Shown here: piece by piece, positions 1 through 61,722 of the stretch
Numbering within the stretch: position 1 is the first letter of the stretch
Layout of the letters: every line of letters begins with the position of its first letter
Assembly (NCBI GenBank): GCA_005889535.1
Contig: VBHC01000123.1
Location: forward strand, 1 to 61,722
DNA: 61,722 nt
From: Chloroflexota bacterium
Lineage (GTDB): Bacteria; Chloroflexota; Dormibacteria; CF-121
Reading direction: 5' to 3'
The notes under the pieces: model-generated
Database searches by the model: none
The model's input: the letters and a program-made list of their open reading frames with translations, nothing else
Told to the model about the DNA's origin: nothing
Translations under genes and position numbers: made by a program

Positions 1-1454
1 TCGAACGCCGGGGTGACGCCGTGCTGCTGCGCCAGGATCATTGCATCGGCATAGGAGCTGGAGGTCAGATATCCAATGCCGGTCCAATCGTGGTAGTAGG
101 TCGGCAGGCCCAGCGTCGCCTTCTCCGGCGGCACCCCCTGCATCGAGAACTCCAGGGCCTGACGCATCCATGGGGTTCCGGAGACGGCGCCAGGGGGTGT
201 CACACCGTTGTGCTCGTCATACGTCATAAAGGACAGAAAGTCGGCCGCCTTCGCCAGCGCGGCGAAATCGTACGCGCCCGACCATTGACGGAAGTAGTTG
301 AGCAATGACCCGGTTGCACTGTCGTCGCCGGGCATCCGTGGAATGACCGCGATGGAGAGGTTGAGACCGGCCGGATGGAAGGCGCTGGCGCAATCCTTGA
401 CCAGCCCCGTGAGCAGGTCGCGATCGGTCCAGGGAATCTGCTCGAAGTCGAGCTGGAAGCCGGCATAGCCAAAGGCCTTTGCCTCCTTGACGAGGTTGCC
501 GCACAATGCGGTGCGAAGATTGGGATCGGCAAGGATCGCATGACCGACGCCAGGATCAACATCTTTATTGACGATCAGCGGGATGATGGCGACTCGGCTC
601 GCATGTGCGGCGTCGATGACGTCCCGCCTTGCATAACCGGTGATGCTGCCGTCGGCGTTTGCGTCGTACCAGGCGGGGCTGAGCACATCGATCTGACCCA
701 GGTGGGCCATGAGTGAGGCGCGGCCGTCATCCGTGTTGACGTAGTACATCTGGACCATGTGACCGGGCACTACCTGAGTGAGCGTCGAAGGAATGGAGAG
801 GCCGGCGCTCTGGAACTTGCGGCTGCGCGTCCCATCCGCGGCATTGATACCAGGGTCGATCATGACGACGGCGTGGTCGTTTAGACCGAAGCCGGTGGAC
901 ACCACGTCGACCGTCTGCGCATCGCGCCAGGTGAACGTCGGATTGCCCGTGACCGTGACGTGCGCCTGCGCCTGCGCCTGATCGGCGACCGCCCGAGAGA
1001 AACGAATGGTTGCCGCCACGCTGACCTGGGAATCGGCCTGAAGATGAAAGAGGTGCATCGACACCGCGGCGCTGAGCGGTGGCACAACCTGGAAGGCGGC
1101 GCGAATCTGCATGGCGCCGGCCGCCAGCTGCATCGTGTGGCGGCTGCCGAGTGCCAGGGGGCCGGGAATCGCGACGCGCAACACGGCGCCCCCCGCGGTG
1201 GCGGAGAGAGCAACCGGGCGCCCGTCCATAACCAGGTGCCAGTCACCGGGTTTCAGCGGACGGCTGACCCTGACGACCAGCTTTGGATGCGGCGACACCT
1301 GCGGCAGCGGCGCCGAGAGCACCGACGTCCCGTCGAGCTCCATGGCGTCGACATTGACGACCGGCATTGGATTCAGCTCGGTCGCCAGGAGGCCCCCCAG
1401 CAACAAGATTCCGGTGGTCATCGCCCCGGCGCCCACAAAGACCGGGAGGCGCAT
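1..1454 (-). CDS. GH18-like secreted glycosidase (C-terminus cut by window edge)
   Basis: Reading leftward from an ATG at 1454, an open frame runs off the window. A hydrophobic N-terminal segment (about residues 8-25) fits a signal anchor. A beta-rich region like a bacterial Ig-like domain follows, then a TIM-barrel part. GH18 hallmarks are GFQLDFEQIPW, a degenerate form of the DxxDxDxE catalytic strand, and FLSFMTYDEH, the M/F-x-Y-D strand. Relatives such as YaaH-type proteins act on peptidoglycan or chitin-like glycans outside the cell. The substrate cannot be read from the sequence. The first Asp positions of the GH18 motif are not conserved, so catalysis is not certain. Confidence 0.8.
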   Translation of the reverse strand, partial: MRLPVFVGAGAMTTGILLLGGLLATELNPMPVVNVDAMELDGTSVLSAPLPQVSPHPKLVVRVSRPLKPGDWHLVMDGRPVALSATAGGAVLRVAIPGPLALGSRHTMQLAAGAMQIRAAFQVVPPLSAAVSMHLFHLQADSQVSVAATIRFSRAVADQAQAQAHVTVTGNPTFTWRDAQTVDVVSTGFGLNDHAVVMIDPGINAADGTRSRKFQSAGLSIPSTLTQVVPGHMVQMYYVNTDDGRASLMAHLGQIDVLSPAWYDANADGSITGYARRDVIDAAHASRVAIIPLIVNKDVDPGVGHAILADPNLRTALCGNLVKEAKAFGYAGFQLDFEQIPWTDRDLLTGLVKDCASAFHPAGLNLSIAVIPRMPGDDSATGSLLNYFRQWSGAYDFAALAKAADFLSFMTYDEHNGVTPPGAVSGTPWMRQALEFSMQGVPPEKATLGLPTYYHDWTGIGYLTSSSYADAMILAQQHGVTPAF

Positions 1455-1597
1455 GCGGCGCGAGTATCGCTGGCTGCCAGCACCCCGGCAAACGCTCGCT
1501 GTAGCACCAACTGAGGCTCAACCGTTAGGCGCTTACACCGGGACGCCGTTATCAGCTTTGCTGATTTGGTTCGCCAGCGCCGGGGTAGAAAAAAATC

Positions 1598-1918
1598 GTG
1601 GACGTGCTTGATATCCTCCGGCGACAGGCGGGTCGTTTCCAGTGCCCCAAGTGTGGGCAGAGCCTGGCCGAGTGCCAGCTCGAGATGGTGACTCACCACG
1701 ATGACCAGTCACTCGTCAAGGTGACGTGTGCCCACTGCCAGGACACTCGGCTGATCGCGGTCGCGTTCGCGGCCGAAACCGAAACCGAGGCGCCGGCAAT
1801 TGACGTTCGGGACGAGCCTGCCGAGGACCTCGGTGTTGCCATCAGCGCCGACGACGTCCTGGATGCCCGCCTGGCGCTGGCCGGCCACGCCGGCGATCTC
1901 GAGAGCCTACTTCGCTGA
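1598..1918 (+). CDS. Small zinc-ribbon protein
   Basis: A 106-residue protein starting at GTG. The first half holds two Cys pairs (CPKC and CAHC), about 27 residues apart, which would form a zinc ribbon. The C-terminal half is acidic and ends with a short predicted helix. It lies alone between a minus-strand glycosidase and a secreted protease. No enzyme motif is visible. A role in protein or nucleic-acid binding is possible but not shown. Confidence 0.6.
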   Translation: MDVLDILRRQAGRFQCPKCGQSLAECQLEMVTHHDDQSLVKVTCAHCQDTRLIAVAFAAETETEAPAIDVRDEPAEDLGVAISADDVLDARLALAGHAGDLESLLR

Positions 1919-2002
1919 TGCGACCTGTCACCAACCGGTAACAATCCAAAGCCGACAGCGCCTGTGCTGGACTTGACCCAACCTCGACCGTAAGATGACG
2001 CC

Positions 2003-2623
2003 GTGGAGAGGGGTCGGCGCCGCGCGCTGGCGGCAACCGTGCTTGCCGTCGCGGCCTGGGTGACGGGGAGCCTTGGGGCATCCGCCGGCCCGGCCGTGCC
2101 AACCTTCAGTCAACGATCGATGCAGTGGTCCCGGGAGGCCCTGGGCAGCGACCGGCTGGACACGATCGGGTCATCCGGCTGCGCGCTGACGGCGGTCACG
2201 ATGGTGACGGCCGCCTACGGTTACCCCACCAACCCGGGGACGCTGAACCGCTGGCTTACCGCAAACGGCGGCTACCTCGAGAATGACCTGCTGCTCTGGC
2301 GTCAGGCAGCGGCCGCGACCCAGGGATCGGTGCGCTGGAAGTGGCTGCACGTCCCGGGCATGGTGTCGCAGCTGCGCACCGACGACCAGGACATCGAAGA
2401 CCTACCGCCGCAATCCGTGGTGGAGGCCCAACTCGATGCTGGTCGCCTGGTCGTCGCCGAGGTGCGGCTCTACGGCGGCATGCACTTTGTGGTGATCACC
2501 GGCCATCGCGGCCAAACCCTCTACATCAACGACCCCTGGTACGGCGACCGCACCACTTTGCAGGCTCGCTACGGGAACTACCGGCAAGCGGTGCACTCGG
2601 CACAGGTCTACTACCGCAGTTAG
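2003..2623 (+). CDS. Secreted C39-like cysteine peptidase
   Basis: A 206-residue protein with a GTG start and an N-terminal signal peptide (Arg-rich start, Ala-rich core, ASA-GPA cleavage region). The remainder matches the peptidase C39-like papain fold: Cys in SSGCALTA (about residue 60), His in MHFVVITG (about residue 161) and NDPW soon after would form the Cys-His-Asn/Asp triad. Such proteins cleave peptides or peptidoglycan-linked substrates outside the membrane. There is no ABC transporter domain, so it is not a bacteriocin-exporter peptidase domain. Confidence 0.7.
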   Translation: MERGRRRALAATVLAVAAWVTGSLGASAGPAVPTFSQRSMQWSREALGSDRLDTIGSSGCALTAVTMVTAAYGYPTNPGTLNRWLTANGGYLENDLLLWRQAAAATQGSVRWKWLHVPGMVSQLRTDDQDIEDLPPQSVVEAQLDAGRLVVAEVRLYGGMHFVVITGHRGQTLYINDPWYGDRTTLQARYGNYRQAVHSAQVYYRS

Positions 2624-2635
2624 CGGCCCGGCGAG

Positions 2636-3124
2636 TCAGGCTGCGGCAAGTTCCTCGTCGTAACTGGCCGCGCCCCATTGGCGAGTCCGCTGGGCAATGG
2701 CGGCGGACAGGGTGGCAAACGTATCCGCGCGAAACAAGGCGCGATCCAATTTCAGGACCTGGCTGCCGGCCGCGATTTCGAGATGGCCACCCTGGCGGGT
2801 GATGACCTCGTTCATCCCCTGGACCCGGTCCCAGGGAACCAGCTGGGGCCGGCGATTGAGCCAGGCGTGGCCGACCGGGCGCAGCGCAATGCCTTCCCGC
2901 GTGACCGTCACCTCCATCCACTCGATGAAGAAGCTGTGGAAGAGCAACCCGACGCTGAACGCCAGACCGCAGCCCATCGCGATCGCGAGTGCAGCGAAGG
3001 ACCCATTGTGGGTCTCCGAGACTTCGACGACGGCCAGCACGAACCCCAGGGCGCAGGCGGCGATCGGGACACCGGGCCAGAGGATGACGAGCCGGTTCAG
3101 CGGGCTATCCGGCCGAAAGCTCAT
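2636..3124 (-). CDS. Membrane protein with PH-like domain
   Basis: A 162-residue protein. Two hydrophobic helices (about residues 12-32 and 42-65) are followed by a soluble part with the beta pattern of bacterial PH-like domains (VTREGIALRP, then QLVPWDRVQGM). It is convergent with the upstream peptidase, with a gap of about 12 nt. Function unknown; membrane localisation is the only firm inference. Confidence 0.6.
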   Translation of the reverse strand: MSFRPDSPLNRLVILWPGVPIAACALGFVLAVVEVSETHNGSFAALAIAMGCGLAFSVGLLFHSFFIEWMEVTVTREGIALRPVGHAWLNRRPQLVPWDRVQGMNEVITRQGGHLEIAAGSQVLKLDRALFRADTFATLSAAIAQRTRQWGAASYDEELAAA

Positions 3125-3254
3125 GCGTGCTCATAAACTATCGAGCGCAATCAAAGACAACATTTCGGCCATCGCATCGCTGCAGAGATGTTTCGCGGGT
3201 GTGACGAGCGCTTCCCGTCGCCGCCAAGCGCCGTTCCGGCCGGGGACTCTCTGC

Positions 3255-3602
3255 TTAGACGTCCAGCTCTTTGACGTCGAGCTCGCGCAGCTCCGCCGGA
3301 GCCTGCAGCCCGTTGTCCACCAGGATCCGGAGTAAACGCAACACGTAGCGGGCGCCGTTGAGATTGACGCCATGCTGGCGGGTCAGGGTCTGAATCGCCT
3401 GAAGTTTGCGGATGTCGCGCTGCGAAAAGCGACGGCGGTTGGTGGAGGTTCGCTTGGGGACGACGAGGCCCAGATGCTCGTACATCATCAGTGTTCGAGG
3501 ATGGGTCTGCAAAATCTCCGAGGCCACGCTGATGGTGTAGATCGGTTTGTCCAGCGAGAGGCTGGTGTCCGACGGTGCGCGGCGGGTTACTCCTTTAGCC
3601 AA
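3255..3602 (-). CDS. MerR-family regulator (HspR-like), paralogue 1
   Basis: A 115-residue MerR-type DNA-binding protein. The motif HPRTLMMYEHLGLV is the helix-turn-helix and first wing, and NRRRFSQRD the second wing, as in HspR-type repressors. A short helical tail replaces any metal- or ligand-binding domain. The only start candidate is a TTG at 3602, inside the last codons of the preceding response regulator. The 16-nt overlap indicates translational coupling. The pair at 9164-9900 has the same overlap. HspR relatives repress chaperone genes, but the target here is unknown. Confidence 0.85.
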   Translation of the reverse strand: MAKGVTRRAPSDTSLSLDKPIYTISVASEILQTHPRTLMMYEHLGLVVPKRTSTNRRRFSQRDIRKLQAIQTLTRQHGVNLNGARYVLRLLRILVDNGLQAPAELRELDVKELDV

Positions 3603-4015
3603 TCCTCAATCCCCTCGGACAGACTGGTGGGCGTTGTGCGCGCCTTGATGAGGTACTCGTGGGCCCCCAGCCGCAACCCGCGCGCAACCAGATCCTCTTC
3701 ATCGTAATTAGAGAGGATGATAACCGGAATATCCCGCGTCTTCTCCTGCGCCCGCAATTTCCTCAACACTTCGAGCCCGTCCATTTTGGGGAGGCGGATG
3801 TCGAGGAAGATGATGTCGGGGGTCAGGTCGCCTGCTTTCTTCAGGCCGTCCTCGCCGTCGAGGGCGGTATTCACGCGATAACCATCGAGCTCCAACTTGA
3901 GGCGGTACATCTCCAGGACCGAGGGATCGTCTTCCACCAGGAGAACGTCGACCAGGTCCTCGTCGGTCTGGGTCGCCCGGCTCGCGCCGGCGCTGCGGCG
4001 CGTCTTACTTTCCAT
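3587..4015 (-). CDS. Single-domain response regulator
   Basis: A 142-residue protein with one receiver domain after a 20-residue polar tail. The acidic pocket is VEDD, the phospho-acceptor is Asp72 in FLDIRLP, the conserved Ser is in ILSNY and the Lys in YLIK. There is no output domain. Its stop overlaps the start of a MerR gene by 16 nt, so the MerR protein may serve as the separate output partner (inference). No histidine kinase is in the window. A consensus promoter lies at 4192-4220, with a leader hairpin between promoter and gene. Confidence 0.9.
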   Translation of the reverse strand: MESKTRRSAGASRATQTDEDLVDVLLVEDDPSVLEMYRLKLELDGYRVNTALDGEDGLKKAGDLTPDIIFLDIRLPKMDGLEVLRKLRAQEKTRDIPVIILSNYDEEDLVARGLRLGAHEYLIKARTTPTSLSEGIEDWLKE

Positions 4016-4142
4016 AACACTCCCCTTGGCGCGAAGCAGTATAGACGAAGTCGGTGAATCTCGCCGCCCTTATGGAAAGGAATACGGTCCGATTACCCCG
4101 AGGCATACGACCGATCGCGTGGACATCCCCCAGAAAAGTTAA

Positions 4143-4162
4143 GGCCCTCCGAAGGGAGGGCC
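4143..4162 (-). terminator. Terminator-like leader hairpin
   Basis: A perfect 8-bp GC-rich inverted repeat (GGCCCTCC / GGAGGGCC) with a 4-nt loop. Read on the minus strand it is followed by TTAACTTTT. It lies about 30 nt after the -10 box at 4192-4197 and about 130 nt before the response regulator start. It would either end a short RNA of roughly 50 nt or act as a leader attenuator. Confidence 0.6.
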
Positions 4163-4191
4163 CGAAGAGGGGGGCAAGAGAACTAATGCGG

Positions 4192-4220
4192 ATTATAGGA
4201 AGGCCCGCGAGTCTTGTCAA
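4192..4220 (-). promoter_or_regulatory. Perfect consensus sigma-70-type promoter
   Basis: On the minus strand TTGACA (4220-4215), a 17-nt spacer and TATAAT (4197-4192). Both hexamers match the housekeeping consensus exactly, with optimal spacing, which is rare in a high-GC genome. It points toward the response regulator-MerR operon and its leader hairpin. Confidence 0.75.
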
Positions 4221-4338
4221 CAGGAGCACAGTCAGTAATTGTCCCGAGCCGACTGTCCCTAAACCCCGAACCCGGCGCATAACGATCCGCAAAAACGGTG
4301 AGCCAGGAAACCGGCAGCCCGCGGGATCCGCTCGGGCG

Positions 4339-4686
4339 CTAGACGTCGAGCTGCGACACGTCGATATCGCGAAGCTCGACCGGCGCGGAAAGCTGGTTCT
4401 CGTGCAGGAGCTTGAGCAGCTTCATGATGTAGCGCACGCCCGCGAGGTTGACCGAATGCTGCCGAGTCAGCTTCTGGATGGTCTGCAGCTTCATCACGTC
4501 GCGCTGCGAGAAGCGCCGGCGATTCGTCGATGTCCGCTTCGGCACGACCAGGCCGAGATGCTCGTACATCATCAGCGTCCTTGGATGAGTCTCCAGGATC
4601 TCCGACGCCACGCTGATGGTATAGATCGGCTTGTCGAGGGAGATGTTCGTGTCACGTCGGGTCTCACGCTTGACGGCGGTTACCAT
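4339..4686 (-). CDS. MerR-family regulator (HspR-like), paralogue 2
   Basis: A 115-residue protein closely resembling the MerR at 3255-3602. It shares LDKPIYTISVASEIL, HPRTLMMYEHLGL and NRRRFSQRD, and differs mainly in the first 15 residues and the tail. The start at 4686 is not overlapped by another gene. It is probably a recent duplicate encoded just upstream of the response regulator-MerR pair in the same direction. A DNA-binding repressor or activator of stress genes is the likely role; the target is unknown. Confidence 0.85.
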   Translation of the reverse strand: MVTAVKRETRRDTNISLDKPIYTISVASEILETHPRTLMMYEHLGLVVPKRTSTNRRRFSQRDVMKLQTIQKLTRQHSVNLAGVRYIMKLLKLLHENQLSAPVELRDIDVSQLDV

Positions 4687-4887
4687 GCGGCCTCCAGTGC
4701 TTTTGTGCTTCCTGTATTGATAGCGTCCGCCGCGTGGACTCCGACGGCGAAATCGTGCTGAGTATAGGGGCGCAACGTGAGTAGGCTCAACGTAGGATTC
4801 GTAAATAGATGTGAACTCAGTTGAACGCCCACCCCCGGGCTAACGATATGGACAGAACATCAGTGTGCTGCTATCATATTTGCTAAC

Positions 4888-4903
4888 AGCGCCTTGTGGC
4901 GCT
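4888..4903. promoter_or_regulatory. Inverted repeat in the CsbD leader
   Basis: AGCGCC-TTGT-GGCGCT is a perfect 6-bp inverted repeat with a 4-nt loop, 8 nt before the AGGAGG ribosome-binding site of the CsbD gene. It could be an operator or an mRNA hairpin. A TATCAT box sits just upstream at 4872-4877. Confidence 0.4.
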
Positions 4904-4923
4904 AAATCTACAGGAGGTGCCGC

Positions 4924-5112
4924 GTGGGCGAGTTTGGCGACAAGGCGGAAGGCGAAATGAAGGATGCCGGCGGGAAGCTGACCGGCGACAAGAAGATGGA
5001 ATGGGAAGGCAAGGCGCAGAAGGTGAAGGGCGATGTCGAAGGCGCGGGGCGTGAGATGACCGAAGGCGAGCCTGCGACGGACAAGCCGGTCGAGGGCGAG
5101 AAGGGCGTCTAG
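4924..5112 (+). CDS. CsbD-like stress protein
   Basis: A 62-residue, very charged protein rich in Gly, Lys, Glu and Asp, without hydrophobic segments. The pattern GEFGDKAEGEMKDAGGKLTG and later WEGKAQKVKGDVE resembles CsbD-family general stress proteins. Its GTG start is preceded by AGGAGG at ideal spacing. It is a one-gene unit, with a hairpin in the leader and a strong terminator directly after. The family's function is poorly known; several members are induced by stress. Confidence 0.75.
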   Translation: MGEFGDKAEGEMKDAGGKLTGDKKMEWEGKAQKVKGDVEGAGREMTEGEPATDKPVEGEKGV

Positions 5113-5127
5113 AGGCGAGGATCGCGC

Positions 5128-5153
5128 AAACCGGCCTTCGGGCCGGTTTTTTT
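5128..5153 (+). terminator. Intrinsic terminator of the CsbD gene
   Basis: AAACCGGCC-TTCG-GGCCGGTTT forms a 9-bp stem with a stable TTCG tetraloop and is followed by a run of T residues. Confidence 0.9.
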
Positions 5154-5739
5154 ATCGGGGAGTGGCCGGTGGGCGAGTACCGCCCGGTGGGGATGATTCC
5201 GCGGTCGCGGCTTCGGTGGAAACCTCGGGTCCCGCCCGCCGTCCCGCCTGGTAGCGGCCCGCGGGTCCCGCCTCGGGAGTGGATGGCCCGCCCCCACGCG
5301 GCCGAATATGGCTCAGGGTGGATTCCCGCAAGATCAAGAAGAGCAAGAGGGCAACCGACCCCAGGAGGAAATTCACGCTCAGCCACGCGCTTCCGATGGC
5401 AGGGGTAAAAAATCCGAGCACGAAACCGATCAGTGCCATGAAGAAGGCCGCGATGCTACCGATGTGCATGAACTCGTCCTGGAGGTGATGCCGCGGAAAC
5501 AGCTGCTGCAGACGGTCTTCCAGGGCGGACCGCGACCTGCCGCCCGATGGCAGGCCGGACGATCGAACCGGGCCGCTCGGCGGATCCGCTTGCGATTTCC
5601 CGCAGAACCGGCAAAACCGGGCACCCGCCTCAATGGGCTTGCCGCACTCCCGGCAAAAGATGGTTGCGCTCTTTTCGGCTGAGGCCGCGGCTGACAAAGC
5701 TGCCCCATTATAGGTTGGCGCTCTCCAGTTCGCGGCCAC
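5152..5739 (-). CDS. Zinc-ribbon membrane protein
   Basis: A 195-residue protein. Near residues 29-46 two Cys pairs (CRECG and CRFCG) form a zinc-ribbon of the type common at the N-terminus of small membrane proteins. Two hydrophobic helices follow (about residues 95-135). The C-terminal 60 residues are Pro/Gly/Arg-rich and probably disordered. Its stop codon touches the T tract of the CsbD terminator, so the two genes are convergent. Function unknown. Confidence 0.6.
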   Translation of the reverse strand: MAANWRAPTYNGAALSAAASAEKSATIFCRECGKPIEAGARFCRFCGKSQADPPSGPVRSSGLPSGGRSRSALEDRLQQLFPRHHLQDEFMHIGSIAAFFMALIGFVLGFFTPAIGSAWLSVNFLLGSVALLLFLILRESTLSHIRPRGGGPSTPEAGPAGRYQAGRRAGPEVSTEAATAESSPPGGTRPPATPR

Positions 5740-5893
5740 CTCCCGGAGGGCGTAACCAAAGTCCCGGCGGGGCCGTTCGACAGAGGCAACCGGAACATTC
5801 TCGGACCCATCCCGTACAGAGGAGCTCCGCTTAGGTTACAATGGCTAAGTCAGATTTCCGTAGAGCAGTTACGGTACGTTTTAGGGGCCTGAA

Positions 5894-6088
5894 ATGATCA
5901 ACATCCGGCATGCGACCCACTCAGTCACCGCAGATGGCCTCTCGTCCCTCGCCGCTCGCCGACGGCAGATCCGGCGTCAGCGCCGGTCTACGGCGCGGGC
6001 GCTGGCGAGCGGACTGGGGTGGGGAGCGGTTATGCTCCTCTCTCTGTGGCTCCTGCTTTCGGGGATCTCCGGGTTTCTGAGCGCCTAG
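5894..6088 (+). CDS. Small single-pass membrane protein ahead of PBP
   Basis: A 64-residue protein with a basic middle (RRRQIRRQRR) and one C-terminal transmembrane helix. It overlaps the start of the penicillin-binding protein by up to 70 nt in another frame. This suggests translational coupling, or that one of the two starts is wrong. No homologue is recognised; a role in placing or coupling the PBP is speculation. Confidence 0.5.
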   Translation: MINIRHATHSVTADGLSSLAARRRQIRRQRRSTARALASGLGWGAVMLLSLWLLLSGISGFLSA

Positions 6089-8313
6089 CGGCTCGCCGGC
6101 GCACACAACGCCACGTAGACCGGTGGCGAAAGCGCAGCCGTGCCGACTTCCGTCGCACCGTGATCCTTGGTGTCGTGGTGGTGTTGCTCCTGCCCCTGAT
6201 GGGCATCCCCGCGATCACCGCCCAGGCCGTTGGACCCTTGCCCGCCGTCAGCGGCCTGTCGTCCAACAAGCTCCAGCAGGACACGCTGATCTACGACCGC
6301 CATGGGCAGCTGCTCGCCGACGTCGGCAAGGAGGGCAATCACCGGATCGTCGTGCCCCTCAACTACGTCTCGCCCTGGGTCGTGAAGGCGACCCTGGCCA
6401 CCGAGGACCGCACCTTCTACAGCAACAGCGGCATCGACGTCGGCGGCATTCTTCGGGCCGCGATCGCGAACTACCAGCACCATCACATTCAGCAGGGCGG
6501 GAGCACCATCAGCCAGCAGTTGATCAAGCAGGTCTACATCGGAAGCAACGCTCCAAACGACATCCAGCGCAAGATGAAGGAAGCGATCCTTGCCATCGAG
6601 CTGAACCGCGAATACAGCAAGAATCAGATCCTGGAGATGTATCTCAACACCATCTTCTACGGGAGCCAGACCTATGGGATCGAGGCGGCAGCACGCAGCT
6701 ACTTCCAGACCAACGCCCACGATGTGTCGCTGGCCCAGGCCGCCATGCTGGCCGGCCTCCCTCAGGCGCCGACGCGATACAACCCGGTCGTCAACTTCGC
6801 GTCCGCCAAACAGCGCCAGGCGCAGGTGCTGGCCGCCATGGTTGGCGAGAAGTTCATCACGGCGGCCGACGCCCAGGCTGCCTATGCCGTCAAGCTCCAG
6901 GTCTTCTCTCCCGTCACCAAGTTCGAGGCGCCCTACTTCGTCGACTACGTCTTGAAGACGCTCGCCAAGGACCACGGCATCAACTCCAGCGATCAGCGGG
7001 GCTATCGCGTCTACACCAGCCTCGACCTGAATCTCCAGCACATGGCGGAGAAAGTGGTGCGCGACCAGGTGGCGCAGAAGGGCGGTTTCTACAACTTCCA
7101 TGATGCGGCGCTGGTCAGCATGGACCCGAAAACCGGCCAGGTGCTCGCCATGGTCGGCGGCGTCGACTACAACCGACCCGGAGGCCAATTCAACTTCGCC
7201 TACGACGTCCCGCGCCCGCCCGGCTCGAGTTTCAAGATCTTCACCTACACGGCCGCCATCGAGAGCCGGAAAGTAAACATGCTGAGTCCGGTGCTCGACG
7301 CCCCGATGGTCTTCCCCACCGGTGGCGATGGTCCCGGCTACATGAGCGGATATGCGAAGTACATTCCGCAGAACTATGACCGCCGCTTTCACGGCACGCT
7401 GCCGCTCAAAATGGTGATGGGTAACTCGTTGAACATCCCCGCGCTGAAGGTTGAGCTGCGCACGGGCATCCCCGCGGTGGTCGACATGGCACACCGACTT
7501 GGCCTGACCTGTCTGGGCGAACCCTGCGACCGAAAACCCGCTGACTACGGCATGAGCCTGACGCTGGGCGCCTACCCCGTACGGCTGGCGGACATGGCGA
7601 CCGCGGCCTCAACGCTGGCGACGCTCGGCGTCCGCCACCGCGAAGCGCCAATCCTCAGCATCAAGGACGGACTGGGCCGCGCCGTCTACACATATGACCC
7701 GAAAACCGTGGAGTACCGGGCGGTCGACCCGGGCGTGGCCTTCATCATCGCGTCCATCATGTCCGACGACCGCAACCGTTGCCTTGAATTCGGCTGTGGC
7801 GGCGACCTTACCCTGGCTGGGCGCCACGTCGCCGCCAAGACCGGCACCACCAACGATTTCAAAGACAACTGGACGGTCGGTTTTACACCGAGCCTGGCGA
7901 CCGCCGTGTGGGTGGGAAACCCTGACAACAAGCCGCTCAGTCACAACTCGACCGGGATCGTCGGCGCCGCTCCCATCTGGCACAAGTTCATGACACAGGC
8001 ACTCGCCGGCAAACCGGATGAGTGGTACGGCGCAGTCCCGGCAGGCATCGACCAGATCGGGCAGAACTACTTCCTGACCGGCACCGAAAACCTGCCGAAG
8101 ACGCTGGCGCAGCCGTGGCCGCAATGCAAGCTCCCCGCGAACTACAGTCCCTACAGCCTGAGCTATTCGCAGATCACGGTGGATGGCGTCTACTGCGTCA
8201 TCAACGCGCCCAAGCCGCCGCCGGCGCCGACGCCTTCACCCGCGCCCAGCCCAACGCCTGACTGCCTGCCGGGTCTACCGCTTCCGCCCGGTCAGTGCAA
8301 GCCACATGACTAG
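6019..8313 (+). CDS. Class A penicillin-binding protein (PBP1A-like)
   Basis: A bifunctional peptidoglycan synthase of about 764 residues. A basic cytoplasmic tail and one transmembrane helix (about residues 48-72) precede the GT51 transglycosylase domain, which shows EDRTFYSNSGID and GGSTISQQL. The transpeptidase domain has the SxxK motif SSFK (Ser about 403), SLN and KTGTT (Lys about 607). A Pro-rich tail ends the protein. It polymerises lipid II and cross-links peptides outside the membrane. The GTG at 6019 is the farthest start; a GTG at 6046 is also possible, and both overlap the small upstream gene. Confidence 0.93.
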   Translation: MGSGYAPLSVAPAFGDLRVSERLAARRRTQRHVDRWRKRSRADFRRTVILGVVVVLLLPLMGIPAITAQAVGPLPAVSGLSSNKLQQDTLIYDRHGQLLADVGKEGNHRIVVPLNYVSPWVVKATLATEDRTFYSNSGIDVGGILRAAIANYQHHHIQQGGSTISQQLIKQVYIGSNAPNDIQRKMKEAILAIELNREYSKNQILEMYLNTIFYGSQTYGIEAAARSYFQTNAHDVSLAQAAMLAGLPQAPTRYNPVVNFASAKQRQAQVLAAMVGEKFITAADAQAAYAVKLQVFSPVTKFEAPYFVDYVLKTLAKDHGINSSDQRGYRVYTSLDLNLQHMAEKVVRDQVAQKGGFYNFHDAALVSMDPKTGQVLAMVGGVDYNRPGGQFNFAYDVPRPPGSSFKIFTYTAAIESRKVNMLSPVLDAPMVFPTGGDGPGYMSGYAKYIPQNYDRRFHGTLPLKMVMGNSLNIPALKVELRTGIPAVVDMAHRLGLTCLGEPCDRKPADYGMSLTLGAYPVRLADMATAASTLATLGVRHREAPILSIKDGLGRAVYTYDPKTVEYRAVDPGVAFIIASIMSDDRNRCLEFGCGGDLTLAGRHVAAKTGTTNDFKDNWTVGFTPSLATAVWVGNPDNKPLSHNSTGIVGAAPIWHKFMTQALAGKPDEWYGAVPAGIDQIGQNYFLTGTENLPKTLAQPWPQCKLPANYSPYSLSYSQITVDGVYCVINAPKPPPAPTPSPAPSPTPDCLPGLPLPPGQCKPHD

Positions 8314-8340
8314 CGCCCCGACCGCTTCCCTGAGAGCGGC

Positions 8341-8715
8341 CTAGGCGATCCCCGGCTGGTCGGTGGAGGCTTTTTCGCCGCGGCCCTGCTCGCCGTCGCC
8401 GAAGGGCATCCGCTGGGCGAGCTCGCCGGCACGGTCACGGAGCTCGATGCCGCGCTGCATCAGGTCGTCTCGCATTTCCTCGCCGGTCTTGGGAGCGAGC
8501 AGTAAGGCGAGCCCGAAGCCGACAGCGACCCCGATCAACAGCCCGGTAACGAACCGCTCGACGCCGGCGTCTTCGTCCTGCGTGAGGCGGGTGCGCCGCA
8601 AGGCCGCCACCGCGTCCGTCAAACGGTCTTTCACCTCGAAATCCTGGGCCGCCTTGTTCGCGCGATCGAGCAGGTCGCTCAATCGGTCGATCGTCTTCTC
8701 CACGGTCTGATCCAT
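8341..8715 (-). CDS. YtxH-domain membrane protein
   Basis: About 124 residues. An amphipathic N-terminal helix is followed by one Gly-rich transmembrane segment ending in LLLAPKTGEEMR, the YtxH signature, and a charged tail. An AGGAGG lies 6 nt before the ATG at 8715 but directly abuts the upstream ATG at 8721, so 8715 is preferred. It forms an operon with the second YtxH-like gene. YtxH proteins are linked to general stress; their biochemical role is unclear. Confidence 0.7.
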   Translation of the reverse strand: MDQTVEKTIDRLSDLLDRANKAAQDFEVKDRLTDAVAALRRTRLTQDEDAGVERFVTGLLIGVAVGFGLALLLAPKTGEEMRDDLMQRGIELRDRAGELAQRMPFGDGEQGRGEKASTDQPGIA

Positions 8716-8717
8716 CC

Positions 8718-8951
8718 TCATCCTCCTATGGGCGCCTGGCCCGGCTTTCTATTCCTGGAGCGCCCCGCCGAGGGAGGCGTAACCGGCGAAGCCGACCCGG
8801 CCCCGCCACTGTTGGCAGCCATCATGTCCTCCGCCTGACCCAGTAGGCGCGACACCCGCTGCCGGGTGCGCAGCCCGGACTCGGGCGCATAGAGCAACCC
8901 CAGGATGGCGCCCGCGATCGCGCCATGGGTCAGACCTCGCAAATATCCCAT
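8718..8951 (-). CDS. Small YtxH-like protein
   Basis: About 77 residues starting at ATG 8951. A short Gly/Ala-rich hydrophobic stretch ends in LLYAPESGLRTRQRV, the YtxH-type signature; a Ser/Pro-rich tail follows. The longer frame to 9095 is unlikely because it runs into the region upstream of the divergent response regulator. The stop is next to the start of the following YtxH gene, so the two are co-translated. Confidence 0.6.
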   Translation of the reverse strand: MGYLRGLTHGAIAGAILGLLYAPESGLRTRQRVSRLLGQAEDMMAANSGGAGSASPVTPPSAGRSRNRKPGQAPIGG

Positions 8952-9163
8952 CTGGAAAACACGCTCCTCCCGCGCCAACCCCGCCCGGTACCGCCAAACG
9001 CTACGGCCATCGTACCACTTGCGTTTTTGCCGACCGACGCCGGTTTGGCGGCACGAAATTTCGGAATCTTGGGTGAACTTGGTTATACTTACCACCGGTG
9101 GAAAGGGGGGAAAGGTGACAGACGCGATGTTGACTTTCGCGATACGGCGTCCAAGGAGGGGAC

Positions 9164-9553
9164 ATGAGTGAAGTGGTCGATGAGGACGTTAACGTCCTCT
9201 TCATCGAAGATGACCCGGCCGTCGCCGAGATGTACAAGCTCAAGCTGGAGCTCGACGGCTACCGGGTTACCGTAGCCAAGTCCGGTGAGGAGGGCCTCGA
9301 CCACGCCAAGAACCAGGTGCCGGACATCGTGTTTCTCGACATCCGCCTTCCCAAGATGGATGGTTTTGCCGTCCTGGAGAATCTGCGCTCCGACAACGTG
9401 ACCAAGAACATCCCGGTCATCATCCTCTCCAACTACGGCGAAAAGGAGTTGGTCGACCGCGGTCTCAAGCTGGGCGCGCTCGACTACCTGATCAAGTCAG
9501 AGACCACGCCGGCAAGCCTCAGCCGTGGCGTACAGGATTGGGTCAAGGAATAG
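9164..9553 (+). CDS. Single-domain response regulator
   Basis: A 129-residue receiver domain without output domain. IEDD forms the acidic pocket, Asp59 in FLDIRLP is the phospho-acceptor, and ILSNY and YLIK supply the conserved Ser and Lys. It is a close paralogue of the receiver at 3587-4015. It overlaps the following MerR gene by 16 nt, exactly as in the first pair. A TATACT box lies at 9084-9089 upstream. Confidence 0.9.
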   Translation: MSEVVDEDVNVLFIEDDPAVAEMYKLKLELDGYRVTVAKSGEEGLDHAKNQVPDIVFLDIRLPKMDGFAVLENLRSDNVTKNIPVIILSNYGEKELVDRGLKLGALDYLIKSETTPASLSRGVQDWVKE

Positions 9554-9900
9554 CGTTGGTCCCGAATCGCGACCCGCGGATCGCCGGGGCGTTTGACCTC
9601 GACAAGCCCCTCTACACCATCAGTGTTGCGTCGGAGATCCTCGAAACCCACCCCCGTACCCTGATGATGTATGAGGACCTGGGGCTGATCGAGCCCTACC
9701 GGACGGCCACCAACCGGCGGCGCTACTCGCAACGCAACGTGCGCAAGTTGCAGGTCATCCAGCAACTGACCCGGGAGAAAGGGGTTAACCTCGCCGGCGT
9801 CAAGTACATTCTGATGCTGCTGGAATCACTCAAGCGCGGCGCGGTCAAACCGCCGGAAGACCTCAAGCAGGTCTACGACCTGTACGAAGAGATTATCTAG
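9538..9900 (+). CDS. MerR-family regulator (HspR-like), paralogue 3
   Basis: About 120 residues with LDKPLYTISVASEIL, HPRTLMMYEDLGLI and NRRRYSQRN. It begins at a TTG inside the end of the receiver gene (16-nt overlap), or at a TTG at 9556 just after it. The tail after the DNA-binding domain is short and acidic. It is convergent with ftsH, overlapping its stop by 4 nt. Coupled production with the receiver suggests the two proteins act together. Confidence 0.85.
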   Translation: MGQGIALVPNRDPRIAGAFDLDKPLYTISVASEILETHPRTLMMYEDLGLIEPYRTATNRRRYSQRNVRKLQVIQQLTREKGVNLAGVKYILMLLESLKRGAVKPPEDLKQVYDLYEEII

Positions 9901-11864
9901 CTTGCGGCGATCGGGGGGTCGGCGTCCCGGTCGCCGGCCGATCCGGCAGACGAGTCCTCCCAGTCATGGGCTTCGGCGGCGGCGATCCGCGCGGCCACCC
10001 CCGACTCCTGGACTTTCGGCAAGGTGACAGTGGCCGGCTCGATCGCCTCTTCTTCGAGCAGCAGGCGGTCGAGTTCGTCGCCGTCGATCGTTTCCACCAG
10101 CTGTAAGTGCTCGGCAATCCGCACCAGCGTGGCTCGGCGCGTGTGGCAGATGTCGTATGCCTGACGATAGGCCGCATCGGTCAGCGCCTTCACCTCCGCG
10201 TCGACATCAGCGGCCGTCAACTCGGAGAAGAACAGGCTGTCGCCCTCACCCCGGCGGTGCAATGTGACCAGACCAAGCCGCTCGCTCATGCCAAACTCGC
10301 AGACCATCTGGCGGGCGATGCTGGTGGCCTGTTCGATATCCTGCTTCGCGCCGGTTGTGACATCGCCAAAGATGATCTCCTCAGCGGCCCGGCCACCCAT
10401 CGCCGACGCCATGCGGCTCATCAGCTCAGACTTCGAGGTCAGGTACCGATCCTTCAACGGCAGCTGGATGGTGACACCCAGCGCCTGGCCGCGTGACACC
10501 ACCGAGACTTTGTGTACCGGGTCGCTCTTCGCAATCGATTTCATCACCAGGGCGTGGCCGACCTCGTGGTAGGCGATGATTGACTTCTCCTCCGGCGTGA
10601 TCATCCGGCTTCGCTTCTCGGGTCCGGCCATCACCCGAAGGCTCGCCTCGTCCAGCTCCTGCCTGCCAATCGCGACCTTCTTGTTCCGGGCGGCGAGGAT
10701 GGCCGCCTCGTTAAGAAGGTTCGCCAGGTCGGCACCGGTAAAGCCCGGCGTCTGCCTGGCGACCAGATCGAGGTCGATATTTTCGGCCAGCGGCTTGTGC
10801 GCCGCATAGAGACTCAGGATCGCGCGCCGGCCATTGAGGTCGGGCGCGTCGATCGCCACCCGCCGATCGAAACGGCCGGAGCGAAGCAGCGCGGGATCGA
10901 GGACGTCCGGACGGTTCGTAGCCGCGATCACGACCACGGCGCAGTCCGTGTTGAACCCGTCCATCTCCACGAGCAGCTGGTTGAGGGTTTGCTCACGCTC
11001 TTCATTAGTACGGATCTGCGCACCGCCACGCTTGCGCCCGAGGGCATCGATCTCGTCGAGAAAGACGAGGCAGGGGGCATTTTTCTTCGCGTGCCGGAAG
11101 AGATCGCGGACGCGCGCCGCGCCCACACCGACGAACATCTCGACGAAGTCGGACCCGCTCAACGAGAAATACGGGACCTTCGCCTCACCGGCGACCGCCC
11201 GAGAGAGCAGCGTCTTGCCGGTGCCGGGTGGACCGACCAGCAGGATGCCACGCGGCATGCGCGCACCAAGCTTGCCGAAGCTGCTCGGCGCTTTGAGGAA
11301 TTCGACAACCTCTTCCAGCTCGTGCTTGGCTTCGTCGACACCGACCACCTGGGAGAAGGTGACCTGGTCGGCGTCGCCAGTACGGGCCTCGGCGAGATGC
11401 TTTGTCATGGCGCCCATCGGATTGCCCAGCAGGTTGGACCGCCTGAGCAGGATGAACAGCAACGCCAGCAGGACAAGCAGTCCCAGCAGGTTCGGCAGCA
11501 CGGCCGCGAACGAGGTTTCGTCGGTCGACTGAACCGCGACTTTGACGTTGTGGCTCCGCAGGTACTGCTCGGTCGTGCCCATGGAGGATTCTTTTTCGAT
11601 CGTCCACGACTGATGACCGGCCGTGTCCGTCAATACGATGCGCTGACCAGTGATGCTGGCGCCCAGGATCTCGCCGCGGTCGACGCGGTCGAGCACATCG
11701 CTGATCGGAACGCTGGGCTGGTTCCAGACGGAGTTGGCGCCGGCATGTCCGAGAAACCACAGACCACCGGTAACGAGAAGGACCAGGGCCAGGAGCGCGG
11801 GCACGAGCATCCATCGACGACGCAGCCCCGACAAGGCGCGAAGACGGCGAACAAGCCATTTCAT
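9897..11864 (-). CDS. ftsH: ATP-dependent zinc metalloprotease FtsH
   Basis: A 655-residue membrane AAA+ protease. Two transmembrane helices (about residues 18-40 and 120-142) flank an extracytoplasmic domain. Walker A GPPGTGKT lies near residues 209-216, Walker [10 protein letters not shown] follows, and the second region of homology has [18 protein letters not shown]. The zinc site is HEVGH at residues 433-437. It degrades misfolded membrane proteins and short-lived regulators. It is monocistronic or leads a unit with the downstream secreted protein gene on other grounds unknown. All catalytic motifs are intact. Confidence 0.97.
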
Positions 11865-11884
11865 TGGTTCCTCAACCCCTCTCC

Positions 11885-13015
11885 TTAGTACGCAACCGGC
11901 TGGTCAGGTAGCGCGATCAGAGCCGTGCCGGCGATGCCGCCCGCGCGGTACCGCTGCCAGAACGGGTACGCGGTGATCGCCTGTTGCTCTTCCCCGGTCA
12001 CCCCGTTGTCCGCATTCGCCAGCCGGTAGTAAGACCAGCTGATCCCGCCCTGGGCGCGTGTCTCATCCATCGAGGTGACGATCTCATCCCCGGGTGGGGC
12101 ACCGGGCGTGCCATACTCGGGCGCGGCATCATAGGCTTGCGCCGTGATCGTCAGCGGGCGCTTGAACGGATTGACGCCCGGGTCGCGGAACTGTTGGAAC
12201 ACCTGGTCGACGTAGGCCCGAGCTCCGCCCGCACCGCTGTACTGCGGCAGGCCGGTGGCTCGCCAGTACACCATCGGGGCAAAGACCTGGCAATAGCGCG
12301 ACATGGTCGCGTAGGCGTAACCGGGGTGGTCATAGGGGGTTGGCAGGGTGCTCGCAATCAGCAGGTAGCGATCGCCGAGACCGTTCATGCCCTGGATCCC
12401 GCCGCGGATTCCCGACAGGTACTGGCCCACATTCGGGTCGGACGTGCTGTTCCCCTCGATCGTCAGCGCCAGGCCATCCAGGCGCTGGCCCTGCTCTTCG
12501 AACTGCGCCGCTGCCAGGGCATCGGCAGTGTCGGCGTTCGGGTCATCGAGCATGGGCTCGATCCAACCGATGATGCTGAGCCCATGCTGATGCGCGATGG
12601 GCAAGAGGTCCTGGAGGGCCGAAGCGCCGTAGAAGTGGTACCGCGAGTCGGCGATCCTTATATATAGGTGGCTGAGGTCAGCCCGGACGGCGGCATCGAC
12701 GATGGCCGCGGCCCGGTCGGCATCGGGATCGTTCCAATCACCGTTGAAGATCATCAGCCAGGCGCCTTTGCCCTTGACGCCGTCGAGCGGTGAGCGCGGC
12801 GCCTGGGCGAACGGCCGCGCCGTTACCGGCAGCTGGACGATCGCCGCGGTCGGGCGGCCGAAGCTGACGATCACGTGGCTGGCCTGTGCCTGCTCCTGGG
12901 CTCGAGCCTCCAGGTAGGCGCGCAGACCGAAAGGGGGCGTGAGGAGAGCGAATAGCGTCACTCCCAGCACAACCCTCCCTCCAAAGACCGTGACTTGCCG
13001 TAAGATGCGCGACAT
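11885..13015 (-). CDS. Secreted TIM-barrel protein, putative glycosidase-like
   Basis: A 376-residue protein from ATG 13015, preceded by TTGGAGC; the longer frame to 13063 lacks a better start. An N-terminal hydrophobic anchor (about residues 10-30) is followed by a soluble domain. Strands such as LYIRIAD, LSIIGWIEPM, LDGLALTIEG, VFAPMVYWR and GGISWSYYRL are typical of a TIM barrel like those in GH18 or DUF4015-type proteins. The acid pair of GH18 is not clear. It lies head to tail before ftsH. Substrate unknown. Confidence 0.6.
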   Translation of the reverse strand: MSRILRQVTVFGGRVVLGVTLFALLTPPFGLRAYLEARAQEQAQASHVIVSFGRPTAAIVQLPVTARPFAQAPRSPLDGVKGKGAWLMIFNGDWNDPDADRAAAIVDAAVRADLSHLYIRIADSRYHFYGASALQDLLPIAHQHGLSIIGWIEPMLDDPNADTADALAAAQFEEQGQRLDGLALTIEGNSTSDPNVGQYLSGIRGGIQGMNGLGDRYLLIASTLPTPYDHPGYAYATMSRYCQVFAPMVYWRATGLPQYSGAGGARAYVDQVFQQFRDPGVNPFKRPLTITAQAYDAAPEYGTPGAPPGDEIVTSMDETRAQGGISWSYYRLANADNGVTGEEQQAITAYPFWQRYRAGGIAGTALIALPDQPVAY

Positions 13016-13224
13016 GCTCCAAGGAACGGCTGCGACGCCGTTCGGGCGTGACACTAGCGGCAAGCTCGAGCGTGTTCAAGCGAGCGTCACGACGGCTAAG
13101 GTGATACGCCCCCGTACAGCCAATGGGTAGGCTTTTCCGGATCGTCACGCTGCGCACAGCGACGCCACAATTGACGCAAACGACGGCGGCCTTCGCTGTT
13201 TATCACAAATCCTGACATGTGGGC

Positions 13225-13230
13225 TATAAT
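13225..13230 (+). promoter_or_regulatory. -10 box upstream of MerR paralogue 4
   Basis: A perfect TATAAT, with no good -35 hexamer at standard spacing. It overlaps the farthest TTG start of the MerR gene, which argues for a later translation start (13263 or 13269). Confidence 0.5.
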
Positions 13231-13262
13231 TGTTTACAGCTTTCCATCCGGGAGGGCCGCAA

Positions 13263-13565
13263 TTGGCAATGCCGCATAAGTCCAGCGAAGTCTCCGACAT
13301 GTTCGATATCGAGCCCCGTACGCTTTTCGTCTACGAAAGCGAGAATCTGATCGCCCCCGAGCGAACGCCGACACAGCGGCGGCGTTACTCGCGCCGCGAC
13401 ATCGAGCGGATCCGGCTCATTCGCGAATTGACCACGGTGCATGGCATCAACCTTGCCGGTGTCAAAGTCATTTTTTCTCTGATGGAGGCAGCGGTACAAA
13501 GCCGGCTGCAGATCCCAGAGAACGAATTTCCGGAGCTTGCCGGCGCCCGCCACCTCTGGGCCTGA
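13263..13565 (+). CDS. MerR-family regulator (HspR-like), paralogue 4
   Basis: About 100 residues. FDIEPRTLFVYESENLI and QRRRYSRRD form the winged helix-turn-helix; GINLAGVKVIF is the conserved helix after wing two. The chosen TTG at 13263 lies 6 nt after GGGAGGG; ATG 13269 is an alternative. It is convergent with the trehalose-6-phosphate synthase gene, only 3 nt apart. It is more diverged than the other four paralogues. Confidence 0.75.
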   Translation: MAMPHKSSEVSDMFDIEPRTLFVYESENLIAPERTPTQRRRYSRRDIERIRLIRELTTVHGINLAGVKVIFSLMEAAVQSRLQIPENEFPELAGARHLWA

Positions 13566-13568
13566 GCC

Positions 13569-15131
13569 CTAGAGCGTTCCCTCGCGTCCGACCGGGAGTG
13601 TTTCCTCGCGGGCGGCTTCAGGATGCCGGGCGGCGAGGGGCTCCACCAGGTCCCGGATATCCTGCAGCTGCGCCGAGATCCAGCGGGCCACATCATTCTG
13701 CTGCACCACGGCCCGCATTTTCTCGGCGCGCCCGTGGCGTTCCACTGGGTCCATCAGCAGGGCGTGCTGCAGGGCCTGAGCAGTCGCGTCGACGTCAAAT
13801 GGATTGATCGTGATGGCCCACTCGCCAAGCTCCTCGTGGGTGCCGGCATTCTCGGAGAGCACCAGCGCACCGCCCCGGCGGTTCACCGTGATCCCCTCTT
13901 TCGCAACCAGGTTCATGCCGTCGTAGATCGGATTGACCAGGAGCACGTCGAACTGCTTGTAACCCGCCACCGCCCGGTTCATATCCTCACGAAGCTCGAG
14001 CCGAATAGGCTGCCAGTCATCGGACGCGAGGCGGCTATTGATCACCCTGGCCACCTGGAGGACCTGACGCGCGTATTCGCGGTATTCCGGCACGTTCTGG
14101 CGCGTCTTCTGCAGCATCGCCCAGAAGATGACCCGCCGCCGCCATTCCGGATGGGCTTGAAGCAGCCGCTCGTAGGCATAAAACCCGCGCACGATGTTCT
14201 TCGACAGGTCCATGCGGTCGACCCGATAGATCAGCTGCTCGGGACGCCAGCGTAGGATCTCCCGCTCGGCGCGCTCGACTCCCGGGCTGCCGGCGCTGCG
14301 CTCGAATTCCCGTACATCGATCGAGATGGGATAGCGACGCACCCATACCGTCCGGCCGCGATAGAAGGCGGTCTGTTGGCGGAAGTCGACGGGCAGCCCC
14401 ATGTTCTCTTCGCACGTCAGCAAGAAATTGCGAACGTCCGAATGCGTCTGTAGACCGATGATGTCGGCCGCCAGCAGGCCGTCCATGATCTCGTCCCGCA
14501 TGTATTGCGGCAGCACCTTCCAGTACTGCGGGGTGGGCCAGGGGATGTGAACGAAATGCTGTATCACCGCATCCGCCAGCTCGCGGCGCACCAACCGCGG
14601 CACGAGGTACAGGTGGTAATCATGCGACAGCACAAGCGGCCGCTTGCGACCGCGCCGCGCTTCGCGCACCACTTGCTGGGCGAACAGCTGGTTGACACGG
14701 CGGTAGCCTTCGTTCCAGGCCCGGTGCGTGCTGTCATCGAGAACGGGCGCTTCCGCCAGGTTCCAGAGGTAATGCTGGACGAACCAGAGCAGCGGGTTCG
14801 CAATCGCGTTGTAGTACAGGTCGTAGGCGAGGCGCGGTGGATTGACCCAGCTGACCTGGAAGCGGGCACCGTCCGCGGTCTCGACCACCATCGGCTCTCC
14901 GCCGCTCCCCAGGTCGAGCTCGCCTTCGAATCCATCCCGCGCCGAGGCCACCCACACCGCCCCGGTGGCCTGGGCAAGGCCCGAGAGCCCCGTCACGAGC
15001 CCGCCAGATCCCCGAACAAAGCGTTCTCGGTCGCCGGCGTCGGGCGCGAGGTCAACCGGCGGGCGGTTGGCTGCCACGATCGGATGAAAATCCTTGAGAA
15101 GGCGGCGGGTGTACTGCTCGATCGCCAGCAT
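13569..15131 (-). CDS. otsA: Trehalose-6-phosphate synthase (GT20)
   Basis: About 520 residues from ATG 15131; the frame upstream to 15530 is antisense to a MerR gene and is rejected. GT20 features are IVAANRPPV near the N-terminus, the GGLVTGLSGL glycine loop, the VLSHDYHLYLVP strand, FVHIPWP, and DVLLVNPIYDGMNLVAKE near the C-terminus. It transfers glucose from a nucleotide sugar to glucose-6-phosphate for trehalose synthesis, used in osmotic and desiccation tolerance. No phosphatase gene is adjacent. The flanking MerR genes may regulate it (inference). Confidence 0.9.
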   Translation of the reverse strand: MLAIEQYTRRLLKDFHPIVAANRPPVDLAPDAGDRERFVRGSGGLVTGLSGLAQATGAVWVASARDGFEGELDLGSGGEPMVVETADGARFQVSWVNPPRLAYDLYYNAIANPLLWFVQHYLWNLAEAPVLDDSTHRAWNEGYRRVNQLFAQQVVREARRGRKRPLVLSHDYHLYLVPRLVRRELADAVIQHFVHIPWPTPQYWKVLPQYMRDEIMDGLLAADIIGLQTHSDVRNFLLTCEENMGLPVDFRQQTAFYRGRTVWVRRYPISIDVREFERSAGSPGVERAEREILRWRPEQLIYRVDRMDLSKNIVRGFYAYERLLQAHPEWRRRVIFWAMLQKTRQNVPEYREYARQVLQVARVINSRLASDDWQPIRLELREDMNRAVAGYKQFDVLLVNPIYDGMNLVAKEGITVNRRGGALVLSENAGTHEELGEWAITINPFDVDATAQALQHALLMDPVERHGRAEKMRAVVQQNDVARWISAQLQDIRDLVEPLAARHPEAAREETLPVGREGTL

Positions 15132-15196
15132 CGCTTGGTCTAACTCTACGCGGCATGCTCGAATGGCCCGGCTTCGGAAGCCGGGGCTTGCGCCGA

Positions 15197-15225
15197 TTGG
15201 CAATAAGTGATATCGTGGGTATAAA
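15197..15225 (+). promoter_or_regulatory. Promoter of MerR paralogue 5
   Basis: TTGGCA (15197-15202), 17-nt spacer, TATAAA (15220-15225): five of six consensus positions in each hexamer with ideal spacing, 45 nt before the MerR start. The divergent trehalose-6-phosphate synthase gene starts at 15131. Confidence 0.6.
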
Positions 15226-15269
15226 GTTACGGCTAAGCGGGGCCGGGGAATGCTCCGCGCTGGGGTGAC

Positions 15270-15617
15270 ATGGGAAAACGAAAGCGAATGCCGGCGATTG
15301 CCCCGGGTCGGGCTGTCTTCACGCCCAGCATCGCTAGCGAGATCCTCAACCTCCACCCGCGCACGTTGATGATTTACGAGAGCGAGAACCTGATCAAGCC
15401 GCAGCGCACGGCCACGAACCGTCGGCGGTACTCGGAAGACGATATCCGGCGAGTTCGCGTGATTCAGTTCCTCACCCGCCAGAAGGGTGTGAACCTCGCG
15501 GGGGTGAAGTACGTCCTGCATCTGCTGCAATCCCTGGGGAACCAGGGCCTCGACCTCAACCAGGTCCGCGAGCTCGACACGCTACAGGAGGTCTCCGGGA
15601 ACGGCCTCTCGGCTTGA
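15270..15617 (+). CDS. MerR-family regulator (HspR-like), paralogue 5
   Basis: A 115-residue protein with a basic N-terminus (GKRKRMP), the helix-turn-helix HPRTLMIYESENLI, wing two NRRRYSEDD and the conserved KGVNLAGVKYVL helix. It is divergent from the trehalose-6-phosphate synthase gene, sharing a 138-nt spacer, which makes that gene a natural target (inference). The promoter at 15197-15225 is well placed. Confidence 0.85.
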   Translation: MGKRKRMPAIAPGRAVFTPSIASEILNLHPRTLMIYESENLIKPQRTATNRRRYSEDDIRRVRVIQFLTRQKGVNLAGVKYVLHLLQSLGNQGLDLNQVRELDTLQEVSGNGLSA

Positions 15618-15622
15618 GTTCT

Positions 15623-15648
15623 AGCACTCTCCGTGAAAGTGCTTGACA
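15623..15648. promoter_or_regulatory. Inverted repeat next to a TTGACA box
   Basis: AGCACT-N9-AGTGCT is a perfect inverted repeat that overlaps a TTGACA hexamer (15643-15648) by one base. No strong -10 hexamer follows at 16-18 nt. It lies between the MerR gene and the small gene at 15735 and could be an operator for the latter. An exact HAIR half-site CTTGAGT sits just before, at 15613-15619. Confidence 0.4.
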
Positions 15649-15734
15649 GGGCTTGTGGACTATGTAACAGTGCATGTATCATCTTTCGTGGATCATGAAC
15701 TCGGTACATTCGCGTTAGTGAAGGGAGCAGGTAG

Positions 15735-16046
15735 ATGCTGAGCGACGCGATCGAGGAGATTCATCGTGAGTTTCAGGCGGCGGCCGACCGGCGGGACCAA
15801 GAGCTTCGCCGACGGGCGGACGTGCGACGGGTCGACGACTTCCTTCTCGCGATCGAAGACATCATCGAGAACCAGCGCGGGGCCGTCCCGGCCCCGCTGA
15901 TGGACGAGATCACCCGGTTTGTCCGGCCGCTGAGCCGTAAGCTGCTGCGGGCGCTCAACCGCAACGTGACCCGTGATCCGGTACGCGTGCTGGACGTCCT
16001 CTTCGACGTGCAGCAACTGCTCCTGCCGCGGTTGATGGTGGCATAG
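15735..16046 (+). CDS. Small helical protein of unknown function
   Basis: A 103-residue soluble protein, largely helical, with a charged N-terminal half (EEIHREFQAAADRRDQE) and a leucine-rich C-terminus. The ATG is preceded by GAAGGGAG. It is transcribed after MerR paralogue 5, but an inverted repeat and a TTGACA box lie between them, so it may have its own promoter. No family is recognised. Confidence 0.6.
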   Translation: MLSDAIEEIHREFQAAADRRDQELRRRADVRRVDDFLLAIEDIIENQRGAVPAPLMDEITRFVRPLSRKLLRALNRNVTRDPVRVLDVLFDVQQLLLPRLMVA

Positions 16047-16187
16047 TCCGGAGCGAGGGGGGATCCTCCGGCTAGAAAACCGATAGGCGGCGCGCTCAAT
16101 AAGCCGGATAGCCGTTGCAGTTGAATCCGGACTGTGCGTCAAATAGCCTGTGCGGCCGGTCGAATTGATCCTATTGAGGTTGCCCTG

Positions 16188-17780
16188 ATGCCACAAGTAG
16201 CGGCCCGCAGCGGCGGGCTGGGCGCGAGGTTCCGTCGTCGCTGGTGGGTCCTCCCCATCGTTTTGCTGCTGGTTGCCGCCGGGCTGGTGCTGCGCGCCTT
16301 GACCACCCCGCTGGCCGTCAGCGCCAGTGTGGCCGACGGCGATCATGCCGTGGTCCGCGGTTCGGCGGTCATCCTGACCTTCAGTCAGGACATGGACGTG
16401 GCATCGGTCAAGCATGGCTTCCGGATCACGCCGTCCGTTCCTTACACGGTGCTGGTCAAGGACCCGCACACCTTCGAATTCCATGCTCAGCTCCAGGCCG
16501 ACACCGGCTATCGAATCCAGGTCGCTGGCGCCCGCAAAGCCATCGGCTTCGGGAGCCAGAACTACGGCGTCGCGTTTCACACGGAGCCGGCACCGAAGGT
16601 GACCGGAGCCAGCTTCAACGATGCCGCGCTGGCCGATGGCCAGCAGGCGGTCGCCCTGCATGGCACCCTCAAGGTCACCTTCTCGCAGCCCATGGATCCG
16701 GCCCGGACGCCGTTCTTGCTCGACGGCGCTCCGCTGGAGCCCAAGACGATCACCTGGGACAAGAGCAGCCTGACGGCGAGCGCCCTTCTTTCGCTCACTC
16801 ACAGCCGGACCCACACCCTGCTGGTGCCAAAGAGCGCGGCCAATCGCAAGCGAGATTCGGCGCTGGCCGATTGGAAGCTCAGTTTTACCACCATGGTGCA
16901 GGTGCCGTCGGCGGGCTCGACAGCCCGGATCGGCAGCTCGGGCGCACCGATCATCGTCCAGATCGAAAACAGCACGCAGACCACGGTTCGGCCCCAGACC
17001 GGCATGCAGCAGGCGGACATGATTTACGAGTACATCAGCGAGTTCGGGATACCGCGGCTTTCCGCGATCTACTGGCACCCACCGTCGAGTCTCATCGGTC
17101 CGGTCCGGAGCTGCCGCTTGATCACGGTCCAGCTGGAGCAGATGTACCGGGGCATGATCTATTGCTCCGGCGCCAACAACTACGTGCTCGGGCAAGTTTG
17201 GAAATGGCCGAACGTCGTCTACGACTACGCGTACATGTACGCCTATATGTACCGGGCTTCTGACCGCTACGCCCCGCACAACGTGATCGCCCGGCCTGAC
17301 CAAATTACGGCGCACACGGCGGGAGCCAACTTGCCCGCCCTGAGTTATGACATCGCTGCAGCGCACCCTGACGTGCCGCTGCCTGGCGCAATCCCGGCAA
17401 CCTCTGTGACCATCAAGCAGCACAGTGCCGTGTGGCGCTACGATGCCAACCGTCACGAGTACTTGAAGTGGCAGGATGGAGTACCCTTCACCAACGTTGG
17501 GACCGGGCAGGTGCACGCCAAAAATTTGATCATCGAGCGTGTGCCCTCGTATATCGATCGGAACCCTGCTAACACCGGGGTCCACGGCACCTACAACACG
17601 GAGTACTACGAACTGGCGGGTGAAGGCACGGCCGACATCTACTCGGATGGCGGGATGATCCATGCGACGTGGAAGCATCCCAACCGAGACCTACCGGTGG
17701 TTTACTACGATGCCAGCGGCAACCCGATCGACCTCAACACCGGGTTGACCTGGGTTCACGTCATAGGGAGTGATCAATGA
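16188..17780 (+). CDS. DUF3048 secreted protein with Ig-like domains, copy 1
   Basis: About 530 residues from ATG 16188 (GAGG upstream; the frame from 16134 adds only poorly supported residues). An N-terminal transmembrane anchor (about residues 17-36) is followed by two Ig-like Big_5 domains, recognised by the ILTFSQDMD and KVTFSQPMD strands. The remainder is a DUF3048 domain as in Bacillus YerB: PQTGMQQADMIYEY, GPVRSCR, NVGTGQVHAKN and GLTWVHVI. DUF3048 has no proven activity; an envelope role is likely. The next gene is a paralogue overlapping by 4 nt. Confidence 0.8.
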   Translation: MPQVAARSGGLGARFRRRWWVLPIVLLLVAAGLVLRALTTPLAVSASVADGDHAVVRGSAVILTFSQDMDVASVKHGFRITPSVPYTVLVKDPHTFEFHAQLQADTGYRIQVAGARKAIGFGSQNYGVAFHTEPAPKVTGASFNDAALADGQQAVALHGTLKVTFSQPMDPARTPFLLDGAPLEPKTITWDKSSLTASALLSLTHSRTHTLLVPKSAANRKRDSALADWKLSFTTMVQVPSAGSTARIGSSGAPIIVQIENSTQTTVRPQTGMQQADMIYEYISEFGIPRLSAIYWHPPSSLIGPVRSCRLITVQLEQMYRGMIYCSGANNYVLGQVWKWPNVVYDYAYMYAYMYRASDRYAPHNVIARPDQITAHTAGANLPALSYDIAAAHPDVPLPGAIPATSVTIKQHSAVWRYDANRHEYLKWQDGVPFTNVGTGQVHAKNLIIERVPSYIDRNPANTGVHGTYNTEYYELAGEGTADIYSDGGMIHATWKHPNRDLPVVYYDASGNPIDLNTGLTWVHVIGSDQ

Positions 17781-19342
17781 CCTGGATGCAAACACTACGT
17801 CAACGCTGGTGGCTGGCACCGATCGCCATCCTCCTGGTCGCGGCGGCCATCGTGATTCGCATCATCACCACGCCGCTCGAGGTCAACGCCAACGTCAACG
17901 ACGGTGACCAGGCGGTCCCCCGGACGGCCACGATCGACCTTCGCTTCAACCAGGACATGAAATCGGACTCGGTGCAGCATGCCTTCAGCATCAGCCCTGG
18001 CGTGCTGGTCGGCTTCAAGGCCGTAAGCGCCCGCGAGTTCCAATTCCGGCCGAAGATGGCGCCGAACACCTCCTACCACGTCAGCATCAAGGACGCCAAG
18101 AACACGTCGGGCCGGGGCGTCAGCAGTGGCTTTCGTTTCAAGACCGAGCCCGCGCCGGGCATTGCGAATGTCAAGGTCAACAACGAGAGCGTGAGCGACG
18201 GCCAGCAGGGGCTGAAGCCGACCGGTGCCATCCAGATCGGCTTCTCACAGCCGATGGACGGTGCCAAGACGCCGATCGCCGTGAACGGCAAGGCGTTCGA
18301 CAGCAAGAAGGTCAGTTGGTCCCACGACGGCAAGGCGGCGACGCTGGATTTGAAGCTCGGGCACAGCCACCCCTATCAGTTGTCGATTCCGCAGACGGCG
18401 GTCAATCGCAAGCAGGACCCGCTGGCAGCGGACTGGAAGTTCTCCTTCACGACAGTGATCGAGGTGCCGTCGCAGGGCGACCCGGCCAGGATCGGGGCAG
18501 GAGCCCCGACCATCATCCAGATCGAGAACAGCAGCGATGCGCGTCCACAGGCCGGCATGCAGCAAGCCGACATGGTCTACGAGTACATCAGCGAGGGCTC
18601 GATCCCGCGGCTCAGTGTGATCTACTGGCACCCGCTGCCCGACCTGGTTGGTCCGGTGCGGAGCTGCCGCCTGATCACCATCAGATTGGAGTTGATGTAC
18701 AAGGGGATGATTTATTGCTCCGGGGCGAACGATTATGTCCTGGGGATGGTCTGGAAATACCCCAACCTGGTCAATGACTACAGCCGCGGCGCGGGAAACG
18801 TGTTTTATCGCGCCTCAGACCGGTATGCCCCGCACAACGTCATGATGCACGGCAACAACGTCACCGCCTTCACCGCCAGCAAGAACGTCGCGGCACCCAC
18901 CTATGACATCGCGCCCAAACATCCTGACGGAACCTTCACTGGTGACGCCGCTCCCCAAATCTCGGTCCCCGACCACGGAGCGACCTGGCAGTACGATCCC
19001 AATTCGAAGCAGTACTTCAAATCGCAGGACGGGCGGGCCTTCAACAACGTGGGCACCGGTCGGGTCCACGCCAAAACCGTGATCGTCGAATATGTCAACT
19101 CCTTCCTCGACACCAACCCGGCAAACAGTTTCCACGGCTATTTCACGGAGGCCTATGAGTTGACCGGCGACGGCCGGGCCGACATCTTCGTCGACGGCAT
19201 GGTGGTCCACGCCACCTGGCACCATCCGGATCCAAATGTCCCGGCGGTCTACCTGGACGCGAACGGAAACCCGATCGAGCTGGACAACGGGTTGACCTGG
19301 GTCCATGTGATCGGCTCCCAGAAGTGGCACGGCGGCATCTAA
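17777..19342 (+). CDS. DUF3048 secreted protein with Ig-like domains, copy 2
   Basis: A 521-residue paralogue of the preceding protein with the same order: anchor, two Ig-like Big_5 domains (LRFNQDMK, IGFSQPMD), DUF3048 (PQAGMQQADMVYEY, GPVRSCR, NVGTGRVHAKT, GLTWVHVI). ATGA overlap with the upstream gene implies translational coupling. Divergence is moderate, so this is an old tandem duplication. Its stop codon is in the same frame as the following alpha-mannosidase, with no intervening canonical start. Confidence 0.8.
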   Translation: MTWMQTLRQRWWLAPIAILLVAAAIVIRIITTPLEVNANVNDGDQAVPRTATIDLRFNQDMKSDSVQHAFSISPGVLVGFKAVSAREFQFRPKMAPNTSYHVSIKDAKNTSGRGVSSGFRFKTEPAPGIANVKVNNESVSDGQQGLKPTGAIQIGFSQPMDGAKTPIAVNGKAFDSKKVSWSHDGKAATLDLKLGHSHPYQLSIPQTAVNRKQDPLAADWKFSFTTVIEVPSQGDPARIGAGAPTIIQIENSSDARPQAGMQQADMVYEYISEGSIPRLSVIYWHPLPDLVGPVRSCRLITIRLELMYKGMIYCSGANDYVLGMVWKYPNLVNDYSRGAGNVFYRASDRYAPHNVMMHGNNVTAFTASKNVAAPTYDIAPKHPDGTFTGDAAPQISVPDHGATWQYDPNSKQYFKSQDGRAFNNVGTGRVHAKTVIVEYVNSFLDTNPANSFHGYFTEAYELTGDGRADIFVDGMVVHATWHHPDPNVPAVYLDANGNPIELDNGLTWVHVIGSQKWHGGI

Positions 19343-19354
19343 GCTAGCGGTGCG

Positions 19355-21706
19355 CTGACAGACAGAACCGTCTACGTCGTCCCGCATACGCACTGGGACC
19401 GCGAGTGGTACGAGACGTTTGCGACCTTCCGCACGCAGCTCGTCGAGCTCTGGGACCAACTGCTTGCCCTGACGGAGGCGGACCCTGACTTCCGCTTCCT
19501 GATGGACGGCCAGACGGTGGTCATCGACGATTACCTGGAAGTCCGCCCGGAAGCGAAGGCGCGGCTGGAGAGCGCGGTGGCTCGCGGCCAGATCCAGGTT
19601 GGGCCCTGGTACACGCTCCCCGATGAATTCCTCGTGTCCGGCGAAACGCTGGTTCGCGATTTGCAGCGAGGCATCGCCTCAGCCGAAACCCATGGAGGCT
19701 CGATGCGGGTCGGCTATCTTCCGGACTCGTTCGGCCACGCGGCCCAGATGCCGCAGCTCTACCGCCAGCTCGGATTTCGGCACGCGGCGGTCTGGCGCGG
19801 TGTTCCACTGGCCGTCGACCGAGTCGCCTTCATCTGGGAGGCACCAGATGGTAGCCGGATTCTCACCGCCTACATGGGCAACTCCTACTCGCATGGGGTG
19901 GATCTACCGACGGAGGCGGACCGCCTGGCCAGCCGGATCGCCGACGCGCTGCAGGCCATCGAACCATTTGGTCCTACCGCCGATGTCCTGCTGATGAACG
20001 GGAACGACCACGTCCTCCCCCAGCGGGCCCTGAGCGCCGCGGTCCGCGGCGCGAGCGGGCGTCTGAACGGGACCCGGATCCGACTCGCCCGCCTTGACGA
20101 TTATCTCGCCACCCTGCCGAAAGAGGGATGGCCGCTGTGGCGCGGGGAATTGCGCTCCTCCGCGCGAGCCAACGTGCTGATGGGGACGCTCTCCGTCCGG
20201 GTCCGTGAGAAACAGCTCCACGCGCGGGCGACCCGGATGCTGGAGCGGCTGGCCGAGCCGATCGCCGCCCTGTCTCGGATCGATGTCGCTGAGGCACTGG
20301 ATCAGGCCTGGACACTGTTGCTGCAGAACGCGGCCCACGACACTGCATGCGGCTCCGGGATCGACGCCGTCGCCGAGGAGTCTGGACAGCGGAGCCTCTC
20401 CGCCCTTCGGATTGCCGGTGGCGCCGTCGACCGCGGGCTTGCCGGGCTGGCCGGTGACGGCCAGGTCTGGAATCCGAGCCCGTTCGCACGACAAGGCCTG
20501 GTCGAGGCCGATGGCGCGCTGATCAGAACGCCGATGATTGCTGGCTGCTCCGTCGGCTCCCTTCTGAGCAGCCGCCCTCGGGTCCCGGCCAGTGGCCGGT
20601 CGATGCGCCTTGAAAACGCGCTCCTGGCGTGTGAGCTGACGCCGGATGGCACGTTCAGCGTGGTCGACCGGCAAACGGGTACACGCTACCCGGCCCTCCA
20701 CCGGCTGGTCGACGAGGGCGATGCCGGCGATGAATACAACTTCTCGCCGGTGGCGGCCAACCTACCGCCGCCCAATCCGGTGCGCAATTTCACCAGCGTC
20801 GTCACGGAAGCGGGTCCGCTCCGCGCCCGTCTCGAGGCCCGCTTCGACTATGTGGTCCACAGTGGGCTCAGCCGAAACCGCCGGCGCCGGGCGGACATCG
20901 ACACCACGCTGCCGGTTCGGCTTGTGCTCTCGCTCGAGGCCGAGGAGCCGCGGCTCGACATCGAGCTGGCTGTCGTCAACCGGGCGACCGATTATCGGCT
21001 CCGGGTCCATTTTCCCCTCCCCTTTTCCGCCACAGAATCGGCCGCGGACACGCCGTTCCATGTGACTCGGCGCCCCGTGGTCGGCGCCCGCCGCGACCCG
21101 GGGTCACCCGAGCTGGAGCTGCCGACCTATCCGATGTGGTCCTTCGTGGACGTCAGCGACGGCCGGGTTGGACTGGCCCTGATCACCGACGGCCTGCACG
21201 AATACGAAGTGCTGCCCGGCGCCCGACCGGAGCTGGCGCTGACCCTGCTGCGCGCGGTCGGCTGGCTCTCGCGAGAGGACCTGACCACCCGCACCGGGCA
21301 CGCCGGCCCGGCGCTCGAGACACCGGGCGCCCAGGTGCTCGGCGAACACCGGTTCCGTTACAGCCTCTTTTTCCATTCGGGCGATTGGGAACGCGGGGCC
21401 GTCTGGCGGGCGGCCGAGACCGCGTTGACCCCGATGCTGACGGGTCGCGGCCAAGCGGTTACGACGCTGGGTCCGGGCATCGAGCTGGAACCGGACTGCA
21501 TCCAGATGACCGCCTGCATTCCACGCCCGAACGGTTTCGATCTTCGGCTCTTGAATGCCTCCGACCAGCCACGCGTCGCGTTGGTTCGGCACGATGTCCG
21601 CCCCGCCGATGTCGCCTGGATCACGCTGGGCGGCGATCCCGGCGACGGCGTGATGCGGTTATCGTTGCGCCCCTGGCAGATCGCGACGCTGCGGATCAAC
21701 CGGTAG
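19355..21706 (+). CDS. GH38 alpha-mannosidase
   Basis: About 783 residues. The GH38 signature PHTHWDREWY (zinc ligands near residues 11-15) and YLPDSFGH, with nucleophile Asp near residue 124, are present, followed by the helical middle domain and beta-sandwich C-terminal domains. It cleaves alpha-mannosides. The first ATG in frame (19502) lies after HTHWD, so the true start is upstream. Between the previous TAA (19340-19342) and the signature there is no ATG, GTG or TTG; CTG at 19355 is the best candidate. Read-through, CTG initiation or a sequence error are all possible. No signal peptide is visible. Confidence 0.85.
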   Translation: MTDRTVYVVPHTHWDREWYETFATFRTQLVELWDQLLALTEADPDFRFLMDGQTVVIDDYLEVRPEAKARLESAVARGQIQVGPWYTLPDEFLVSGETLVRDLQRGIASAETHGGSMRVGYLPDSFGHAAQMPQLYRQLGFRHAAVWRGVPLAVDRVAFIWEAPDGSRILTAYMGNSYSHGVDLPTEADRLASRIADALQAIEPFGPTADVLLMNGNDHVLPQRALSAAVRGASGRLNGTRIRLARLDDYLATLPKEGWPLWRGELRSSARANVLMGTLSVRVREKQLHARATRMLERLAEPIAALSRIDVAEALDQAWTLLLQNAAHDTACGSGIDAVAEESGQRSLSALRIAGGAVDRGLAGLAGDGQVWNPSPFARQGLVEADGALIRTPMIAGCSVGSLLSSRPRVPASGRSMRLENALLACELTPDGTFSVVDRQTGTRYPALHRLVDEGDAGDEYNFSPVAANLPPPNPVRNFTSVVTEAGPLRARLEARFDYVVHSGLSRNRRRRADIDTTLPVRLVLSLEAEEPRLDIELAVVNRATDYRLRVHFPLPFSATESAADTPFHVTRRPVVGARRDPGSPELELPTYPMWSFVDVSDGRVGLALITDGLHEYEVLPGARPELALTLLRAVGWLSREDLTTRTGHAGPALETPGAQVLGEHRFRYSLFFHSGDWERGAVWRAAETALTPMLTGRGQAVTTLGPGIELEPDCIQMTACIPRPNGFDLRLLNASDQPRVALVRHDVRPADVAWITLGGDPGDGVMRLSLRPWQIATLRINR

Positions 21707-21729
21707 ACGGCGGCGGGTGGATTGGCCCG

Positions 21730-23763
21730 CTACGCCGCGGCGAACGCTTTCTCGCGGTTCATCCAGCGAGGCAGCGCGCTGAGCAACGCGGGGCCCTCGA
21801 CCTGCGTCTTGATGACGTACTCCAGGGCGCCCAACTGGATCGCGCGCTTGATCAGGGTGGGCTCGCTGAAGTTCGACATCACGACGACCGGCGTGTTCTT
21901 TGTCTCATCGGAGGCGCGCAAGGTCTGAAGCACAAGAATCCCATTCTGGCGCGGCATCATGACATCCAGCAGGATGACCTGCGGTTGCACCCGGGTGCAG
22001 AGGTCAACGCCTGACACCCCGTCGTTCGCGACTTCGACCTGGTAACCGTTGCCCTTGAAGAGCGTCGCGTAGTAGCTGGCGGCGGTGTGGTCGTCCTCGA
22101 TGATCACGATGGTCCCGGCGCTGGGTCGATCACCGTTTTCGTCGGTGGGCGTTTCGGGGACGCCGGCGTCAGGCGCTTCCGCGGTCTCGCTGCTCGTGAC
22201 AGGTACCGCTTCCTCAGATTCCGCCGGCGACGTCGGCCTCCACGCATCATATGCCTCGGCCACAGCAGGTTCCGTGGTGAGTTCGGCTGGCGGCGTGGTT
22301 TCAGCTGGCTCCTCGCCCGCCGTCTGCGCTGGCTCCTCGGAGGCCGCGCCGTCTTCGGCTCGTCCCCACGGTTCCGACCGCCAGGTCGAATCGGATGACG
22401 TCGCCTCGGGCTCGGCGGTTGACGTCTCCGCTGCCGCCGGCTCCTCGCCCCTGCTGGATTCCTCGCCCTTGTTGGATTCCTCGCCGAACATCATCGCCCG
22501 CATCGACCGGCGTGCGTCTGGTTTCCGCTCGGTCTCCGGCTCCGATCCCCGTACCCCGGCTGCCTCCGGCTCGGGCGTAAAGCCATGAGCCTCGGGTTCG
22601 CTGCTGGCCGTCTCCGAGACGTCCTCCACGCTCTCCGTCTTCTCCGATTCTCCAGCCGCGTCGACGTCGGCCGGCTCTTCAGCGGCAGGTGGGCCGAACT
22701 GCAGGGGCAGTGACTCTTCCTTCGCGGGAGCTGTTCTTGGCGGCGCGGTTGGGTCCGCTGCGGGCGTGGCCGGCTGCCAAGGCCCGGTCGACGCCTCGGC
22801 GGGTGGCGAGCCAGCCGCTGGCGTTACGGGTGACGTGACCGGCGCGCCGCTCGATGGGGCTGGAGGCGTCCAGCCCGTCGGGGGGAGCGGCTCCACTTTC
22901 TGCTGGACCATTTTCTCGAGGCTCTCGAGAACGTTGAAATTGAATCGCCGCCGTTTCGGCTTTCCCCGACGTCCGCCATCCTGGGCAGGCGACTCGCCCA
23001 TGGCGGGCTCGACCGCGGTTGGATTGCCGAAGGCCGGCATTCCCCCCGGCATGGCCGGAATACCGGGTGGCGCCATGGACGGCGGGGATGCCGAAGGTCC
23101 GCTGGAGGCCGCCGGCAAGCCCGGTTGTCCGAACGGCGCAGGTGGCCCGTACAGGCCGGGCGCGAACGGCGGGGGCATGGCTGAGGGGGCCGGACCCATC
23201 GGTTGCGATGGCGCCGATTGCGGCTGGTAGAACGGGACCTGGCCGGGTGGCCCGCCCGGCATGGGTCGCCCGGCGGCGGCGGGGAAGCCCCAGGGCGCCG
23301 GCGGCGGCGGCGCGGCCCACGGGGCGTTCGGTGTGGCGTACGGCGATGCCATCCCCGGTTGAGGGTGAGGTTGTGGAGGTCCGGCCTGCAGCGGATTCGT
23401 GTTCGGCGCCCAGCCGGCCGGCGTGGGCGGTGAGTAGATTTGCGGACCGGACATCCCGGCCTTTTGCAGCGCTGTGCCGAGGTTTCGCGCGTAGGTTCGG
23501 CCCCCCTTCACCGGCGGCAACGCTCCGCCTTCGGCGTGTCCTTCGTCGACGGGTGCGGCCGCCGCGTAACGCCGGCCGCCCTGAGGCGACCCACCTGACT
23601 TGGCGGCCGACAGGTCACGCTCCAGCCGCTCGTTCCGCCAGCGCGTGATCAGAAGCTGGATAGTGAACCAGCCGAGCAGCGCCGCGAGCAGGACGATGAC
23701 TTTGTCCCGGTTCGCGAAGACGAGGTGACTGAAGGGCGTCAGGAACTCTTGAAGGCCGCTCAT
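21730..23763 (-). CDS. Membrane-tethered receiver protein with long disordered linker
   Basis: A 677-residue protein. One transmembrane helix lies near residues 21-42. About 500 residues of low-complexity sequence follow, first Pro/Gly/Ala-rich, then Glu/Ser/Ala-rich. A basic island (GKPKRRRFNFNVLESLEKMV) interrupts it near residues 265-290. The last 125 residues are a complete receiver domain: IEDD, Asp600 in ILLDVMMP, VMSNF, YVIK. It resembles the orphan receivers at 3587 and 9164. No kinase or output domain is present. The tether may bring a phospho-switch to the membrane. Confidence 0.85.
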   Translation of the reverse strand: MSGLQEFLTPFSHLVFANRDKVIVLLAALLGWFTIQLLITRWRNERLERDLSAAKSGGSPQGGRRYAAAAPVDEGHAEGGALPPVKGGRTYARNLGTALQKAGMSGPQIYSPPTPAGWAPNTNPLQAGPPQPHPQPGMASPYATPNAPWAAPPPPAPWGFPAAAGRPMPGGPPGQVPFYQPQSAPSQPMGPAPSAMPPPFAPGLYGPPAPFGQPGLPAASSGPSASPPSMAPPGIPAMPGGMPAFGNPTAVEPAMGESPAQDGGRRGKPKRRRFNFNVLESLEKMVQQKVEPLPPTGWTPPAPSSGAPVTSPVTPAAGSPPAEASTGPWQPATPAADPTAPPRTAPAKEESLPLQFGPPAAEEPADVDAAGESEKTESVEDVSETASSEPEAHGFTPEPEAAGVRGSEPETERKPDARRSMRAMMFGEESNKGEESSRGEEPAAAETSTAEPEATSSDSTWRSEPWGRAEDGAASEEPAQTAGEEPAETTPPAELTTEPAVAEAYDAWRPTSPAESEEAVPVTSSETAEAPDAGVPETPTDENGDRPSAGTIVIIEDDHTAASYYATLFKGNGYQVEVANDGVSGVDLCTRVQPQVILLDVMMPRQNGILVLQTLRASDETKNTPVVVMSNFSEPTLIKRAIQLGALEYVIKTQVEGPALLSALPRWMNREKAFAAA

Positions 23764-23893
23764 TCGACGGTTCCGCCTGCGGAAATGCGGCAGCTGATCG
23801 CATGGCAGGGGCGCTGGCTGGCCGCGGGCACGTTAATAGAACGGTGAGTGGCAGAAAGGCTGTCACTCGACGGAAGTGGACGTTACCGGACCG

Positions 23894-24193
23894 TCACGTC
23901 GAGGCGCCGGTCCGCTCGGCGAGCCGGAGATACCCCTCCTGCAAGCGCGGCAGCAACTGTGCAAAATTCACGGCCCATCCGATGCCAACCACCCGGTCGG
24001 TAAAGACGCGGCGATCAGCCGGATTCCAGTAGGCGTCCTTGAACCGCTTGAGCGTCGGAAAGCGGAAGTCGTAGGGGACCCCGCCGACCCGACCGTGCCA
24101 GCTCCGCTCGCCCTCCGGCTTGCTCAGCTCTTGGGCGACGGCAGCCAGCGTGAGGAAGAGAGCCGCGGCCCGAAGCAGACGACCGAGACGCAC
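23894..24193 (-). CDS. DUF5808-like small membrane-associated protein
   Basis: A 99-residue protein starting at GTG. A hydrophobic N-terminal segment is followed by AYWNPADRRVFTDRVVGIGWAVNF, written here as YWNPADRRVF and GIGWAVNF, which resembles the DUF5808 core found at membrane-protein ends. It lies 3 nt after the stop of the helix-turn-helix gene and is probably in one operon with it. Function unknown. Confidence 0.6.
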   Translation of the reverse strand: MRLGRLLRAAALFLTLAAVAQELSKPEGERSWHGRVGGVPYDFRFPTLKRFKDAYWNPADRRVFTDRVVGIGWAVNFAQLLPRLQEGYLRLAERTGAST

Positions 24194-24196
24194 CGG

Positions 24197-24439
24197 TCAG
24201 CCGGCCTTGCGACCCTGGAATCCCAGGTTCGGAAGATCATCGCGAAGATTCTCCATGGACTTCGCGTAGACCCAGTAGTCGAGCGCAGCCTTCGAAAAGA
24301 CAACGCGTTCGCCGACTTTGGTGAATGGGATCTGATGCTTGCTGACCATGTCGTCGATCACGTCGGAGGGAACCCCCAGGTAGCTGGCGGCCTGGAGGGT
24401 GTTCATGACGTAGTTGACGCCAGTTGGATCGTAGATCAC
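24197..24439 (-). CDS. Excisionase-like helix-turn-helix protein
   Basis: About 80 residues from GTG 24439, preceded by GGAGG at 8-nt spacing. The frame open to 24580 would cross tRNA-Glu and is rejected. TLQAASYLGVPSDVIDDMV and PFTKVGERVVFSKAALDYW match the excisionase/MerR-like HTH_17 fold. Its start region lies 60 nt from tRNA-Glu and its cassette array, so a recombination directionality role is possible, but a transcriptional role is equally likely. Confidence 0.65.
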   Translation of the reverse strand: MIYDPTGVNYVMNTLQAASYLGVPSDVIDDMVSKHQIPFTKVGERVVFSKAALDYWVYAKSMENLRDDLPNLGFQGRKAG

Positions 24440-24472
24440 GATCGAGTCCTCCAATGCTGAATTTTCGCTACC

Positions 24473-24478
24473 TATAAT
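24473..24478 (+). promoter_or_regulatory. -10 box of tRNA-Glu
   Basis: A perfect TATAAT in the context CTACCTATAAT, 24 nt before the tRNA. The same CTACCTATAAT string precedes tRNA-Lys. No clear -35 is seen. Confidence 0.6.
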
Positions 24479-24501
24479 AGGGTTCGCTGCCGAGGCCTCA
24501 A

Positions 24502-24579
24502 GGCCCGTTCGTCTAGCTGGTCCAGGACGCTGCCCTCTCAAGGCAGAAATCAGCGGTTCGAATCCGCTACGGGCTACCA
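24502..24579 (+). tRNA. tRNA-Glu (CTC)
   Basis: A full cloverleaf. The acceptor stem GGCCCGT pairs with ACGGGCT (one G-U pair), the anticodon stem CTGCC/GGCAG carries loop CTCTCAA, and the T arm is AGCGG-TTCGAAT-CCGCT. The anticodon is CTC. CCA is encoded. The 3' end resembles the four repeats found downstream between 24870 and 27172. Confidence 0.95.
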
Positions 24580-24690
24580 CTCAACTGGACACTCTGCGGC
24601 TGTGCTTCCCGCTGAGGTTCTCCATCCCGACATTGGCGCTTGCCCGCAAGGTAACGTCGGTCATCGAGATTTAGCAGTCACAACACCGTC

Positions 24691-24939
24691 GTGTCTTACC
24701 CCACGCGACCCGAAGAAGATCAGGAGCGGACGCGGATCCAATTAGGCTGCGCCCTAGCGGCCGCCATTGGGATCGCTTTCCTGTTGCTTGTCCTCTTCGG
24801 AATCGTCTATTTGTTTTTCGTCGCTCTTGGGCATGTGACGATCGCTGCCGCAGCGGTTGAACAGACATCGCCTGGACTGGCGCCAAATTCGATTGTTCGA
24901 TTAGTGTCCGCCACGGGCTATAAAACCAATTTCGGATAG
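24691..24939 (+). CDS. Small membrane protein in cassette Glu-1
   Basis: An 82-residue frame with a GTG start and no clear ribosome-binding site. A polar N-terminus (RPEEDQERTR) precedes one strong transmembrane helix (about residues 20-45). The last 16 residues are encoded by the downstream repeat copy itself, so the original stop may have been replaced when the repeat was joined. Function unknown; the coding status is uncertain. Confidence 0.4.
   Translation: MSYPTRPEEDQERTRIQLGCALAAAIGIAFLLLVLFGIVYLFFVALGHVTIAAAAVEQTSPGLAPNSIVRLVSATGYKTNFG
24870..24920 (+). repeat. tRNA-Glu 3'-end-like repeat, copy 1
   Basis: A short hairpin (GCC-TGGACT-GGC), then CCAAATTCGATTGTTCGATT and AGTGTCCGCCACGGGCTA. 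GTTCGA, TCCGC and ACGGGCTA match the T arm and acceptor 3' strand of tRNA-Glu, with a 6-nt insert TTAGTG. Ends cassette Glu-1. Confidence 0.75.
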
Positions 24940-24986
24940 GTTCGGGCTATGCCTGCTGCGACACGTAGGCTTTGCCGCCCCCGGAG

Positions 24987-25571
24987 TCAGCTCCCAGGCC
25001 CAGCAACCGGCCCGAGAGAATTCGCGATCTGCCAGAACTCGGCTTCCGCGAAGCCCTCGGTGGAGAGGAAGTACGGGACGCCATACTCCGGCTTGATCTG
25101 GAGGTTCGGGCTGGCCGTGCCGGGCTCTCCCCAGTCAATGAACCTCCGGCTGGTGGGCGGCGACTGGCTATCGACCTGGTAAAGGGCCGTAACCCCGCGG
25201 AAACGCGGGTATGACTGGGTACCGTCTGGCTGCGGCGGCGGCGGTTGGGCTATCCCGAGCTCGAAGAAGATACGCCGCGAGCCGTCCACGCTGGCATAGG
25301 TGACCTGAAAGTCATCGGCCGACACTGTCACCTGGGCGGTGTATCCGACAGGAATTGCTTTAGGCAGAAGCACCGGCCGCGACCCGGTCACTGTCCGCCC
25401 GATCAGGGCCGCTGCCTCGTCCAACGAGAGGGTGCGCGGCATCGTGGCCGGGGTGGGGGAAGTCGGGGTCGTGTTGGTCGCCCGAGAGATATGTTGGGCC
25501 CCGCCGCACGCGCTGAGAATGAGGGTCGCCGCAATGGCGAGGCCGGAACCCGCGCGGGCTAGCTTGCGCAC
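24987..25571 (-). CDS. Lipoprotein in cassette Glu-2
   Basis: A 194-residue secreted lipoprotein. The signal peptide ends in the lipobox LSACGG, with the lipidated Cys near residue 22, followed by a Thr/Pro-rich linker. The soluble domain has no recognised catalytic motif. It is the only gene between repeat copies 1 and 2. It points toward the tRNA, against the direction of the flanking small genes. Function unknown. Confidence 0.7.
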   Translation of the reverse strand: MRKLARAGSGLAIAATLILSACGGAQHISRATNTTPTSPTPATMPRTLSLDEAAALIGRTVTGSRPVLLPKAIPVGYTAQVTVSADDFQVTYASVDGSRRIFFELGIAQPPPPQPDGTQSYPRFRGVTALYQVDSQSPPTSRRFIDWGEPGTASPNLQIKPEYGVPYFLSTEGFAEAEFWQIANSLGPVAGPGS

Positions 25572-25782
25572 CTTCTAGCTGTGTTAACGATCGCCGCTCC
25601 GGAAAGTTCCTCGGGCTCTGCAGCAAGGTACCAAAGTGCACGCTTTAGACTCGCAGATGGGGAGTCGGCAGACGCCCTAGAGGCTGGGCAACCTGTCATT
25701 GAATAGGCTCCCGGGGGTCTCCTGCTCCCCTCGCTTAAGCTCCCGGTGTCCTTGACACTGCCTCGCGGTGCCCACTTAAACT
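25572..25782. other. Gene-free stretch in cassette Glu-2
   Basis: About 210 nt upstream of the lipoprotein gene. No ORF with coding character and no tRNA is seen. It holds GAATAGGC at 25700, weakly like the short boxes found after repeat copies 1 and 3. Confidence 0.4.
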
Positions 25783-25838
25783 ACGGGTCTGCTGGGACCG
25801 ACCCAATTAAATTGTTCGATTAGTGTCCGCTGGGGCTA
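25783..25838 (+). repeat. tRNA-Glu 3'-end-like repeat, copy 2
   Basis: A hairpin GGTC-TGCTGG-GACC followed by CCCAATTAAATTGTTCGATT, AGTGTCCGC and GGGGCTACC. The left part matches copy 4 over about 55 nt. The core differs from the other copies only in the two bases after CCGC. Confidence 0.75.
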
Positions 25839-25961
25839 CCGCCGAACTCCGGTTCCATGGCCGACGCGCCTGCGCCGAATGTGTAATCCCGTGCGGATCT
25901 GGTCGTGCCGCCGAGCCACCCGCTTACCATAAGGGCGCTAACAGGACATGAGAGGTGAGCC

Positions 25962-26324
25962 ATGGAGCAGGTGCTAACGATCTCGACAACCTGGGGAACG
26001 AACGACCCAACGAAGGCAACGATCCCATTCCATCTAGCCCGCGGCGCCAAGCAGACCGGCATTGATGTCCGGATTGTTCTCGCGGGCGACTCGACAGACC
26101 TGATCCGCTCGGGCGTTGCGGAGACGGTACGAGGCAAGGGCGTACCGCCGCTTGCTGAAGTTCTGGACTTCGCGCGCGAAAACAAAATCCCAGTGCATGT
26201 CTGAAAGGGTTGCGCCGAGGCCCGTGGGGTCTCTCAGGCTGAGGTCGATGCCATCGGCGGATCGTGGATCGATCCAAAAGGTTGGACGCGCTTGATCATT
26301 GAGGGACGTAACATCGCGTTCTAA
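25962..26324 (+). CDS. DsrE-family protein, candidate selenoprotein
   Basis: An ATG with GAGAGG upstream opens a DsrE/DsrF-like fold: TISTTWGTNDPTKAT, VRIVLAGDSTDLI, GVPPLAEVLDFA, KIPVHV. At codon 81 (26202-26204) the frame has TGA where family members have the first Cys of a CxxC motif. The same frame continues KGCAEARGVS for 39 more codons to TAA at 26322. Reading TGA as selenocysteine gives UKGC, a UxxC redox motif, in a 120-residue protein of normal length. A bSECIS-like hairpin follows. DsrE-like selenoproteins are known from metagenomes. Otherwise it is a nonsense-mutated pseudogene. Confidence 0.7.
26205..26233 (+). promoter_or_regulatory. Candidate bSECIS hairpin
   Basis: GAGGCCC-GTG-GGGTCTC (26217-26233) forms a 7-bp stem with one G-U pair and a 3-nt loop starting with G. 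The loop begins 20 nt after the TGA, within the usual 16-37 nt window for bacterial SECIS elements. Confidence 0.5.
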
Positions 26325-26343
26325 TTAGACGGTCGTGCCTGAC

Positions 26344-26391
26344 GGCGACGAGTCGCCAAAGCCGTGTCCGATTAGTGTCCGCCACGGGCTA
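26344..26391 (+). repeat. tRNA-Glu 3'-end-like repeat, copy 3
   Basis: A hairpin GGCGAC-GA-GTCGCC followed by a shortened left arm and GTCCGATTAGTGTCCGCC, ACGGGCTA. Part of the AATTGTT stretch present in the other copies is missing. Confidence 0.7.
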
Positions 26392-26420
26392 TGACTACCC
26401 CAACTCTTGAATAGGCCGAG

Positions 26421-27077
26421 CTATCGAGTGATGTTGGTCTTGGCCCTCGCCGCACTGGCTAAGCGCCCGGCGCTGCGCCTGCGCCATAGGACGATACCGC
26501 CAATTCCAGCTGCGATCAGAACCAGCGCCGCGACCTCGGGCAGGAGCTCGATCGGCGACCACGGCGACCGGCCCATCGCCCAGACGGTCAAACCGCTCGG
26601 CATGGTTGAGCATTGGACCTCGCCTTTGCTGCTGTAGCGCGTCGGAGGCAATCCATCATCGGCGCTCCGTGTCAGGTGGGCCCAGAGACCGCCTCTGTTA
26701 GCGTTGGTAAAGGTGACGTCAAGCGAGTTCAGCACGAGATGTTCGTGTTGCCGATGTCGCGCCGCGAAATAGGCCATCAAGTTCTCCCGGTCGTACGCTT
26801 CCGCGTTGAGACGCTGTCCAGGGGCATCCGTTGCATACCAGACAAACTGCTGCTGGGATACGAGTCGGTCCAGTTGGGCGATGTCGCCCCGGTTGAAGGC
26901 ATCAATGAAGCGCTCGACGACCTGGCGGACTCCTTGGGGCGTGCATTGATTTGGAGTACCGGGCGAGCCCGATGCAGCTCCCACCTGGCAACCGGCCAGA
27001 AGGACGAGCTGCGTGCAGCTCGCCACGATTAGCCAGAGACGTCTGCCCATCGCCAGAACGACGCGGGCCTTGCCCAT
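26421..27077 (-). CDS. NTF2-like lipoprotein in cassette Glu-4
   Basis: A 218-residue protein. The lipobox LLAGC marks the mature Cys near residue 30. The domain FIDAFNRGDIAQLDRLV with later FTNANRGGLWAHLTR resembles SnoaL/NTF2-like folds. A C-terminal transmembrane helix with a basic tail (RRRSAGR) follows. It is the only gene between repeat copies 3 and 4. A ligand-binding or scaffold role is possible; no catalytic residues are assignable. Confidence 0.65.
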   Translation of the reverse strand: MGKARVVLAMGRRLWLIVASCTQLVLLAGCQVGAASGSPGTPNQCTPQGVRQVVERFIDAFNRGDIAQLDRLVSQQQFVWYATDAPGQRLNAEAYDRENLMAYFAARHRQHEHLVLNSLDVTFTNANRGGLWAHLTRSADDGLPPTRYSSKGEVQCSTMPSGLTVWAMGRSPWSPIELLPEVAALVLIAAGIGGIVLWRRRSAGRLASAARAKTNITR

Positions 27078-27116
27078 TCCCCTGCGGCGCAGCCTACCCC
27101 ACGCCGACGGCTTACG

Positions 27117-27172
27117 ACGGGTCTTTGGAGACCGGCCAATTCAATTGTTCGATTAGTGTCCGCCACGGGCTA
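27117..27172 (+). repeat. tRNA-Glu 3'-end-like repeat, copy 4
   Basis: A hairpin GGTCT-TTGG-AGACC followed by CCAATTCAATTGTTCGATT and AGTGTCCGCCACGGGCTAC. Nearly the same as copy 2 outside the hairpin loop. It marks the last copy seen; the toxin-antitoxin genes follow. Confidence 0.75.
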
Positions 27173-27230
27173 CTCGCTGAAATCTGAGCGCCACACCGGA
27201 CAGTCAGCATTCGCGATCCGGCCGCAGTAC

Positions 27231-27629
27231 TTAATCGCGGACCTCGCGAAATCCGGCTGCTGTGAAATCGCCGTCAAAAGCCAGCGCTTCCCGGATTCGT
27301 AGCGATCGCATGAGAGCAAAGCTCGTCGCGTCCACGAAGGAATATTCGCGCTCGTCATGACGGCGCAGCCAACGTAGCGCCGCCGTCTCTAAATCGGCAG
27401 ATACAACAACCAGTCGAAGCCGCGGCGACCGGTCGATTGAATCGAGAAAATCAACTGCCGATCGGTGCCCGGCGCGCCGCCGGAGGAATGTCCACGTCTC
27501 CCCGCGGACGTGATTGCTGGTGACCAGTGGCTCCGCGGCGTGGCTTGCCAGAAGGCTTCGTGCCAGGTCGTGAGAATTGTCGCGGCGGTTACGAAGCGCC
27601 ACCCAGAACGACGTATCGACAAAGATCAC
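27231..27629 (-). CDS. PIN-domain toxin (VapC-like)
   Basis: A 132-residue PIN-domain ribonuclease starting at GTG. The N-terminal FVDTSFW gives the first acidic residue, E in RGETW the second, and SFVDATSFALM and FDGDF the remaining ones. VapC toxins cut RNA when freed from their antitoxin. The start overlaps the antitoxin stop by 4 nt, as usual for vapBC operons. Confidence 0.85.
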   Translation of the reverse strand: MIFVDTSFWVALRNRRDNSHDLARSLLASHAAEPLVTSNHVRGETWTFLRRRAGHRSAVDFLDSIDRSPRLRLVVVSADLETAALRWLRRHDEREYSFVDATSFALMRSLRIREALAFDGDFTAAGFREVRD

Positions 27630-27838
27630 CGATAGACGACATCGTCGATCGCGGCGGGCTCGAAGTCATCAGCACCGGCCATCCGTCCGATGGGGTCGGC
27701 CGACAGTGGGGGGAGCGGCTTAAGGCGCTCGCGAACGTAGAGCCGGATCAAAGCGGCCTTCGACGTACGGGCCTCGAGCGCGGCCCTCTCTAGTTCCGCG
27801 TCGACGTCCTCTTCGATCATGATCTGGAGCCGTTTCAT
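27626..27838 (-). CDS. Ribbon-helix-helix antitoxin (VapB-like)
   Basis: About 70 residues from ATG 27838. The N-terminus KRLQIMIEEDVDAELERAA is the ribbon and first helix of a CopG/Arc-like DNA-binding dimer; the acidic C-terminus would wrap the toxin. The farther ATG at 27856 sits inside the operator region and is less likely. An inverted repeat at 27850-27873 is the probable autoregulatory site. Confidence 0.8.
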   Translation of the reverse strand: MKRLQIMIEEDVDAELERAALEARTSKAALIRLYVRERLKPLPPLSADPIGRMAGADDFEPAAIDDVVYR

Positions 27839-27849
27839 GGTTGGAGTAT

Positions 27850-27873
27850 ACATCACTTCTTTGATGTTGATGT
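27850..27873. promoter_or_regulatory. Operator of the toxin-antitoxin operon
   Basis: ACATCA-N6-TGATGT inverted repeat followed by a second direct TGATGT. It overlaps a TATACT -10 box (27850-27845, minus strand) in front of the antitoxin gene, as expected for autorepression. Confidence 0.55.
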
Positions 27874-27956
27874 AAGAATAGGTTCGCGGCTAGATACTCT
27901 TCCTGCGTCGGGGCCTGACCCTTGACTGCCGGATCGCCCTCCTCGATGCTTCGACT

Positions 27957-29561
27957 GTGGGAGGTGCCTCGGGGCGGATAACGGTTCGGGAACGGATCCA
28001 TCCCGAGATCACGGCCACGCTTTTTGCCAACTACCGGTCTTCGGCGGACACGCTGATGGAGCTGATCGACAACGCTTTGGATTCGCGCCGATCTGGAGAG
28101 CCAATGAAGGTGGAGGTCGCCATTCACGGTGAAGGGATCACGGTGATGAGCGAAGGCGGCGAGGGCATGGGGCCGAAGGACCTCGAACGCCGCTATCTCC
28201 GTTGGGGCAAGTCCACCAAGCGCGGCAAGGACCTGCTTGGACAATACGGCCAGGGTGGTAAGGCAGCGATCGGTCATCTCGGCCGTAGCTTCTCGGTCGA
28301 GTCAAGTCGTCCGGGCGACCCTATAGCCTGGCGTTTTACCGACCCAAACTACCGTGACCGGAGCCGACTGAAGACCTACGAGTTGCATGAGGTGGCCAAG
28401 CATGTTGCAGACGATCTTGGCTACGTTCGGATCCGGATCGATGACGTCGATAAGCGGGTCGACTTAAAGCGGGTTGGCCAGCGGCTCGCCGATGCATTTC
28501 GTCTGCTTCTCGAGCGAGGCGATCTCCAGATCATCTTGAACGGGTCGCCGCTAAGGCCAAGGTCGCTCGGGGAAGTCGCACGTAAGGATTTTCGTGTCAG
28601 GGCTGCCGCTACCATCGTTGCTGGCTGGGTCGGAACGGTCGATCCCGCGAAGAGGACCGCCGACTTCGTTCCCGGCGTGCGGTGCTATCGGTTAGGGCGC
28701 CTGGTCAAAGACGGCGAGTTCTTCGGGCACCCAACACCCGCCCAGGAGCCTGGAATGGCGCTGTTGATCGGCGAGGTTGAAATTCCTCGGGTCCCGCTGA
28801 CGATCAACAAGAGCGACTTCGATCGGGACAGCGCACCGTGGGTCGACATCGAGGGTCGACTCCATCGCCTGCTGAAGCCGATCGCGCGGCAGCTCTCGAG
28901 GCAGCCCGAGAGTCCGCCCCCACCATCCGCGGTTAGAGTCGCTCAGCAGGTGCGGCGTTTATTGAGCCAGGCGCTTCGCTGGGCAGACCGCCCTGAACTC
29001 TTCCTAGGCAGCGCTCCAATGCGTCCCCGGATGTCAGCCCCAAGCAATGGTGATCGAGCATCCCAACCGCATCTGCCTGAGGCGGAGCAGCCGCCCCTAT
29101 CACAAAGCGGATCAAATGCTGCATCGAAGCGCCGGGGCTTCGGGGATATCGTCATCAGGCAGCTCGGCCCGGCGATCCGAAGCCAGACCGTTATCAAGGA
29201 TGCAGTCAAAGTCGTCGTGATCAATTCGCAGCATCCCCTCTATCGCGAGCGCAAAGGCGACATCTGGTATCAGCTCGAAACCGCGGCAAGCGAGATATGC
29301 AAATCCATCGAAGGCGTGACCGTCGCCGAATACGAACGCCGGGTCAACGAGATTGTGCTTCTCGCTTTCCGGCGGCCGCCAATCCCAGGCATAGGCCTCA
29401 TCAGCACCATTGCTTCCAAAGAATGTGAACCCCACCACTCCCTTGGGATGGCTGGCAGGTTAGTAGCCAGTCGCTCCATCAATGCGCTCCCGAAGGAGAT
29501 CCGCATGCCCGTTGTGTCGGGAGTACTCCTCAATCATGTGGACCAGGATCCAGCGCAGTGA
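27957..29561 (+). CDS. GHKL ATPase (Hsp90/MORC-like) of unknown role
   Basis: A 534-residue protein starting at GTG. The Bergerat fold is clear: ELIDNALD (N box) near residues 35-42, SEGGEGMG where DxGxG is expected (Asp replaced), and GQYGQGGKAAIG (G2). A transducer-like domain with INKSDFDRD follows, then a Pro-rich linker and a C-terminal helical domain. No histidine-kinase or nuclease domain is seen. It lies in the accessory region beside a toxin-antitoxin pair. The last 34 codons run antisense through the end of the DinB gene, so the original C-terminus may be lost. Confidence 0.7.
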   Translation: MGGASGRITVRERIHPEITATLFANYRSSADTLMELIDNALDSRRSGEPMKVEVAIHGEGITVMSEGGEGMGPKDLERRYLRWGKSTKRGKDLLGQYGQGGKAAIGHLGRSFSVESSRPGDPIAWRFTDPNYRDRSRLKTYELHEVAKHVADDLGYVRIRIDDVDKRVDLKRVGQRLADAFRLLLERGDLQIILNGSPLRPRSLGEVARKDFRVRAAATIVAGWVGTVDPAKRTADFVPGVRCYRLGRLVKDGEFFGHPTPAQEPGMALLIGEVEIPRVPLTINKSDFDRDSAPWVDIEGRLHRLLKPIARQLSRQPESPPPPSAVRVAQQVRRLLSQALRWADRPELFLGSAPMRPRMSAPSNGDRASQPHLPEAEQPPLSQSGSNAASKRRGFGDIVIRQLGPAIRSQTVIKDAVKVVVINSQHPLYRERKGDIWYQLETAASEICKSIEGVTVAEYERRVNEIVLLAFRRPPIPGIGLISTIASKECEPHHSLGMAGRLVASRSINALPKEIRMPVVSGVLLNHVDQDPAQ

Positions 29562-29993
29562 GACGGCTCTTCCGGTACGCTGGCGCCCTTCATCCATAAG
29601 CTGGTGTCGGGCGATGACCTGGCTCGCCAGTTCGCACTCCGATCGCCATGCGGCGAACATATCATCGACATCGGCGCCGTCGATGTCATTGAAGTCGGCA
29701 TCCGGGTCCGCATCGGTCGCGTAGAGGTCGCCAATAACCTCCAGTGCCAGAGTCCGCCGAAACCAACCTCGTTCCACATCAGTCAGATGGCGAATAAGTC
29801 CGAGTAGGCTGAGCGTCGAGGGAGCCGCCGAACGCGTTCGCAGTTGCTCTGGCGTGAGGCCAGCGCACTTCCGCGCCAGCGTCGACCGCTGCCACTCCAG
29901 GAAGGCGACAAGCGTCGCCCGCTCATCGGCCGTGCGCGGGATGTCGTCGTATCGCAGCTCTACGGGTGAAGCCTTCCCCTCGGTCCTGGCCAT
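29460..29993 (-). CDS. DinB/DUF664 family protein
   Basis: About 177 residues from ATG 29993, with GAGAG upstream. The four-helix DinB fold is indicated by LVAFLEWQR, SLLGLIRHLTDVERGWF with the first metal-binding His, and RWILVHMIEEYSRHNGHADLLRE with the two distal His residues. DUF664 members include thiol-dependent transferases in mycothiol-producing bacteria. All three His positions are present. Its end overlaps the GHKL gene by about 100 nt. Confidence 0.8.
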   Translation of the reverse strand: MARTEGKASPVELRYDDIPRTADERATLVAFLEWQRSTLARKCAGLTPEQLRTRSAAPSTLSLLGLIRHLTDVERGWFRRTLALEVIGDLYATDADPDADFNDIDGADVDDMFAAWRSECELASQVIARHQLMDEGRQRTGRAVSLRWILVHMIEEYSRHNGHADLLRERIDGATGY

Positions 29994-30128
29994 CGGGACT
30001 CTCATCAGACAAGGTAACACCAGTGATGATGTTGGCGGCGGCTGCGATGTCCTCAATCGGGGCTTGGTCGAAGATGTCAAGGAAGTCGTCCTGAGAAGGT
30101 CGTCAACGCCCATCTCGTTGCTCAGTCC

Positions 30129-30600
30129 ATGCGGCTAGTCAGGGTCTTCGTCATGGCCGCATTCCTACCCTTGCTGATAGGTGTGGGATTTCTGGTTCTC
30201 ATTAACAGGGGTGCAGGAATCCAAGGCCTGATTGTGCAGCCCGACTGTGTCTATCCCGTCCTTACGACGCCGTGCCAGATTCAGTGGTTGCCACTGAAGG
30301 CCCAAGTCCGGGTCTTCCGTGCCGTTCCTAGACCGGATGGCATCTCTGACCCTGGGCCTCTACTCACGACCGCTGAGGCAGGCCCAGTCAAAATTGGTGG
30401 GATAGCGAGCCAATGCTGGTCACCGTGCGGCCCTGGTCATTCGAGGACATCCGCATCCAAGTGAGAGGCAACCCGGCAGCGATATGTTTGGCAGCAACAG
30501 ATCGCATCGACACCCCAACCGGGCAAGTACCTGTTTCGCAAATCCGGGTCGGGATGATCGTCTGGACACTGGACGCTACAGGCCGCCGGGTGAGCGTTAG
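30129..30600 (+). pseudogene. Truncated, frameshifted gene with Hint-domain start
   Basis: The first frame (30129-30464) encodes a signal-anchor segment and a beta-like domain containing QPDCVYPVLTTPCQIQW. Near 30410 the coding signal shifts to another frame, which reads ICLAATDRIDTPTGQVPV and IRVGMIVWTLDATGRRV. This is the start of a Hint (hedgehog/intein) domain with its initial Cys. The domain stops being recognisable near 30600, where the antisense copper-resistance-like fragment begins. The frames could be two genes, but both look broken. Confidence 0.5.
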
Positions 30601-30867
30601 ACGAACGCCCCAGGGAGTCGCTGGCGTTGGAATGCTCTGGCCGAACGCCCCGAGGTTGCCTACCCCGGTCATGGCCTGCATACCGATCGCTATCCAGAAG
30701 ATCCATTCGTAGCGTTGGGCGACCTCAAGGCGCGCATCGCTGCCACGATTCATTGGCGGCGGGCGCACTGTGAGCCACCAGACCAGCAGGGCTCCGCCGA
30801 GGATTGCCGCCATGCCAACGACGTGCGCCCATCGGATAAGCAGGCTGAGTGGTTCCATGCGCGTCAC
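30600..30867 (-). pseudogene. CopD-like membrane protein fragment
   Basis: The minus-strand frame from 30867 encodes RWAHVVGMAAILGGALLVWW and later WIFWIAIGMQAMTGVGNLGA, as in the first helices of CopD/YcnJ-type membrane proteins. After about 90 residues (near 30600) homology ends and the frame continues antisense to the Hint fragment. The missing helices indicate a truncated gene joined to a second broken gene. Confidence 0.55.
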
Positions 30868-30874
30868 CGTCTAA

Positions 30875-30906
30875 GGGGAAAGGGCGACCCGAGGCCGCCC
30901 TTCCCC
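30875..30906 (-). terminator. Hairpin after the BNR-repeat gene
   Basis: GGGGAA(A)GGGCG pairs with CGCCCTTCCCC around an 8-nt loop: an 11-bp stem with one bulge. It sits 16 nt after the stop of the minus-strand gene. There is no long T tract, so termination is only probable. Confidence 0.45.
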
Positions 30907-30921
30907 AATATGTCGAGAAGC

Positions 30922-32718
30922 CTAGCCCGTTGAGATTGACTGAATATCGGTGTTGCCGAAGTTCATCGGGCAGTCGGTGAGCGGCCATGGCGCTCCGGGA
31001 AGATCGCGGTGCCCAGCGGCGTAGGAGCGCTCGCGATAATCCTGGATCGGGGAGCAGACGGCGGCATTCGCGGCAGAGGTCCAGACGCCGACTCCGTAGG
31101 TGTTCGACGCTGCCGCGTAGACATAATCGCCGACGCGCTCCTGGTACAGATCGTGGCCGGGATAGGTCGCGAGGAGATCGCCTGGCGGCGATTCGTTGAA
31201 CACCGTCGCCCATCCGGCTGGGGCCCCGGTCGATCCGAGAGCCGAACTGACAAACACGCCATGGTACGGTCGCGGCGTGTGGAAGTCGGCGCCCGCCCAC
31301 GGTGCCATATCCGCTTCATAGACGACATACGCGTGCGAACCATCGGGTGCGATGGCGGGCGCGGCGTAGAGCGGCCGATCACCACCTCGTGAAACGGCGG
31401 TCGGAGCACTCCAGGATGCTCCTCCGTTCGTCGAATAGATGAAGTCAGCGACTTCGCCATTCAGCACCGGGGCGTCGGCCCAGGCGTCGACGATCTCGTT
31501 GGTGGCTCCGGCGCCGGTTGGAGCGCCGTTGGCAATGGAGACACTGGGCGACGCGGCGAGATCGGTTCGCGCACCGGCGTAGCCGTCCATCACGCAGCGG
31601 CCCTCGACCGGATCGATGAAGTAGCAGGGGTCTGTAACGTGGGTGATCACGGTGGGCGCGGTCCAATGCAGACCTGCATCGAACGACTTGAACATCACCT
31701 GTGCGCTGTGGGTCGGAAGTCCGGTTATCGCCGGGTTCGCGAACCGCTCCGCGAAGAGGTAGACGATGCCCGTGCTATCCGTCCTGATGGTGCATCCGCT
31801 GTAGCCGAAATCATTGGGTCCACGGCCGTTGGTCGCCGCCGAGGTGACCGACTTTTTGGTCCACGTGCTACCGCCGTCGGCTGAGGAGAAGACTTGAACC
31901 GGCACCGGGGAGTTGCCGTTCTTGTGACTGCCATTGCTTCGGAAATCGTTGGCGCAGATGTAGGTATGCCCAAAGAACGGGCTCGAGGCGGCGTTGTCAG
32001 CCCAGATCTGTTCCTTGTCATAGAAGGAGGTCTGACCCTGTGCACTCGATACGATCACCGGAGCCTTCCAGCTGCTCTTGTTGAGGATGGAGGCTGGCGT
32101 GGGGTTGTCCAGGCGGGAGGCCGCGACGCCGACGAATCCATTGAAGACCGGGTTCGGGAAGGAGAACTCCACCTGGGTACTGAATGCCGTGGTCAGGTTC
32201 GCGTAGTAGACCCGCTCCCCATTGCCCCACGAAAACGTCCCGTCATTGCCGGGAATCGGCCCCACAGCCACCGCAGGGTCGCCGAAGGAGACGAGCTGGT
32301 TCTCGTAATACCAGGGCAGGGTGTGGATCGGGCCGGTGTTGCCTTTGCAGGGTGTCATCGGGTCGCATGCGGCCGTAGTCCAACCCGTGTAGGTAGGCTG
32401 CGTCCAGCTGTGACCTGCATCGAACGAGAAATAGACACCGGAGACGCCGACCCCCGTGGCTCTGTCCAGACATGTGCCACTGTTTACGGCCAGCGGTCGC
32501 GGGCACGCCTGCTCATCGACAAAATCGTTCGAGCCGGCTACCAGGGTATTCGGCGACATCGCGTCCAGGGCAACCGCCGGCTCGTTCTGGTGGTTCTGCG
32601 GGGTGTTCCCCGGCGGGCTGCCGGAGCTGACACGGCTTGATGTCTGAGCGAATGCGCCGGTCGTCGACATCAGGACCGCCGCCATCGACGCCAGCAACGC
32701 ACGCATAGGCTTTCTCAT
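30922..32718 (-). CDS. Secreted BNR-repeat (sialidase-like) protein
   Basis: About 598 residues from ATG 32718, preceded by AGGAGGGAG; the frame to 32820 adds an unlikely extension. A signal peptide ends at AFAQT. Several Asp-box/BNR-like repeats are visible: SFDAGHSWT, SADGGSTW, SFDAGLHWT, STNGGASWS. These mark the blades of a beta-propeller found in sialidases and other secreted proteins. No sialidase RIP motif is clear, so enzyme activity is not claimed. Confidence 0.75.
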   Translation of the reverse strand: MRKPMRALLASMAAVLMSTTGAFAQTSSRVSSGSPPGNTPQNHQNEPAVALDAMSPNTLVAGSNDFVDEQACPRPLAVNSGTCLDRATGVGVSGVYFSFDAGHSWTQPTYTGWTTAACDPMTPCKGNTGPIHTLPWYYENQLVSFGDPAVAVGPIPGNDGTFSWGNGERVYYANLTTAFSTQVEFSFPNPVFNGFVGVAASRLDNPTPASILNKSSWKAPVIVSSAQGQTSFYDKEQIWADNAASSPFFGHTYICANDFRSNGSHKNGNSPVPVQVFSSADGGSTWTKKSVTSAATNGRGPNDFGYSGCTIRTDSTGIVYLFAERFANPAITGLPTHSAQVMFKSFDAGLHWTAPTVITHVTDPCYFIDPVEGRCVMDGYAGARTDLAASPSVSIANGAPTGAGATNEIVDAWADAPVLNGEVADFIYSTNGGASWSAPTAVSRGGDRPLYAAPAIAPDGSHAYVVYEADMAPWAGADFHTPRPYHGVFVSSALGSTGAPAGWATVFNESPPGDLLATYPGHDLYQERVGDYVYAAASNTYGVGVWTSAANAAVCSPIQDYRERSYAAGHRDLPGAPWPLTDCPMNFGNTDIQSISTG

Positions 32719-32954
32719 GAACTCCCTCCTTGTCGCCGGTGGAAAGCTAGGCGGAGCCGCAATCGCGCCCCTGAAAAACTTAGCACGCAGCCGGCTGGTT
32801 GCTGAGAGGCTGAACTGCAAACGCCCTGTCGGGCTCGAGCATCACACAGGCTCGGGTATTGACATCCTGGGCCAGACGCCCAATAGTCGTGGCGTCGGGT
32901 CGGGGGCACCCGCATCAGTCTCGAAGGGCAAACGATCGATAGAAGGAGGGGAAG

Positions 32955-33377
32955 ATGGAACGTTCGCTATACGATCGCCTCGGTGGGATCGATTCGATTA
33001 CCGCCGTCGTCGAAGACTTCAGGGATCGGGTTGCCAGGGATGACCGGATCAATCAGAAGTTCGTCAGAACGGACCTGGGTCGGCTGACGAAGATGCTCAT
33101 CGATCAGGTCTGCCAAGCTGCGGGAGGGCCGTGCACGTACACCGGCCGGACGATGAAGGCGGCCCATGCCGGGATGGGAGTCACGAGCGGCGAGTTCGAC
33201 GCCCTCGTCGCGGATCTCGTAGCGACCCTCAGTCAGTTCAAAGTCGGCAAGACGGAGCAGGGCGAGGTCCTGGGTGTGCTCGGCCCGCTGAAGGCCGACA
33301 TTGTTGAGGTCGATTCGAGCGCGGTCGGAACGCCTCTGCCGCCGACGTACCAGCCGGCGCCGGCGCTCGTCAGGTAG
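32955..33377 (+). CDS. Group 1 truncated hemoglobin
   Basis: A 140-residue protein with GGAGGGG before the [22 protein letters not shown] at the N-terminus is the typical helix A-B start, [23 protein letters not shown] is the E helix region and AAHAGMGVT carries the proximal His. Such proteins bind O2 or NO and help detoxify nitric oxide. The C-terminal 20 residues are Pro-rich and extend beyond the usual end. Confidence 0.9.
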
Positions 33378-33396
33378 ACGCTCGCCAACCTGGATC

Positions 33397-33765
33397 TCAT
33401 CGCTGAGGGGCGCGGACAAGGCGACGCTGCCTGACGCCGTAGATCGCGACAGCGCCCGCGCCGGTGCCAAGCGCCGCGGCGAGGAGCCCGGCGAGCAGGA
33501 CGAGAACCTGTCCTGTCCCAATGCCATAGGCGATCGCGCCGAGTCCGGGCAACCCGACCAGAGCCACGACCCCTGAGGACAACCACAGGGTTGCGGGCGT
33601 GACCCAGGTGGTACGCAACGATAAGCCGCCCGGCCGGGACCACATCAAGCCCATAAAGAAGTCCGCCAGCGGAAGAAGGCGCTCCTGGGCCGGGTCCAGC
33701 GGGGGAAGATCCTTCGGTACCCGAGTCCAGGGGTAGCTCACGCGGGTGCAACGTCCATCGTCCAC
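33397..33765 (-). CDS. Two-helix membrane protein of unknown function
   Basis: A 122-residue protein with a soluble N-terminal half rich in Pro (DLPPLDPAQERLLPLADF) and two adjacent transmembrane helices (about residues 57-105). It is convergent with the hemoglobin gene. No family recognised. Start choice is uncertain. Confidence 0.5.
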   Translation of the reverse strand: MDDGRCTRVSYPWTRVPKDLPPLDPAQERLLPLADFFMGLMWSRPGGLSLRTTWVTPATLWLSSGVVALVGLPGLGAIAYGIGTGQVLVLLAGLLAAALGTGAGAVAIYGVRQRRLVRAPQR

Positions 33766-33868
33766 CGACCTTCTGCCAGGGGCGGGAGCCGGGCAGCGCT
33801 GAGTAGAAAGGTTAGTACCGGGGAGATTGATTCAAAGCTCGCGGATCCCTAGACTTCCCCAGCACGAA

Positions 33869-34744
33869 ATGCGCCACGCCCTCCGGCTCATCGCCCCAGT
33901 CCTGGCGCTTAGCGTGAGTGCGTGCGGCGCCGCGGCCGCCAGCACGAAACCGATTTCCTCGTCCCATGTCGCTGGGCCGGCAGCGAGCCCGACAGCAACG
34001 CCGGTAGCCTCGGTGACACCCACTTCAACGGCGACCACCGTTGACGCGGCCTCGCTTGCGACCGAGCTTGCCGGGGTGGAGCAGGCGATCCGCATTCCCG
34101 ACACGTCCGCGGAGGAATACGTCGTTCTCGGCCAGCGGCAGCAGCAGGCGTATCACCTGCTCGCCGCGCATGGGGACTGGGTCGCGGCCGTTCTCAATAG
34201 TGTCCCGGCACCGCTGCGGGCCGTCATTCAAGACAACCTGTCGGCCGCCCAACAAATCGATGACCTGAATGGAGCCCGTACGACGCTTCCCCACTGGCGC
34301 ATCATCGCGCCGCCGACCTCGGAGGTCCTGCTGAGCTACTACCGTGAGTCTCAGCAAAGCTCCGGAGTCCAGTGGCAGTATCTGGCCGCCATCAACCTGA
34401 TCGAGACAAACATGGGCCGGATCCAGGGTCTCAGCTCCGCCGGCGCGCAGGGGCCGATGCAGTTCATGCCGGCGACCTGGGCCAGCTACGGCCGCGGCGA
34501 CGTCAACAATCCACGCGACGCCATCCTTGCCGCCGGACGTTACCTGCATGCGCACGGAGCTCCGCAAAACATGACCGGCGCCATCTACGCCTACAACCCG
34601 AGCTGGCTCTACGTCCGAGCCGTCCAGCTCTATGCCAGGCAGATGTTCGACGATGCACATGCTTTTCTCGGCTATTACAACTGGCAGGTCTACGTCCAGA
34701 CGACAAGGGGCGAGGTCCTGCTGCCCGAAGGCTTCACCGGATAA
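33869..34744 (+). CDS. Lipoprotein lytic transglycosylase (SLT domain)
   Basis: About 291 residues from ATG 33869; a TTG at 33827 is possible but adds a non-hydrophobic extension. The signal peptide ends in the lipobox LSVSACG. After a Thr/Pro linker the SLT-type lysozyme fold shows the ES/ET glutamate in NLIETNMGRI, SAGAQGPMQFMPATWASYG and AGRYLHAHGA. It cleaves peptidoglycan glycan strands at the outer face of the membrane. The stop overlaps the convergent hydrolase gene by 11 nt. Confidence 0.85.
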   Translation: MRHALRLIAPVLALSVSACGAAAASTKPISSSHVAGPAASPTATPVASVTPTSTATTVDAASLATELAGVEQAIRIPDTSAEEYVVLGQRQQQAYHLLAAHGDWVAAVLNSVPAPLRAVIQDNLSAAQQIDDLNGARTTLPHWRIIAPPTSEVLLSYYRESQQSSGVQWQYLAAINLIETNMGRIQGLSSAGAQGPMQFMPATWASYGRGDVNNPRDAILAAGRYLHAHGAPQNMTGAIYAYNPSWLYVRAVQLYARQMFDDAHAFLGYYNWQVYVQTTRGEVLLPEGFTG

Positions 34745-35285
34745 CGGCGCTCAGGCGGTGCTTGCGAATAAACGCCGCGACGTGGTCCATCGCCGCGTCC
34801 CGGACCGACAGGAGACCGTGACCCACGCCGGGGAATGTCACGAGCTCGGCCTGCCGCAGCAACCGAACCGAGGCCCGTAGCAGCTCCACCCTGGCAAACG
34901 GATCCGATTCTCCTGACAGGAGGAGCACCGGACAAGCGATCCGGGGCCAGTGCTCGGTGCGCAGGTCCTCCGGGTGCCCGGGCCGGTGGAGCGGATAGCT
35001 CAGCAGCAGCAACGCCGCGTATGGCACCTGGGTGGCGGCCATGCTGGCGACCCGGCCGCCGTACGAGTGCCCGCCGGCGATCGATCCCGCAGGAACCTTT
35101 TCGATGAATGTGGGCACCGCCTTCTCGGCTTTGACCACTGAGCGGCCCGAGCGGGGCAGGTCGATGGCCTCGGCGGAGAGCTTGCGCGCCGCCAGCGCCT
35201 GGACGTAAGGTCGCATGCTGCGCGCATCACCTGACGCGCCGTGCGCCAGATAAATGGTATGCACCTTGGTCGATGAAGAGGGCAC
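34734..35285 (-). CDS. Alpha/beta hydrolase (Tex30/KANL3-like)
   Basis: A 183-residue compact alpha/beta hydrolase. YLAHGASGD is the oxyanion region, GGHSYGGRVAS the nucleophile elbow with Ser, LLLSGESDPF carries the acid strand and PGVGHGLL the His. The short length without a lid fits the dienelactone-hydrolase-like KANL3/Tex30 group. Substrate unknown. It is divergent from the receiver gene at 35308. Confidence 0.8.
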   Translation of the reverse strand: MPSSSTKVHTIYLAHGASGDARSMRPYVQALAARKLSAEAIDLPRSGRSVVKAEKAVPTFIEKVPAGSIAGGHSYGGRVASMAATQVPYAALLLLSYPLHRPGHPEDLRTEHWPRIACPVLLLSGESDPFARVELLRASVRLLRQAELVTFPGVGHGLLSVRDAAMDHVAAFIRKHRLSAVIR

Positions 35286-35307
35286 CCGTTAACATTAGTG
35301 CCGCGTC

Positions 35308-35676
35308 ATGGCACGCGTCTTGCTCGTCGAGGATGAGCCCAATATTGCGTCGATCATCGTCTTCAAGCTGGAGCGCGAAGGGCACCAGGTGCGCTGGGAA
35401 TCGAGCGCCGCGACAGTCCTCGATGCCGCTGCAGCGATACAACCTGACCTTGTGCTTCTGGACTCCAGCCTTCCCGACGGTGACCCCTTTGCCCTGCTGA
35501 GTGCGCTTTCCCCGAATCCGCCGGTGGTGATGATGACCGAGTTCCGCGATGTGCTGACTCCCGACCGCGCGCGAGCGGCTGGGGCGCTGGCGACGGTCGA
35601 AAAACCGTTCAAGCCGACGCAGCTTGCGCGGCTGGTTGCCCAGCTCGTGCCGACAGCCACGGCGCGACGGCCGTGA
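35308..35676 (+). CDS. Single-domain response regulator
   Basis: A 122-residue receiver domain. VEDE acidic pocket, Asp52 in VLLDSSLPD as phospho-acceptor, MMTEF for the Thr and VEKPFKP for the Lys. It is of the CheY/PhoP type and differs from the SNY/LIK group near the MerR genes. A small gene overlaps its stop. No histidine kinase is near. Confidence 0.85.
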   Translation: MARVLLVEDEPNIASIIVFKLEREGHQVRWESSAATVLDAAAAIQPDLVLLDSSLPDGDPFALLSALSPNPPVVMMTEFRDVLTPDRARAAGALATVEKPFKPTQLARLVAQLVPTATARRP

Positions 35677-35888
35677 TGACAGTCCTGGCCCGCAAGCAGG
35701 GCGCCGCGCTCGTAATTCGGGACCGCACCCTCGGAATCTTCACCGACAAGGGGTTCACGCCGGTGGATTTCAAAGTCGAGCTGGCCATGAAGCTCGCCAC
35801 GAGGCTCAAGTACACGCCCGTGCTTCCGGCGCAGGACATGGAGGAGCCGGAGCTGTTGCGCTTCCTGGACGAAGCGCGCCCAGCGTAA
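35673..35888 (+). CDS. Small protein coupled to a receiver gene
   Basis: A 71-residue soluble protein starting at a GTG that overlaps the receiver stop by 4 nt. Mixed alpha/beta composition (GFTPVDFKVELAMKLATRLKY). No family recognised. Translational coupling suggests it works with the receiver. Confidence 0.6.
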   Translation: MMTVLARKQGAALVIRDRTLGIFTDKGFTPVDFKVELAMKLATRLKYTPVLPAQDMEEPELLRFLDEARPA

Positions 35889-35920
35889 GACGGGCCGCCG
35901 GCACGCGTTATCCCTGCGCG

Positions 35921-36625
35921 ATGACCGCGCAGACCGAGCGTCTCCTGGAGAGCGGCCGGCTGGCGGAATCGGAAGGCAACGTGCGCCAGGCGATGGCATG
36001 CTACGGGGAGGCGGTCAATCTGGCCGGGGACGAGGCCCTTTCCAGGCTTCGTTTAGGGACGCTGTGCCATCGCACTCGCGAGTATTCCCGGGCCCGACAG
36101 CTGCTCGACGAAGCGTCTCGCCTCGACCCGGACCATCCTGATGTTGCATTTCGTCTGGGCTTGACCTGCGATGCGCTCGGCGACCGGGAGCGGGCGAAAG
36201 CCGCCTACACCCGCACCGTGCTCCTTGCGCCGAGCTCCTGGCAGACCTGGTACCTGATCGGTCGAGACCATCGCCAGCTCGGCCACGCGGAGGTCGCCCG
36301 ACTTGCCTACCAGCGAGCCCTGGAAGAGGCGCCCGACGAGCCGGAGATCCTGGCCGAGCTTGGAACGCTACTCTGGGAAATGGGCCAGTGGAATGACGCG
36401 TACGTCTACCTGGAACACGCGGTTACGGTATGCCCCGTCGACCCTGGGTTTGCCTTGCAACTCGGGCTGGCCGAGATGCAGCGTGGCGACCTGATCGCAG
36501 CCCATCGCCTCTTGACCGGCGCGAAGCATCTCGACCCGTCAGACCGACGGATCGACGTCGCGCTGCAAGGGCTGGCCCTTCGCAAGAAGGAGACTCGGAG
36601 CCGGCAGCGTAAGCGAGCGGCCTGA
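35921..36625 (+). CDS. TPR-repeat protein
   Basis: A 234-residue protein from ATG 35921; the longer frame to 35624 is antisense-like overlap with the receiver and rejected. Helical pairs of the tetratricopeptide type repeat every 34 residues: ALSRLRLGTLCHRT, DVAFRLGLTCDALGD, WQTWYLIGRDHRQLG, PEILAELGTLLWEMG, FALQLGLAEMQRGD. TPR arrays bind protein partners. No signal peptide. Partner unknown. Confidence 0.75.
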   Translation: MTAQTERLLESGRLAESEGNVRQAMACYGEAVNLAGDEALSRLRLGTLCHRTREYSRARQLLDEASRLDPDHPDVAFRLGLTCDALGDRERAKAAYTRTVLLAPSSWQTWYLIGRDHRQLGHAEVARLAYQRALEEAPDEPEILAELGTLLWEMGQWNDAYVYLEHAVTVCPVDPGFALQLGLAEMQRGDLIAAHRLLTGAKHLDPSDRRIDVALQGLALRKKETRSRQRKRAA

Positions 36626-36637
36626 CGACGTGCCTGT

Positions 36638-36668
36638 CAAAACAAAAGGCCGCTTTTTGAGGGCGGCC
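36638..36668 (-). terminator. Intrinsic terminator of the 584-residue gene
   Basis: On the minus strand GGCCGC-N9-GCGGCC is followed by TTTTGTTTTG. It ends transcription of the minus-strand gene at 36753; the plus-strand side has no T tract. Confidence 0.7.
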
Positions 36669-36752
36669 TATTGTGGGGAGGAGGGGGACGCTTGGGAAAT
36701 TTTTCGGGACTGAACGCAGCCTAGCAATGGCGCATTACGGTACCGCTAAACG

Positions 36753-38507
36753 TCAGGCGCCTTGACGTGCCTCGGCGTCCGCCCACCGCGGCGCCGCAAC
36801 ATCGGCCGTAAGGACCCCTTCCTGGGCAAGGATCCGCCGGAGGATGGCCACTGTCGACGCGTAGGTCGAATCCATCCCGTAATAAGAGAGCCCGCGGGCT
36901 CCGAGCGTGCGGGCCTGCGTATAGGGCGTGTCTGATGCGTAATGCAGGACGCCGAGATCGAAGGGCAGCTTTGTGAAGTTGATGTTCTCGCGCGTCGGGT
37001 AGCGAGAGGACTCGGCCGCTTCGTACAGGGCATTGAGGTAGGGGCCACCTTCCATCTCAACGACCGTGAAACTCTCGCGGTGATAGAAGTCAAGGTAGCC
37101 CCGGTTCTGCAGGAAGGTTCCTCTGACGGTCACCGCTCGCTGATTGTCGAGCGCTGAGCCATAGACAAGGAAGGGCGCCACGCTGTCGAAGCTGAAGCAG
37201 TTCTCCAGCCAATAAGTGTTTTCCGAGTGCTCCTCAAAGACAACGTTCGAGATCATGATGTCGCCGATGCTGCCATTCAGGGTGGCAGCCTTGCCGAGCA
37301 CATAGACGCCACGGAGCGTTCCCACGCTGACCGCGACCTCGCGCAGCACGTTGTATGCGCCCAGGCCGAGCGGGTAGTTGACGTTGATCAAGACCGCAGG
37401 GCTGCGTTTTAAGCGATCTGCGGGCGGCTCGCCGAGTCGCGCGTCGAGATCGCTCGCGACCAGCCGGTCCAGGATGATGACCTGCGCGGCCACGTCGAGG
37501 CCGGCGTGGCTAGGAAGAAAGAAGATGCCGCGAGCCTCCTCTTCGTTGGTCCGCTGAGTCCGCCGCTCCCCGGCTTCGGGGGACTGGCCGTAATACGCGC
37601 GGGCCGCGTAATAGAGAAAGTTGTCCCAATTGCCACGCGACTGACCCTGGCGGAGTTTGCGGAGCTCAGGAACCAGCTCGAGGTTTTTGCTGCGCTCGAT
37701 GTATTCGACGATTTCATCTTGATGCCGTCGCGCCGAGCCACTCAGCAAGTTGACGAGGCTATGGGTGTTGCTCGATATGAAGTAGACCGGCCGGTCACCG
37801 ACGCCCTGACTCTGCATCAGTGATTCGACGGGCGCCCACCACCGGCGCGTCGCCTTGATGTAGCCGACCTGCGAACCGCCGAGCATGCGGACTGTGAAGT
37901 CTTTCTCTTCCGCCTGAATGCGGCGTAGCGGAACGAGCAGGTCGCCCCAGATCTCGACAAGTCGGATGGCGTCATCCTCGGAAATGCCTAGGCGCTGAAG
38001 GATCTGGAACTGCGCCGCCACCGTTTCCATCCCGCTCAGATCTTCGGCGCTCAGTAACGCGTGCAGCTTGTTCCACTCGATCTGGAGTGCGACGAGCTGC
38101 GGAATGACATCGTCAATGTCCGATGGGCTGGCGATGTAGACGGCGAGCGTTTCCTTACCGTCGTAGTAATAGCGCCGGCGACGACCAGGCGAGCTCTGCA
38201 TCTCCCATCGTTCGACATCCACGTTGAGCATCCGCTTGAAGACCTCGGCCGATTGGCCGAGAACGATCCGCCGCACCGCCGTGATGCAAGGAGGCAGACG
38301 CCGCAGCGCATAGATCAGCGCGCCGCTGTCCGGCTGGGCCGATCCGGCCTTCGGGTGCAGGCTCGACCGCATGCCAATGTGCGACTGTTCCAGCACCTTG
38401 AGCTTGGTTTCTCCGGAGCTACGCAGCAGCGTGCCATAGGTGCGGGTATACAGCTCGACGGCATCCCGTCCCGGTACGCGCTCGGCGTCGTCGTCGATGT
38501 AGGCCAT
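36753..38507 (-). CDS. Large conserved-looking protein of unknown function
   Basis: A 584-residue soluble protein without signal peptide or transmembrane helix. The N-terminal half is helical (LRRLPPCITAVRRIVLGQSAEVF, split here as RRLPPCITAVRR and LGQSAEVF). The C-terminal half looks like alpha/beta or beta-solenoid (GYIKATRRWWAPV, PVYFISSNTHSLVN, AVLINVNYPLGLGAYNVLRE). It may belong to the DUF6909 group; I am not sure of this. It has its own terminator. No catalytic motif is assigned. Confidence 0.7.
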   Translation of the reverse strand: MAYIDDDAERVPGRDAVELYTRTYGTLLRSSGETKLKVLEQSHIGMRSSLHPKAGSAQPDSGALIYALRRLPPCITAVRRIVLGQSAEVFKRMLNVDVERWEMQSSPGRRRRYYYDGKETLAVYIASPSDIDDVIPQLVALQIEWNKLHALLSAEDLSGMETVAAQFQILQRLGISEDDAIRLVEIWGDLLVPLRRIQAEEKDFTVRMLGGSQVGYIKATRRWWAPVESLMQSQGVGDRPVYFISSNTHSLVNLLSGSARRHQDEIVEYIERSKNLELVPELRKLRQGQSRGNWDNFLYYAARAYYGQSPEAGERRTQRTNEEEARGIFFLPSHAGLDVAAQVIILDRLVASDLDARLGEPPADRLKRSPAVLINVNYPLGLGAYNVLREVAVSVGTLRGVYVLGKAATLNGSIGDIMISNVVFEEHSENTYWLENCFSFDSVAPFLVYGSALDNQRAVTVRGTFLQNRGYLDFYHRESFTVVEMEGGPYLNALYEAAESSRYPTRENINFTKLPFDLGVLHYASDTPYTQARTLGARGLSYYGMDSTYASTVAILRRILAQEGVLTADVAAPRWADAEARQGA

Positions 38508-38664
38508 TGTGGGTATTATCCCGCGGGTTTTCGAAAGCCTGCCGGTGACATCGGGTCGCCTATTTACATCTTTTAACGAAAGTTATTTGCTGGCTACGGG
38601 AACGGGCACGTACCGTGGGCGCTGACCCCAACAAACAGCAAGCGTCGGAGGAACCACCCCAACG

Positions 38665-39000
38665 ATGTACCAAGCGATTCAACAAGAGACCCAACGCACG
38701 ACGCTGCGAGTCATCGCCACCCGCGCCCAGGACGCCAAGCGCAAGCTCAGCCTCTACGCGCTGGACCGCGTTCTGTGGGCGCTCGAAGAGCTCAATCTCG
38801 CCGAACGGACCATCGTCCCCCGCGACCTGGTCAAGCAGCTGTTCGCTTTCGGCGTACCGTATTCACCCGACATCAAGATTCCCGACTTGATCGAGCTCGT
38901 CTTCACGGCCCAGGAAGAATTCATGAACGTTGAGCCGGATGAGATCAACCGGGTACCGACGATCGAGGAGCTGGAAGTCTACTTCGAGCGCGTCGCCTAG
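38665..39000 (+). CDS. Small helical protein of unknown function
   Basis: A 111-residue soluble helical protein. GGAGG lies 14 nt before the ATG. A Leu-rich middle (LYALDRVLWALEEL) and a C-terminal acidic helix are visible. It is a one-gene unit with a strong terminator just after the stop. No family recognised. Confidence 0.6.
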   Translation: MYQAIQQETQRTTLRVIATRAQDAKRKLSLYALDRVLWALEELNLAERTIVPRDLVKQLFAFGVPYSPDIKIPDLIELVFTAQEEFMNVEPDEINRVPTIEELEVYFERVA

Positions 39001-39029
39001 CGGCGAGCGTCCCAGTAAACTGATCGCAG

Positions 39030-39061
39030 CGCCGCCCGAGATTCGGGTGGCGTTTTCTTTT
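39030..39061 (+). terminator. Intrinsic terminator before the B12 operon
   Basis: CGCCGCCCGA-GAT-TCGGGTGGCG, a 10-bp stem with one G-U pair and 3-nt loop, followed by TTTTCTTTT. Confidence 0.88.
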
Positions 39062-39075
39062 CCCGGCACGCATCC

Positions 39076-39081
39076 TATAAT
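39076..39081 (+). promoter_or_regulatory. -10 box of the cobalamin operon
   Basis: A perfect TATAAT about 25 nt before the riboswitch. The -35 region is T-rich but not consensus. Confidence 0.55.
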
Positions 39082-39103
39082 TGCGGTCACCTTTTGGGGG
39101 AGG

Positions 39104-39341
39104 TGATGCCGGCCAAGCGCCACGACAAGTCAATCGCCGTCAGGTGGCTCGAAGTGAGCTGAAAAGGGAAGCCGGTGTGAGTCCGGCGCGAACCCGTCAC
39201 TGTAACCGGGGAGCCGTGGACGAGATCCACTGAGGCCCGTGGCCTTGGGAAGGAGTTCAACGGCAACGATCCGGAGCCAGGAGACCTGCCTGTCGGGGAC
39301 CAACGACCCTCTTCGAGGCTGAGAGGGAGGTGCCAGGCATC
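39104..39341 (+). promoter_or_regulatory. Cobalamin riboswitch
   Basis: Core cobalamin-aptamer elements are in order: AAAAGGGAAGCCGGTG, then GTCACTGTAACCGG, GATCCACTGAGGC, GGGAAGG and GCCAGGAGACCTGCC. GATGCC (39105) can pair with GGCATC (39336) as the closing stem. It lies 47 nt before an ATG and probably blocks expression of the downstream uptake operon when adenosylcobalamin or another cobamide is present. Confidence 0.95.
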
Positions 39342-39387
39342 TTCTCCGATCGGCCTCCAGTTGCTCATCAACGCTCTGGAGGACACC

Positions 39388-40488
39388 ATGAAACGACTGA
39401 CGTCCGCGACCCTCACCACCATCGCGGTGCTCGTGCTGGCCTCGGTTACGGCCAGCGCCCAGAATCGACTCCCCAACAATGCCCAGCGAGGCCTGCAATG
39501 GCTGCAGTGCACGCAGCAGCAGTCCAACGGGCAGATCGGCAGCGGCGGTAATCCGATCGCGCGCTCCTCGGAGGTGGCCTTCGGCCTGGCCGCAGCCGGC
39601 CAGGATGCCGCCGCCATGAAAACCGGCGGCGTATCGCTGGCCGATTATCTCAAGACCGCGGTCAGCACCGATGTCGGAACCAACGGTGAGCTGCTGATCG
39701 CGCGGGCCTCGCAGACGCACGCCGGACCAACCGCGGCGGTCATCACGCAATTGCAGGCAGCAAAGGGCAGCAACGGCGAGTACGGCGCCGACTTATACAG
39801 CGATGCGCTCGCTATCCTCGGCTTGCGCGCCGCGAACCAGGCCGTTGGCCAGGACGCGGTGACATTCCTGAAAGACCACCAGCAGCCGGACGGCGGCTGG
39901 GGCTTCGGTGGCGACCAGTACACCGATTCCAACACGACAGCCCTCGTCATCCAGGCCCTGCTCAGCGCTGGCCTGCCATCCGCTGATGGGGCGATCACCC
40001 ACGGCTTTGCCTACCTGCAGTCGGTCTTCGGCCAGGGAGGCTTTGCGGACGCGCCCGGCGCCGCCCCCGACGGGAATTCGGACGAACTGGCGATCCAGGC
40101 GATTCTGGCCGCGAACCAAGAGGCTGACCAGACCTGGCGGTCGAAGCTCGACCAGGCCCTCGCCCACCTCGCCGGCTTGCAGGTTGGCAGCGGAGTCGAC
40201 GCCGGCGCCATTTCCAACCCGTACAGCAAGCTGTTCGCCACCACCTTCGCGCCAGCCGCGTTCTTGCTCAGGCCGCTCACCAGCAGCGGCATCGCCGAAA
40301 CCGCGACATCACTGCTCGCATGTCCGGTCAGCTCGACGGCGACGCCCACGCCAACGCCGGTGGCGACCGCGAAGCTGGCGCAGACGGGTGGCGCCGCCGA
40401 TATCCGGCCACCGCTTGCCGGCCTGGCGCTCCTCCTCCTGGGCACCGGCGTCTTGATGAGGCCTCGCCGACGCGCGCCCAGTCGGTAG
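39388..40488 (+). CDS. Anchored alpha-barrel protein, candidate cobalamin-binding
   Basis: A 366-residue secreted protein, first gene after the B12 riboswitch; ATG with GGAGG upstream. Signal peptide ends at ASAQN. The body has alpha/alpha-barrel repeats of the prenyltransferase/squalene-oxidase type (QQPDGGWGFGGDQYTDSN, LQVGSG). This fold is shared by intrinsic factor and transcobalamin. The C-terminus carries LAQTGG, a transmembrane helix and RPRRR, like a sortase-type or simple membrane anchor. With the next gene it resembles the two halves of transcobalamin. Cobalamin binding is inferred from fold and riboswitch. Confidence 0.7.
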   Translation: MKRLTSATLTTIAVLVLASVTASAQNRLPNNAQRGLQWLQCTQQQSNGQIGSGGNPIARSSEVAFGLAAAGQDAAAMKTGGVSLADYLKTAVSTDVGTNGELLIARASQTHAGPTAAVITQLQAAKGSNGEYGADLYSDALAILGLRAANQAVGQDAVTFLKDHQQPDGGWGFGGDQYTDSNTTALVIQALLSAGLPSADGAITHGFAYLQSVFGQGGFADAPGAAPDGNSDELAIQAILAANQEADQTWRSKLDQALAHLAGLQVGSGVDAGAISNPYSKLFATTFAPAAFLLRPLTSSGIAETATSLLACPVSSTATPTPTPVATAKLAQTGGAADIRPPLAGLALLLLGTGVLMRPRRRAPSR

Positions 40489-40499
40489 TCCGCTCAACC

Positions 40500-41243
40500 G
40501 TGGCGCTGGTGCTGGCGCTGACGGGTGCGGTGCTGTGGCATCCGCCCGCTCATGCCGCGACACACCGTGCCGCGCTGGTGATTCAGCACAGCGCCTCGTG
40601 GCCAGCTCCACGGGTGGTCTGGAAGTGCGTCGAGTTCGCGCAAGAAGCGATCGGGGGGTTGGCGCTGCTGGAGCTCGCCGGCGTCAATTCCGGCCAGCCG
40701 CCTCAGGTGTACGACTGGGGCGGCGGCAGCGATACCGTGTGCCAGCTCGATCGTCAGCCGACCCCGGTTCCCGACCGATGTTTCGGCCCGACCTCGGGGC
40801 CGAACTGGTCTGATTGGTTTGCGACAACGTCAGGATGGGTCGCACGATCGACCGGGGTGAACGGCTACACGCTCCACGACGGCGAAATCGAGGGCTGGAC
40901 CTACACGCCCACATTCGGCGCGCCACCGCCGGCGGTTCGGTTCGCACAGGTCTGCGCTGCGGCGGCGCCAACGGTGGTAGCCACCCATTCGGCTACCGCG
41001 CCCGCGGCGGTTCGCGCGGCGCCAACGGCGAGCGCAACCTCACCTGTATCAGTTCCTATATCACCCAACCTGCAGGCGGCGGCGCCCAGCGTTTCGATCA
41101 CCAGCCGGTCCGCGCTCGCCGTCACCGGTCCAACGACCCAACCGCCGACGCCGCCTTCGATCGGACCATGGCTGCTGTTCGGCGGCGCGGCGGCGCTGCT
41201 CGTGGGACTGGGGGTCGTCAACCTGCGGCGACGGGGACCATGA
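40500..41243 (+). CDS. DUF4430-like secreted protein, candidate cobalamin-binding
   Basis: About 247 residues. The chosen GTG at 40500 lies 11 nt after the upstream stop and gives a signal peptide (ALVLALTGAVLWHPPAHAA) without the usual basic start, so the start is uncertain. The domain VVWKCVEFAQEA, GVNGYTLHDGEIEGWTYTP resembles DUF4430, the transcobalamin-like C-terminal domain. A long Ala/Thr/Pro linker and a C-terminal transmembrane helix with RRRGP follow. It likely pairs with the preceding alpha-barrel protein to hold B12 at the membrane. Confidence 0.65.
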   Translation: MALVLALTGAVLWHPPAHAATHRAALVIQHSASWPAPRVVWKCVEFAQEAIGGLALLELAGVNSGQPPQVYDWGGGSDTVCQLDRQPTPVPDRCFGPTSGPNWSDWFATTSGWVARSTGVNGYTLHDGEIEGWTYTPTFGAPPPAVRFAQVCAAAAPTVVATHSATAPAAVRAAPTASATSPVSVPISPNLQAAAPSVSITSRSALAVTGPTTQPPTPPSIGPWLLFGGAAALLVGLGVVNLRRRGP

Positions 41244-42073
41244 TCCGCCATCCGCTGGCCTGGTGCGTCTGGGCGATCGCCGGTCTATCGGCCGCATTTA
41301 TCGATCGCAATCCCGCCCTTCAGGGGCTGCTGCTGCTGGTCGTGATCAACACCTGGCTGGCGCATCGCCGCGGGCGAACCGTTCCCTATTGGAAGTTCGG
41401 GCTGGCCCTGGCTGTGGTCCCGATCCTGTTTAGCGCCGCGCTCAGCCGCTTCGGCCACCATGTCATCTTCACGCTGCCCGGAATCCCGGTCATCGGTGGC
41501 GCCTGGAGCTGGGAGGCCGTCGTCTATGGCGCCTCTACCGGCGTGGCGCTCCTGCTGACCGTGGCCGTTTTCGCGGTGCTGCAGTCCGTGGTCCGCAGCG
41601 CCGACCTGATGGCCCTGCTTCCCCGACCTCTGTACCGGGCCGGCACGGCGTTCGCGTTGTCGCTCGCCTTCGCGCCCAAGACGATCGCGTCGTTTGAGGC
41701 ACTCCGTGAGGCCCGCCGGCTACGCGGGCAGCGGACTGGGTGGCGATCCGCACCGGGCCTCCTTGTCCCTCTTTTGCTCACGATGCTCGAGCAGGCGGTG
41801 CAGTACGGCGAATCACTGGATGCTCGTGGCTACGGCAATCGCCGGCGTTCTCGTTACCGGCCGCTCGGCTGGTCGCTGGTCGATGGGCTCGTGATCGGCG
41901 CCGCACTCACAGCCCTGGTCCTGACGCTCGCGTTCGGCCCGCCGGCATATAACCCGTATCTCGACCTCGCGCCGAGTGTGCCGTCGGCCATCAGCGTGTT
42001 GGCCATCATGCTGCTCGCCACGCCGGCTCTGACGGCCGTTCCCCGAATGCACCATGCCGCTGATCGCGTTTGA
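41240..42073 (+). CDS. ecfT: ECF transporter transmembrane protein (EcfT/CbiQ-like)
   Basis: A 277-residue membrane protein with five to six helices. ATGA overlap with the upstream gene. Coupling helices of the EcfT type are seen at LREARRLRGQRTG and ESLDARGYG, both containing the AxG-like motif that contacts the ATPases. It overlaps the ATPase gene by 20 nt. It links ATP hydrolysis to movement of the S component. Confidence 0.9.
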   Translation: MIRHPLAWCVWAIAGLSAAFIDRNPALQGLLLLVVINTWLAHRRGRTVPYWKFGLALAVVPILFSAALSRFGHHVIFTLPGIPVIGGAWSWEAVVYGASTGVALLLTVAVFAVLQSVVRSADLMALLPRPLYRAGTAFALSLAFAPKTIASFEALREARRLRGQRTGWRSAPGLLVPLLLTMLEQAVQYGESLDARGYGNRRRSRYRPLGWSLVDGLVIGAALTALVLTLAFGPPAYNPYLDLAPSVPSAISVLAIMLLATPALTAVPRMHHAADRV

Positions 42074-43556
42074 CGATGTCCGCTACCGATACCCGGAGGC
42101 CGACGGCCCGGCCCTCGATGGGATCACCGCCGCCGTCGAGCCCGGCCAGGTCATCCTGCTGCGTGGCGCGTCGGGCAGCGGCAAATCGACGCTGCTCCGC
42201 TGCCTCAACGGTCTCGTCCCGCACAGCACTGGTGGTGATTACAGCGGTCGGGTGACAGTCTGCGGCCTTGATACCCGGATGCACCCACCCCGCGAACTTG
42301 GCGCCCGGATCGGTTTCGTCTTTCAACATCCGGATTCCCAGTTCGTCCTCGAGGACGTCGAAGCCGAGCTGGCCTTCGGGCTGGAGAACCTGGGTCTGGA
42401 AAGAGGACTGATGCGAAAGCGGATCGAGGAGACGATCGATCAAGTGGGCATCAGCGCCCTGCGCCATCGCCGGATCGCAACCCTGTCGGGTGGCGAGCGT
42501 CAGCGCGTGGCGATCGCGGCCGCCCTCGCCACCCATCCGTCGGCGCTGGTTCTTGACGAGCCGACCTCGCAGCTCGATCCGCAAGCCGCGGAGGATGTTC
42601 TGCAAGTTGTGCTCCGCCTCGTTGCCGAGCTCGGCATGACGACGGTGATCGCCGAGCATCGGGTCGAACGCATCGCGCCCTTTGTGGACCGGATCTGGAC
42701 GCTGAAGACCGGTCGGCTGCAGGACCAGGCGCCACGGGTGGCGGTCGCCGAGGGCGGTGCGCGGCCGCCCGTGGTCGATCTCGCGCTTCGGGCGGGCTGG
42801 GCTCCCATCCCGCTGGGACTCCGCGATGCCCGCGTCCCGGCGCAAGGTCTGCCGCCGGAGGTACCCGCCAGCCCGCCGGTGGATGGCGCGGGCTCGGTCA
42901 TCGCCCGGCTCGACCGGCTCGGCTATGCATACCCCACAGCCCGGGCGGTGGATGATGTGTCGCTGTCCTTGCGCCGCGGCCAGGTGACAGCGCTGATGGG
43001 CCGCAACGGGTCGGGGAAGACGACGCTCCTGAAACTGATCGCCGGCACCCTCCGTCCGCAACGCGGCCAGCTACACGCCGACGGCCGAACGGCGTACGTC
43101 CCGCAAGATGCCGATGCGCTGCTCTTCGCGGCGACGGTCGAGGACGAGCTTCGTGGCCAGGCTGACGACGTGGTCGCGCCCTTCCGACCGTGGCTCAGCC
43201 GTTATCCGAGGGATCTGAGCGCCGGCGAACGGCAGCAGCTCGCGATCGCCGTGGTGGCGGGGCGGGCCGATCTGCTCTTGCTCGATGAGCCCACCCGCGG
43301 GCTCGATCCATTGGTCAAGAAGGCGCTGACGAGTTTTTTGCGGATGCGCGCTTCCGCGGGCGCCGGGGTGCTGATCGCGACGCACGATGTCGAATGGGCG
43401 GCGCGCACCGCCGACCGCGTGCTGCTGATGGCCGACGGCGAAATCTACGCCGACGGTCCGCCCCGCAGCGTCCTCAGTGATTCGCTCGTCTTCGCCACCC
43501 AGATCAACAAGCTGTTGGGCCACGGTTGGCTTTTGCCCGAGGAAGTGCCGGTATGA
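42054..43556 (+). CDS. ecfA: Double ECF transporter ATPase (EcfA1-A2 fusion)
   Basis: A 500-residue protein with two ABC ATPase domains. Domain one has GASGSGKST, LSGGERQRV and LVLDEPTSQLD; domain two has GRNGSGKTT, LSAGERQQL and LLLDEPTRGLD. Both sites are complete. The fusion replaces separate EcfA1 and EcfA2 subunits. It powers vitamin uptake with EcfT and the S component. The stop overlaps the next gene by 4 nt. Confidence 0.92.
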   Translation: MPLIAFDDVRYRYPEADGPALDGITAAVEPGQVILLRGASGSGKSTLLRCLNGLVPHSTGGDYSGRVTVCGLDTRMHPPRELGARIGFVFQHPDSQFVLEDVEAELAFGLENLGLERGLMRKRIEETIDQVGISALRHRRIATLSGGERQRVAIAAALATHPSALVLDEPTSQLDPQAAEDVLQVVLRLVAELGMTTVIAEHRVERIAPFVDRIWTLKTGRLQDQAPRVAVAEGGARPPVVDLALRAGWAPIPLGLRDARVPAQGLPPEVPASPPVDGAGSVIARLDRLGYAYPTARAVDDVSLSLRRGQVTALMGRNGSGKTTLLKLIAGTLRPQRGQLHADGRTAYVPQDADALLFAATVEDELRGQADDVVAPFRPWLSRYPRDLSAGERQQLAIAVVAGRADLLLLDEPTRGLDPLVKKALTSFLRMRASAGAGVLIATHDVEWAARTADRVLLMADGEIYADGPPRSVLSDSLVFATQINKLLGHGWLLPEEVPV

Positions 43557-44392
43557 CGCGCTGGTTGACCGTCCGTGGAGCCGACGCTGTGCTGATCGTC
43601 GTCTCCGGGGCCGGGCTGGCCCTCTTCGTCGCCCCACTCGTTCTCGGTTCCCGGTTTCCGCAACCGGTCGCGCTGTTCAGCGCGCTGGTCGCGGTATCCG
43701 CCCTGGTGGTCCTGGGGGTCGCGCTCCAAACTCATCAACTGTCGACTCGCCTGCTGGCCATCCTGGCGGGGCTGGTTGCGGTGGATGCCACCCTCCGCCT
43801 CGTGATCGTGGTCGGCCTGCTCGGGTTCTCGCCGATCTTCTTCCTGATCATCGCCGGCGGATTTGTGATGGGGCCGAGCTTCGGCTTCGCCAGCGGGGCC
43901 CTCACCCTCCTCCTCTCCGCCGTCCTGACAGCCGGCCTCGGACCGTGGCTGCCGTACCAGATGCTGGCCGCCGCCTGGGTGGGGATGGGCTCGGGGTATC
44001 TCGGACGCCTGAGCCGACGATCCACCTCCCGATTCGGCATCGTTCTCTTGTGCTGCTACGGCGGCATCGCCGGCCTCGCCTACGGCCTCCTGCTCGATCT
44101 CTGGGAGTGGCCGCTGCTACTCGGCACGGCTTCTTCTCAGCTGAGCTGGGTGCCGGGGCTCGCGGTCAGCGAATTGATCCGGCGTTTCGGCGGCTTCTAC
44201 CTTGCGACGTCGCTCGTCTACGACGCGTTCAGGGCGGCGGGCAACATCATCCTGATTGCGGTCCTCGGCCGCGCGGTCATCACCGCACTGGACCGGTTCC
44301 GCCGCCGCTTCCTCGTCAACTGGACGGCGCGCCCACCGGTTCTGGAACAGACCGCGGGTAAGATTTCGGGAGATGTCGGAACTCCCGCCTGA
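43553..44392 (+). CDS. ECF transporter S component, probably for cobalamin
   Basis: A 279-residue protein with about eight hydrophobic helices, last transport gene in the operon. GGFVMGPSFGFASGALTLLLS and MLAAAWVGMGSGYLGRLS resemble the conserved loop regions of S components that bind the substrate. Substrate assignment to cobalamin rests on the riboswitch and the two transcobalamin-like proteins. The C-terminal 35 residues extend into the next gene's start. Confidence 0.75.
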   Translation: MTRWLTVRGADAVLIVVSGAGLALFVAPLVLGSRFPQPVALFSALVAVSALVVLGVALQTHQLSTRLLAILAGLVAVDATLRLVIVVGLLGFSPIFFLIIAGGFVMGPSFGFASGALTLLLSAVLTAGLGPWLPYQMLAAAWVGMGSGYLGRLSRRSTSRFGIVLLCCYGGIAGLAYGLLLDLWEWPLLLGTASSQLSWVPGLAVSELIRRFGGFYLATSLVYDAFRAAGNIILIAVLGRAVITALDRFRRRFLVNWTARPPVLEQTAGKISGDVGTPA

Positions 44393-45059
44393 GCTCGCGG
44401 TTGAACCGGAACCGACGGATGCCGACCCACCGCCGGAAGCGATTCGGCCTGACCGGCCGCGCATCTGGCCGGAGGAGCCGCGCGCTCCAAAACCCCAGAT
44501 CAAGCGGCCGATGGAGGAGTGGCTCGCCGAATTCGAAGAGCGAGTCAGGCATCAGGACGCTCACCCACGCGAACAGCCCGGCCGGCGCCGCCGCCCGCGC
44601 GGGCTGGCGCGGATTGTGCCTGCCGCAGCGCGCCCGGAGCCGCCGCGCAAGGAGCTGGCCCCGGATAGGGGCAGGGCACAACCCGCCGACCAGCAACGTC
44701 GAGGCCGCCGACGGCGACGGGGCGGGCGCGGAATTTCGCCCGGCGCCGGGCCAGGGCAGGGCGAGACTCAGGCAAGACCGCCGGTGGCGCCATCGCGGCG
44801 CCGGGATCGGCCGTACGCCCCACCCCGATCCTCCCCCGCACGGGGGGAGGGGGAATCCGGAAACCGGCCGGCGCCCACACGGGGGGACGGTGGATCCACA
44901 AACCGGCCCTCTCCCGCGAAGGGAGACCGCCGCTCCGAGCAGGACCCGAATCGCCGGCGCCGTCGTCGCGGTCGGGGCCGCGGTCGCGGCCCGCGACCGG
45001 GTGGTTCCCCAGGGCAGGGTAGCCCGCCGAGCCCGGGTGGGGGCGGGCCACCGACCTGA
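44373..45059 (+). CDS. Arg/Gly/Pro-rich disordered protein
   Basis: About 228 residues from ATG 44373. An acidic Pro-rich start (EPEPTDADPPPEA) and one short helix (MEEWLAEFEERVR) are followed by about 160 residues of Arg/Gly/Pro-rich low complexity, including RRRRRRGRGRGRGPRPGG. The composition resembles RNA-binding tails. Two GC hairpins of the form CTCCCCC/GGGGGGAG lie inside the gene, so part may be repeat-derived. Function unknown. Confidence 0.5.
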   Translation: MSELPPELAVEPEPTDADPPPEAIRPDRPRIWPEEPRAPKPQIKRPMEEWLAEFEERVRHQDAHPREQPGRRRRPRGLARIVPAAARPEPPRKELAPDRGRAQPADQQRRGRRRRRGGRGISPGAGPGQGETQARPPVAPSRRRDRPYAPPRSSPARGEGESGNRPAPTRGDGGSTNRPSPAKGDRRSEQDPNRRRRRRGRGRGRGPRPGGSPGQGSPPSPGGGGPPT

Positions 45060-45115
45060 CGGCTTCGGAATCGCATTGAATTCGCTGGAATAGAATGGAC
45101 CAGCGAGGCGTTGGC

Positions 45116-45682
45116 ATGAGTAGCGACTTTTCGCTTTTTGAGAGGCACGTCGACGCGCTCTACCGGAGCGCACTGCGCCTCACGAGGAAGCCGGAGGACG
45201 CCGAGGACCTGGTGCAGGAAACGTATTTGCGAGCCTATCGCTACCGGAATCGCTTCAAGCCCGGTACGAACGAGAAAGCCTGGCTCTTCACAATCATGAC
45301 GAACGTCTTCCGCAATCGATTGCGGCAGCGCCCGGCGCCTACCGAGCCGCTCGACCAGCCGGGAACCGACTTTTCGATCTACGACCAGCTGCGGCGGGAG
45401 GGGATGCCGGTTCATCTCATGTCTCCCGAGGAGATCATCGTCGAGCGCGGCTTTGGCGACGAGGTGAAGCACGCGCTCGAGGAGCTGCCCTTGCCCATGC
45501 GGATGGTGGTCGTGCTCGTGGACGTCGAGGACTTCTCCTATAAAGAGGTCGCGTCGATCCTGGGGATCAAAATTGGAACCGTGATGTCCCGGCTGCACCG
45601 CGGCCGGCAGGCATTGCAGAAGAAGCTATGGGAATACTCCGGCCGGCCCAGGGCGCGGCCGGTGGCCGTGGGAGCCAACTGA
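45116..45682 (+). CDS. ECF sigma factor (SigR-like)
   Basis: About 188 residues from ATG 45116 (GAGG 8 nt upstream; ATG 45095 possible). Region 2 reads LTRKPEDAEDLVQETYLRAY and GTNEKAWLFTIMTN, as in SigR/ECF12-type sigma factors. Region 4 has ELPLPMRMVVVLVDVEDFSYKEVA with GTVMSRLHRGRQ. It directs RNA polymerase to thiol-stress genes in relatives. The stop overlaps an RsrA-like anti-sigma gene. Confidence 0.9.
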   Translation: MSSDFSLFERHVDALYRSALRLTRKPEDAEDLVQETYLRAYRYRNRFKPGTNEKAWLFTIMTNVFRNRLRQRPAPTEPLDQPGTDFSIYDQLRREGMPVHLMSPEEIIVERGFGDEVKHALEELPLPMRMVVVLVDVEDFSYKEVASILGIKIGTVMSRLHRGRQALQKKLWEYSGRPRARPVAVGAN

Positions 45683-45936
45683 TGGGCGACCATTGTGAAC
45701 AGGCGATGCGAAAACTCTCGGTCTACATCGACCGCGAGCTCAGCGATGCGGAGGTTCGCCGGGTCAAGGCCCACCTGGACGACTGCCCGCCCTGTGAGAA
45801 GGTCTTCGACTTCCAGGCGGAGATGAAGCGACTGGTCCGCAAGGAGTGTTGCACCGACGATGCTCCCGCGCGGCTCCGGGATTGGGTCCGCCAGCTCGCA
45901 ACCGAGAACCCGCCAGCCCGCGACCGAGAAGTCTAA
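45682..45936 (+). CDS. Zinc anti-sigma factor (RsrA-like)
   Basis: An 84-residue protein overlapping the sigma gene (TGATG). The zinc motif HLDDCPPC (His31, Cys35, Cys38) is preceded by a Cys near residue 5 and followed by CC (56-57), the same order of cysteines as in RsrA. In relatives oxidation of these thiols releases zinc and the sigma factor. A thiol-redox fusion gene follows 9 nt downstream. Confidence 0.85.
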   Translation: MGDHCEQAMRKLSVYIDRELSDAEVRRVKAHLDDCPPCEKVFDFQAEMKRLVRKECCTDDAPARLRDWVRQLATENPPARDREV

Positions 45937-45945
45937 GCCGATCGG

Positions 45946-47145
45946 ATGATCGTCGACCTGACCCTGGCGTTTCTCGCCGGACTGTTGTCGTTCGCGTCGA
46001 CCTGCGTCTTGCCGCTGGTACCGGCCTATGTGACCTACATGGGCGCCGCCTCGGCGGGCACCACCATGACACTCCGGCAGCAACTCGGCGTCCTCGGCAA
46101 CGCGGCTTTGTTCGTTGCCGGCTTTGGGTCGGCGTTCGTCGCGCTGGGCGCCTCCTTCGGCCTTATCGGTGCGGATTTGAAGGCCTACCGTCCGCTCTTG
46201 CTGCAGGTGGCCGGTGTCGCGCTGGTGTTGATCGGGATCGCGCTCTTGACAGTTGGCCGCATCCCCGGGCTGATGGGCGAGAAGCGCTTCGACATCGCCC
46301 ACCGCCTTCCGCGGGCGCCCTGGGCGTCTTACGTGATCGGCCTCGCCTTCGCGATTGGATGGACGCCGTGCGTCGGGCCAATCCTGGCGGCCATCCTGCT
46401 CCGGGCCGGAAGCAGCGGAACCGCTGCTCAGGGCGCTGTGCTACTCGCCGTCTATTCGGCCGGTCTGGGGCTACCATTCCTGGTCGCCGCCGGCCTCTCC
46501 GGGATGTTGACCCAGGTCCTCAGTCGGATTCGTGGCGCGTACGGCATTTTGAATGCCGTCGCGGCTGCCTTCCTGATCGGCATGGGGCTGCTCATTTTTT
46601 CCAACCGGCTCACCGTCTTCAACGACTTCTTCCCGGTAGTAGCCGTGACGACGCCGTGGGATTCGCATTTTCAGAGCGACGAAGGGACACTGCCGGCGAC
46701 TCACGGACCGGTGCAGGTGGGGCAGCCGGCCCCGTCATTCACCCTTACCGACATTGACGGCCACCGAGTCTCGCTTTCGCAGCTCAAAGGCAAGCCGGTG
46801 TTGATCAGCTTCTGGGCGACCTGGTGTGTGCCCTGCCGCGATGAGCTCCCCCTGATCCGTGATGAGTACCTGGCGCACCACACCGAAGGCCTGGAAGTCG
46901 TCGCCATCGACTGGGGTGATGAATCGGCGGATACCGTGCGGAGGTTCTGGACCGGCCTGAAGCTGCAGCCGGCACCATACCTCGACCCGGATGGCCGAGC
47001 CGCCACTGCGTACGGCGTGACGCTCAGCAGCACCGGCTTGCCCGTCAGCATTCTCGTCGCGCGCGACGGCACTGTCAGCAGTTACGAACCGTTCCCGCTG
47101 ACGAAGGAGTTTCTCGATCCGGCGCTGACGAAGATCCTCTCGTGA
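45946..47145 (+). CDS. CcdA-thioredoxin fusion protein
   Basis: A 399-residue protein. The first 230 residues are a CcdA/DsbD-beta-like electron carrier with six helices; STCVLPLVPAY and GWTPCVGPIL carry the two redox Cys. The rest is a TlpA/ResA-like thioredoxin domain with FWATWCVPCRDELP (WCVPC active site). The fusion would carry reducing power across the membrane to a tethered thioredoxin. Its place after a SigR/RsrA-like pair suggests redox-controlled expression. Confidence 0.9.
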   Translation: MIVDLTLAFLAGLLSFASTCVLPLVPAYVTYMGAASAGTTMTLRQQLGVLGNAALFVAGFGSAFVALGASFGLIGADLKAYRPLLLQVAGVALVLIGIALLTVGRIPGLMGEKRFDIAHRLPRAPWASYVIGLAFAIGWTPCVGPILAAILLRAGSSGTAAQGAVLLAVYSAGLGLPFLVAAGLSGMLTQVLSRIRGAYGILNAVAAAFLIGMGLLIFSNRLTVFNDFFPVVAVTTPWDSHFQSDEGTLPATHGPVQVGQPAPSFTLTDIDGHRVSLSQLKGKPVLISFWATWCVPCRDELPLIRDEYLAHHTEGLEVVAIDWGDESADTVRRFWTGLKLQPAPYLDPDGRAATAYGVTLSSTGLPVSILVARDGTVSSYEPFPLTKEFLDPALTKILS

Positions 47146-48107
47146 GTCAGACCGCAAAGACCGGTACCTGGTCCGGGCGTGGGCTCTGGCGCTACCGAGC
47201 CGACCTCGCGGTTCGCGGCGAACCCGTGACGCTGGGCGAGGGCGCCACGCCGATCGTGCCCTACGAAAAATTCCTGCTGAAGCTCGAGAGCATCTCCCCG
47301 ACCGGCTCCTTCAAAGATCGCGGAGCGGCGACCGCCATCACGGCGGCCCGCAGCGCCGGAGCACGAATAGTCGTGGAAGACTCGTCGGGCAACGCCGGAA
47401 CGGCAATCGCCGCCTATGCGGCCGCCGCCGGATTGCGCGCGCGGATTTTCGCGCCGGATGACATCGTGGCATCGAAGGCCCGGGCCATTCAGGTGTTGGG
47501 TGCCGAGCTGGTGAAGATCTCCGGGCCGCGCTCAGCCGTGACCGAAGCCGCCCTGATGGCGGCCAGGGACGCCTACGACGTTGGCCACGCGCGCGACGAC
47601 ACCTTTCTCGAGGGGACCAAGACGATCGCCTACGAACTCTTCGAGGAGCTTGGGGATGAGTTGCACGACATCGTGACGCCGGTAGGCCAGGGCACGGTGC
47701 TGATCGGGCTGGCGATGGGGTTCGCCGATCTGGTGGCCGCCGGCCGCATGGCGCGGGCGCCAAAGCTGCACGGCGTGCAATCGGACGCATGCGCGCCGCT
47801 GGTTCGGGGCGCCGCGATCGGCCGCCCCGCGCCCGTCGTACGCCAACCGTCGATTGCCGATGGCATCCGGATCCCCGAGCCGACCCGGGCGGAACGCAGT
47901 TACGCCGCCGTCCGATACAGCGGCGGTCGCTGGATCGCCGTGCCAGACGACGCGATCGAGCAGGCCTGGCGCCAGGCCGCCACAGTGGGATTGCTGATCG
48001 AGCCGACCTCAGCCGCAGCGATCGTGGGCGCCCACGTCCTCCACCTTCCGCCTGGAGCGGTGCTCATCATCACGGGATCGGGGCTGAAGGCGATCGAGCG
48101 CTACTAG
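47142..48107 (+). CDS. thrC: Threonine synthase-like PLP enzyme
   Basis: A 321-residue PLP enzyme of fold type II. SPTGSFKDRGA holds the PLP Lys, DSSGNAGTA binds phosphate, TPVGQGT the second phosphate loop, and SGLKAIE ends the protein. It resembles threonine synthase but is shorter than usual (about 350-400) and lacks an extended N-terminal domain. Substrate could be another hydroxyamino acid. It starts inside the end of the upstream fusion gene (4-nt overlap). Confidence 0.8.
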   Translation: MSQTAKTGTWSGRGLWRYRADLAVRGEPVTLGEGATPIVPYEKFLLKLESISPTGSFKDRGAATAITAARSAGARIVVEDSSGNAGTAIAAYAAAAGLRARIFAPDDIVASKARAIQVLGAELVKISGPRSAVTEAALMAARDAYDVGHARDDTFLEGTKTIAYELFEELGDELHDIVTPVGQGTVLIGLAMGFADLVAAGRMARAPKLHGVQSDACAPLVRGAAIGRPAPVVRQPSIADGIRIPEPTRAERSYAAVRYSGGRWIAVPDDAIEQAWRQAATVGLLIEPTSAAAIVGAHVLHLPPGAVLIITGSGLKAIERY

Positions 48108-48483
48108 GAACCCCCACCCGTTCCCTGGCGCGCGCGATCGTTTGGGGATCGTACGCGAGCGCCAGGCGGGCGCCCCAGAGATCGATGTGATAGCCGGGGA
48201 GGCGCCGTCGCCGGGGCAACGGGGAGTCGAGGTCGGGGAGCGACTTGAACTGGAGCGCTCGCTGCGGAATCGCCTTGCTGATCGCCCAGGTCAGCAACCG
48301 GTCCGGATCGGCGCTGACCACCTTGCCGTACCAGCCGGGACCGAAGCGGGCATGTTCCAGGTAAACCAACGGCGCCAGCCATAGGCCCCCGGCGGCGGCA
48401 TGGCGGAAGCCATCCGCCCGGCGGTCGAAGGCCCGCGGAACGTCAGGCGGCACGGACCAGGAACCGGCCGGGGTCGAAGGCAT
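48070..48483 (-). CDS. Small protein after glycine oxidase
   Basis: A 137-residue frame starting inside the end of the glycine-oxidase gene and overlapping the end of the plus-strand PLP gene by 38 nt. It reads like a real soluble protein (GLWLAPLVYLEHARFGPGW, YHIDLWGARLALAYDP). No family recognised. The double overlap lowers confidence. Confidence 0.5.
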   Translation of the reverse strand: MPSTPAGSWSVPPDVPRAFDRRADGFRHAAAGGLWLAPLVYLEHARFGPGWYGKVVSADPDRLLTWAISKAIPQRALQFKSLPDLDSPLPRRRRLPGYHIDLWGARLALAYDPQTIARARERVGVPSSARSPSAPIP

Positions 48484-49561
48484 CGAGGGGAAGACGAGGC
48501 CGCCGTCGGGCTACGAGATCCAGGACCAGTTCGCCCGTGATGGGAGCCAGCAAGATGCCTTCCCGGAAATGACCGGTGGCGAGAACGATCCCGTCCCATC
48601 CCGGCGGCCGTCCAAGCAATGGGAGGCGGTCCGGCGTGCCTGGCCGTAAGCCGGCCCACGCGCTCAAGACCGTGGCATCGGCCAAACGGGGCACCAGCCG
48701 CGAAGCCAGGGCGAGCAATCCGGCGATTCCTGCTGCCGTGGGTCGCGCATCGAAGCCGACCTCCTCGACGGTTGTGCCCACGATCGTCGAACCGTCGGCT
48801 TTGGTCAGGACGTATCCGCTGTTGGAGCTGACCGCGTGACGGAGCGGCGTCGCACTGGTTGACAGGGCTACCATCTGGCCGCGCACCGGTCGCACCGGGA
48901 TCGGCGTCTGCAGCGTGTTCGACCATGCCGAAGCCCAGGTGCCATTCGCGATGACGGTCTCCGGCGACCGGATGGTCTCGCCGCCGACTGCGACACCAAC
49001 CACACGATCGCCCTGGATCAGCAGCCGATCGGCAGCGGCACCTTCCAGCACGGCCGCTCCCAGGTCGGTCGCGGCGCGTGCCAACGCCTGGGCGAGGACA
49101 CGTGGCAAGATCTGGTAATGGTCCTCATAGAGCAGGGCCGCCCGAACGCCAGGGTTTAGCGCCGGTTCGACATCCACGGCGGCGGCGCCGTCGAGCCAGC
49201 CGACCGACATTCCCTGATCCACCTGCCAGGCGCGGTGCGCTCGGAGCTGCGCCTCTTCGGCTTCGTCGAGCGTGACGTGCAGCAGCGAGGCCCGACGATA
49301 CCCGATGTCGATCCCGGTGCGTTCCAGCAGCTCAGCCGCCAGCGCGGTAAAGAGGCGGGCACTCTCGGCCCCGAGCGCGGAGAATGCGGGTGGCGTGCCG
49401 CGGTCGGGGTTGAGCTGAATCATTCCCGCCGACGCTCCCGTGGCTTCTCCGCCCACGCGCCCGCGGTCGAGAACCATGACCTTCAGGCCGGCTTTGGCAA
49501 GCTGGTAGGCAGTCGAGGTTCCGATGGCGCCGGCGCCAATCACGATGACGTCCGGACTCAC
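48443..49561 (-). CDS. thiO: Glycine oxidase / FAD-dependent amine oxidase
   Basis: A 372-residue flavoenzyme of the DAO family. VIVIGAGAIGTSTAY is the FAD-binding GxGxxG, GEATGASAGMI the second contact, RPVRGQMV the middle strand, and ATGHFREGILLAP at the C-terminus is typical for glycine oxidase ThiO, which supplies dehydroglycine for the thiazole of thiamine. No other thi gene is adjacent, so another amine substrate remains possible. Confidence 0.8.
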   Translation of the reverse strand: MSPDVIVIGAGAIGTSTAYQLAKAGLKVMVLDRGRVGGEATGASAGMIQLNPDRGTPPAFSALGAESARLFTALAAELLERTGIDIGYRRASLLHVTLDEAEEAQLRAHRAWQVDQGMSVGWLDGAAAVDVEPALNPGVRAALLYEDHYQILPRVLAQALARAATDLGAAVLEGAAADRLLIQGDRVVGVAVGGETIRSPETVIANGTWASAWSNTLQTPIPVRPVRGQMVALSTSATPLRHAVSSNSGYVLTKADGSTIVGTTVEEVGFDARPTAAGIAGLLALASRLVPRLADATVLSAWAGLRPGTPDRLPLLGRPPGWDGIVLATGHFREGILLAPITGELVLDLVARRRPRLPLDAFDPGRFLVRAA

Positions 49562-49631
49562 GAATTCGATCTTAGTCGGGCGAGAAGCCCCACCCTGGCC
49601 CTCCCCGCGGCCGCGGGAGGGAATCTGTGCA

Positions 49632-49844
49632 TTAGTCGATCAGGCGACGGAGCCGCTGATCTTCGCTGGCACGGGCGCCCTGGTATAGAGCACAGGTCGC
49701 CACTTTTCCCAGGCACGGCGGCGACGGCCACGCCACCACCCCCCAGAAGTGGTGGACCCGGCGGTCGACGTGGCAATCCGCCTGAAACACTTTCAGGAAG
49801 GCTCGGCGCTTTCGAAGGATCTGCTCAAGGTACGGACAGCGCAT
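49632..49844 (-). CDS. Small cysteine-containing protein
   Basis: A 70-residue basic protein with Cys residues at MRCPYLEQ, QADCHVD, PPCLG and ATCALYQGA. The spacing suggests a small metal- or cluster-binding protein. No Shine-Dalgarno sequence is visible. Coding status is uncertain; convergent genes lie to neither side, and it points toward thiO. Confidence 0.45.
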   Translation of the reverse strand: MRCPYLEQILRKRRAFLKVFQADCHVDRRVHHFWGVVAWPSPPCLGKVATCALYQGARASEDQRLRRLID

Positions 49845-49987
49845 AGGAAGAAAAAGTGATACTCCAAGACTAACACGAGGTTGGCCTGCGTGCGCCCTGT
49901 CATCGCCCTCTTCTAGCCAGACAACGCAGCGTCCAGACGCTTCTGGCCCGATTCAGGCTCACTTCCACCGACCCGTTACACTCAGCC

Positions 49988-51001
49988 GTGCCGCATGTTC
50001 GGATCGGGATCTCAAACGTAATATCTATGGCCGAGACTGGGTTCTGGCGATCCCCCTCCATGCTGTCCTGGTGGCGTCGGCGCCGCCCATCGAGCTCGCA
50101 AACCGGGGAACGAGCGCGCCGGTTGGTCTTCGTCCTGGGCGGCGGCGGCAGCCGGGGCGCCTGCAGCGTGGGGGTGCTCAAGGCTCTGCTCGAGGCCGGC
50201 ATCAAGCCGGACGGGCTGGTCGGCTGCAGCTCAGGCGCGTTCAATGCAGTCGCGCTCGCCGCCAAACCGGACCTCCAAACGATCGAGCAGCTGGCTCACG
50301 TTTGGGGATCGATCCGGAACCGTGACCTGTTTGATCGCAACCCGCTGCGGATGGCATACCGCTACATGCGCAGCCGCAACAGCTTCTTCGACAGCCGCTA
50401 CTTGCGAACGCTGGCCGCCATGAACTTGCCTGCGACCTTCGACCAGCTGACCCTGCCCTGCGCGGTAATCGCGACCAACCTCACCCGGGCCCGAAAGGAA
50501 ATCTTTACGACGGGCAGCGTGCCGGACGCGGTCGCCGCGTCGTCCGCGATCCCGGGCCTGTTCAACCCTTATCGCATCGGCAATGAAGAATTCGTCGATG
50601 GGGCGGTGGCAGAGAACGTGGGCCTTGCCGAAGCCATCCAGCTTGGCGCCACACACATCGTCGCCATCGACAACAGCACCTCCAACCCACGCCGGCCACC
50701 GAACCACACGTTGACCGGCATCCTGGCGCAGAGCATCCAGATCATGCTGGGCCAGCGAACGCTGGAGGAGTACCAGCGCTTCGCTCAGCAGGCCGAGATC
50801 TGTCTGCTGGTTCCCAACGTCGAGTTCGGCACAGCCGGAACGGACTTCAGCCAGGTGGATCGCCTCATCGAGGAGGCGTACGCTCGCACCCACGCCTTTC
50901 TCCAGGACGGCGGCGGACTCGACCGCCAGGGGCGCCTCGAGCCGGGCATCCACTACATGCTTCCCCCCCGGCGCCAGACTGTCGTCTCCCTGGCCCAGTG
51001 A
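49988..51001 (+). CDS. Patatin-like phospholipase
   Basis: A 337-residue protein. The patatin fold has GGGGSRGACSVGVL (oxyanion loop), GCSSGAFNA (nucleophile Ser in GxSxG) and EFVDGAV (catalytic Asp in DGA/G). It hydrolyses acyl esters of lipids. GTG or later ATG starts are possible; the first 40 residues are not part of the domain. The stop overlaps the next gene by 4 nt. Confidence 0.87.
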   Translation: MPHVRIGISNVISMAETGFWRSPSMLSWWRRRRPSSSQTGERARRLVFVLGGGGSRGACSVGVLKALLEAGIKPDGLVGCSSGAFNAVALAAKPDLQTIEQLAHVWGSIRNRDLFDRNPLRMAYRYMRSRNSFFDSRYLRTLAAMNLPATFDQLTLPCAVIATNLTRARKEIFTTGSVPDAVAASSAIPGLFNPYRIGNEEFVDGAVAENVGLAEAIQLGATHIVAIDNSTSNPRRPPNHTLTGILAQSIQIMLGQRTLEEYQRFAQQAEICLLVPNVEFGTAGTDFSQVDRLIEEAYARTHAFLQDGGGLDRQGRLEPGIHYMLPPRRQTVVSLAQ

Positions 51002-52236
51002 CGGTCGCCCGAAAAAACGCGGGCCGCCTGGCGGGGTGGCTGCGATGGCTGTGGCCGCTCGGACTGCTCCTCATCGCGTGGCTGATCGCCCCGCTTCGGG
51101 CCGGGGCCACCTACCCCGGCATGCCTTGCACGGCGCAGGCCGACACCGTTTTCAGCCTCGCATCGTACACGCTGCTCTTTCTTCCGACGGCCGCGGTGCT
51201 GCTCTGGCTGAGCCGGCGGCTGATTCCGGCCGCCTTGCGGCGGGGCCTTTTTGCCTGGGTTGCCGGCCTCAGCGCGGTCGCGGTCGGTATCGGGATCGTG
51301 TTCCTTTCGTTTGCCGGGGTGTCGGCGGACCGCCGGCCGTTCCGAACCAGCGAACAAACTGTCAGCTGTCCCGACCTGGGCGCGGGTTTGCAAGCGATGC
51401 ATTGCTGGAGGGACGGCAGCACGCTCGAGATGAATGCCTATGGCCAGCGGCCGCTCGACCTGGGCGGCGTTCAATCGATGGCGCGGGCCCTCCGGGCGAC
51501 CAAACAGGATGCGGCCCTTTACGAGGCTTTCATCACCGATACGACGGATCGGAGCATTGTCGACTACTCGAACGCGCGCCTGTTCGTACTGCAGCGACCG
51601 GGGCTGACCGACTTTTCAGATCTCTGCCTGTCCGAGCACCAGGCGAAGCTGCGCGAGGTGCAGTCCCATCGCGTCGGCTTCTACCGCTACAGCGCCCGGC
51701 AATCGCCCCCCGTCGACGCGTTCTTTCTGCAGGACACGGCAGGCACTGGCGAAGTCGGGTACGAGGTGATCGACTACCTGCATGGCCAGGCCACCCTCCC
51801 TTACGTGCGGCCGGTCGACCTGCGGCCCGACGAGTCCGCCTACCTGGACCGGGTCACCGCTGCCGTTGCGGCCTTGAACCAGGATCTCGATCGAGAGACG
51901 CAGTCGCCGTCCCCGCCCGGCGCGCTCGCCGGCATGCAGGCGGACTTCCAGCGCATCACCGCCGACCTGGTCTCCGCACCCGAGCGGCTCAGGGAGTATC
52001 GCGACGGGCGGGTCAAGCGATTCCTGGAGAATTACGACCTGATTCTGACAGCAGAGGAAAGTGCGGCCCGGGGCCAGAGCGGGCAGGCGATCCACTCCAG
52101 CGCCTATGAGGATCACCGCCGCTTCTTCTACCAGGAGGCGCGGGTCGCCCGGCTGATCGGTTATCTCTATCTCCAGCAGCCCAACACTCCGTTCACCGAC
52201 GACGAGCTGTCGACGGTTAACTGGGCCGTCTTCTAG
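50998..52236 (+). CDS. Membrane-anchored protein of unknown function
   Basis: A 412-residue protein. Three hydrophobic helices fill the first 115 residues; the rest is soluble and outside the membrane by topology estimate, with two Cys near residues 123 and 135. Charged helical segments dominate the C-terminal 130 residues. It is co-translated with the patatin gene (4-nt overlap), so it may be its membrane partner. No family recognised. Confidence 0.65.
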   Translation: MTVARKNAGRLAGWLRWLWPLGLLLIAWLIAPLRAGATYPGMPCTAQADTVFSLASYTLLFLPTAAVLLWLSRRLIPAALRRGLFAWVAGLSAVAVGIGIVFLSFAGVSADRRPFRTSEQTVSCPDLGAGLQAMHCWRDGSTLEMNAYGQRPLDLGGVQSMARALRATKQDAALYEAFITDTTDRSIVDYSNARLFVLQRPGLTDFSDLCLSEHQAKLREVQSHRVGFYRYSARQSPPVDAFFLQDTAGTGEVGYEVIDYLHGQATLPYVRPVDLRPDESAYLDRVTAAVAALNQDLDRETQSPSPPGALAGMQADFQRITADLVSAPERLREYRDGRVKRFLENYDLILTAEESAARGQSGQAIHSSAYEDHRRFFYQEARVARLIGYLYLQQPNTPFTDDELSTVNWAVF

Positions 52237-52251
52237 CCGGCCGGGCCCGGC

Positions 52252-53418
52252 TTAGAGCGTCATCGACATCGACGGCGCTCGACTCTCGTTCTGCAGAATC
52301 GCCTTGATGGCGTCGATCCAGCGCGAGTCACCGTTATCCGCGCGCCACAACCAGTATTCGCTGCCCCAGAACAAGACGGTGCTATAACCGGCATCCTTCA
52401 GGTTCTCGAAGACGTTGCGGATCGCCCCCGGGCTGGTGCTCTTCGGGTCGGTATAGGTTGCCTGCTCCGACTCCCACGGCTCCGCCTGGGCCTCGGTGAT
52501 CCAGGCCTGCTTTCCTTGCCGCTTGGCCAGGTCGCGCACGCGCGCGAGCCGGTCCGGCCAGTCAGCATCCGCACGGCTGAGATGATCCTGGCCCAGGAAT
52601 TGATAGCCGATCGCGGTATAGACGTCGAGGCCGAGCACGTCACCGCGATCCAGGACGGCAAGGCTGTCACGCTCGGCGCTGTCCGCGTCGAAGCCCAGCC
52701 ACTGGCGTAAGTCGAAGCCCTGGCGAGCTGACGCCTGGTCGAAAACGAAGTTGAAGTGACTGAAAGCGTTGACGATCAGGGGTCGGTGATGGCGGTCGAG
52801 CTGTCGCACGCTGCTGATCTCGTCACGGAGGAATGCCGCATCGATCCAGAGGCGCTGCGGGCCGGCCCGGTTTAAAGGCTCATTCTCGATCTGCCAGGCG
52901 ACGAGCGCGGGATTGTCGCGGTAACGGCGCACCGTATCTTCGATGAACGCCAGGGCGGCTGCCCGGAGGCTCGGATCCGCGGCGACGTCCTGGCCCTGCT
53001 GGAGACTGGTCAGATCGGTCACCGAGGCTGGAACGAAGAACTCGGGCCAGCCGAGCGCCTTCATGCCGACGGTGAGAACGATGGGCTGCCGGGCTCGCTG
53101 GGCCTCGTTCATGAGCCAATCGAGCTGGTCGTAGCCTTCCTTGTCGACCTGGTCCCAGTAAGAGCTGAGCCGGATCACCCGAAAATGCAACGCCTCGAGG
53201 CGCTTGAATGCGCCGCGATAGTCGAGGCCAAGAGAGCCGGCGCGCATCGGACTGAAGCTGGTCCCTACCTGCACCGGCGCCGCGACGCCATGGGCCTTCA
53301 CGGGCGCCGGCATGAACAGATGAAGTGGTGCGATGGCAAGGAACGGCACGAGCAGCACGATCGCCAGCACCTGCACCCGCCGTTGACGTACCAGCGACTG
53401 GATCCTGGGTAATGTCAT
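52252..53418 (-). CDS. Secreted TIM-barrel glycoside hydrolase
   Basis: A 388-residue protein with a signal anchor (residues 14-35). The barrel of clan GH-A is shown by VAWQIENEPLN, with the acid/base Glu after Asn, and AWITEAQAEPW, with the nucleophile Glu, plus VLFWGSEYWLW. It should cleave a beta-linked glycan outside the cell. It resembles cellulase- or beta-galactosidase-like members, but the substrate cannot be fixed. Confidence 0.8.
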   Translation of the reverse strand: MTLPRIQSLVRQRRVQVLAIVLLVPFLAIAPLHLFMPAPVKAHGVAAPVQVGTSFSPMRAGSLGLDYRGAFKRLEALHFRVIRLSSYWDQVDKEGYDQLDWLMNEAQRARQPIVLTVGMKALGWPEFFVPASVTDLTSLQQGQDVAADPSLRAAALAFIEDTVRRYRDNPALVAWQIENEPLNRAGPQRLWIDAAFLRDEISSVRQLDRHHRPLIVNAFSHFNFVFDQASARQGFDLRQWLGFDADSAERDSLAVLDRGDVLGLDVYTAIGYQFLGQDHLSRADADWPDRLARVRDLAKRQGKQAWITEAQAEPWESEQATYTDPKSTSPGAIRNVFENLKDAGYSTVLFWGSEYWLWRADNGDSRWIDAIKAILQNESRAPSMSMTL

Positions 53419-53533
53419 GGCTGAGCCGGCCGGCGCGCGCCGAAACCGTTGCTGGTGTCACGGCGGTCCTCCAGATTTCTTGCGCGTGATGCCTGATGTA
53501 AAAATCTCGCGACGGTTCACGTAGCATTGGCCG

Positions 53534-54289
53534 ATGACGATCGCACGTGCCGAACCACTGGCGGCCAAACTGGGCAGCGGCCGCATCTTGCTCGGCGGCC
53601 ACCGTGGCAACGCCGACGAATTCCCGGAAAACACGCTGGCATCCTTTGGTTCCGCCGTCGAGCTCGGGGTCGATCTCATCGAATGCGACGTCCATCGTTC
53701 TGAGGATGGCGGCCTTCCGGTCATCCACGATCACCTGCTCGACCGCACCACCAACGGGAGCGGGCTCGTCCGTGACCACACGATGGCAGAGCTGAAGCGT
53801 TTCGATGCGGGCCGGTGGAAGGATGCTCGCTTCGAAGCGGAGCGCATTCCATCACTCGACCAGGTGCTGGCCCTGGCGAAGGGTCAGGTCGGGGTTGCCA
53901 TCGAAATCAAGAATCTGCCGTTGCCCTATCCCGGCATCGAGGAGGCGGTGGTCGACGCCGTCCAGAAGGCCGGGATGGTGCGAGATGTGGTCGTGATTTC
54001 GTTCGACCATCGCTGCATCAAGCGGATCGGTGCGCTGGAGCCGGAGATCCTGACCGGCGTGCTCGAGGCATCGCGCCCGGTGGACGTCCTGCGGGTCATG
54101 GATGACGCCGATGCGGACGTCTTCTGCCCGCACTGGGCGTCCATCGATCCACAGACGGCGGCGGAGCTCCACGCAGCGGGCAAGATGATCGGCCTATGGG
54201 TGGTTGATGATGCCTTTTCGCTGGCCTGGTCGAAGGCGCTGCCGGCGAACGCGATCTACACCAACAAGCCCCGGGAAATCCGACCCTAG
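53534..54289 (+). CDS. ugpQ: Glycerophosphodiester phosphodiesterase
   Basis: A 251-residue GDPD enzyme. GGHRGNADEFPENTLASF has the catalytic His and metal-binding Glu, DLIECDVHRSEDG two further acids, VIHDHLLDRTTNGSG the second catalytic His, and GVAIEIKN the last Glu. It cleaves glycerophosphodiesters to glycerol-3-phosphate. No signal peptide, so it is probably cytoplasmic. Confidence 0.9.
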   Translation: MTIARAEPLAAKLGSGRILLGGHRGNADEFPENTLASFGSAVELGVDLIECDVHRSEDGGLPVIHDHLLDRTTNGSGLVRDHTMAELKRFDAGRWKDARFEAERIPSLDQVLALAKGQVGVAIEIKNLPLPYPGIEEAVVDAVQKAGMVRDVVVISFDHRCIKRIGALEPEILTGVLEASRPVDVLRVMDDADADVFCPHWASIDPQTAAELHAAGKMIGLWVVDDAFSLAWSKALPANAIYTNKPREIRP

Positions 54290-54294
54290 CCGGA

Positions 54295-54864
54295 TGACCC
54301 TCCATCGCGACTGGCCGCTCTTCGGCCTGCGCATCATGAATGCCGTTCGAGATCCCCTGGACCGACGATCCGCCTGACGTTCGGCCTAGAAATTCGCTGC
54401 AGTTCTGGTGGGGGTTGCGAGCCAGGTGGAAACCTAATCAGTGGGTGCTTACGATGCTGGTGGAAGAGCACGAAATTGTCGTCGGCGTTCAGGATCTGAT
54501 CGGTGCTGAGTTTGCGGTGACGCGGCAGGTCGCAACCGGTTCCTGGTTAGGGAAGGCGTATCAGGGACGCGGGATCGGGAAGGAAATGCGAGCCGCCATT
54601 CTCCACCTGGCGTTCGCAGGACTTGGAGCCCAGCGCGCCACCAGCGAAGCGTTCGAGGACAACGCCGCATCCCTTGCGGTTTCGCGCGCCCTCGGGTACG
54701 TGGAGAATGGCGATGACATCAAAGTGTCGACCGGACGACCCAGGCGCGCGATCCGGCTCGTCCTCCATCGTGAGGTCTGGCAGAAAAATCGCCGCGACGA
54801 CATACTGATTCGCGGATTGGAGCCCTGTGTGTCGAAGTTTGGAGTCGCCGGAGTGGATTTCTGA
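54295..54864 (+). pseudogene. GNAT acetyltransferase with N-terminal deletion
   Basis: ATG 54295 starts MTLHRDWPLFGLRI, the usual opening of this GNAT group, but the frame stops soon after. From 54340 another frame continues MPFEIPWTDDPP, YQGRGIGKEMRAAILHLAF (acetyl-CoA loop) and ENGDDIK to a natural end. The part between, normally about 35-40 residues of first beta strands, is missing. A deletion with frameshift near 54335 fits best. A shortened protein from ATG 54340 could still be made. Confidence 0.6.
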
Positions 54865-54867
54865 CGA

Positions 54868-56028
54868 CTATTTGAAGGCGCTGATCCCGGTGATCTCCTC
54901 GCCGATGGCGAGCAGGTGAATCTCGTTCGTCCCCTCATAGGTAAAGACTGTCTCGAGGTTCGCCATATGCCGCATCACTGGATACTCGAGGCTGATGCCG
55001 TTGGCACCCAGGATGCCGCGCGCGTCGCGGGCGATCTGCAATGCCTCGCGCACGTTGTTCATCTTCGCCATCGAAATCTGCGTCGCCGTCGCTTTGCTTT
55101 GATCCTTGAGACGACCGAGCTGTAACGCCAGCAACTGCCCCTTGGTGATCTCGGTCAACATCGTGACCAGCTTCTCCTGGGTGAGCTGGTAACCCGCGAT
55201 CGGCCTGTCGAACTGCACCCGCACCTTCGCATAGTCGAGCGCACTGCGGTAGCAGGCGATGGCGGCACCTAACACTCCCCAGACGATCCCGTAGCGGGCC
55301 TCGTTCAGACAGGACAGCGGGGCCTTGAGCCCCTGGGCCTCCGGCAGTTCGTTACAGGCCGGGACCCTCACATCATCCAGGATCAGCTCTGACGTCACCG
55401 AAGCTCGCATCGAAAGCTTGTGACGGATCTCGCGTGCCTCGAAGCCCTTGCTGCCCTTCTCGACGAGGAAACCGCGAATCCCTTTCTCCGCTCGGGCCCA
55501 TACGATCGCCAGGTCGGCGACGTTCCCATTCGTGATCCAGCGCTTGGTGCCGCTGATGATCCAGTCGTCGCCGTCACGACGCGCGCGGGTCGCCATGCCG
55601 GCGGGATTCGAGCCGAACTCGGGCTCGGTCAGACCGAAGCAACCGATCACCTCGCCCTTCGCCATGCGGGGAAGCCAGCGCTCCTTCTGCTCCTCCGAGC
55701 CGTAGCGATGGATGGGAAACATGCAGAGCGAACCCTGCACCGAGACAAAACTACGCAACCCGCTGTCGCCCCGCTCCAATTCCTGGCAGGCGAGCCCGTA
55801 CATCACGTTGCTCATCCCGGCGGCCCCATAGCCCTGAAGATGCATGCCGAATACGCCGAGGCGGGCGAGCTCGGGAACGATCTCCATGGGAAAGGTGGCG
55901 CGCTCGAAGTGCTCGGCCACAATCGGCAAGAAGCGCTGATCGACAAAGCGTCCCACCGTCGATCGGACCAGGCGCTCTTCCTCACTGAGGAGGTCGTCGA
56001 CGCGATAGAAGTCCACCGGCTCGGCCAA
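54868..56028 (-). CDS. Acyl-CoA dehydrogenase (glutaryl-CoA-like)
   Basis: A 386-residue flavoenzyme. CFGLTEPEFGSNP binds FAD, RWITNGNVADLAIVWA is the next conserved strand, and TYEGTNEIHLL carries the catalytic Glu. The sequence is closest in style to glutaryl-CoA dehydrogenase. It oxidises an acyl-CoA and passes electrons to ETF. Its exact acyl chain is unknown. It is divergent from the exporter genes. Confidence 0.9.
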   Translation of the reverse strand: MAEPVDFYRVDDLLSEEERLVRSTVGRFVDQRFLPIVAEHFERATFPMEIVPELARLGVFGMHLQGYGAAGMSNVMYGLACQELERGDSGLRSFVSVQGSLCMFPIHRYGSEEQKERWLPRMAKGEVIGCFGLTEPEFGSNPAGMATRARRDGDDWIISGTKRWITNGNVADLAIVWARAEKGIRGFLVEKGSKGFEAREIRHKLSMRASVTSELILDDVRVPACNELPEAQGLKAPLSCLNEARYGIVWGVLGAAIACYRSALDYAKVRVQFDRPIAGYQLTQEKLVTMLTEITKGQLLALQLGRLKDQSKATATQISMAKMNNVREALQIARDARGILGANGISLEYPVMRHMANLETVFTYEGTNEIHLLAIGEEITGISAFK

Positions 56029-56085
56029 CGCGAACCCATTCTACGGTCGCGTTTGCAAGGGCCGCCTATCATTGACGGAGCGTGC

Positions 56086-57834
56086 ATGGACAATCCGCTT
56101 TCGCTGCGGCACTTCTACTTTCGAAACAAGCGCAAGGTGCTGCCGGTCATCGGCATCCTGGCGCTGGCGATCCTGGGCGTGGTCGTCACCGATTCTCTGC
56201 TGGCGTCCGCCCGTGAGACTGCCTACGCCACCTACGGCAGCTATCAGAAGCTGATCCTGGTCGCCCCGCGGGCGACCCGTGACCAGGACCTGTCGAATCC
56301 GCTCCAGGAGTCGCTGACCCGGCTGCACGACGTGCAGCTCCAGGTTGATGCCCTCGACGGACCGGGCGGGCTCTCGTCTTACTATGCCGCGGTGACCGCG
56401 ATTCCCGCCCAAGTCCAGGCGCAGCTTCCTGCGATGCGGCAGCTCCAGATCGATGCCGCCAATGCCCGCTATTACGCCGCCCGGCTTCGCGGCGATCTCG
56501 TGCCGCTTGGCGACCTGATCGTTCGGGTGCAGCGCCTGCAGTCGGAGGAAAAGGCGTTCGAGCAGCTCGTGCAGCAACTCACCCAGAACCCTAACGACCC
56601 GCGGGCGCTCATCAGCTATCTCCAACAGCATCAGACCTTGCTCCGCACGGTGCTGCCCGACAGCGCCCAGCTCGGACGGCTGCAGGCCGCCGGCACCAGC
56701 GCGTCATCCGACGCCGCCGGGCTGCAGCAATCACTGCAGGCAATGAGTCACGATACCGCCAGTCTCAATGCCGCCGGTCGGAATGTGGCGGACCTTCCGG
56801 TCCCTCCATCGCCGAGCGCCACGATCGACCAGTTCAAGGTCGCACTCGACCGGCTGACGGCCAGCCTTGGCTCGTTCCAGTCGCCGCAGCCTGGCCTCGA
56901 CAAGTTGGTGGCTGGCAGCGCTCGGATCGCCGGCACTGCCTTCGTTAAACGGGACGCCTACTCGAACCTCGACATCAATATGCTGGCGGGCCAGGCGCAG
57001 TTCGATCTCTACGGAGTCGATCAGCCCGGCATGGCCCAGCTGCTGTCGTTGTACGGCGATCGCGTGATCCTGGGCCGGCTGCCCAGAGCGGACGGGAGTG
57101 AGATCGCGATTTCCGAAGAGATTGCACGCTCGCGCCAGGTCTGGATTGGCGGCAAGGTGGGCAACAACATCGATGAGCTCGACCGCCTGCCCGATGCCTT
57201 TACCGTGGTTGGGATCATCCGCGGTCCGACGCGCATCGGCGTCATCCCGCTCGATTACATGACCGAGCACTACCTCTTTGAACGCCGCTATCAGGGCCTG
57301 GTCGTCGTTCCGCAGCCCGGCCACGAGCAGGCGGTGCACGACCAGTTGCAGACACTGATTGGCGATAGCGCGTTTCGCCTCTTCGACTGGAGCTACATCA
57401 AGGGAAAGATCGACAGCCTGATCGCGAACCTCGACGTGATCAATCGCTTCCTGATCCTCCTGGTCACGATCGTGCTCGCACTGGTCGTCGGACTTCTGAA
57501 CAACCTCTTTTTCCGGCAGCGCATGAACGAGTTTGGCCTGCTGGCGGCGGTCGGGTACAGTCGGTGGGGCCTGATCCTGCGCGTCGCCTGGGAGTCGTTG
57601 GGGGTCACGCTGGCTTCGTGGCTGGTTGGCGTCGGTCTCGGGGTCGCGGTGCTGAGCTGGTTCAATACGAGTTTCATCGTGCCGCATGGCTTGCTGATGA
57701 ACGTCTTCGACTGGAACGTTCTCGCGCTTCATACGCTCCCGATCCCATTGATGGTCTTCCTGTTCGGGATGGGCACCGTCGGCTGGCAGCTGCTGCGGCT
57801 CGATCCGATTTCCATTATCGAGCGGAGAGACTAA
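56086..57834 (+). CDS. ABC transporter permease (FtsX/MacB-like)
   Basis: About 582 residues from ATG 56086; the frame to 55420 is antisense to the dehydrogenase and rejected. One transmembrane helix (about residues 18-38) is followed by a large extracytoplasmic domain of about 400 residues with coiled-coil segments, then three helices at the C-terminus with the FtsX-type loop NEFGLLAAVGYSRW. This is the MacB/LolC layout for mechanotransmission rather than import. The ATPase gene overlaps by one base. Confidence 0.85.
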   Translation: MDNPLSLRHFYFRNKRKVLPVIGILALAILGVVVTDSLLASARETAYATYGSYQKLILVAPRATRDQDLSNPLQESLTRLHDVQLQVDALDGPGGLSSYYAAVTAIPAQVQAQLPAMRQLQIDAANARYYAARLRGDLVPLGDLIVRVQRLQSEEKAFEQLVQQLTQNPNDPRALISYLQQHQTLLRTVLPDSAQLGRLQAAGTSASSDAAGLQQSLQAMSHDTASLNAAGRNVADLPVPPSPSATIDQFKVALDRLTASLGSFQSPQPGLDKLVAGSARIAGTAFVKRDAYSNLDINMLAGQAQFDLYGVDQPGMAQLLSLYGDRVILGRLPRADGSEIAISEEIARSRQVWIGGKVGNNIDELDRLPDAFTVVGIIRGPTRIGVIPLDYMTEHYLFERRYQGLVVVPQPGHEQAVHDQLQTLIGDSAFRLFDWSYIKGKIDSLIANLDVINRFLILLVTIVLALVVGLLNNLFFRQRMNEFGLLAAVGYSRWGLILRVAWESLGVTLASWLVGVGLGVAVLSWFNTSFIVPHGLLMNVFDWNVLALHTLPIPLMVFLFGMGTVGWQLLRLDPISIIERRD

Positions 57835-58493
57835 TGCTCAGAGGCCACGACCTTGCGCTCGATTACCGGACTGGCGGGAGCGTGGCACATGCCGTCGACA
57901 ACGTCAGCCTGGCTGTCGATCCGGGAAGTTTTGTGGGGCTGATCGGCCCCTCAGGTTCGGGGAAGAGTTCATTGATGTACCTGCTCTCCGGACTGAAACG
58001 CCCCACCCGGGGGAGCGTCGCGTTCGAGGGGCGTGACTATCGCGGCATCCCGGCCGGCGGCTTGATGCGGCTGAGGCGGCAACGATTTGGATTCGTCTTC
58101 CAGCAGCACTTCCTGATCAACTACTTGAGCGCGATGGAAAACGTGATGGTGGGCGCCGTCCGGCGCAATCATGAAATGGCAGGGTATGCGCAGGAGCTGC
58201 TGCGCCGGATCGGACTCGGGGACAAGCTCGAAAAGCGCCCCTATCAGCTCTCCATCGGCGAGCGCCAGCGGGTTGCGGTGGCGCGAGCGCTGGTACACCG
58301 ACCCACGGTGGTCTTCGCGGATGAGCCGACCGCCTCTTTGGACCAGACCACCGGTCGCGAGGTGATCAACCTGCTGGCCGACTACCGGGCACGCGGCGAG
58401 GGGAGCCTGGTCGTGGTCACCCACGACCCGGCGATGCTGACCGGAGCCGATCGGGTGCTCCAGATGCGGGACGGGAAGCTGAGCGCCGCCTGA
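57834..58493 (+). CDS. ABC transporter ATPase (MacB/LolD-like)
   Basis: A 219-residue ATPase. Walker A GPSGSGKSS, Q-loop FVFQQHFLINYLSAMENV, signature LSIGERQRVAVARAL (LSxGE) and Walker B VVFADEPTASLD are complete. Typical of MacB/LolD ATPases paired with FtsX-like permeases. It starts in the stop of the permease (TAATG). Confidence 0.92.
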   Translation: MLRGHDLALDYRTGGSVAHAVDNVSLAVDPGSFVGLIGPSGSGKSSLMYLLSGLKRPTRGSVAFEGRDYRGIPAGGLMRLRRQRFGFVFQQHFLINYLSAMENVMVGAVRRNHEMAGYAQELLRRIGLGDKLEKRPYQLSIGERQRVAVARALVHRPTVVFADEPTASLDQTTGREVINLLADYRARGEGSLVVVTHDPAMLTGADRVLQMRDGKLSAA

Positions 58494-58494
58494 C

Positions 58495-59067
58495 TCAGGC
58501 CGGCACGCCGGCGAGGCCGAGCGCGGTGGCGCTGCCCTTCATGGCGTCGATCACGACCTGGATGTGCTCGTCCAGGTCGACGCCCAATTGCTCGGCGCCG
58601 GTGAAAATCTGCTCTCGGTGCACCGCCCGAGCGAAGGCTTTGTCCTTGAACTTCTTCTTCACCGAGGCGACGTCCACCTCGGCAACCGATTTGGTCGGCC
58701 GGACCAGCGCGACGGCGGCCACGAACCCGACCAGCTCGTCGACGGCGTAGAGGACCTTCTGCATCGGGGTGGTCCGCGGGGCGTTGGCGTAGTCGGCGTG
58801 GGAGAGGACGGCGTACCAGATCTCCTGCGGCCAGCCGCGCTCCTTCAGGATCTCGGCACCCTTGACGGCATGCTCGCCCACCTCCGGGTAGCGCTCGTAG
58901 TCGTAGTCGTGGAGGAGGCCGGCGACCCCCCAGACGTCCGGGTTGCCGCCGTACTTCCGAGCGTAGGCCCGCATGGCCGACTCAACGCCCAGGGCGTGCT
59001 TGACCAGGCTGGGGTTCTTGGTGAACTCGGTGAGCGTCGCCCAGGCATCCTCCCGGCTGCTCGGCAT
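58495..59067 (-). CDS. HD-domain hydrolase
   Basis: About 190 residues from ATG 59067; the longer frame to 59187 crosses a GC-rich repeat. KHALGVESAMRAY with the first His, GLLHDYDYERYPEVGEH with the HD pair, and VLSHADYANAP match the HDIG/HD-hydrolase fold. Probably a phosphohydrolase of nucleotides or related compounds. Convergent with the exporter ATPase, 1 nt apart. Confidence 0.8.
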   Translation of the reverse strand: MPSSREDAWATLTEFTKNPSLVKHALGVESAMRAYARKYGGNPDVWGVAGLLHDYDYERYPEVGEHAVKGAEILKERGWPQEIWYAVLSHADYANAPRTTPMQKVLYAVDELVGFVAAVALVRPTKSVAEVDVASVKKKFKDKAFARAVHREQIFTGAEQLGVDLDEHIQVVIDAMKGSATALGLAGVPA

Positions 59068-59206
59068 TGGTCGTCGAGTGTAACAGCCCCTAACACCCTC
59101 CCCCGCTCGCGTGGGAGGGCAGGGTGGGTTGGGCGCCGGTAGGCACTTTGGGCTATTGACGGCCTGCCGCGGCCGCCCTACGCTCACGTCAGGAGGTTTG
59201 GTTTAC

Positions 59207-59347
59207 ATGGCACGCCACCTCCACCATTGGCTCGACATGGTGGAAGCGGTGCTGAGCATCGGGATTCTGCTGGGCATCGCCTGGCTCACCTGGCAGGCGC
59301 TGACCCAGGCGTACTCCCCGGTCTTCAACATCTTCAGCCGGTTCTAG
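59207..59347 (+). CDS. Very small membrane protein
   Basis: A 46-residue single-pass protein from ATG 59207 with AGGAGG at good spacing. A transmembrane helix covers about residues 13-31. The longer frame to 59111 lies in a GC-rich repeat and is rejected. Followed by tRNA-Lys. Function unknown. Confidence 0.6.
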   Translation: MARHLHHWLDMVEAVLSIGILLGIAWLTWQALTQAYSPVFNIFSRF

Positions 59348-59379
59348 TTCGCTGCGGGGGCTGACTCAACACCCCTACC

Positions 59380-59385
59380 TATAAT
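59380..59385 (+). promoter_or_regulatory. -10 box of tRNA-Lys
   Basis: TATAAT in CTACCTATAAT, 7 nt before the mature tRNA, identical in context to the box before tRNA-Glu. No clear -35 is seen. Confidence 0.6.
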
Positions 59386-59392
59386 CGTGCGC

Positions 59393-59464
59393 GGGGGTGT
59401 AGCTCAGTGGTAGAGCACCTGCCTTTTAAGCAGGGTGTCGAGAGTTCGATCCTCTCCGCCCCTA
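59393..59464 (+). tRNA. tRNA-Lys (TTT)
   Basis: A full cloverleaf: acceptor GGGGGTG/CGCCCCT (two G-U pairs), D arm GCTC...GAGC, anticodon stem CCTGC/GCAGG with loop CTTTTAA, T arm GAGAG-TTCGATC-CTCTC, discriminator A. CCA is not encoded. Its 3' half is repeated twice downstream. Confidence 0.95.
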
Positions 59465-59643
59465 CTTCATCGCCAGCCTTGAAGCGTGGCGTGAATGGAT
59501 AACCCATCCGATGCGCAGCTAGCGTGCCGTGCGCGGTTCCCTAAAGCATCAAGGCAATTCTTGCTTCGACGTTCCATTGTCGCCTGGCTGGATGACACTG
59601 GCGACCGTCATGCTAGCGTCCTCCCCGTCGGCCAGCCACCAGG

Positions 59644-60150
59644 TTACGGAGCAACGAGTATCAGTGACGACATTCGTGGGCAGCCCAACACAGGCTCTTT
59701 GAGGATGTCTTCCGGAGCCGTCACAGCGCCATCGAGATTCACGAACTCGCCGACGGTAGCCACCGGCTGGCCGTTCTGGCTATAGACGGTCAACGGATTA
59801 CCGTGCGCCGAATATCGGGGCGGCCACATCAGGGCAGGCTGGTAGCCTTCGTTACTAAGCCAAAAGCAGGCCGTGCCGTCAGCGTTGATTCGACCTGCGA
59901 GCAAACCAGTTACTCCCGTCAATGCGCGTCCTTCCGGTAAAGCGCCGGCCCCGGCGGGGGGAGACCAAGTGGCCACCTTGTAACTGGGGGTGGACGACCC
60001 GATCCGGAACCCGACGACACCGAATGAGACAAGCACTACAGCGGTTAGGAGCATGTAAGCGTGGCCAGGCTTTTCTTTGACAAGAGATCGAGCCAGAGTC
60101 ACAAGCCTCATAAAGGGTATGACGGACGCCGCGCGGCAACCCGACAGCAC
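59644..60150 (-). CDS. Membrane-anchored protein in cassette Lys-1
   Basis: A 168-residue frame starting at GTG, with an inner ATG at 60111 as alternative. A transmembrane helix (about residues 33-50) precedes an extracytoplasmic domain with two Cys. No family recognised. It is the only gene between tRNA-Lys and repeat copy 2. Confidence 0.5.
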   Translation of the reverse strand: MLSGCRAASVIPFMRLVTLARSLVKEKPGHAYMLLTAVVLVSFGVVGFRIGSSTPSYKVATWSPPAGAGALPEGRALTGVTGLLAGRINADGTACFWLSNEGYQPALMWPPRYSAHGNPLTVYSQNGQPVATVGEFVNLDGAVTAPEDILKEPVLGCPRMSSLILVAP

Positions 60151-60295
60151 ATTGAGACCAGCGGAACATACTTTGGCAGGGAGTAAGAGACTGGTGCGCT
60201 GAAGGCGCTAAATAGCCGGAATGGTCTCCTCTTTGTCCATGGCGTCGGAGACTTCGGCGGCGCTGCTAGCTCCTAGAAAGCCGTTCTTGAGCGTG

Positions 60296-60414
60296 CCATT
60301 CCCCTGCACCATAACTGCGCCAGCGTCGCTTGACCTCCCAAACTCGGAGCTACAGCGCACAAGCGCGCCTGGCTTTTAAGCTGGGTGTCGAGAGTTCGAT
60401 CCTCTCCGCCCCTA
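60296..60414 (+). repeat. tRNA-Lys 3'-half repeat, copy 2
   Basis: A left arm with inverted repeat CGCTTG (60327) / CAAGCG (60360) is followed by CTTTTAAGC and then a 32-nt stretch identical to the variable loop, T arm and acceptor 3' strand of tRNA-Lys, ending at the discriminator base. The 5' half and acceptor pairing are lost, so it is not a working tRNA. Confidence 0.8.
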
Positions 60415-60514
60415 TGTCGGATACATTCGCACACCCTAACGGCAACCGGCCTGAGCTACGAGGTCGACTCACATCCCAACTCGTCCCCTTTGGCCTTGCT
60501 CGGGCAGGAAGGAC

Positions 60515-61162
60515 GTGAACTCGTATCCGTTGAAGAGTTCGATGTCTATTCTGAGCCGCCGCCGAGGGGTGAACGTCCTCTCCGCGTTTGCCGTCGCAGT
60601 AGCAGCGATATTGATTGGATGGGCGGCCCTAGCTTGGCTGATGCCGGCCAATAGCCGGAAGGCTGACCGGCAATCCACGTGTACCCTTCCGACAGGTTCG
60701 GTCACCTACCAGGAGCTGCAATGCCATCCCGAGGCGAACTTGATCTACCCCGGAAGCACGGTTTTCCAGGGGATTGGTGCTTCGCAGACCAACACTTTCG
60801 ACGGTATCAATCCGGCCTTTAGCGGGGCCATTTTGATCTCGTCGGATCCGGTAACTAAAATCTATGCTTGGTACGACTCTTGGCTAAAGCAGCATGAGTG
60901 GTACCGCTCGCCCCTACTCGGAGCCGGTTATGTTTCGTCGCACGGCTATGCACGCGTTGGTGGGCGAGAAGCCTTCGACGTGGATATCGATAATCCGGCT
61001 CAACTTAGCGCTACGCTCGGAAAAAAGGTTCCTGCGGGTGGCACGATTTTCGAGGTCGTCTACCTCGTCTTCCCGTATACAGCCGGGGCGAAGTCGGCCC
61101 CATCTTGCGCATCAACTCCACCACCCACCGGACCACTGGACTCTTTCTATTGCAATCCGTGA
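60515..61162 (+). CDS. Membrane-anchored protein in cassette Lys-2
   Basis: A 215-residue protein from GTG 60515 (GGAAGGA upstream), or ATG 60542. One transmembrane helix (about residues 24-44) anchors an extracytoplasmic domain with four Cys. No family recognised. Base composition is lower in GC than the flanking core genes. Confidence 0.6.
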   Translation: MNSYPLKSSMSILSRRRGVNVLSAFAVAVAAILIGWAALAWLMPANSRKADRQSTCTLPTGSVTYQELQCHPEANLIYPGSTVFQGIGASQTNTFDGINPAFSGAILISSDPVTKIYAWYDSWLKQHEWYRSPLLGAGYVSSHGYARVGGREAFDVDIDNPAQLSATLGKKVPAGGTIFEVVYLVFPYTAGAKSAPSCASTPPPTGPLDSFYCNP

Positions 61163-61392
61163 TCCCATTGGTCTTTTAACTCAGCAAACTTGACGCTGGA
61201 TCATCGTGGCGAACCGTAATGGCCGTACCTTGGGTCTACGAAGGGTGGAGAGGGCACTGCGTAAGCCAGGGGATGCCGTGGCACAGGCCAATGCTGAGCC
61301 TCCGCCCCAGAGATGGGATCCAGCCGCGCAGGTAAAACGGGTAACCGGAGCCTAACGGCTTATGTTTCGTCTCGCTCGGCTCGAACCAGGGA
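61163..61392. other. Gene-free stretch in cassette Lys-2
   Basis: About 230 nt with short frames only, none with coding character. No tRNA or terminator with a T tract is seen. It leads into repeat copy 3. Confidence 0.4.
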
Positions 61393-61510
61393 CCATTTCG
61401 CACACCATAACTTCGCCGGTTTCGCTTGGCCGCGGCAACTCGAGGCTACAGCGCTCAAGCCCTGCTACCTTTTAAGCAGGGTGTCGAGAGTTCGATCCTC
61501 TCCGCCCCTA
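61393..61510 (+). repeat. tRNA-Lys 3'-half repeat, copy 3
   Basis: The left arm matches copy 2 (ACACCATAACTTCGCC, CGCTTGG, ACTCG, GCTACAGCGC, CAAGC). The core from CCTTTTAAGCAGGG to CGCCCCTA is identical to tRNA-Lys. The 5' half is not a tRNA. Confidence 0.8.
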
Positions 61511-61567
61511 ATCCAAATACAAAGGCACAGCCCAACTAATTTCCTGCCCGTACAGCGCTTGAGGGAA

Positions 61568-61722
61568 TTACTCGGCACCCATCGCCCGAGGATTACCAAC
61601 CCGCGTGGTGTTGGCTGTTGGCGCGGTTGACACGGAGATGACGACCTTTCCTCGAGCGCGCCCGGTTTCGAGATAGCGGATCGCGTCTGCGGCTTCGCTC
61701 AGCGGATACGTCCGGTCAATGA
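61568..61722 (-). CDS. MDR/zinc-type alcohol dehydrogenase, C-terminal end
   Basis: The minus frame enters at the window edge and ends at TAA 61570-61568. IDRTYPLSEAADAIRYLETG and ARGKVVISV are the classic C-terminus of medium-chain dehydrogenase/quinone-oxidoreductase proteins. The N-terminal and cofactor domains lie outside the window. Confidence 0.7.
   Translation of the reverse strand, partial: IDRTYPLSEAADAIRYLETGRARGKVVISVSTAPTANTTRVGNPRAMGAE

What the first reader, a model, noticed from the sequence alone, without database searches (positions are those of the whole stretch)
59393..61510. A second, independent cassette array behind tRNA-Lys
The 3' half of tRNA-Lys, identical over at least 32 nt up to the discriminator base, is repeated at 60383-60414 and 61479-61510. 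Between copies lie two single-gene intervals, each with one membrane-anchored protein. The design is the same as at tRNA-Glu, 35 kb away, but core and arm sequences differ. Two tRNA genes with the same architecture in one window argues for a general mechanism in this organism.
Basis: partly seen in the sequence, partly recalled or inferred. Interest (0 to 1): 0.85.

Follow-up and report, generated by a model that had tools for sequence, protein, structure and literature searches.

The report
Mobile gene-cassette array behind tRNA-Lys
Behind a lysine-tRNA gene of a soil Chloroflexota bacterium sits a row of very small, recombinase-free DNA cassettes, each ending in a copy of the tRNA's 3' half; related species carry different cassettes in different order at the same place, so the tRNA gene seems to act as a fixed docking point for interchangeable genes.

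Summary
The 3' half of tRNA-Lys(TTT) recurs at 60373-60414 and 61469-61510, each copy preceded by a conserved ~65-nt left arm that is not tRNA. The array runs past the contig end onto another contig of the same genome (an ADH+TetR cassette, then at least one more interval). In eight other genomes of the family the DNA upstream of tRNA-Lys is orthologous (73-90%), while the DNA after it varies: the ADH cassette is third here, first in G002, G005 and G012, inverted in G001; an SDR cassette moves likewise. No integrase or relic lies in any Lys interval; the genome's only tyrosine recombinase is a frameshifted Xer-like gene. 3'-end copies occur only downstream of tRNA genes, behind at least four here and about nine in relative G003. 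Outside the family the same left arm is joined to Thr, Gln-like and Gly tRNA ends, once next to an intact tyrosine integrase. Best reading: non-autonomous integrative cassettes inserted by a tyrosine integrase acting in trans. The kind is known (additive islands, CIME accretion); the variant is new: tiny cassettes, many tRNAs, a conserved arm with exchangeable tRNA cores. Present mobility is not shown.

The parts
59393..59464 (+). tRNA-Lys(TTT) gene, the fixed docking site (attB-like); identity with the copies begins at the anticodon loop (59422) and ends at the discriminator base
   Evidence: ARAGORN and Infernal; repeat limits
59465..60414 (+). cassette 1 (950 bp), from the base after the tRNA to the end of the second core
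   Evidence: core ends at 59464 and 60414
59644..60150 (-). cargo gene of cassette 1: small protein with one N-terminal membrane segment; no Pfam family; paralogue in own contig C23 (47%) and homologue in G017
60306..60372 (+). left arm of the recombination site of cassette 1 (CACCATAACT..CGCTTG..AACTCGGAGCTACAGCGCACA)
   Evidence: alignment A1, model hit 60306-60421
60373..60414 (+). core 2: copy of the tRNA-Lys 3' half
60415..61510 (+). cassette 2 (1096 bp)
   Evidence: core ends at 60414 and 61510
60515..61162 (+). cargo gene of cassette 2: one N-terminal membrane segment plus a soluble domain; no Pfam family; homologue in G010 (38%)
61401..61467 (+). left arm of the recombination site of cassette 2 (CACACCATAACT..CGCTTGGCC..CTCGAGGCTACAGCGCTCA)
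   Evidence: alignment A1, model hit 61401-61517
61468..61510 (+). core 3: exact 43-nt copy of the tRNA-Lys 3' half
61511..61722 (-). start of cassette 3 (ADH + TetR): C-terminal part of a zinc-dehydrogenase gene; continues on own contig C64 and ends there in a degenerate Lys core with full left arm
   Evidence: 97% identical to the DNA directly after tRNA-Lys in G002 and G005; C64

Best explanation
The stretch is a tandem array of very small integrative elements (cassettes) without a recombinase, docked at the 3' half of tRNA-Lys(TTT). Each cassette carries one recombination site at its distal end: a ~65-nt left arm plus the tRNA 3' half from the anticodon loop to the discriminator base. Inferred mechanism: a tyrosine integrase supplied in trans recombines the site of a circular cassette with the tRNA (or with a core already in the array), crossing over in or near the anticodon loop; the tRNA is rebuilt each time, the newest cassette lands next to it, and core-by-core recombination removes or reorders cassettes. 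Shown here: site anatomy, exact cassette boundaries at the core, different content and order at the same locus in related species, absence of integrase genes and relics from the Lys intervals, and the same layout behind many tRNA genes. Inferred: the tyrosine integrase, the circular intermediate, the direction of growth, and present activity.
For: Exact core copies with a conserved left arm. Unrelated cassettes share only the terminal ~108 nt. Same upstream DNA (73-90%) but different downstream DNA in nine genomes; ADH cassette third here, first in G002, G005, G012, inverted in G001; SDR cassette in G003, G008, G001; cupin cassette in G005 and G006. Chromosomal backbone resumes at the same base in five genomes. 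No integrase or relic in nine Lys stretches. 3' copies only downstream: 8 to 0 here, 15 to 0 in G003. Integrase relics in a Cys interval of G003 and the SeC interval here point to an origin from integrase-bearing elements. The Lys arm recurs on other tRNA ends in families f2 and f4, once beside an intact tyrosine integrase.
Against: No integrase specific for tRNA-Lys(TTT) was found in any of 18 family genomes. No excision, circle or population data. Genomes are drafts (75-95% complete). The two window cassettes themselves were found in no other genome. G001 is rearranged and degenerate, and the fourth core here has a 6-nt deletion, so part of the array is decaying.
Confidence: 0.66

Rival explanations
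1. Relics: ordinary integrative elements entered tRNA-Lys one after another, lost integrase and most genes (CIMEs), and are now fixed. Differences between species come from old insertions, deletion and homologous recombination between the cores.
For: CIME formation and accretion is an established route (PMC5704250). Integrase relics in a Cys interval of G003 and the SeC interval here. Degenerate cores in own C64 and G001. Cores of ~110 nt could support homologous recombination.
Against: No integrase relic in any Lys interval. Cassettes are uniformly small and hold intact-looking genes. Arms are conserved in full in most cassettes. Whole cassettes 93-97% identical stand in different order in species whose flanks are only 73-90% identical.
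Confidence: 0.22
2. The host's own Xer-like recombinase, the only tyrosine recombinase in most array-bearing genomes, moves the cassettes.
For: It is the only PF00589 locus in own, G002, G005 and G012, which all have the array. It is XerC-like.
Against: It is frameshifted in this assembly. The site has the layout of an integrase with arm sites; the arms differ between tRNAs, which one Xer would not explain. An arm-bearing site in G107 lies beside a different integrase.
Confidence: 0.07
3. It is an integron or a sedentary chromosomal integron with a tRNA-like attC.
For: Tandem small cassettes behind a fixed site, recombinase not in the cassettes.
Against: No integron integrase. Site does not fold better than shuffles beyond the tRNA T-arm, no compensatory pairs. 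Cargo genes point in both directions.
Confidence: 0.02
4. Duplicated tRNA pseudogenes or an assembly artefact.
For: Copies look like truncated tRNAs (Infernal 22.5 bits); the contig ends close by.
Against: Copies consist of a 3' half joined to a non-tRNA arm that is conserved in independent assemblies; in G003 the whole array lies inside one 226-kb contig.
Confidence: 0.02

Closest known systems
Additive flexible genomic islands with repeats of a tRNA-Lys(CTT) end (Ca. Methylopumilus fGI-2, PMC10872708)
   Same: Repeated tRNA-Lys 3' ends bounding variable intervals down to 330 bp and one gene, mostly of unknown function, in a fixed chromosomal place
   Different: Repeats there are 20 nt; here ~42 nt of tRNA plus a conserved ~65-nt arm, no interval above 3.6 kb among the closed Lys ones, many tRNA genes per genome, other phylum
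Dehalococcoides ssrA genomic islands (PMC3146451)
   Same: Same phylum; tandem islands downstream of an RNA gene, bounded by copies of its end; 15 of them without integration module
   Different: There the integrase is a serine recombinase encoded by many of the islands, the repeat is 20 bp, and islands are far larger
CIMEs and site-specific accretion (PMC5704250)
   Same: Elements that keep attL/attR and lack integration and transfer genes, stacked at one site
   Different: CIMEs are recognised as decayed ICEs or IMEs; no such ancestry or helper is visible for the Lys cassettes
Integrons (IntI, attI, attC)
   Same: Works like one: fixed entry site, tandem small cassettes each with one site, recombinase not in the cassette
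   Different: No IntI, no folded attC, tRNA gene as entry site, genes in both orientations with their own starts
Tycheposons (as summarised in PMC10872708)
   Same: tRNA-bounded cargo elements linked to tyrosine recombinases
   Different: Tycheposons are 4-200 kb with a XerD-type recombinase; these are 0.95-3.6 kb with none

Membership tests
tRNA-targeted integrative elements / genomic islands | Restored tRNA gene and displaced 3' fragment mark the two ends of the element | tested here: met
tRNA-targeted integrative elements / genomic islands | Element encodes its own integrase | tested here: not met
   No PF00589 or PF00239 hit and no relic in the Lys intervals
CIME (cis-mobilizable element) | att sites kept, no integration or transfer genes | tested here: met
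   transfer genes not seen among cargo
CIME (cis-mobilizable element) | Derived from an ICE or IME by loss of those genes | tested here: inconclusive
   Integrase relics in Cys (G003) and SeC (own) intervals, none in Lys intervals
Additive flexible genomic island | Variable content at a fixed site by serial insertion at repeated tRNA ends | tested here: met
Integron | Integron integrase IntI | tested here: not met
   Only a Xer-like gene; the IntI model is not among its hits
Integron | Folded single-stranded attC site | tested here: not met
   z-scores -1.8 to 0.2; consensus fold gives the tRNA T-arm and no compensatory pair
Tycheposon | 4-200 kb element with tyrosine recombinase (xerD) beside a tRNA | tested here: not met
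   Closed intervals 0.95-3.6 kb, no recombinase
Site-specifically mobile cassette (any family) | Excision as a circle and site-specific reinsertion | not testable with these tools
   Needs reads or experiments

The most novel reading that the evidence does not exclude
A cassette-capture system that works like an integron but uses tRNA genes as entry sites: one integrase family reads a conserved ~65-nt arm (ATAACT, CGCTYGGCC and GCYACAGCGCTCA boxes) while the tRNA core beside the arm is exchangeable, so the same system serves Lys, Thr, Gln-like and Gly tRNA genes in different families of one Chloroflexota class and shuffles one-gene cassettes between species.
Probability: 0.3. Interest if true: 0.85.

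Novelty: new variant of a known kind. Interest (0 to 1): 0.63.

Why it matters
Integrons are the standard example of bacteria stockpiling single genes at a fixed site. Here a similar architecture stands behind many tRNA genes of uncultured soil bacteria, without an integron integrase. If the cassettes are mobile, tRNA genes are gene-capture platforms, and part of the unknown single-gene variation in soil genomes becomes predictable by searching for tRNA 3' copies. The conserved arm with exchangeable tRNA cores gives a direct handle on how integrases change their target tRNA.

Tried and rejected
Chance or pseudogene duplication: rejected. Integron: no IntI, no folded attC. Serine recombinase: PF00239 is absent from the own genome. 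Helper on a virus or plasmid: Lys and Glu cores have no exact match in viral contigs, the Lys site none in plasmids or phages. The arm pattern gives 95 viral matches, but none has the arm context or a tRNA end, so they count as chance. Arm repeats of the own Ser(TGA) cassette are not found at the G009 Ser(TGA) integrase. A test for a fixed right arm gave only a weak, partial repeat. AlphaFold models of the two cassette proteins are too poor to use (pLDDT 47 and 42), so no fold search was run. Homologues of the cassette genes elsewhere are not flanked by Lys or Glu cores.

Full report
OBSERVATION. The tRNA-Lys(TTT) gene is at 59393-59464. Its 3' part recurs exactly at 60383-60414 and 61479-61510, as reported; the third copy is exact over 43 nt. 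No other sequence of 32 nt or more is repeated in the window. The repeat is larger than the tRNA half: copies 2 and 3 share 134 nt at 79%, because a left arm that is not tRNA precedes the core. Each interval holds one main gene with one N-terminal membrane segment and no Pfam family. Both proteins have homologues elsewhere, so they are real genes.

WHERE THE ARRAY ENDS. The window is a complete contig (C46) of a 2.77-Mb draft genome in 221 contigs, 81% complete. Relatives in GTDB are 'Chloroflexi bacterium' MAGs; that they come from soil is my reading of the record names. The last 212 bases belong to a third cassette with an ADH gene. Its other end, with the ADH N-terminus, a TetR gene, a full left arm and a core with a 6-nt deletion, is the end of contig C64; the missing middle is about 495 bp, judged from the homologous copy in G001. 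After a further ~4.2 kb on C64 the conserved chromosome resumes.

COMPARISON OF SPECIES. In G002, G003, G005, G006, G008, G009, G012 and G017 the DNA upstream of tRNA-Lys is 73-90% identical to the window. The DNA after the discriminator base is not uniform. The ADH cassette follows the tRNA directly in G002 and G005 (97% identical) and G012 (92%), is third here, and is inverted in G001. An SDR/SDR/HTH cassette of 2.7 kb (93-96%) is first in G003 and G008 and elsewhere in G001. A cupin cassette is first in G006 and internal in G005. Between unrelated cassettes only the terminal ~108 nt (arm plus core) are similar, 82-93%. The backbone resumes at the same base in own, G001, G002, G003 and G006. 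G003 has the whole array inside one 226-kb contig, so an assembly artefact is excluded. Cargo includes ADH, TetR, SDRs, an MmyB-type regulator, a GNAT, a cupin, a haloperoxidase-like protein and several unknown proteins. Closed Lys intervals measure 0.95-3.6 kb.

GENERALITY. I scanned tRNA genes of the own genome and of G003 for 3'-end copies (at least 18 of 24 nt) within 15 kb. Leaving out a pair of neighbouring Met tRNAs, the own genome has 8 downstream and 0 upstream, G003 has 15 downstream and 0 upstream; the opposite strand gives 2 and 1. Behind which tRNA genes: Lys, Glu, Ser(TGA), SeC and perhaps Gly(TCC) here; Lys, Cys(GCA), Ser(GGA), three Gly genes, Phe, SeC and perhaps Pro in G003, which also has many Glu-type cores. 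The weakest single-copy matches may be chance. Sites of different tRNAs have different arms: Lys and Ser start at or near the anticodon loop, Gly and Glu at the T-arm; the Cys copies share arms of their own. So there are several parallel systems of one kind rather than one. At tRNA-Glu, too, each relative has different DNA directly after the gene.

THE RECOMBINASE. The own genome has one tyrosine-recombinase locus, a Xer-like gene next to aconitase, frameshifted in this assembly, and no serine recombinase. Relatives have this Xer plus integrases; where a tRNA is near those, it is another one: Lys(CTT), Gly(CCC), Ser(TGA), Cys, Thr. No integrase or relic of statistical weight is in any of nine Lys stretches. 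Two other intervals do hold relics: a Cys cassette of G003 keeps 81 residues at 72% of the integrase that sits at tRNA-Cys in G015, and the SeC interval here keeps 38 residues at 68%. This supports an origin of cassettes from integrase-bearing elements that lost the gene.

THE ARM IS SHARED BEYOND THE FAMILY. A sequence-only model of the Lys site, run over 110 genomes of the class, finds the left arm again in families f2 and f4, joined to other tRNA ends. By best match to held tRNAs these are Thr(TGT) in G088, Thr(GGT) in G032 and a Gln-like end in G064 and G022; in G107 the anticodon loop reads as Gly(CCC), though its best whole match is ambiguous; G101 has no clear tRNA end. These assignments use tRNAs of other genomes, not of the same one. 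G064 and G022 have several arm matches, some on one contig. In 2.87 Mb of held DNA the box [CT]ACAGCG[CA][TA]CA occurs almost only at such sites. In G107 the box is present twice, and an intact 313-aa tyrosine integrase (PF00589, E 7e-22) starts about 180 nt after the core. It is the best candidate for the type of recombinase, by position only. Its relatives in family f1 are the Lys(CTT) and Gly(CCC) integrases of G015, but no arm box was found near those.

MECHANISM. Most likely an integrase in trans inserts circular cassettes at tRNA-Lys or at a core, crossing over in or near the anticodon loop (the start of identity), and the tRNA is restored each time. Shown: anatomy, boundaries, changed order between species, absence of integrase in the array. 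Inferred: enzyme, circle, polarity, present activity. The main rival is an array of relics shuffled by homologous recombination.

KNOWN AND NEW. Tandem tRNA- or tmRNA-bounded islands, some without integrase, are known: Dehalococcoides ssrA islands (PMC3146451), CIMEs (PMC5704250), and additive islands with repeats of a tRNA-Lys end (PMC10872708). This case is a variant: very small cassettes with long conserved arms, many tRNA genes per genome, and an arm that keeps its sequence while the tRNA core changes. I found no description of that last point in the papers searched, but most subscription journals are not covered.

Noticed in passing
window 25962-26324 (+), inside an interval of the tRNA-Glu array: A DsrE-family gene (PF02635, E 1e-11) reads through an in-frame TGA at a U-x-x-C motif (residue 81), and the genome has a tRNA-SeC: a candidate selenoprotein carried by a cassette. 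The folding downstream of the TGA is not better than shuffles.
   Followed up: partly
window 24502-27172; own contig C181:1148-3109; G003 C3, C4, C11, C12, C29: Glu-type core GTTCGATTAGTGTCCGCCACGGGCTA in dense arrays (290-1430 bp apart), also away from tRNA-Glu; on C181 it points towards a tRNA-Arg.
   Followed up: partly
L232 (G003:C12) and L233 (G003:C3): Large serine recombinase genes lie within 1-3 kb of the same Glu-type cassette in two places of G003, one of them at tRNA-Gly(CCC): possible vehicles of Glu cassettes.
   Followed up: partly
L092 (own C198:3151-4875): One-gene 1.6-kb element at tRNA-Ser(TGA): exact copy of the tRNA 3' part, and the direct repeat GACGGCAAC twice on each side, as expected of integrase arm sites; no integrase.
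   Followed up: partly
L291 (G003:C33), reverse complement 7908-9280: A tRNA-Cys cassette keeps a truncated integrase (81 residues at 72% of the G015 tRNA-Cys integrase): an intermediate between an autonomous element and a cassette.
   Followed up: yes
L164 (own C24:6196-7067): The single Xer-like gene next to aconitase is frameshifted in this assembly but intact in most relatives.
   Followed up: partly
first ~135 bp of cassettes in G008, G009, G005:C57 and own C64 (L102): A shared head module with repeats of the type TTCGGCTGATGTGTC stands in front of unrelated cargo; possibly the end of an insertion sequence.
   Followed up: no
window 27231-28277 (-): A PIN-domain gene with a short neighbouring gene, perhaps a toxin-antitoxin pair, stands directly after the last Glu core.
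   Followed up: no
L163 (G001:C231): G001 has the ADH cassette inverted, a degenerate Lys core, an IS30-like transposase gene nearby and no tRNA-Lys on the contig: a rearranged array.
   Followed up: partly
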